NCBI GenBank assembly: GCA_903907165.1
Contig: CAIVNC010000031.1
Coordinates: forward strand, 1-32,938
DNA from: Candidatus Buchananbacteria bacterium
Lineage (GTDB): Bacteria; Patescibacteriota; Patescibacteriia; 2-01-FULL-39-33
DNA length: 32,938 bases
Direction of reading: 5' to 3'
The number at the start of each line of letters is the position of its first letter. The first letter of the stretch is position 1. The notes under the pieces are model-generated. The model was not told where the DNA came from, did not search any database, and saw only the letters and a program-made list of their open reading frames with translations. The position numbers and the translations under genes were made by a program. This document shows, one piece after another, positions 1-32,938 of the stretch.

Positions 1-2091
1 CTTCATTTCTACATTTTTTGGAACTTCAGAGTATTTCAAGAATTCCATGGCGGAACTAGCGCGACCCTGAGTCATAGAACGCAAGGAAGTGGTATAGCCA
101 AACATTTCAGACAATGGAACTTCAGCGGAAACAACTTTAACAGCAGAAGAACCTTCGCCACGATCAGCCATAGAACCGATAATCGCACGGCGAGAATTTA
201 AGTCACCAATGACATCGCCCATAAATTGTTCAGGTACAACAACTTCAACTTTCATAACTGGCTCAAGAATACAAGCGCCAGCTTTTTTGGAAGCAGCTTG
301 AAGCGCCATAGAACCGGCGATTTTGAAAGCAGCTTCGGAAGAGTCGACATCATGATAAGATCCGTCAAAAACAGTAGCCTTAACATCGATCAAAGGGTAA
401 CCAGCAACTACACCGCGAGCCATAGCTTCAAAAATACCTTTTTCAATAGGTTTGATAAATTCTCTTGGAATAGCGCCGCCCTTGATTTCATCGACGAATT
501 CAAAATTTTTGCCTGGTTCTGATGGTTCAATGCGAATCCAGCAATGGCCATATTGACCACGACCGCCGGACTGTTTGACATATTTGCCTTCAGCTTCAGC
601 TTTGCCCTTGATAGTTTCGCGATAAGCAACCTGAGGAGCACCGATATTGGCTTCAACTTTGAACTCACGTTTCATACGATCAACAATGATATCCAAGTGC
701 AATTCTCCCATACCAGAAATAATAGTCTGGCCAGTTTCTTCATCGGTATGAACACGGAAAGTTGGATCTTCTTCAGCAAGTTTTGATAAAGCCAAGCCCA
801 TTTTTTCTTGATCGTTCTTGGTTTTTGGTTCAACAGCAATATCGATAACTGGTTCAGGGAAAACAATCTTTTCCAAGAAGACTGGGAATTCAGCATCGGA
901 CAAAGTATCACCAGTAGTAACATTTTTGACACCGACGATAGCGGCAATTTCACCAGCATAAACTTCAGCAACTTCTTCACGAGAGTTAGCGTGCATACGT
1001 AAAATACGTCCAACTCTTTCTTTGTCGCCAGTAGTATTATTAACGATATAAGAACCAGTTCTTAAAACGCCAGTGTAAACGCGATAAAAAACCAATTTAC
1101 CAACGAAAGGATCGGTGGCAATCTTAAATGCCAAACCAACAAGTGGTGAATCATCGGAGATAGTGAGTGGAATTACTTTTTCTTCATCATTAACATCATG
1201 AGCAATTGGAGAACCGATATCAACTGGAGATGGCAAATACTGAGCAACGCAATCCAATAAGAATTGAACGCCTTTATTCTTCAAAGCAGAACCACATAAG
1301 ATTGGCACAATCTTGTTAGCAATAACAGCCTTTCTTAGGACTCTCTTTAAATCAGGGATACCGATTTCTTCTCCGGCCAAATATTTTTCCATCAAAGCTT
1401 CATCTTGTTCAACAATCGCTTCAACTAATTCAGCGCGATATTTTTTAGCTCTTTCAACTTCATCAGCTGGAATATCTGTTTCTTCCCACTTAGTGCCCAT
1501 GTCATCTTTATAGATAACAGCTTTCATGGTGAACAAATCAATAATACCAGTGAAAGTTTCAGCAGCGCCGACTGGAAGGTAAATAGGATAAGCATGAGAA
1601 GTCAAACGATCATGAATAGTATCCATATCGTGATAAAAATCAGCACCCATACGATCCATCTTGTTGATGAAACCGATTTTTGGTACGTGATACTTCTCTG
1701 ATTGTCTCCAGACAGTCTCTGATTGAGGCTCTACGCCGGCTACACCGTCAAAAACGATAACACCGCCATCAAGGACGCGCAAAGAGCGCTCAACCTCAAC
1801 AGTAAAGTCTACGTGGCCGGGAGTATCAATTAAGTTGATCTGGATTTCTCCACCGCCCAACCAATCTACGTTTGGCCAAAAACAAGTAGTAGCAGCAGAA
1901 GTGATAGTAATGCCTCTTTCTTGTTCTTGTTCCATCCAGTCCATAGTGGCTTGTCCTTCATGAACTTCGCCGATCTTATGTTTTTTACCGGTGTAGAATA
2001 AAACGCGTTCAGAAACAGTAGTTTTGCCAGCATCAATGTGGGCAATAATACCTATGTTTCTAATTTTGTCTAAATCGTGTCCTCTGGCCAT
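1..2091 (-). CDS. fusA: Translation elongation factor G (partial, 3' end beyond left edge)
   Basis: Minus-strand frame open from ATG at 2091 to the window edge: [72 protein letters not shown]...[23 protein letters not shown]...NKMDR. G1-G4 motifs present. Absent from the ORF track because no stop falls inside the window. Confidence 0.98.
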
Positions 2092-2111
2092 AGAATTTAT
2101 TTTTTAAAAAA

Positions 2112-2150
2112 TTTAATGTTTAATTTCGGATTACAAAATTAAACATTAAA
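2112..2150. repeat. 15-bp perfect AT-only inverted repeat in the rpsG-fusA spacer
   Basis: TTTAATGTTTAATTT-cggattaca-AAATTAAACATTAAA. Confidence 0.85.
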
Positions 2151-2182
2151 GAGTTATTTAAGAGATTAAATTAATTTTGCGA

Positions 2183-2650
2183 TTAACTGCTAAAGTGAGC
2201 AAAAGCACGGTTAGCTTCGGCCATCTTATAAGTATCTTGTTTCTTCTTGAAAGTAGTACCTTCATTGTTATAAGCTGCTGTCAATTCTTCAGCTAACTTT
2301 TCAGCCATTCTCTTGCCTTTTTTAGCGCGAGCAGCGGCGAGCAACCATCTGCAACCAAGAGTATAACTTCTTTCAGCGCGAACAGCGACTGGAACCTGGT
2401 AGTTAGCGCCACCGACACGTCGGCCACGGATTTCTACGGTTGGAGAAACATTTCTGATAGCTTGAGTGAAAACATCCAAAGGATCTAATTTGGTTTTGGC
2501 AGAAATAATATCAAAGCAATCATAAACAATCTCACGAGCGGCATTCTTCTTGCCTCTTTCCATGATATAGTTGATGAGTTTGGATACATCCTCGCGACCG
2601 AATTTGCCGTCTGGTTGAATTACTCTTTTTGTAGCTGGTTTACCTCGCAT
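2183..2650 (-). CDS. rpsG: 30S ribosomal protein S7
   Basis: MRGKPATKRVIQPDGKFGREDVSKLINYIMERGKK...VSPTVEIRGRRVGGANYQVPVAVRAERS is an S7 signature; lies between rpsL and fusA. Confidence 0.98.
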   Translation of the reverse strand: MRGKPATKRVIQPDGKFGREDVSKLINYIMERGKKNAAREIVYDCFDIISAKTKLDPLDVFTQAIRNVSPTVEIRGRRVGGANYQVPVAVRAERSYTLGCRWLLAAARAKKGKRMAEKLAEELTAAYNNEGTTFKKKQDTYKMAEANRAFAHFSS

Positions 2651-2676
2651 AATTTTATATTACCTTAATCTATAAT

Positions 2677-3102
2677 TTATTTAGCTTTCTTTTCTTTCTT
2701 AACACCGTATAAGCTTCGGCTCTTCTTACGCTTGGCTACACCGGCTGAATCGTAAACACCGCGAACGATATGATATCTGACACCTGGCAAATCTTTAACT
2801 CTGCCACCTCTGATCAATACGATGGAGTGCTCCTGCAAATTGTGACCTTCTCCTGGAATATAAGCAGTAACTTCTTGGCCGTTAGATAAACGGACACGAG
2901 CGATTTTACGCAAAGCGGAGTTTGGTTTTTTAGGAGTGGTAGTTCTAACTTGAGTACAAACGCCACGCTTAAACTGATTACCTTTATCCATAGTTTTGCT
3001 TTTGCGGTGCAAACTATCTAAAGTAATTTGTAAGTCAGGGGTCTTGGACTTAGCATTCTTACTGGTTCTACCTTTTTTCAACAATTGATTGATCGTTGGC
3101 AT
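2677..3102 (-). CDS. rpsL: 30S ribosomal protein S12
   Basis: [12 protein letters not shown]...[70 protein letters not shown]. Confidence 0.99.
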
Positions 3103-3113
3103 ATTTTGCGGTT

Positions 3114-3182
3114 AAAAAAATCCCTTGATTCGGGATTCCCTAGGAAAATACTTTTAAATTATTTTCTAATGTGTCAGGGAAT
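3114..3182 (-). promoter_or_regulatory. Structured rpsL leader with terminator-like hairpin and overlapping alternative stem
   Basis: RNA sense: ATTCCCT(3182-3176)...GAAAATA/TATTTTC inner stem...AGGGAAT(3141-3135), followed by AATCCC-gaatcaa-GGGATT(3137-3119) and a T run (3118-3114). Confidence 0.6.
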
Positions 3183-3214
3183 TTAGTCTTTTATTAAATA
3201 TTAAATACAACAAT

Positions 3215-3243
3215 ATTTTAAACAATTAATCGGAATAAGTCAA
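3215..3243 (-). promoter_or_regulatory. Putative sigma70-type promoter of the rpsL-rpsG-fusA operon
   Basis: Minus strand TTGACT (3243-3238), 17-nt spacer, TAAAAT (3220-3215), about 110 nt upstream of rpsL. Confidence 0.7.
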
Positions 3244-3298
3244 GATTAAGTGTTTCACAGCTTATACTCTTTGTTTTTTTGTCTAAATTTAGGCAAAT

Positions 3299-3370
3299 TT
3301 AACTTCCAAAACCGCCGGCCTGGATTTCCCAGAGCTTATTGTAAATCCCCTCTTTTTTGAACAATGCCAA
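3299..3370 (-). pseudogene. Remnant resembling an ABC-transporter ATPase C-terminus
   Basis: In-frame codons immediately after the M50 stop read LALFKKEGIYNKLWEIQAGGFGS*, resembling the '(HE)xLLxKxGxYxxLWxxQxGGF' tail of ABC exporters; no Walker or signature motifs present. Confidence 0.4.
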
Positions 3371-4021
3371 TTAACCAATGATTTTATTCAAAATTCCAAA
3401 ACCGAAATTAAAGAATATTCCCAAGATATTAATAGAAGTGTAAGAGCCCAGAAGAATCAAACCAATCAATAAAAACGAACCATATTTATCTAACCAATAT
3501 TTAACCTCATTCAAAGAATCAGGCAATAGTGCAAAAAGAACTTTGGAACCGTCTAGTGGTGGAATTGGAATCAAGTTGAAAATCATCAAAGCGCTGTTAA
3601 CAACAACCGAGGCATAGAAAAATAGCACTAATAAATTACTTTCGCCTAAAGTCGGAAAGAAAAATTTATATGCCAAATTAAAACCAAATAACATGATAAA
3701 ATTGGAAGCTGGACCAGCAATGGCCACGAGAGCCATCGCCCAGCGGCCGTTTCGCAATCTGGAATAATTGACTGGCACTGGCTTGGCCCAACCAAAAGGT
3801 GGTAAACCGGAAATCAGCAAGATAATCGGCAATACAACAGTTCCAATAGGATCGATATGCTTCAGCGGGTTAAGGCTCAGACGGCCAACGCTCTCGGCCG
3901 TGTCATCGCCAAAAAATTTAGCTACCAAGGCATGGGAAAATTCATGGACAGTAATAGCAATTAGAACCGCCAAAATCTCAGCAACAATAAACATTGGATT
4001 AGAAAACAGATCAGTAGACAT
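3371..4021 (-). CDS. Site-2 protease family (M50) membrane metalloprotease
   Basis: HEFSH zinc motif near the N-terminus, 'NLIPIPPLDGSK' second motif, several hydrophobic helices. Confidence 0.93.
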   Translation of the reverse strand: MSTDLFSNPMFIVAEILAVLIAITVHEFSHALVAKFFGDDTAESVGRLSLNPLKHIDPIGTVVLPIILLISGLPPFGWAKPVPVNYSRLRNGRWAMALVAIAGPASNFIMLFGFNLAYKFFFPTLGESNLLVLFFYASVVVNSALMIFNLIPIPPLDGSKVLFALLPDSLNEVKYWLDKYGSFLLIGLILLGSYTSINILGIFFNFGFGILNKIIG

Positions 4022-4157
4022 ATTTTTAGGGTTTTTATGATTGATTTAACTAAATATTACCACGATTGACTAATTTTTACAATTATGCTAAAATCAACTT
4101 TGACAATTATGCCGGTAGCACCGGTAGCGTCTATAATACAAAATAATTAATCTCATT

Positions 4158-4337
4158 ATGCCTCAAGCATGCGCCATCTGTGGCCGAGGAACAGTTACCT
4201 CATTTAGCGTCAGCCACTCCAAGATCAAAACCAAAACCACTCAGAAAATCAATTTGCAAAGCAAAAAGATTGGTGGTCAAAAAGAAAGAATCTGCACCAA
4301 CTGCATCAAGACTTTGGCCAAAAACTCCGCAAAGTAA
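4158..4337 (+). CDS. rpmB: 50S ribosomal protein L28 (59 aa)
   Basis: ATG at 4158, TAA at 4335-4337: MPQACAICGRGTVTSFSVSHSKIKTKTTQKINLQSKKIGGQKERICTNCIKTLAKNSAK. L28 pattern (CxxCGkg...VSHS...K.N.Q.....RICTxC.K) with two CxxC pairs. Below the ORF-track length cutoff. Confidence 0.93.
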   Translation: MPQACAICGRGTVTSFSVSHSKIKTKTTQKINLQSKKIGGQKERICTNCIKTLAKNSAK

Positions 4338-4350
4338 TTTTGTTTATTTC

Positions 4351-4385
4351 AAAACAGCCTCGATTTCATTCGAGGCTGTTTTTTA
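4351..4385. terminator. Bidirectional intrinsic terminator between convergent rpmB and VOC gene
   Basis: Perfect 13-bp inverted repeat AAAACAGCCTCGA-tttcat-TCGAGGCTGTTTT, with T-rich sequence on the plus side and A-rich on the other. Confidence 0.9.
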
Positions 4386-4403
4386 TTTTATGGGAACGAC
4401 AAT

Positions 4404-4817
4404 TTATTTAGCTTTCCATTCTGTGGGTTGCATCAAGGCAAACATGTTTCCTTCTGTGTCTTCAGCGTTAGCAAACCAACCAACTTTTGGCATCTCCATT
4501 TTTTCCTGAGTGATCTTGCCGCCATTTTTCTTGACCGCTTCAACGGCCTCATCTATACTTTCAACTTCAATCGTACAATCATAAGTGTAAAGTTTTTTAT
4601 CGGCCGGACGCTGATACATACCGCCATTTATTCCAGCGGTTCCATCTGGACCAGTGACCAAACCCCAATAGTCCATTCCGCCTTGCATTTCATCGCCTTC
4701 CTTAGCGTCCTTACTCATCCACTTTTCAACCTTCCAACCAAAGGCATTCTCATAAAATTTTTTAGCTCTGGCAATATCATCTGCCTGGAGCTCAAAATGT
4801 ATAACGCGATTTTTCAT
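4404..4817 (-). CDS. VOC (glyoxalase/bleomycin-resistance-like) family protein
   Basis: MKNRVIHFELQADDIARAKKFYENAFGWKVEKW...GLVTGPDGTAGINGGMY...EVESIDEAVEAVKKNGGKI...PKVGWFANAEDTEGNMFALMQP. Confidence 0.9.
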   Translation of the reverse strand: MKNRVIHFELQADDIARAKKFYENAFGWKVEKWMSKDAKEGDEMQGGMDYWGLVTGPDGTAGINGGMYQRPADKKLYTYDCTIEVESIDEAVEAVKKNGGKITQEKMEMPKVGWFANAEDTEGNMFALMQPTEWKAK

Positions 4818-4913
4818 ATGTTTAATTTAATTTATTAAACTATTTTAATAAAAAATATTTTCTTGTATCTTTATTATAGTTTATTAGGGTTAAGATAAGA
4901 TTAAGAAGAAGAA

Positions 4914-4950
4914 AATAAAAAAGCTCTCAATCTTTCTTCAAGATGAGAGC
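4914..4950 (-). terminator. Intrinsic terminator downstream of the NDK-like gene
   Basis: Minus-strand GCTCTCATCTTGAAGAAAGATTGAGAGC stem (one bulge) followed by TTTTTTATTTT. Confidence 0.8.
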
Positions 4951-4983
4951 GTTTATTTTTTGAATCATGGAGAGGATCATTCC

Positions 4984-5889
4984 TTATCTCTTGCAAGGAC
5001 CCCAGACTCTGATTTCCTTTTTAACCGCTTCTTCGCAGTCTGCCGCGTGAACAGGGCTATCAAGACACCTCTTCTCATTGTCGGCGGCTTCAAAGCTGTC
5101 ATGGGAAAAGTCGAAGCGAATTTCACCGGGACTGCCCTTGCTTGGATCGGTCGGTCCAATCAAGCGGCGGATTCCACTGATGGTCAAACCTTTTCTGCCG
5201 GCCAGAATAATCACCCTGATCCAACCAGAGGCCAGATCATCGGCGATTTGATCGCGAAGTTCCTTGGCTTTTTCCGGGCCAAGCTTCGCTACCTTTTCTT
5301 GCTCCCAGGCGTCATCGTAGTGTAACCTCGCCTGCTCCAGAGTTGGCTTGACAGGAAACTGATCGACGAGAACATAGCCCTTGCGAATAAACCTGGTGAT
5401 GATCTCGTCGGCCTGACAATAACGATTGGGCTTGACGATCACCAGACCAAGGTCAAAGATTTTGCCAAATCCCTTGCGATTCGAGTCATGGGCTTTGTCG
5501 CGATAGTAAAGATACCAATCGCGTTTACCATCAAACCCTTCCTCATACGACCTGCCAGCAAGAAATTCTTTAGTAACCCTGGCGGCCGCATCAACCTCCT
5601 TTTGAGTAGTGAGATCGGTCGCGATCATACCTGGAGGAAGTTTTAATTTCTTTTTTCTGCTTCCTTTGTCCCCCACCCGATCGACCAACTTGATACCATC
5701 CGGTCCAATGACGGGCTCACTATGACCGGGTATTTGCCGGGCAATTTTCTTCATGGCATCTCTCTGCTGTTTCTGCTGCTGTTTTTTTGGCTTTCCCACC
5801 GACAAAACACCAAATCTTTCCTCGGCAATGGAAAGTGGCAATCTGGGACCTTTCCATTCCACGTATCCATCTTTATTTCTTTCAACCAT
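4984..5889 (-). CDS. Long NDK-like protein: about 150-aa uncharacterised N-terminal region plus divergent nucleoside diphosphate kinase-like C-terminal domain
   Basis: C-terminal half: DLGLVIVKPNRYCQADEIITRFIRKGYVLVDQFPVKPTLEQARLHYDD...GIRRLIGPTDPSKGSPGEIRFDFSHDSFEAADNEKRCLDSPVHAADCEEAVKKEI. Start placed at ATG 5889 (MVERNKDG) because GGAGG lies just upstream; ORF track extends to 5901. Confidence 0.75.
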   Translation of the reverse strand: MVERNKDGYVEWKGPRLPLSIAEERFGVLSVGKPKKQQQKQQRDAMKKIARQIPGHSEPVIGPDGIKLVDRVGDKGSRKKKLKLPPGMIATDLTTQKEVDAAARVTKEFLAGRSYEEGFDGKRDWYLYYRDKAHDSNRKGFGKIFDLGLVIVKPNRYCQADEIITRFIRKGYVLVDQFPVKPTLEQARLHYDDAWEQEKVAKLGPEKAKELRDQIADDLASGWIRVIILAGRKGLTISGIRRLIGPTDPSKGSPGEIRFDFSHDSFEAADNEKRCLDSPVHAADCEEAVKKEIRVWGPCKR

Positions 5890-5945
5890 GATATCCTCCA
5901 AACCTCGAATAAATTTTACTCACTGTGCGAACTTACTTGTGCCAG

Positions 5946-5974
5946 ACTTTAACAGAACAGCACTAAATTGTCAA
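5946..5974 (-). promoter_or_regulatory. Putative promoter of the NDK-like gene
   Basis: Minus strand TTGACA (5974-5969), 17-nt spacer, TAAAGT (5951-5946). Confidence 0.55.
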
Positions 5975-5975
5975 A

Positions 5976-6003
5976 TAAAAAAAGCTCCCAACTTCTGAGA
6001 GCT
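5976..6003 (-). terminator. Intrinsic terminator downstream of zinc-ribbon protein A
   Basis: Minus-strand AGCTCTCAgaagTTGGGAGCT stem (one G-U pair) followed by TTTTTTT. Confidence 0.8.
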
Positions 6004-6028
6004 TATTTGAATCAACCACGATCAGAAA

Positions 6029-6529
6029 CTACTGATCTTCATCGGTCAAAGCCAAAGCCTGCTCACCGGTATACGATTGAGCAAACTGATGAACGCGATG
6101 GAAACTACTTTGGCCGTTCTTGTAGAACTCTCGGAAATAGCCAAGGACAAATCTGCGGTCGGTAAAAAAATATTCCTTGATCGCCAAACCATCATTACTG
6201 ATCGCCCAGTGATTTTTTTCTTGGCGAGACAAAACATCAGCGGCCATCAAAATGATCAGCATCAAATCTTGATGATCGCTACTATCCCTGTCGTGCCGAC
6301 AATTCTCATGATAGAACCGCCAATCAACTTGAACCAGCCCATCTTTCCCCCCTGACTTGACGAGGCCTTGATAGCGCTTGAGCAAAGCGATAAATTCTTT
6401 CTTGGCACAACTATCGCAGTTAAGTGCATCTCTTTCCACCTCAAACTTCAAGCCAAGATGTTCAACAAAAAACTTTCCATGCTCTTTCTTGAACGATTTG
6501 GAACACTTGAAACAATTTTGCCTATTCAT
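6029..6529 (-). CDS. Zinc-ribbon-like protein of unknown function (paralog A)
   Basis: MNRQNCFKCSKSFKKEH...ALNCDSCAKKEFIALL...VQVDWRFYHENCRHDR...SRQEKNHW. Two CxxC pairs; start placed at the ATG following AGAGGAAG; ORF track extends to 6568. Confidence 0.75.
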   Translation of the reverse strand: MNRQNCFKCSKSFKKEHGKFFVEHLGLKFEVERDALNCDSCAKKEFIALLKRYQGLVKSGGKDGLVQVDWRFYHENCRHDRDSSDHQDLMLIILMAADVLSRQEKNHWAISNDGLAIKEYFFTDRRFVLGYFREFYKNGQSSFHRVHQFAQSYTGEQALALTDEDQ

Positions 6530-6560
6530 GATTATCACTTCCTCTCTTTTTGAGCGCTTG

Positions 6561-7001
6561 CTAATCACGGCTAATTATCACTGATTCATTGACATCGAAA
6601 ACCTTCATGTAGATCCGCGCATCTTCTTGACGCCGAAAGAAAAGCATACTGTCATCAAGCCACGGATTTACTGAAGTGCTGGGAGGCCAAAAAAGATTGT
6701 AATGATTTTTTCGCTCAAAAGATAGAATCCTCAAGCTCAAAAGTATTCTCAACATTTCAGCTTGCCTCTCAGGAATGAGCTCCCCGTAGGGCGAACAACC
6801 GATCCGACTGGAATCACGATAAAACGTCCAATCAACAATCAAGCGGTCACCACTCCAAGAAACCAAATGATTATGCCGCCTAAGATTCTCAAAAAATATT
6901 GCCTCGCAATCAGGGCAGACTAGGGCCAGACAGTTTCTTTTCTTTACTGAAATAATCCTGGGTTTTAAGACCCTAGGACAAAATTGACAGGAATATTTCA
7001 T
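6561..7001 (-). CDS. Zinc-ribbon-like protein of unknown function (paralog B)
   Basis: MKYSCQFCPRVLK...LALVCPDCEAIFF...LIVDWTFYRDSSRIG...SFERKNHY. Shares CxxC...CxxC...VDWxFY...KNH[WY] order with paralog A; AAAGGAG upstream of ATG. Confidence 0.75.
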   Translation of the reverse strand: MKYSCQFCPRVLKPRIISVKKRNCLALVCPDCEAIFFENLRRHNHLVSWSGDRLIVDWTFYRDSSRIGCSPYGELIPERQAEMLRILLSLRILSFERKNHYNLFWPPSTSVNPWLDDSMLFFRRQEDARIYMKVFDVNESVIISRD

Positions 7002-7056
7002 GAAATCATCTCCTTTCCGAATTTATTTTAACGAACGATTTTTCTACTCAAATTGA

Positions 7057-7088
7057 CCGTCCTGTCCGCCAGCCGGCGGAGAGAACGG
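7057..7088. repeat. GC-rich imperfect palindrome (REP-like hairpin)
   Basis: CCGTCCTGTCCGCC-agcc-GGCGGAGAGAACGG: 14 positions with 2 mismatches, 4-nt loop, in an AT-rich intergenic region; no clear T tract. Confidence 0.8.
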
Positions 7089-7107
7089 CCATTTTAGATG
7101 AGACAAA

Positions 7108-7605
7108 TTATTGAGTGTGAATTTCGTAAACAGTAGTGTAGTTGCACAATTCATCTTCGCCAAACCACAAAGGAATTTCACGAGCAGCATCATTAGCATC
7201 AGCAGAAGCGTGAATCAAATTTTCGACAACTTTTTCTTTGGCATCAGCGTGCTTATAGCTGACGTGAGCATAGTCACCGCGGATAGTTCCAGGAAGAGCT
7301 GATTTTGGTTCGGTTGCGCCGATCATCATACGGACATTTTCGATAGCTTCAACACCTTCGATAACCATAGCGAGTACCGGACTAGTAGAAATAAAATCCA
7401 TCAGCAAAGCTCTGACTTTTTCACCACGACGAGTAGCGATATCTTCGCCATAATGTTCGCCGGCTTTTTGAGCATCCGCTTGCTTGAGTTTAACACCGAC
7501 AATTTTGTAGCCAGCTTTTTCAAAACGAGTGACAATTTCTCCCATCAGTCCTCTTTTGACTGCATCGGGTTTTAACAAAACTAGAGTTCTTTCAATCGTA
7601 GACAT
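7108..7605 (-). CDS. ndk: Nucleoside diphosphate kinase
   Basis: MSTIERTLVLLKPDAVKRGLMGEIVTRFEKAGYKIVG...VRMMIGATEPKSALPGTIRGDY...NLIHASAD. ATG at 7605; ORF track uses an upstream TTG (7614). Confidence 0.96.
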   Translation of the reverse strand: MSTIERTLVLLKPDAVKRGLMGEIVTRFEKAGYKIVGVKLKQADAQKAGEHYGEDIATRRGEKVRALLMDFISTSPVLAMVIEGVEAIENVRMMIGATEPKSALPGTIRGDYAHVSYKHADAKEKVVENLIHASADANDAAREIPLWFGEDELCNYTTVYEIHTQ

Positions 7606-7615
7606 AGTTTCCAAT

Positions 7616-7993
7616 TTATTTATTAATTACTTCTTTTATTTTTTCCATAATTTGAGTCGGGGTGTGCTGAGCTTTAACAAAATAACCATCGGCTCCAAGT
7701 TCTTCAGCTTTATTTTGATCTGACTCCTGACCAAGATTGGTCAACATGATTACCGAAATATCTTTGGTTTCAGCACCGCCTTTGATCGTTTGCAAAACCG
7801 TAAAACCATCAACTTCTGGCAAAATGACATCGAGTAGTACCACGTCCGGCTTCTGATGCTCTGCAATCTCAATCGCCTCACTACCCTTATCCGTATGAAT
7901 AACTTCATAACCTTCTTCTCGAAGACGCATCATGTACATATCAATGATCATTGAATCATCTTCGACTAGTAAAATTTTGATTTTTTTATCCAT
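7616..7993 (-). CDS. Response regulator receiver-only (CheY-like) protein
   Basis: KILLVEDDSMIIDMYMMRLREEGYEV...PDVVLLDVILPEVDGFTVL...VIMLTNLGQ...GADGYFVKAQ; acidic pair, phospho-Asp, T and K positions present; no output domain. Confidence 0.95.
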   Translation of the reverse strand: MDKKIKILLVEDDSMIIDMYMMRLREEGYEVIHTDKGSEAIEIAEHQKPDVVLLDVILPEVDGFTVLQTIKGGAETKDISVIMLTNLGQESDQNKAEELGADGYFVKAQHTPTQIMEKIKEVINK

Positions 7994-8054
7994 TTTTGTT
8001 GTTTATTTTATGGCCTCAGTTTAACAAATAACGCTAGAAAAATCAAGAAATTAG

Positions 8055-8975
8055 TTATTTTACCAAATCAAAGCTTTTGCCGTCGCTCACAAAAACAATA
8101 TCACCATCGAGATCAGTGCGTAAAATCTGAGCGCCTAATTTATCCAAATCATGAATGGTGCGAAAATGGGGATGACCGAAAGAGTTATTTTTTCCCACAC
8201 TAATCGCCGCATACTTGGGATTAACCGCGGTTAGAAATTTTATGTCATTAGCATTAACAGAACCATGATGGCCGACTTTCAAAACGTCCGATTTCAAATC
8301 CAATCCTCGCTCTACTAATTTTTCTTCCTGTTCCATATCACCTGTGAGCATCATCGTCGTACTGCCATAAATTAATTTGGCCACAATCGAGCTGTTATTT
8401 AAATTTTCTATTCTCTGGCCAATCAAACTACTCTCCGGCGTCATAATTTCTAGGTAAGCCGAAGAAGTAGAATTAGCATCCTTACCTGGCAGATAAACTG
8501 TTTCCGTGCTGGTCACAAAATCAACCGGAATTTTTTGGTCTTTAACGGTGTTTAAAAAATTCAAATAATCAGAAGTTGTTTGCAAGACGCCAGTCATCAT
8601 GATTTTTTTGATGTTGTAATTTTTCATGATTTCATTGAATCCGGCCACGTGATCGCTATGCGGATGAGTGAGTAGCGCCAGCTCAATATCTCTATCCCCA
8701 TAAGGCAAAAACTTGCCTAGTTTTTTGTCGGCCGAAGCATCCGGGCCAGAATCAATGAGCACATCTCCACCCTCTGGTGTACGAATTAAAATACTATCAC
8801 CCTGACCGACGTCCATTACCACCACCTCCAACTTATTGTCATTAGAACCAAGAACCAAACTCTTTGTTGCTCGATCGTAATTATTTTCTTCAAAAGAATA
8901 AACTATACTGATCGAAATCAAACAAACGACAACAATTATTATTCTTTTCCAATTCAATTTAAAAAAATTATTCAT
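8055..8975 (-). CDS. ComEC C-terminal-type metallo-beta-lactamase domain protein with N-terminal TM anchor
   Basis: KRIIIVVVCLISISIVYSF hydrophobic N-terminus; VVVMDVGQGDSILIRTPEGGDVLIDSGP, THPHSDHVAGF, MMLTGDME, LKVGHHGS. Confidence 0.93.
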   Translation of the reverse strand: MNNFFKLNWKRIIIVVVCLISISIVYSFEENNYDRATKSLVLGSNDNKLEVVVMDVGQGDSILIRTPEGGDVLIDSGPDASADKKLGKFLPYGDRDIELALLTHPHSDHVAGFNEIMKNYNIKKIMMTGVLQTTSDYLNFLNTVKDQKIPVDFVTSTETVYLPGKDANSTSSAYLEIMTPESSLIGQRIENLNNSSIVAKLIYGSTTMMLTGDMEQEEKLVERGLDLKSDVLKVGHHGSVNANDIKFLTAVNPKYAAISVGKNNSFGHPHFRTIHDLDKLGAQILRTDLDGDIVFVSDGKSFDLVK

Positions 8976-10512
8976 TATTTTTTTGTTTTTTAATTATCGG
9001 CCATGAGAGCCAAAAAGTAATGCCGAGATAAGAAATAATCAGGAACATGGAATTAAAATTTTTCAATTCCAAAGAAGCATAAGGCAAACTCGTTCCCCAT
9101 TCGGCGATTTTCATAATGTAGCCAATAGCCAGCCAACTAACAAAACCTAGGATTTTACCAAGTGGCAACCAAATAGCGCCAGCCAAAACATTAACGAGGC
9201 CATACACCGTCAAAAATGGAATCACCGGCAAAACTAAAATATTAACAATTAGGGCTACGACTGACAGACGATGAAAAGAAAAAAGAATTAAGGGAAGAGT
9301 GATGATTTGAGCCGATATAGTCATTATAACCATTTCTCTGATTTCCAAAAAGTCCGGTAGACGACTAAAAGCCGGGGTGACTAGCGGCGCCAGATAAACG
9401 ATGCCGATAAACGCCAGATACGAAAGTTGAAAACCAGCATCATAAAATAACAATTGCGGGTTTACAATAAGCATTAAGGCGGCAGAAAATAAAATGGCAT
9501 TCAAAGCGCCTCCTAGACGGCCAATCTTTTTGCCATATAACATAACAATACCCATAATGCCGGCACGGATAGCCGAAGCCTGATCACCGACAACGAGCAA
9601 AAAAATAAAAATACCACCAGCAGCCAGCCAAAAAGCTCTCTTGCGATTAATTCCGATATTTAAAGATACAAACATAAACATAGTGGCCATAATCGTAATA
9701 TTTGTTCCCGAAATAGCAATAATATGACTAATCCCGGCCGCCGAAAACTTGTCCAACCAATACTGGGGAATACCGCCGCGAGAACCGGTTATCATCGCCT
9801 GTAAAATCGAAGCTTGGGGTTCGGTCATCGCCTTGACCACCGGGTCATTAAGCCAAATCCTAAAGCGATCCAGCAACGAAGAAAAGACTGAACACAGATT
9901 TTGTTCAGGTTGTTTAATGACGCTGATTTGAGAAAAAGAGCAGACAGAATAAATACCATAGCGACCCAAATATTTTTCATAGTCAAAATCCTCTATTTTT
10001 TCTGGCTTCATTAGCCGACAATAGACTGCAACTTGCTGATTAATCACATATTCCGGATAAAGTGGTAAACTAACCAAAACAGATCCAGAAACCTCATGCT
10101 TTTTACCATCAATTTTCACCTCTTCAGATTCAATGGTAAGTTTTTGATTAATCACTCGCCGGTCAATATTTTTAATTTGGCCAACAAAAGAGACTGATTG
10201 ATTATTGTAATGATAAATTTTATTGATTTCAGAAAAATCAGGATTAGAAACTTGAAAACGCCAAAAACCAAACAAGAAAAGAATAATAAATAGAAATAAA
10301 AAACGCGCCTGATTACGGCGCCAAAAAATCATCATTAAAAATGTCGCGATAAGTAGACCGGTAAATGCAATTAGGTCATCAACCGACCAAAATCTAGCCA
10401 GAGCGATACCCAAAATAAAAGCTGTTAAACAGCTTAAAAATATTTTTGATTTGGATTTGATTATTTTATTAAACCAGAAAAAAATTAAATCGAGCTTTCC
10501 CTTCCAAGGCAT
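8968..10512 (-). CDS. comEC: ComEC/Rec2 competence membrane protein, DUF4131 plus competence domain only
   Basis: Multi-TM; SVSFVGQIKNIDRRVINQKLTIESEEV (OB-like region); GISHIIAISGTNITIMATMFMFVSLNIGINRKRAFWLAAGGIFIFLLVVGDQASAIRAGIMG; overlaps the downstream MBL gene by 8 nt. Confidence 0.93.
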   Translation of the reverse strand: MPWKGKLDLIFFWFNKIIKSKSKIFLSCLTAFILGIALARFWSVDDLIAFTGLLIATFLMMIFWRRNQARFLFLFIILFLFGFWRFQVSNPDFSEINKIYHYNNQSVSFVGQIKNIDRRVINQKLTIESEEVKIDGKKHEVSGSVLVSLPLYPEYVINQQVAVYCRLMKPEKIEDFDYEKYLGRYGIYSVCSFSQISVIKQPEQNLCSVFSSLLDRFRIWLNDPVVKAMTEPQASILQAMITGSRGGIPQYWLDKFSAAGISHIIAISGTNITIMATMFMFVSLNIGINRKRAFWLAAGGIFIFLLVVGDQASAIRAGIMGIVMLYGKKIGRLGGALNAILFSAALMLIVNPQLLFYDAGFQLSYLAFIGIVYLAPLVTPAFSRLPDFLEIREMVIMTISAQIITLPLILFSFHRLSVVALIVNILVLPVIPFLTVYGLVNVLAGAIWLPLGKILGFVSWLAIGYIMKIAEWGTSLPYASLELKNFNSMFLIISYLGITFWLSWPIIKKQKNNE

Positions 10513-10524
10513 GATTTTATTAAA

Positions 10525-11620
10525 TTATTTCTTCCCGGCCTGTAGTCTTAAATAATTTTCTACAAAGTCATCAATCTCACCATCGAGAACTTTATCAATT
10601 TCTGCAGTTTCATATTCGGTGCGATGATCCTTGACGAGTTGGTATGGTTGCATGACATAAGACCGAGCTTGATTGCCCCATTCTGCCTGGCGATACTCGC
10701 CTTTAATCTGCTGAAGTTTTTCACTTTCTTGTTCACTATAAATCTTAGCCAATTTGCCTTTCAAAATTTTCATGGCATTCATCTTGTTTTGCAACTGCGA
10801 TCTTTCATTTTGGCATTTGACCACAATTCCCGTTGGCAAATGAGTAATGCGCACGGCGGAGTCAGTTGTGTTAACACTCTGACCTCCATGGCCGCCAGCT
10901 CGCATGACATCGATTTTTAAATCTTCATCTTTAATTTCAATAACCTTATCATCTTCAATCTCAGGCAGAACTTCTGCTAAGGCAAAAGAAGTATGGCGCA
11001 TTTTCTCAGCATCAAATGGTGAAATACGAACTAGACGATGAACACCGTTTTCACTCTTGAGCCAGCCATAAGCATAAAGACCGGTCACTTCAATTGTGAC
11101 ACTTTTAATCCCCGCTTCGGCTCCGTCATTTTTATCAATAATTTTTGTTTCAAATCCATGACGTTCACAAAAACGTAAATACATGCGCATCAAAATTTCT
11201 GTCCAATCCTGAGCATCCACGCCGCCTACTCCTGCGTGCAAAGATAGAATAGCGCTATTCTTGTCATATTTGTCAGCAAATAAAACTTGAAATTCCATTT
11301 TGCTAAATCTCTTTTCTAATTCAGAAAATTTTTCATTCAGTTCTGTCATCATTTTTTCATCATTCTCGGACATTTCCGCCGAGCACAAAAAATCTCCGAG
11401 CTCGTTTTTAAAATCAAGCCAGGAGTTATAATAACTTCTTAAATTTTCATACTTACGACTTGTGTTTGATGCCGAAACATTGTCAGCCCAAAAATCCGGC
11501 GCTGACATTCCCTGCTCTAAACCTAAAAATTCTTGTTGCGTTGCATCAAGGTCAAAGTAACCTCCACGAATCTTCCAACTTCTGTTGGAGAGCTTTAATT
11601 TTTAAGATTAAATCATTCAT
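10525..11620 (-). CDS. prfB: Peptide chain release factor 2, expressed by programmed +1 frameshift at 11557-11551
   Basis: Frame 0 from ATG 11620: MNDLILKIKALQQKLEDSWRLL-UGA (UGA at 11554-11552). Then +1 frame DLDATQQEFLGLEQGMSAPDFW...RISPFDAEKMRHTSFA...AGGHGGQSVNTTDSAVRITHLPTGIVVKCQNERSQ. RF2-type SPF and GGQ motifs. Confidence 0.93.
11551..11565 (-). promoter_or_regulatory. RF2 programmed-frameshift site
   Basis: Minus strand GGAGG(11565-11561)TTA CTT TGA C(11551): internal SD-like element, CUU-UGA-C slippery site, same arrangement as the classical prfB site. Confidence 0.93.
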
Positions 11621-11624
11621 ACAA

Positions 11625-11957
11625 CTACTTTAATTGATTCAATAAACTTTGAAGATCGCCACTACCAATACTTGTGCCAGTCATAGCCGTCAACCCACCG
11701 AGGATGTTTGGCAAATAAAATAGGGATAGAATTAATGGCGCCACAAAAAGAATAATCCAAACCCAACTAATAACCGAACGCCAAAACATACTTCGACGAA
11801 TCTTTTGGGTATCAGCATAAACCGCTTTCATATATTCCAGATTTTCCTTCAGTAAATCTTCTAGGCTTTTTTGCTCTTCCTTAATCAGATGTTCAGCAAC
11901 TTTGCCATACTGAATACTTTCCTCGATTTTTGATTCGATTTTATTTTCTTCTGACAT
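11625..11957 (-). CDS. Small membrane protein of unknown function
   Basis: 110 aa, charged N-terminal helix-like region then SVISWVWIILFVAPLILSLFYLPNILGG hydrophobic segment. Confidence 0.7.
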   Translation of the reverse strand: MSEENKIESKIEESIQYGKVAEHLIKEEQKSLEDLLKENLEYMKAVYADTQKIRRSMFWRSVISWVWIILFVAPLILSLFYLPNILGGLTAMTGTSIGSGDLQSLLNQLK

Positions 11958-11998
11958 ACAAATAAATTTAAATTAACTTTTCTATACTATACCACTTT

Positions 11999-12694
11999 TC
12001 ATCTCACTGCGCAATATTTAACATAGGACGCAACTAAATCCTTCATCTGACTCATTTCCAATGTGGTAAAAGATTTGCCAGCAAAATCGCTCCCGGCTAC
12101 CACCTCATGGGAATTAAAATTTTGCAAATAATATTTATCCGCCCCCTCAATTATCTCTGCCATAAGAACTAGATCTTCTTTGCTGTGTAGGCCCTTAACA
12201 ACTGTACTTCGAAATTCATAAGGCAAGCCGCTTTCCATTACCAGTCTCGCGCTCTCTCTAATCTTGGCCGGATCAGCCATGACCCCACAAAACTTTTCGT
12301 AAGTCCCGAGCGGTCCTTTGATGTCCATCGCCAAATAATCAACTAGCTTCTCTTCAAGAACAGTAGCCAGAACTTCTGGTCTTAAGCCATTTGTATCTAA
12401 TTTTATTAAATATCCCATCTCCTTAACTTGGCGCATAAAATCCAAGGCTTCGGGCTGAAGTAACGGCTCGCCACCAGTAAAAACGATTCCATCCAAATAT
12501 TTTTTGCGACGATTTAGAAAATCCAAAATCTCCTCTTTGGACATAAGGGTTTCTTTTTCAATCAATTCTGGCAACACCAGCTTTGGATTATAACAAAAAG
12601 GACAGCGCATATTACACCCACTGGCGAATATGATCGCTGCCACTTTTTGAGGATAATCTAGCAAAGTTACCGGCTGTAAACCACCAATTTTCAT
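11999..12694 (-). CDS. nrdG: Anaerobic ribonucleoside-triphosphate reductase activating protein (radical SAM)
   Basis: FASGCNMRCPFCYNPKLV (CxxxCxxC), GIVFTGGEPLLQ, LDTNG; next to the nrdD genes. Confidence 0.92.
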   Translation of the reverse strand: MKIGGLQPVTLLDYPQKVAAIIFASGCNMRCPFCYNPKLVLPELIEKETLMSKEEILDFLNRRKKYLDGIVFTGGEPLLQPEALDFMRQVKEMGYLIKLDTNGLRPEVLATVLEEKLVDYLAMDIKGPLGTYEKFCGVMADPAKIRESARLVMESGLPYEFRSTVVKGLHSKEDLVLMAEIIEGADKYYLQNFNSHEVVAGSDFAGKSFTTLEMSQMKDLVASYVKYCAVR

Positions 12695-12724
12695 GACTTT
12701 GGATTATCTAAACTTAATTATTTA

Positions 12725-12880
12725 TTATTGTCCGCAACCGCAAACTTGGAAGGGAGTTCTATCTTCATATTCCGATTGTTTGCCAGGATTCCATTGTCCG
12801 ACCGGTCTAATGTAACCGACGACTCTCGAATAAACTTCGCAAGGCTGTCTCTGAGCCTGCACTTTTTCCATACCTTCCAT
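12725..12880 (-). CDS. Stand-alone glycyl-radical domain of anaerobic ribonucleotide reductase (51 aa)
   Basis: MEGMEKVQAQRQPCEVYSRVVGYIRPVGQWNPGKQSEYEDRTPFQVCGCGQ. CEVYSRVVGYxRPVxxWNxGKxxEfxdR is the conserved NrdD C-terminus with the glycyl-radical RVxGY motif. In-frame TTG start at 12907 in the ORF track; ATG at 12880 preferred. Confidence 0.88.
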   Translation of the reverse strand: MEGMEKVQAQRQPCEVYSRVVGYIRPVGQWNPGKQSEYEDRTPFQVCGCGQ

Positions 12881-12918
12881 AGTATTTGAGTTTATTAATA
12901 AATTCAATTTAAGTCAAA

Positions 12919-14967
12919 TTAGATAGCTAACTTATCCTCTTGCTCACGTACAAAGCCGATTTCTTCATCGCAAATCGGACAAAACTTATGTTCTCCGGCT
13001 AAATAGCCATGCTTAGGACAAATAGAGAAGGTCGGAGTCAAAGTATAATATGGCAAATGGAAATTTTCAGCGATTTTCCTGACCAAATTCTTAGTGCTTT
13101 CAATATCCGGCATTCTCTCTCCCAAGAAGCCATGGACCACCGTACCACCCGTATATTTAGTCTGAAGCTCGTCTTGTTTTTCCAAAACCTCAAAAATATC
13201 TGAGGAATAATTGACTGGCAAGTGAGTTGAGTTGGTATAATATGGGGCGGCGCCTCTTTCTTGGTAAGCTTCTTCGTTGGCTACAATAATATCTGGATAT
13301 AATTCTTTGTCTTTTTTGGCAAAGCGATGAGTAGCACCTTCGGCTGGAGTAGCTTCAAGATTATACATTTGATCATCTTCTTCTTGATATTTGGCCATGC
13401 GAGCTCGCATGTAATCCATCACTTCAAGAGCAAAGTCGCTACCCTCTTTGGTGCTCAGCGGTCGCTTCATAAAGTTAACCGTGGCCTCGTTCATACCATT
13501 AATACCAATGGTATTAAAATGGTTGCGCCAATACTGACCAAATCTTTCATAAATATCTTTGAGATAAAATCTGCTATATGGATAAAGTCCTTGTTCGGTA
13601 AATGTTTCAAGTACTTCTCTCTTAAGCCTCAAGCTTTGGCGAGCCAAATCCATTACTTGTCCCAAACGATTGAAAAATTCTTCTTTTGTCTTGGACAAAT
13701 AACCAAGCCGAGGCAGATTGATCGTAACGACACCGATAGAGCCAGTCAAAGGATTGGCAGCAAACATACCGCCGCCACGCTTGCGCAATTCGCGATTATC
13801 TAGTCTCAAACGGCAACACATACTGCGAGCATCGTCAGGACTCATGTCGCTATTGATGAAGTTGGCAAAATACGGAATACCATATTTGGAAGTCATATCC
13901 CAGATAGGATCCAAGACTTTATTATCCCAATCAAAACCATCATAGATATTGTAGGTTGGAATAGGAAAAGTGAAAACGCGACCCTTGGAATCTCCAGCCA
14001 TCATCACCTCAGCAAAAGCTTTGTTAATCATGTCCATTTCTGGCTGGAATTCTTTGTACGTCTCAGCTTGTGGCAAACCGCCGATAAGTACCGGCTCGTT
14101 GGCCAAAGTAGATGGACAAACAAGATCAAAGGTTAGATTGGTAAATGGAGTCTGAAAACCGACCCGAGTTGGCACATTAACGTTGAAAACAAATTCTTGA
14201 AGAGCTTGTTTGACTGATTCGTATTCTAGGTTGTCATGACGGACAAATGGGGCCAAAAGCGTATCAAAGTTGGCAAAAGCCTGGGCTCCAGCTGCCTCAC
14301 CCTGAAGAGTGTAGAAGAAATTAACAATATGACCCAAAGCCACTCTAAAATGCTTAGCCGGCTTACTTTGGACCTTTCCCTCAACGCCACCAAAGCCTAA
14401 TCTCAAAACTCCCTGTAAATCCCAGCCACAGCAATAAACTGCCAAAAGCTGTAAATCATGGAGATGAATAGAACCATTACTATGAGCATCGCGGATTTCT
14501 GGCGGATAAATCTGGTTAAGCCAATAATGAGAGCTGATAGCTGAAGCCACGTGATTATTAAGTCCTTGCAAAGAATAAGCCATATTGGCATTTTCCTTGA
14601 CGCGCCAGTCCAATTGCTTTAAATAGCCATTGATAATGTCGGTCGAATCCACCATTTTCTTCATATCACGAAGACGAGCATGCTGTTCGCGATAAATGAT
14701 ATAGGCTTTTGCGGCTTTAACTAAATCTTCTTTAATCAAAACTTCTTCGACGACATCTTGGATTTCTTCAACTGCTGGAATGGAACGATAGTGGAATTTA
14801 TTATTGACCACCTTGACGACTTTGTCGGCCAATTCCCTGGCCAACTTCTCATCATCACGACCAACTGCCTTTAAAACCTTAATAAGGGCTTGTTTAATTT
14901 TTTCAACATCAAAATCAACGATCTCGCCTTCTCTTTTTCTAATTTGTTTAACTTCGTTTGGTTCCAT
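12919..14967 (-). CDS. nrdD: Anaerobic ribonucleoside-triphosphate reductase catalytic barrel with ATP-cone, lacking the glycyl-radical C-terminus
   Basis: N-terminal ATP-cone, then YWLNQIYPPEIRDAHSNGSIHLHDL...VNVPTRVGFQTPFTNLTFD...NLPRLGYLSK...GINGMNEA...TPTFSICPKHGYLAGEHKFCPICDEEIGFVREQEDKLAI*. Stops just after the CPxC module. Confidence 0.96.
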   Translation of the reverse strand: MEPNEVKQIRKREGEIVDFDVEKIKQALIKVLKAVGRDDEKLARELADKVVKVVNNKFHYRSIPAVEEIQDVVEEVLIKEDLVKAAKAYIIYREQHARLRDMKKMVDSTDIINGYLKQLDWRVKENANMAYSLQGLNNHVASAISSHYWLNQIYPPEIRDAHSNGSIHLHDLQLLAVYCCGWDLQGVLRLGFGGVEGKVQSKPAKHFRVALGHIVNFFYTLQGEAAGAQAFANFDTLLAPFVRHDNLEYESVKQALQEFVFNVNVPTRVGFQTPFTNLTFDLVCPSTLANEPVLIGGLPQAETYKEFQPEMDMINKAFAEVMMAGDSKGRVFTFPIPTYNIYDGFDWDNKVLDPIWDMTSKYGIPYFANFINSDMSPDDARSMCCRLRLDNRELRKRGGGMFAANPLTGSIGVVTINLPRLGYLSKTKEEFFNRLGQVMDLARQSLRLKREVLETFTEQGLYPYSRFYLKDIYERFGQYWRNHFNTIGINGMNEATVNFMKRPLSTKEGSDFALEVMDYMRARMAKYQEEDDQMYNLEATPAEGATHRFAKKDKELYPDIIVANEEAYQERGAAPYYTNSTHLPVNYSSDIFEVLEKQDELQTKYTGGTVVHGFLGERMPDIESTKNLVRKIAENFHLPYYTLTPTFSICPKHGYLAGEHKFCPICDEEIGFVREQEDKLAI

Positions 14968-15028
14968 AAGTTGACCGTAAGTAAATAATATCCGAGGCGA
15001 AAAACGATAGAATAGCCAATTTAAGCTA

Positions 15029-15068
15029 ATAAAAAATCTGCCAAATTTGATTTGAATTTTTGGTCAGA
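15029..15068 (-). terminator. Terminator-like hairpin inside the nrdD leader (attenuator or sRNA terminator)
   Basis: Minus strand TCTG(A)CCAAA-aattcaaatcaaa-TTTGGCAGA followed by TTTTTTATT; 9-bp stem with one bulged A. Confidence 0.6.
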
Positions 15069-15098
15069 CAAGAGTATTTCGTCACCTTCAGTGCATTA

Positions 15099-15127
15099 AT
15101 TATATACCTCGTCTAGTGCCCTGTCAA
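15099..15127 (-). promoter_or_regulatory. Perfect-consensus sigma70 promoter upstream of nrdD
   Basis: Minus strand TTGACA (15127-15122), 17-nt spacer, TATAAT (15104-15099). Confidence 0.85.
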
Positions 15128-15173
15128 AACAAAAAAATCCCTTATTTTTTGCATATTTTAGCTAGTTGTGGAT

Positions 15174-15211
15174 AAAAAAATCAGAGACGAAATTTTAGTA
15201 TTCGCGTCTCT
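15174..15211 (-). terminator. Intrinsic terminator downstream of ftsZ
   Basis: Minus strand AGAGACG...CGTCTCT stem followed by gattttttt. Confidence 0.7.
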
Positions 15212-15235
15212 AATTTAATGCAATGTTGATAACTT

Positions 15236-16519
15236 TTATTTCATCTTTTTTCTGATGAAAGCTGGGATTTCCAAATCCTCTTCTTCCTCTTTTGGTTCCT
15301 GAATCGGACGAGGATTTTGACTTACTGGAGAATAGGGATTATTTTGATGCATTGGTTGATGCTGAGCTGGTTGGAATGGTCTTGGGGCTGGAGATACTCG
15401 CTCTTCAGCTTCCGGAAAACTAGAAATTGATCTCTCCTTAAATGGATTATCAACCGCAGCTGGGCGTTCCATAGTCTTGGCCTCAGAAATCTTATTTTCA
15501 ATGACCTTTTTGGTTAAAAACTTATTCAAGGAATATTTTTGATCCTGTTGACCGGTATTTTCCCTGGTACCAAAACCAGTAGCTACAACTGTAACTCTAA
15601 TCTTGTCCTTCAGAGTATCGTCGATAACTGTACCAAAGATAATTCTGGCGTTTGGATCAGCGCTTTCAGTGATAATTCTAGCGGCTTCATCAACTTCTTC
15701 CATAGTAAGATCGGATGGACCAGTAACATTAAATAAAATACCCTTAGCGCCATCAATGGAAATATCCAAGAGCGGTGAAGAAATGGCTTTTTTGGCAGCG
15801 ATTGTGGCTCTGCCATCGCCAGACATTTCACCAATACCCATCAGAGCTGAACCAGCGTCACTCATAATAGACTTAACATCAGCAAAGTCGACGTTAACAC
15901 CATTGCCATAAATAGTAATGAGCTCGGAAATACCCTGAACACCTTGACGCAAAATATCATCTACTGTTTTAAAAGCATCTAAGAATGATGTTTTCTTTTC
16001 AATGATCTGCAAAATCTTTTCATTGGAAATACTAATGATAGTATCGACATGTTCGGAAAGTTCCTTGTAACCTTTTTCGGCAATATTGCGACGATGAGTT
16101 CCTTCCCAACCAAATGGCTTGGTAACTACGGCCACAACCAAAGCACCAAGCTCTTGAGCAACAGCTGCCACAACTGGAGCAGCGCCAGTACCAGTACCAC
16201 CACCAAGACCACAGGTAATAAAAACCATATCCGAGCCTTTGAGTAAATCTCGAATATCATTGATATTTTCTTGAGCAGCTTGAAGTCCAATATCTGGATT
16301 CATACCAGCACCCAAGCCTTTGGTTGTGGCTTGGCCAATATGTAGTTTATTTTTGGCTTCATTGTGATGCAGAGCTTGGACATCAGTATTTATGGCCACA
16401 AATTCTACACCTCTGATTTTGGAGGCAATCATGCGATTGACTGCTGAACAACCCGAGCCACCAACACCGACAACTTTTATTTTGGCTGGAGTTTCAATTT
16501 CTGGTTTAATTTCTGGCAT
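15236..16519 (-). CDS. ftsZ: Cell division protein FtsZ
   Basis: VVGVGGSGCSAVNRMI, FITCGLGGGTGTGAAPVVA tubulin signature, C-terminal tail DLEIPAFIRKKMK. Confidence 0.98.
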   Translation of the reverse strand: MPEIKPEIETPAKIKVVGVGGSGCSAVNRMIASKIRGVEFVAINTDVQALHHNEAKNKLHIGQATTKGLGAGMNPDIGLQAAQENINDIRDLLKGSDMVFITCGLGGGTGTGAAPVVAAVAQELGALVVAVVTKPFGWEGTHRRNIAEKGYKELSEHVDTIISISNEKILQIIEKKTSFLDAFKTVDDILRQGVQGISELITIYGNGVNVDFADVKSIMSDAGSALMGIGEMSGDGRATIAAKKAISSPLLDISIDGAKGILFNVTGPSDLTMEEVDEAARIITESADPNARIIFGTVIDDTLKDKIRVTVVATGFGTRENTGQQDQKYSLNKFLTKKVIENKISEAKTMERPAAVDNPFKERSISSFPEAEERVSPAPRPFQPAQHQPMHQNNPYSPVSQNPRPIQEPKEEEEDLEIPAFIRKKMK

Positions 16520-16619
16520 ATTTTATAGATTATTAACTTATTAACTTATTAGTTTTTATAGCTAAACTAGAACAACCAATAAGATAATTAGCTAAATTGG
16601 ATTATTTATGATTATTTCA

Positions 16620-17867
16620 TTACGGCAACAGTGACTTGAACCATTCTCTCACTTTACCAGCTGCCTTGTCAATACTCTTAAAATTAGATAACCCGAAAGC
16701 GCCGATTCCCTTACCGCTTTCCATCTCGCTACCCCACAACACCAAACCAACAGCGGTTGTAAAATTTAAACCACTTACCTTATCTAAATTGGAAATCAAC
16801 TCTTGAGAATAACCTAGTGAAGCCGGTAAACGTAAATGTGTTTTGGCCATTTCCACGATACCGAGAATATTAGCGCCACCACCTGTCAGAACTACACCAG
16901 CTGGCAACATTCCAGATTTACCAATTCGTTTTAATTCCTTATCTACCTTTTCTAAGATTTCTTCTACTCTAGCTTCAATAATTTCCGCTACTTTTCTTGG
17001 TGAGAAATCGCCATCCTCTGGCCCACCGAGATCTGAAAACTTAATTTCTTCACTCTTCGTAAATTCTTTTGGCAAACAGTTACCATAACGAACTTTAATC
17101 TTCTCGGCCGTATCGATAGAGATACGCAAACCAATGGCAATGTCATTGGTAATATACGAAGAACCGACAGGTAAAACAGCTGTGTGTAATAGATCTCCTT
17201 CTTCAAAAACCGTAATACTCGTTGTTGAACCGCCAAGATTAACCACTACCACACCGAGTTCCTTTTGGCGAGTGGTCAATACGCTCTCGGAAGTAGCTAG
17301 AATAGATAAAACTAAATCATCTACATCTAAGCCTGTTCGATAAATACATTTGGTTAAATTTTTGATCTGAGCACTAAGCCCACAGATAATTTGGGTCTCA
17401 ACTTCGAGTCTAATACCAGTCATGCCAATCGGATCTTTAATGCTAGTCTGAGAATCAACAGAAAAACTTCTAGGAATAACGTGAAGGATTTCATAGTTTG
17501 GTGGAATAGCAACCGCCTTGGCCGCTTCAATGGCTCTTTCAACGTCTTCATTTCTAACCTCGCCATCAGACTTGGACACGGCCACAACGCCACGACTTTC
17601 TTGAGCAATTATGTGACTGCCAGAGATTCCAATCCAAGCATGTTCTACTGGCTGACCAATCATGCGCTCAACTCTCTCTAACGCCGAAGAAATAGAAGAT
17701 ACGGTATCTTCTACGCTATTAACCACACCACGACTAATCCCCTGAGCCGGCACCTCAGTGGCACCAATGACTTGAAGCTTGTCGCTATTTTTTTCTTTTT
17801 TACCAACCACAATTCTAATCGCGGTAGAACCAATATCCAAACCTGTAATTAAACTGTCTCTAGCCAT
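16620..17867 (-). CDS. ftsA: Cell division protein FtsA
   Basis: LITGLDIGSTAIRIVVGKKE, VEHAWIGISGSHI, VVVNLGGSTTSITVFEEGDLLHTAVLPVGSSYITNDIAIGL, GVVLTGGGANILGI; adjacent to ftsZ. Confidence 0.97.
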   Translation of the reverse strand: MARDSLITGLDIGSTAIRIVVGKKEKNSDKLQVIGATEVPAQGISRGVVNSVEDTVSSISSALERVERMIGQPVEHAWIGISGSHIIAQESRGVVAVSKSDGEVRNEDVERAIEAAKAVAIPPNYEILHVIPRSFSVDSQTSIKDPIGMTGIRLEVETQIICGLSAQIKNLTKCIYRTGLDVDDLVLSILATSESVLTTRQKELGVVVVNLGGSTTSITVFEEGDLLHTAVLPVGSSYITNDIAIGLRISIDTAEKIKVRYGNCLPKEFTKSEEIKFSDLGGPEDGDFSPRKVAEIIEARVEEILEKVDKELKRIGKSGMLPAGVVLTGGGANILGIVEMAKTHLRLPASLGYSQELISNLDKVSGLNFTTAVGLVLWGSEMESGKGIGAFGLSNFKSIDKAAGKVREWFKSLLP

Positions 17868-17903
17868 GAAATTTGTTACTTTAAAAAATATTTCACTGCC
17901 TTT

Positions 17904-17932
17904 ATTATACTAAAATTTGACAATAGCGGCAA
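17904..17932 (-). promoter_or_regulatory. Putative ftsA-ftsZ promoter
   Basis: Minus strand TTGCCG (17932-17927), 17-nt spacer, TATAAT (17909-17904). Confidence 0.6.
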
Positions 17933-17941
17933 ACTGTTAAT

Positions 17942-17971
17942 AAAAAAATAATTGAACAAAAAAGTTGTTCA
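17942..17971 (-). terminator. Intrinsic terminator downstream of ybeY
   Basis: Minus strand TGAACAActtttTTGTTCA stem followed by ATTATTTTTTTA. Confidence 0.7.
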
Positions 17972-17981
17972 CTCCAATTAT

Positions 17982-18440
17982 CTACTTTAATTTTAAACGT
18001 TTCATTGCTTTTTCTTCGATTTCAACCATTTTCTGAGCTTCAATTTTAGGTACTTTTTCGTGATCATAACCGAGTAAATGAGCCACACCATGAATAACCA
18101 ATCGACTTAATTCCGCCTCCAAAGAATGCTCCAGTTCCCTCGCCTGCCTCTTGGCCTGTCCATAACAAATAAGAACTTCGCCTAAATATTTACCATCGGA
18201 AGAGCCATCAATAAAATCATTTTGATCATCTTCGGCAAAACTTAGCACATCAGTTACCTTATCTTTGTGGCGATAAATTCGATTCCATTTACGAATAGTA
18301 GAACCGTCAACAATAGCTAAAGAAAAATTATTTTTCTTTTTCAAATTAAGAACATTATCCAAAGCTGAAACCGCTTTTTTAAAAACTTTTTCGTCTAGTG
18401 GTCCGGAAATTTTATCTGAATTAAAATCAAAAGTAATCAT
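17982..18440 (-). CDS. ybeY: Endoribonuclease YbeY
   Basis: VTDVLSFAEDD...YLGEVLICYGQAKRQA...RLVIHGVAHLLGYDHE metal-binding motif. Confidence 0.95.
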   Translation of the reverse strand: MITFDFNSDKISGPLDEKVFKKAVSALDNVLNLKKKNNFSLAIVDGSTIRKWNRIYRHKDKVTDVLSFAEDDQNDFIDGSSDGKYLGEVLICYGQAKRQARELEHSLEAELSRLVIHGVAHLLGYDHEKVPKIEAQKMVEIEEKAMKRLKLK

Positions 18441-18445
18441 GATAA

Positions 18446-19597
18446 TTAACTGACTGGATTAGTACTAGTAGCATCGTTATTTTGTTCGGCTGGGTTTTCA
18501 ATGGTTGAAGTGGGCACTATTTTGGACGACTGAGTTGAAGTAGCTGGTTTAAGAGTTGACTGGGCACTAGCTCCTTGAGCAGTAGCAACACTGACTAATT
18601 GAAAATTTCTAACCATCATTGCAAACAAAGCCGGGTAACGGAAAATATTATCCGTTCCTAGAATATATTCAAAAGAATAAATCTTGCCATTGCTTTCGTC
18701 TGAGATATACGCCGATAATCCATTAGGAGCAAAAACTCCCACTAAATTTCCAGCGGCCACTGGACGTAATTGACTCAAAGAAGCTCCTGGATTTTTTAGT
18801 AAGTACCAATTAGTCGCGGAAATCTTATCAGGATTAGCTAAAACGGAAATTCTGATAATTTCTCCTGTATTGGTAGTAATAATAATTTGTTTAGCTGAGG
18901 TTATATTATTAAAATTCCAACCCTTAATGGATAGAGTTTGGAAGTTATCACTAGAAAAATTACTAGTGATTTTTTGAACAAAAGAAGCATCAACTAATCT
19001 CCCTTTTGATAAAGGATCATAACCATTAGTAATTTCTGTTCCGTCTGGATGACTGTCTCCATCGCTGTCAGGATTATCAAATCTGGCACCAATCACCCCC
19101 TCTTCACTGTCAGTCAAACCATCATTATCAGCATCAGCAGTTGTAGCTGGGGGCATATTTGCATCAACGACAACATTTCCAGTTGAAGTAGCGGTAGTTG
19201 TAGCGAGTCCTGAGTCAGTAGAAGTAACGGTAGTCGATGCTTCAGTTGAAGTCACTTCAGGCAAAGAAGTATCCGTCGATGTAACTATGGCCGGTTCTTG
19301 ATTAGTAACATCTGACTGAGTCACAACTGGGTTTTGATCAACGGCTACTTTTTGGCTATTAGCACTCTTATACTGCTCATAACCAAAATATCCACCAACC
19401 ACTACCAAAACCAACAAGAAAACTGAAATAGCAATCATCAGCATTTTATTATCCGAAGAATTTTTCTTGCCAGGATGAAACTTCTCCGGCATGACATAAA
19501 TATCAGCCTGAGATTTTGGCAACTGCTGACCAGCCGATGAATCGGACAAGGATTGACTCACCTGTTCTTCTTGATCGTTATCATTTTGACCTAACAT
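18446..19597 (-). CDS. Single-TM protein with TSP3-type Ca-binding repeats and a C-terminal domain of unknown function
   Basis: TM segment MLMIAISVFLLVLVVVGGYFGYEQY, Thr/Ser-rich linker, DADNDGLTDSEEGVIGARFDNPDSDGDSHPDGTEITNGYDPLSKGRL. Confidence 0.8.
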   Translation of the reverse strand: MLGQNDNDQEEQVSQSLSDSSAGQQLPKSQADIYVMPEKFHPGKKNSSDNKMLMIAISVFLLVLVVVGGYFGYEQYKSANSQKVAVDQNPVVTQSDVTNQEPAIVTSTDTSLPEVTSTEASTTVTSTDSGLATTTATSTGNVVVDANMPPATTADADNDGLTDSEEGVIGARFDNPDSDGDSHPDGTEITNGYDPLSKGRLVDASFVQKITSNFSSDNFQTLSIKGWNFNNITSAKQIIITTNTGEIIRISVLANPDKISATNWYLLKNPGASLSQLRPVAAGNLVGVFAPNGLSAYISDESNGKIYSFEYILGTDNIFRYPALFAMMVRNFQLVSVATAQGASAQSTLKPATSTQSSKIVPTSTIENPAEQNNDATSTNPVS

Positions 19598-19620
19598 AAA
19601 TTTATCTTTTAAATTAATTT

Positions 19621-20295
19621 TTATTTTTTAGGAATATTAAACAATCTTGCTCCGCCGCCCTTTAAGGGATCAAAACCGTTAATCACCTCGTAGCCGTCAC
19701 TATGACCATCACCGTCAGTATCAGGGTTTAACGGATCGGTATGAAAAACATTAACTTCTGAACCATCCGTTAATCCATCGCCATCAGTATCAGCTTTATT
19801 AGGATTAGTTCCGAGCTTTTGTTCTTGCTCGTCAGTCAGCCCGTCACCATCGGAATCATTGGCTGAATTCACAACAGCTGAAGCTGAAGAAGTGGAATTA
19901 TTCGATCCAACTACAACCTGACTAGGAATAATTTTATTATCTGTCGGAATAGAAACCACGCCCGCTTTTACTTGCTTTATTTTATCATTTTTAACCCAGG
20001 CCGAAAAGTAACTTGTGGCGCCAAAAACCAAAACTCCAACGATAATAGCTCCTAATCCAACAACGACAATCGACAAAACTTTATTATCCCAAATAGATTT
20101 ACCACCAAGAAGAGTCGATTCATCAATTGCTTCGTGATTAAAACTATTTGGCATCACCGGACGATTAACCCTTGGCGTAGTCTGATCGGTACCAGCAAAA
20201 ATATCTTCCGTACTATTAACACCAACCGACCCAGCCCCGGAATTAACCAGAGGCTGAGTGTTTGGATTTAAATTGTTTGAAGTCTGATCAAACAT
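19621..20295 (-). CDS. Single-TM protein with TSP3-type Ca-binding repeats (paralog)
   Basis: TM segment VLSIVVVGLGAIIVGVLVFGATSYF then DSDGDGLTDEQEQKLGTNPNKADTDGDGLTDGSEVNVFHTDPLNPDTDGDGHSDGYEVINGFDPLKGGG. Confidence 0.85.
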   Translation of the reverse strand: MFDQTSNNLNPNTQPLVNSGAGSVGVNSTEDIFAGTDQTTPRVNRPVMPNSFNHEAIDESTLLGGKSIWDNKVLSIVVVGLGAIIVGVLVFGATSYFSAWVKNDKIKQVKAGVVSIPTDNKIIPSQVVVGSNNSTSSASAVVNSANDSDGDGLTDEQEQKLGTNPNKADTDGDGLTDGSEVNVFHTDPLNPDTDGDGHSDGYEVINGFDPLKGGGARLFNIPKK

Positions 20296-20307
20296 GAGTT
20301 AAAGAAA

Positions 20308-23300
20308 TTAGTGACAGATACCATAGGTATTTCCAGTGAAAATAATATTGGAATAAGTAGCGCCTGCTACGGTGTAATTAAGTGGAACAATTTGAGCCGC
20401 ATTCGTGCAAGGCAAGCTGATTGCAGCCCAATTGAAGCTATATTGTATACCCGTAGTGCCACCATAATTAACAACAGAAGAAGCTGGCGATGTTGCGCTA
20501 ACGCCAGTAACACCAATAGAATACGGCAAGCCCACAACTTGATTCTCAAAATCATAAATGAATAGTTTGAAACCACCCTTACGAGAACTAGTCAAGCTGA
20601 AGTTATCAGGATTAGTATCAAAGTCGGATTTAGTGCAATCATAAGAACAAACATTGTACTGATTTATAAGTGGATTTGAACCATTTTCATCTGTAAATTT
20701 GTCCGCTCTATCAAAACTGCCAGCCGCCTCATCTTCTGCTTTATCTACCGCAACACTTGCCACACTAACCTTTGTGTAAGCCGTGGAAGCATCTGATTGA
20801 GCTGTGCTGGCATATGTACGCATTGTTGTAGTGGCGGCATTAATATTATTTTTAAAAGTATTAAGAGAACTCGAGGCAGTATTCACGGCCGTTATTGCTT
20901 CCCCAAGTGCAGTTACAGCATTCGACATAATAGTCGTTGGATCGCTATCCAAATCATATTCATTTTTATAGTACGCCAAGCTTCCAAGAACACTGGCGCC
21001 GACAATTGAATTAAAACTGTTTATAGCTGAATTTGTGCTTGATACGGCACTATTACGATCCGGTGGATCAAAATGAGCAAAATTATAAGCCTCTTGAGAA
21101 TACTGATAAGCATCATAAGCTGGTTTAAGAAACGCTTGCGGTTCAATTCCTTTCTGGTAAATATTGTAAACATGACCTACAAGTAAAGAGTACACTTTTA
21201 CATTACTGTCTACCGCGATTGAATCATAGTAATGACAAGCCATAGCAGTTCCATTTTTTTTCTGGTAACAACTACCCACCTGAGGAGGGGTTGTTCCTAC
21301 GAAAATTGCGACTTTATCATTGCCAGTTGCACTATGAATATAGCTATTGGCTTCTGTAGTAAAGCTACCATCAGCACTCCAACCACCATCCCAAGTAATT
21401 TGGCATTGACCAGCAGTAATAAGATTGTAATGAGAAAGATTATCACAGAGAGTTGTATATTTTAAATTAGATATGGCCGCGGAGATACTGGATGAATCCA
21501 TAGAACCAGTATAAACCCTGTTTAATCTACTATAACCATCTCCAGCCAATATAGCACTTCCGCCCCAAGAAGTATTCCTCACAAAAATAATATGAGTGGT
21601 AATATTAGCTCCTTTACTATTTGCAGTATTAATCTCATTGACGATTTTTTCTACTAAAGACGCATAAAGATCTGCCAACCTCACAGGATAAGCGGAACCG
21701 GAGGCAGTGGTTTGACAAAAATACCCAGCACTAGCAGTTGGACACTTAGTACTAACGCCCTTAGAGTAATAAACTCTAGCGGATGTGCTTGTAGAATTAG
21801 CTGTACCCCACATCAAAGAAACATCAACGTTAACCATAATATAAACGTCAACAGGACGCCTAGTAACATTTAAGGTTAATCGACCAGGATAATCTAATTG
21901 ACCTGGATCGCCAATATAATAAGGGGTACTGGAAACAAGTCCAGAATAACAAGCTGGAATTGTAACATTGAGATTATTACTAACAACAGAACTGTCTCCA
22001 TAAGTAACTATATTTGAAGGAACTGGAGCAACTGGCTCTCTTAGACAATAATCGGAACACCAACTGTTGCAAGTTGGATTACTGCCATAACTGATCAATG
22101 TGCCATTTATACCGGATCCCTGATCGCATTTTTCTTCGCCATAACCATGCTGACCTCTAGCTAAACCCTGCCAAGTTGGTATTGATGCCGGCAACATTCC
22201 AGCTGCTGCTCCGGTTGGAACACTGCCCGTTGGCCAACCAAAATGGAAAAATGGTGAAGGAATAAAGCCCGTCTTACCATAATAACCATAACCATTATTT
22301 ATAGGCTGGCTGATGGCATCACCGCAGTAACTTAGGTTACAAGCAGTAGTGCCGTTGGTTCCGTCATAGCACTGCTCGGTACTACTATTGGCCCCACCCA
22401 TGTCGCACTGCTCATGACCAGCGGTAAAGTTAACGCCACCCAAAGTAGCTCCCACGGTATCGGTATATCTAGAGTAATCAAATAAAATTGGTCTGCTTAT
22501 CATTACACCCTGACCCGTATAATTAGAATAACCTAAATCCTTCCAAGTCACATTGGCAAATATCGTACTGGAATTGTACAAATTACTTGAGGTGGTAATA
22601 CCACTACTTAAATCTCCGTTTGGCCACTGAATAGTGCCGTCACCGCAATAAGTCAAACCTGGAATTCTGGCTTTAGGATTCGATATATCGCCGGTGCAAG
22701 TTTCATTGCAAATTCCCAAATTTCTCTTTTTGCATGTCTGATCAGAAGTGGGAGTTGGCCAAGAATGATTAATACCGCTAGATGGGTTATAACAATCAGG
22801 GTCTTGGTAGCATTTAGTGCCGTCTGCGCAGGCCTGACCGTCATCGCAATACTCTCGAACGCCAGAAGAGTTTACGGTTAAACCTATACTGCTATAATTA
22901 GGCCCTTGAATAGAGTTATCACCACAACGAGTAAAGGTGCAATCAGCATTACAACCCAATTGACTATTTGAAGTTCCATTCAGGACACCCTCATCACACT
23001 GTACATGGCCATAATTATCTCCGCCACCAGGATTCAACTCTCTGATTTTGGTCGTAGAGGCATAACCGGAAATATAATAACCTAACTCGCCTAGAGTTTT
23101 ATCAAGATTGGCTGGAGTATTGCCTGACTTAATAGCCCCTACACCATTCTGATAAGTTGAAGTGGGAACACCATTTGTAACGCCAATACCAGGATAACCG
23201 CAAGTCGTCCATCTGCAACCAACGCATTGATCGGTGTCATGGCCAAAATCGCATTCCTCGTACTTCGGATGGCCATTTTTATCCTTGTCTCCGCTTGGTC

Positions 23301-26300
23301 GTTGAACAATGCCATCACCGCAACTAGTTTTGACTCCCTTGGGTCCGCAAGCGCCAAACTTTTTGTCGGTATAATTAATGTCACAAGTCTTATCACCTTT
23401 CATTCCACTGCACTGGCTATTACTAGAATCGCATTTGGTCTGACTATCAGAACAGAGGCCATAAATATGGCATTTGCTATCACCAATACCGGTGCAATCG
23501 CTATCTGGAATACAAGGAGTGGTCTTATTGGAACAAAATCTCTGGCCAAAATCACATTGTTCATAATCGCCGTCACCATTTGGAGATTGGACTATGCCAT
23601 CACCCAAATATGTTTTCATGCAGTTAGGGGTACATTGCTTTCTATAGTTATTGTTGGGGCCAGCATCGCACTGCTCAAAACCAGTGCCTCCGGGCTTCAG
23701 AGAGATAGATAGCAGTTTAGTATTATAGTAGCTAACATCAATAGAATTCCTTGATAGAAGAGTAAGGAAAGTATCAGTAGCATAGCCGACCTCTTTGGCA
23801 GTTTTTGATAAAATGGGATCGGAACTAGTAACTCCGCCAGTAAACATGCCGTTTGGAGTTTGAACAACGCCATCACCACAATAAGTCGGTTTCCAGCAAT
23901 TTTTTCCGCAAAGGCCATTACTATCATTAACCCCGTCATCGCAGGCTTCTGTTCGGCCGTTAAATGTATCAATCTGACCATTACCGCAAAATGGGTTGAA
24001 ATAATTATCATCAGTAAAGCCTCCCGTCCCCCAAGGATTGGAAGAAAGCCAGCCGGCAGAATCGTAATAATACAACCAACCGGAACAATCTTTTCTGCAT
24101 TTTCTCAAATTATCAGGCGTAGTCGAAATATCGTCGCAAACTTCATTGCCTTCAACCTTGCCATTGCCGCAAGTTTGAGGATTGATACAGAGGGAACTAG
24201 TCGCAAATCCAACAAACGGATCCGGATCGGTGGCAGTAAGACTGTTATCTTTGATAAAATCAACTGTGTCCCAGCCTGGCAACCAATTGCGACCGTCTGG
24301 TTCATTACCACTATGATTAGGATTATATTCTGCCTTAGCATAAACACCTCTCAAGGTAGAATTATTAATTGCCGTAACCAGGGTAGTACTGACACTGACA
24401 TACCCACCAACGCCATAGGCATAAGCATTAACAGTGTTTGGACAAGCCATTTGCTTAATAGAATCATTCCAACAAGTGCCGGTAGCCGCTCCTTGAGACG
24501 AACAGCCGGTCAAATAATTTAATGGATCAACTGGCAAGCCGGTATTTAAAGCGTCGCCCAAAGTTGTCTGCCAAGATGGCCAAACACTGAAAGTCTTGCC
24601 CGACAAATAACTTCCTGATTTAATGCCAGGGTAATAATGGCCGCAAGTGCCATTGCCATGACAATCGGCATCGCTCTGGCAAAGCACATCAAGATTATTA
24701 TTACAGCGAAGAGCGCTATGATATTTATCTAACAAAATATTAACTGTTTGAATATCTAAAACTCTTCTCGTGTCTCTAGTTAATTTGGCTTTATCGGACA
24801 AACAATAGCCCTTGCTAACCGCCTGACAAGCAGAATCGGTCAAGCAATCATAAGTGGAATCGCCGCTACATTTATCAAAATACGGCAAACCACCAGTAGA
24901 AGTTGCTCCTGTGTTAAAGTGGAAATTATTAATCATCTGATTATAAATATCCTTGGTGTCGCCGGTAGCCCCTTCGTTATAGGACATTAAATAAATATTA
25001 GTGCTAATGGTGATAGGGGTGGTACTTACATCAGCCGCATCGGCATATAGCGATCTGCCTTCGCGAACTCCAGGATAACCATTGACCATCAGTGAGCTTG
25101 GGCTACCTTGTTGTTTTTGATCAAAATACTTGCGATACCAGTAAAGAGCTGGATAATGATTTGGATTAGAAATAACCCTGATACCAACAGCATCTTTTGT
25201 AGTGCTAGCATTCTGATCAAAAGAATAATAGGAAATCAAGCCATCGTTAACTTGTTGTAATTCATAAAGGTTTGTTATTTCGTCACTAGACAAGACTCGA
25301 TCAAAAATATTCATTTCATCCATAGCGCCTTTATACCAAGATTCTCCTCTCTTCCACCAATAAGCTTTATCGCAATCACTATCGCTACTGCAACTAAGTT
25401 GAGCCTTGGCCAAATCAGCAGCAGGCACAAGACCACAATTCATTGGATCTCCGTTGCCAATCCCATCAAGATTATAGCATCTTGTACATTTATGACTTGT
25501 CGTAACGCAATTACCAAATCCGCCACGAATAGAACCTAAATCAGAGTCATAATTTGGAGTCTGCCAAGATTCTTGTGATCCAGGAATCAAATATTGTCCC
25601 AAGTAAAGGTCCTTATTAAACTCAACATTGACACCTACAGGAAGAACCGTTGATCCGGCTGGTTGATTATTAATGAAATAATTTAATTGACTGGTATCAT
25701 GATCAAAAGTAATAACTACATTATTCCATTCACCCCAAGCAACACTCTTAGTGCTGACCGGCGAAGTATACATACGATTAGGACTATCAGCGAAGGTAGA
25801 TCGTAATTTACCATCACCAGTCAAATACGCCAAAGTATGCAACTGCCCATAGCCAGCAATAACTAAAGCATTATTTTGTGTTGGTCCATGACTGCCATCG
25901 CCAAATATGGAATAATAACTACCTGTTGAAGTTGGTTTTATCCAAATAGAGAAAGTAAATGAATGATTATTTGTTAATCCTGGATTTTGGATCTTTATAT
26001 ACTGATCAGTCTGACCAGTTTTAACATTATTAATTTCCTGACCAGTGGCGTTTAAGACATAAGCCTTGCTCAAGCCAGTAACGTTAGTATCTCCAGAATT
26101 AACCCCTGGAGAAGCAAAGAAAAATTCTTTAACAAAACTATCTGTTTGATTTAAAGCAGCAGTAGCATAAAGCGCTGAATAATCATCGCTGAGATCATTG
26201 GGTTTGCCTTTGTCACGACAATAATAAGTTTCTAGATTGGTATTTACACAACCACTGAGGCCATTGGTACAATTTTTGCTAGAATCACGATATGGGAAAT

Positions 26301-29300
26301 ATTTAGCGGCAGGCCAAGGATTGTCACATAAGAAAGTTTTGATGAAAACCGTGGTGCTAGCGACACCGCCTTCGGTGGAACTGGCCGTCACAATCAACTG
26401 ACTATCGCCACTAACAGCCCCAGAAGTAAACCAAGTTATTCCAGGATAAGTAGATGTCACGATATTACTGCCATCAACGCCAATAGTACTGGTATTATTT
26501 TTATTGTTATCGCCCTGGACGACATAATGAGGATTACTTAAGTCCCAATTAACGGCATCAGACTTAATCATATAACCGCGACTCTCTATACCCCAGGCCT
26601 GATACAAATGTTGATTACCATTAAGATTGGCATCGCTTACTACTTGATTATTAACTTTAAGATAAGGGTAATCAAAATTAGTGGCTGAAAGAGGATCGGC
26701 GCTGGCATCTTTATTCCAATCAGCAGAAACATCATCATCATACATATCATCAGTCAAGCTGCCGCATTTCTTTTTATTATTAGCATCAGTGTAACAGAAG
26801 AAATTGTCATCGGTCTTGGCTTCACCGCGAGGCCAGATATCCACTCTGACGCTAGATATGGCGCATTTTTGCTTAATAATATTCTCAGCTATCCCGCTAT
26901 ATGTTCCAGAAGCATTTTGAACAGCAACTTTATATTTGTGACCAAGCTTCCAATCAGTGTTCTTTATTAAATCTGTAATCTTCTTGTTGGAATAATTGTA
27001 ATATTCCAGGGTTTGGAAATTATCTGTTGAAGTTACGGAAAGTTGAGGCTGAACGTAAGTAGTGCCATCAGCATCTGGCGGACAAGGAGTTGTATTATCA
27101 GTAGCAATCGCCTTACGGCCGACAAAGTAATCAAACGATGATTTTATCTTAAGAACAATTTTTTGCCACCAGCCCTGACGCAATGCCAGAACCGTACTGC
27201 TACTCTCACAAATCTTAATATTATTTAAATCAATATTTGCCACCGCTGGATCAGTAATAACTTCCAATACTCCATTAGTACAATCGCTAAAACGGATAAT
27301 AGGACTGCAAACATCAGCATCACCACTCACCCTAAACGTCCAAGAATAGCTATCTGGTTGGCCATTTTCCACAATGCCATTACCGCAAACCGCGCCATTA
27401 GTTGAACCTTCTAGAAGACATCTATCACTGCAACCATCACCACTAGCAGTGTTGCCGTCATCGCATTGCTCACCTTTTTCAATTATACCATTGCCACACA
27501 TCGGAGCATTGAGTTCGGAACCAGAAACTAAACTACTGTTAGTATAATGAACCGTGTCTCCATTTGCATTAACCCAAAGACAATTACTGGAAGAACAAGT
27601 TAAAGTGTGATTCGGATCTGTTGATATGGCGCTTGTAGTTGTTGTCTGTCCAGCAATACAAGCCTCTCCTCTTTCTATTTTATTGCCACCGCATTTATCT
27701 GGAGCAACCGTACCTTCAAGCAAGCAATTACTTGAACAGCCATCGCCATTAACCGCATTGCCATCATCGCATTCTTCGCCTTGATCCAATTTACCATTAC
27801 CGCAAGAGGCTACATTTTTATTACCGAGATCATGGCAAGTATTATCACAATAAATGGCGCCGATGGTTGAGGTAGTACATTGAGAAAATGTGGTACCACA
27901 AAGATCCATATTGGGATTAATGGTACATTTTGAAGTACAAACTCCCGGCGCCCCGCTCCAAGGATAAATGCTTGACTCACATTGTTCGCCGGTATTTTTG
28001 TTGCCAAAAGAATTATAATTCAGGCTAAATAATTCATTGCCGTTAAAAGCCTTAATACCATCAGGACCGCCGTTAACCACTACTCGGTAGGTCGTGCCGG
28101 TGGCATAAGTACTTGTGACCTCGATATAATTAGAATATGCTCCGGCAAAAGTTAGATTAGTAGTAGTAACCTTAGTGAAAGTTGAATTATTCAAACAACT
28201 TGGATCATCTATGGAGCACTTATAAACTGAGAAATTGCTAGCGGTTTTGGCGGCAGACTGGCAAACCTGATTAGAACCGGCAAAATCGTAATGATAAATT
28301 AGATTTTGAGGGCTAGCTTGCTTGTTGTAAATATTTACTATCTCACCTGTGGTTAATGCCTGATCATAAACTCTCATTTCGTCCATACTGCCACGATACC
28401 AAGAGCTAACTCTATCCCACCAATTATATGCGTCGCAATCAACATTACCACCATCATCATCTAGCGGATTACAGTCAATGCTATTGGCACCTGGCTGACC
28501 ACAAACTGCCGGAATACCGCTACCCCAAGTACCGCTCCAACAACCAGTACATTTATTTGTTGAATTATCACAAGTACCATATTTACCCTTAAGATTATCA
28601 ATATCTGGATCTCTTCCTGGTTGATCATAAATCAACTGATTACCAGGCAAAGCGTATCTTCCAAGATAAAACGACTGAGCAAATTCAATATTGACGTCAC
28701 CCGGAACAACCGAAAATCCAGCCGCCTCGCCATTAATGAAATATTTCAACGTATGGCTAGCATTATCAAAAGAAACTACAACATTATTCCACTGCTTCCA
28801 ATTAATTGGCTTAGTGCTAGACGCTGGAAAATATCTGTCAGTGCGATTTTTTGAGGGGAACACGCTCTGTAAGGCACCGCTACCATTAATATAAAGCAAA
28901 ACATGCTGTTGGCCGTAACCGGCAATAACTTGATTTGGATTAATAGTCTTTAGGGGATTTATCCAGATAGAGAAGGTAAATGAATGATCATTGCTTAATT
29001 GATTTATAGCAGGAATCCTGGCGTAATCACTTGTGGTAGCTGAGGTATTCATACCAAAACCGTAAGCCATACCAAAACCATAAGCTTTATTTAAATCAGG
29101 AACACCAGGAACAACCGACACTGGATCTGTAACTCCACCGCATTGGACAGCCTTAGTTGAATTGTCGATTGACTTCGTGTCAATATTAATATTAAAGTCT
29201 GCCCTAATAAAATCATTGGTGCACATTGATTCTGTCGGGTGCTGTTTGACGACCCGTAATTGATCATCGCCAACCTTCAAAACGCCGGAACCCCAAAGAT

Positions 29301-32300
29301 TATCGTTAGTAGTGCTAACTATTTTTGCTTTAATATTGGTAAGTCCATCGGCTACGGCTGTTGCCCACTGATCAGGATCGACTTTGCCATCCGGCTTGCA
29401 GACAGACTTTGGGCCATTGCCGTCATAATTAGAAATAGTGGCTATTAAATCACCGGACTGATTATTAATCAAATCAATCAATGATTTCCAATTCCAATCA
29501 TAACTATAACCGTTTAAAACATTGCAATTTGCCGCATTTGGAGTGGCGCTATATCCTCCCGTTTGAGCGATATACATACTGGCATATCCGGGATCAACAC
29601 CAACGGATTTAGGATCGCAAACCCGATCGCTAGTTTTGAATAACCAATAATAATCGTTGTCACTACCTCCGTTATAATGAAAGTCTGGAGAAATTGTCGG
29701 GGTCATCAAGATGCCCACGGACTCTTTCAACTCTTGCCAATTACCATCTTTATCTTTTTCAATTACTGACCCTCTGACTCCATTTTTTCCGCCCAGAATA
29801 ACTACCCGATACCAAGTGTTAGAATTCCACAAATTATTTGTACTGCATTTGTCTAGTTTAAAACCAGCTGGTTGAGCAGCATAAGAAGCGTTAATAGTAG
29901 ATGAAACATCAGCGCTGGTCAAATGAGTATATTTAAAAGGAACGACCACACCCGGATCAGGAGCTAGAGTCCAATTAGAACATTTTTCGGCATCATCTAT
30001 AGTCTTTGCACCAATACACTCTTCAACAATAATAGTGCTGCTAGTTAGCGTATCGCTATTCATAGATCGGCTGAATCTAGCTGAGATCAAAGAGTTGCGA
30101 CAAGCGTCAGTTGAAGCGATAAAAGGACTTGGACTTTGAGTAGTCTTAGCGCAAGAAGAATCTTCCATAACAATCGGATTGGTAAAATCATCATAAGCCT
30201 TGCAAGAATCATTTTTGGCAAGATTATTAATTCTAGCCGCCGTGATAGAAGCGTAAGCGTTTGGCAGATCATAAATAGTCTCTCGTAGTGCTGTAGCGGT
30301 GCTGCTGGAATAAACAATATTTGGGACGCTAACCTCGGTTGATTTATCAGATAACCAGTTCCAGCCAGTCGGTCTATAAAGCATCAAACAAACATTATCA
30401 GCGCTGTCCATATCGGCATTATAGGTGGTTGTTGCTCCCTGCCACCACATCGTATGACTACGAGGCGAACAATTAACGCAGCCGTCAGGACAATTGGCTT
30501 CTGTGGGCCTGGTTTGGAAATTCCAGCAATAAGCGGCATCAGAAGTAGTGGCGTCATTTCCTTGAAGATCTTTGTAATTAACTATGCAACTACGTTCGCT
30601 GACAGCATCTTCACTGTTTGGATTTGGAACTAAGTTAAACTGATAATAACTCTTAATTCCCTTAGATAAAACAACTTTATAGGTGGAAGATGCGGCTAAA
30701 GTAGGAACGATCGTAAAAGCGTCTGTATCATCAAGACCGTTTGAGTTGTTGCCGGATAATTCAATGCCTGTAGAAATCTGATTGCAATCATCACCTTGAT
30801 CATTGGCGCACTTTAAGATTTTAATCGTGCTAGTATTAACGGTGCTGGGATCCATCCTAACATTAAATCTGGCAAAAATCTTGGCGTCTATACAAGCCAA
30901 GGGGTCAGTAATTTTCAACTTTGGATTTGTGGAAGCATTCCAGCCATAATTCCAGGGAGTTGGACTAGGATCAAGAGCGTTAGCATTGCCCTGGCAGTGA
31001 TCAAGACCGCAATCCTCTTCCACGTAAGGACCTTCGAAGCGCTTGTCGCCAAAAAGATTAAATTGCCAATTATAAATGCCATAAGTCGCTCCAGGCATCA
31101 ACAACCCGGCTCGGCATTTACTGGTGTCAACTTGGCATTTACTGGTACAAGAAAGGCTGCCACCACCCAAACCATAGGCAGCGCAAGTGTCCTTGTTAAC
31201 TGGATAAATAGGCTTTGCACTACTATCACAAGTCTCGCCGCCATCAATCTTGCCATTACCGCAAACATCCGGAGGTCTGATGCAAGTACAAGGCGTACTA
31301 CTAACATTGCCCGGCAAGTTACCATTAACATCACAAACCAGATTAGAACCGCAACCATCAATATCGCAAGTATTATTAACATAACCGCAAGGATCGCCTG
31401 GTCCAGGAGTTGGTGGAGTAGAAAACTGCCAATGATAAATACCATAAGTCGCCGCACCATACATCATAGCGCCAGCAGTACATTTAGAAGTATCCAACTG
31501 ACAACTCTTAGTACAAGTAACTTTTCCCTGACCCAAACCATAAGCCGAACAATCATCGCCATTAGGGAAAACATTGCCATCGCATTGTTCGTTGCCAGAC
31601 AAGGCTCTAGTGAAAGAAAGATCGTCTACATATAAATCTGTGCCATTAGCGTTGGTCTGATAATCACCCTCCATTACTAACCATAAATGCCTATGGCCAA
31701 GATTATCTTTTAAAACATCTAAATTACCACTGAAATTAAATTTAACTTTATAATCAGTCCAATTATTGGTTGATGGGGTTGTGGAAACCAAAGCACCAAT
31801 ACTAATTGGATTAAATCTTCTAACTTGACTTGGTGCCTGCAAACAGCAAAGTCCGGCATCATTAGTACAATATTTACCAATAGTACAACAACGGGTGCTA
31901 CTTGCATTAAAATCAACACAAGTTATTGAACTCGTAACCGCATAATCACCTGTAATTTGAAGACTAGTCCAAGCATCTTTATCGTATCTCATTAATAAGT
32001 TCATATTCGCCCCCAGATGTCCCTTATATTTAAACTTCAAATAGTAGTCTTCACCCAACTTAAAATCGGTACTAGAAACATCAACGGCAAAAGAATAGTG
32101 CTCTAAATAATTATTTCCGTCATTTAAATAATAAATTTTTGCTCCCTGTTTAGTAAATGTTCCATTACCAGGTCCACTAGCCACACATCGATAATATAAT
32201 GGGTCGCCGGTAAAACCAAGACAATTACCTACTGGATATATTCTACATTCGCTAGTGGTTGAAATCCAACTACAAGCGCCATTAACTGCTTTACTCCATA

Positions 32301-32938
32301 AATAAGTTAAATCATTTTCACAAGTTTGTTGATCACACTTCTTATTATTGGGATCAATATTGGCGGCCTGAGTAATATGCATAACCCCATTACTAGGATC
32401 TGATGGATCGGTTGTAAATGTTAGAGTTGGAGCATATGTCTTATTAATTAATTGAACACCCTTAGAAGTAACGGCTGAATAAGACGAATTAATGCTACTA
32501 AAATTAATAAGGTTTAATTCACCGCTGGCCACCCCACCTCTTACGCTAGCAGAATCATTATCAATGACACCATTGCCGCATTTTGAAGCTGACTGAACGC
32601 AAGTACAAGGAGTTTTATTGGTATTATTAGCTGAGTTGCCAGTAACATCGCAGACCAGGCCACCACTACAACCATTGATATCACAAGTACCATTAACTGA
32701 GCCGCAAGGATCGCCTGGTCCTGGAGTTGGCGGAGTAGAAAATTGCCAATTATAAATGCCGTAAGTCGCTGAGCCATAAGCTAATCTGCCGTTTGAGCAT
32801 TTACTGGTATCCACTTGGCATTTACTAGTACAAGAAACGCTACCAGTACCGAGGCCATAACCAGCGCAAGTATCTTTACCGACTGGAAAGGCAGTGCCAT
32901 CGCAAGACTCACCTGAATCCAATTTGCCATCGTTATTA
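20308..32938 (-). CDS. Giant secreted cysteine-rich multidomain protein (partial; 5' end beyond right edge)
   Basis: Single open minus-strand frame. The frame stays open to the window edge ([14 protein letters not shown]...), so the TTG at 32922 is not a credible start. Many Myxococcus-type Cys-rich repeats ([31 protein letters not shown]), two LamG-like domains, Big-like segments, a C-terminal VWA-like region and an Ala-rich helical segment. Confidence 0.93.
   Translation of the reverse strand, partial: [4209 protein letters not shown]
21170..21860 (-). other. VWA-like domain with degenerate MIDAS in the giant protein
   Basis: [18 protein letters not shown]...[32 protein letters not shown]...[13 protein letters not shown]...[10 protein letters not shown] follows the VWA strand/helix order, but the DxSxS motif is incomplete. 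Confidence 0.5.
22040..24170 (-). repeat. Array of variant Cys-rich repeats (CGDGxxQxPNG...EQCD) with long insertions
   Basis: [126 protein letters not shown]. Confidence 0.85.
25240..26090 (-). other. LamG-like domain 2 of the giant protein
   Basis: [19 protein letters not shown]...[28 protein letters not shown]...[10 protein letters not shown]...[26 protein letters not shown]. Confidence 0.85.
28330..29070 (-). other. LamG-like domain 1 of the giant protein
   Basis: [19 protein letters not shown]...[28 protein letters not shown]...[10 protein letters not shown]...[26 protein letters not shown]. Confidence 0.85.
31238..31590 (-). repeat. Cys-rich block, copy 2 (copy 3, truncated, continues to about 31062)
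   Basis: [76 protein letters not shown]...[16 protein letters not shown]; near-identical to copy 1 over long stretches, including at DNA level. Confidence 0.9.
32555..32904 (-). repeat. Cys-rich block, copy 1
   Basis: [76 protein letters not shown]...[16 protein letters not shown]. Confidence 0.9.

Follow-up and report, generated by a model that had tools for sequence, protein, structure and literature searches.

The host is a symbiont-type bacterium with a small genome and is related to Candidatus Buchananbacteria. Its three-gene islet lying between ndk and rpmB is best explained, with a probability of about 75%, as a lineage-specific accessory islet whose leadered genes start from Shine-Dalgarno (SD) sites in a genome with an SD-free core. 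It is probably horizontally acquired and one of about 30 such islets in the genome, and its SD sites illustrate locally a pattern that extends over the genome. The features of the locus are collected in Table 1, with coordinates given in the window, i.e., the whole analyzed stretch of 32,938 nucleotides.

Table 1. Features of the islet and of its surroundings (energies in kcal/mol).
Feature	Coordinates	Strand	Remarks
rpmB-like gene	4158..4337	+	Conserved flank
VOC/glyoxalase-like gene	4404..4817	-	No SD; missing at this site in relatives
Intrinsic terminator 3' of NDK-like	4914..4950	-	Folding against shuffles; resembles 5982-6004 in sequence
NDK-like protein, 301 aa	4984..5889	-	N-terminal part plus divergent NDK domain
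SD GGAGG of NDK-like	5895..5899	-	Read in sequence; anti-SD duplex -9.3
Candidate promoter of NDK-like, TTGACA-N17-TAAAGT	5946..5974	-	Consensus match 10/12
Intrinsic terminator 3' of zinc-ribbon A	5982..6004	-	Folding against shuffles
Zinc-ribbon protein A, 166 aa	6029..6529	-	Paralog of B
SD AGAGGAAG of zinc-ribbon A	6538..6545	-	Read in sequence; anti-SD duplex -14.1
Zinc-ribbon protein B, 146 aa	6561..7001	-	Two CxxC motifs; first of a two-gene unit
SD AAAGGAG of zinc-ribbon B	7010..7016	-	Read in sequence; anti-SD duplex -13.9
Candidate promoter of zinc-ribbon B, TTGAGT-N16-TAAAAT	7025..7052	-	Read by eye, weak
Canonical ndk	7108..7605	-	Conserved flank; no SD

Zinc-ribbon proteins B and A are encoded in a single unit, with 31 nt separating the two genes. 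The NDK-like gene starts at 5889, the TTG start at 5901 given by the ORF tool being unneeded. A preliminary description of this DNA had noticed clear SD sites before these three genes and none before the housekeeping genes, and both observations are borne out by the duplex energies. Indeed, the three islet values fall within the lowest 0.5-2% among conserved-gene starts, and all other recognized genes of the window, housekeeping genes included, reach -4.5 kcal/mol or weaker. The other strong SD match in the window belongs to ORF 24011-23697, which is probably spurious as it lies in a different frame inside an ORF of 4,204 aa. The islet was also described as the only part of the window with strong sites, which is correct at this scale but does not extend to the genome, where accessory genes elsewhere repeat the pattern.

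The islet is located, as first described, between housekeeping genes. At this locus, the six family genomes compared (G001, G002, G003, G005, G007, and G008) all show an intact rec-ndk-rpmB-M50 order devoid of the islet, which is thus not universal in the lineage. In four of these six genomes, ndk and rpmB are only about 45-75 nt apart, with little besides a terminator between them. The insert found between both genes in the window is about 2.7 kb long and consists of the VOC gene and the three islet genes. Since the VOC gene is absent at this site in relatives, it is part of the lineage-specific insert. Its start without SD is evidence against the best explanation.

Other lineages display different inserts at neighbouring borders; in G005 and G008, some of the inserted genes are small, preceded by an SD, and encode CxxC motifs. 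In the distant L193, L197, and L238, one short ORF each stands between ndk and rpmB with a good SD (-12.2, -8.1, and -16.4 kcal/mol, respectively). G008 also carries four small ORFs as an islet separating rpsG from fusA (L048:10562-11843); judged by eye, they apparently form two alternating paralog pairs, one of them with C-H-W...CxxCG motifs. The ndk of G002 (L112:13703-14128) is 39% identical to that of the window, and the other family genomes checked show 68-76%.

Outside the accessory genes, strong SD sites are uncommon across the genome. The host genome is a 57-contig MAG, 86% complete, with starts taken from a simple ORF caller and a coverage of about 692 kb of 755 kb (about 92%). With conserved and accessory genes defined by tblastn against one relative, the family genome G002, duplexes of -9 kcal/mol or lower precede 48 of 202 accessory genes versus 8 of 387 conserved genes (p = 8e-17), and the pairing of conserved genes with the anti-SD is no better than that of shuffled sequence (p = 0.88). 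When SD sites are called by motif, 9 of 54 SD-bearing genes are conserved in G002 versus 378 of 588 genes without SD (p = 8e-12), and the reciprocal test gives 9 of 62 versus 414 of 755 (p = 4e-10). The association persists in codirectional, spaced, and divergent genes. The split is also found, in a weaker form, in G002 as a second genome (32/352 accessory versus 8/423 conserved genes at the same threshold, p = 6e-6).

A MAG of 57 contigs with starts from a simple caller may raise the suspicion of contamination, mis-assembly, or mis-called starts. Such an artefact is very improbable, as the islets lie inside contigs and between conserved genes of the host, the split recurs in G002, internal-ATG and shuffled controls for SD are low, and alternative starts change nothing, none of them rescuing an SD in core genes.

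The SD-bearing accessory genes form, by our own count, about 30 islets, many of which are located between housekeeping genes. They are clustered, with 11 adjacent SD-bearing pairs versus 4.1 expected, and several islets hold local paralog pairs. About 28 of 39 SD-bearing proteins are without a Pfam family (own count from the tabulated proteins), while the remaining ones include an AdoMet_Synthase-family enzyme, an F420 ligase, a DUF84 NTPase, Band_7, PAS-kinase, and Ig-domain proteins, the Ig domains being found in two proteins by Pfam scan. The SAM synthetase (Pfam AdoMet_Synthase) is present in only 1 of 94 relatives. In genome G000, an SD-bearing operon (C22, L058:317-3215) associates an F420-ligase-like gene, the AdoMet_Synthase-family SAM synthetase gene, and a third gene, and is rare in the class. 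In another SD-bearing run of the same genome (C5, L028:12709-17979), the N-termini of the encoded proteins resemble signal peptides, and the two genes at the end are paralogs (E 1.5e-16).

The start regions of both classes also differ in their promoters. In most accessory SD-bearing genes, a -10 box is found 40-65 nt from the ATG, whereas in core genes its distance peaks at 0-10 and 20-40 nt. The closest position (0-9 nt) is occupied in 52 of 217 promoter-scored conserved genes versus 21 of 147 in shuffles, i.e., in a fraction of the core. Among accessory SD genes, 38% have a TTGACA sequence within 120 nt, versus 7% of core genes, and SD-bearing genes are enriched for C at -1. The -10 box placed 0-10 nt before the ATG in a fraction of the core resembles that of leaderless (TA-led) bacterial genes (PMC3160421). 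Unlike in that system, a second core group has its -10 box 20-40 nt upstream and still no SD, and the split follows core versus accessory status. The exact motif AAAGGAG-N-ATCATG, considered as a family-wide signature, was rejected as it is sparse outside G000, with 11 matches in this genome and 0-2 in each of the other family genomes; its ATC part is thus lineage-limited.

In the islet itself, the candidate promoter of the NDK-like gene stands about 56 nt upstream of the ATG. That of zinc-ribbon B is absent from the output of the consensus promoter scan, in which promoter-like sites are as numerous in the region as expected by chance. The claim that the islet has its own terminators is confirmed, both of them folding better than shuffles with z-scores of -3.3 and -2.4. 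The 3' ends following the NDK-like gene (4912-4967) and the zinc-ribbon A gene (5973-6014) have in common GATTCAAA and a GCTCTCA hairpin, and from this likeness, the two 3' untranslated parts look as if they had been duplicated or recombined.

The islet had been said to be less AT-rich than its surroundings. This holds strongly for the NDK-like gene and clearly for zinc-ribbon A, but weakly for zinc-ribbon B, which stays within the range. GC contents are 0.494, 0.435, and 0.420, respectively, and GC3 values are 0.517, 0.491, and 0.429 versus 0.360 +/- 0.047 in conserved genes, i.e., percentiles 99.7, 98.7, and 92.7. Composition thus differs between the islet and its flanks through the high GC3 of two of the three genes and through codon use. 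Tetranucleotides do not set it apart, the distance of the 2-kb islet being unremarkable (73rd percentile of 290 blocks) in a control whose mean was numerically faulty (NaN). The same tendency is found throughout the SD-bearing genes, with a GC3 of 0.458 versus 0.383 (p = 5e-11) and TGA stops in 31% versus 11% of genes. Their codon use is atypical, differing both from that of conserved genes (p = 6e-17) and from that of accessory genes without SD (p = 2e-7), with a shift toward C- and G-ending codons, including CCC, CTG, GAG, and CAG. High expression is not supported as the cause of this shift, which ribosomal-protein-like genes do not share.

Codon use is also what argues against the main rival explanation, according to which the SD genes would be native, fast-evolving or newly arisen, the SD marking a regulated, leadered class as opposed to a constitutive leaderless core. 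A native class would fit with the normal tetranucleotide signature, with start regions and terminators of uniform style across otherwise unrelated islets, with the local tandem paralog pairs, which resemble in-place duplication, and with the high share of proteins lacking a Pfam family. However, the GC3 and codon shift is missing from ribosomal-protein-like genes, and some SD-bearing members belong to known families that are rare in the class, so that a native origin appears rather unlikely.

Horizontal acquisition, suggested from the outset, is supported by the islet-free synteny of the six family genomes, by zinc-ribbon proteins without homologues in the relatives searched, and by atypical codon use. 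The searches yielded neither a donor nor a close homologue for the three islet genes, so that transfer is deduced from their distribution and codon use. With a single MAG, a simple ORF caller, and conservation judged against one relative, it is probable rather than proven. No integrase, tRNA, target duplication, or flanking repeat was found at the insert. The locus thus resembles the genomic islets of horizontally acquired ORFans by its short insert at a conserved border, its atypical codons, and its lack of relatives, but differs from them in that no mobility gene or att-like repeat is seen and that the SD-bearing class has one start-region style. A phage origin was rejected: the three proteins have no PHROG match, and the phage and plasmid matches of the NDK-like protein (P0001) cover about half of its length, around the NDK domain. 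Neither this protein, searched in viral contigs and genome contigs, nor P0002, another of the three islet proteins, searched in viral contigs and phages, has a homologue there. A TCCGCC..GGCGGA palindrome at about 7064 was considered as a REP/MITE boundary and discarded, as its 10 copies in the analyzed genome are not tied to islets.

The functions of the three islet proteins can be proposed from their sequences. The NDK-like protein carries a divergent, C-terminal NDK domain (residues 149-296) matching the nucleoside diphosphate kinase family PF00334 with 53 bits (E = 4e-14) for a curated cut-off of 27. Like this family, it has the catalytic His together with most residues of the site, namely, Lys, Tyr, the Arg and Thr of RxxIGxT, and the Arg of GxIR. 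It differs from the family by its length, its N-terminal 148 aa belonging to no known family and having no relatives in the genomes searched, and by the replacement of the Asn and Ser beside the catalytic His, which we take to be Asn115 (N115) and Ser120 (S120) in human NM23-H1 numbering. Because of these replacements, the protein might act as a kinase of reduced activity or as a nucleotide sensor. Its origin by recent duplication of the adjacent ndk was dismissed since the identity is just 27%, and no match to the NDK-like protein was found in G002.

The paralogy of zinc-ribbon proteins A and B is weak (35% over 81 aa, E 0.002), and neither matches a curated model of Pfam, PHROG, or NCBIfam. 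No homologue of A was found in the 94 relatives searched, B is absent from 380 other genomes of the class, and no further member of the family was found in the host genome. Both probably act as small regulators binding nucleic acids or proteins. The predicted structures of the NDK-like protein and of zinc-ribbon A are poor (pLDDT of 45 and 48, respectively).

A different translation mode, the other possibility raised in the preliminary description, is in line with host core genes showing no SD enrichment and SD sites standing on accessory genes. The 16S tails of relatives keep CCTCC, usually in the form CCTCCTTTCT, so SD-anti-SD pairing is possible; a full 16S is present in two family genomes, both of them keeping CCTCC, and the host 16S is truncated. 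In the proposed mechanism, the SD genes would most likely have entered by horizontal transfer and would have kept, or been selected to keep, pairing with the intact 16S tail. A typical accessory gene would combine a TTGACA-type promoter, a leader of about 35-60 nt, an AAAGGAG-type SD, its own terminator, and often an ATC before the ATG, giving a leadered mRNA presumably translated through canonical SD-anti-SD pairing, whereas conserved genes would start SD-free from leaderless or short A/T-rich leaders.

Alternatively, control could be exerted by the ribosome, with the anti-SD hidden on most ribosomes and exposed on a subset of them or in a given condition, in which case the SD genes would form the corresponding regulon. 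In Flavobacterium johnsoniae, the 16S tail is sequestered by bS21, bS18, and bS6 (PMC9976891), and the host core is likewise devoid of SD though relatives keep the anti-SD. Most family relatives also contain a weak S21-like match. However, these matches are mostly below the family cut-off and the host genome, which is incomplete, has none, so that such control seems improbable. Bacteroidia share with the host an SD-free core, an intact anti-SD, and a minority of strong-SD genes, rpsU in their case (PMC9976891, PMC8710568), whereas here the minority is a large accessory set and occlusion of the anti-SD is hypothetical.

If the leadered-islet explanation is extended to other genomes, some Patescibacteria might possess two initiation regimes according to gene age, SD-independent for the core and SD-dependent for recent gains, a generalization that we consider doubtful. 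If true, the ancient anti-SD would be maintained mainly for accessory-gene expression and could be a switch controlling accessory genes as a group. This bears on the puzzle of a perfect anti-SD kept in lineages hardly using SD, to which a background SD level on core genes together with strong SD on accessory genes offers a concrete, testable answer. No earlier description of this core/accessory split was found in the open-access literature. The SD could also be a simple sequence marker of recently gained Patescibacteria genes, for which composition alone is weak.

Besides the islet, the 4,204-aa ORF of the window (20308-32922, minus strand) encodes a giant surface-type protein with Laminin_G_3 domains and DUF4215. 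It adjoins the gene of a protein with TSP3 repeats (20295-19621).
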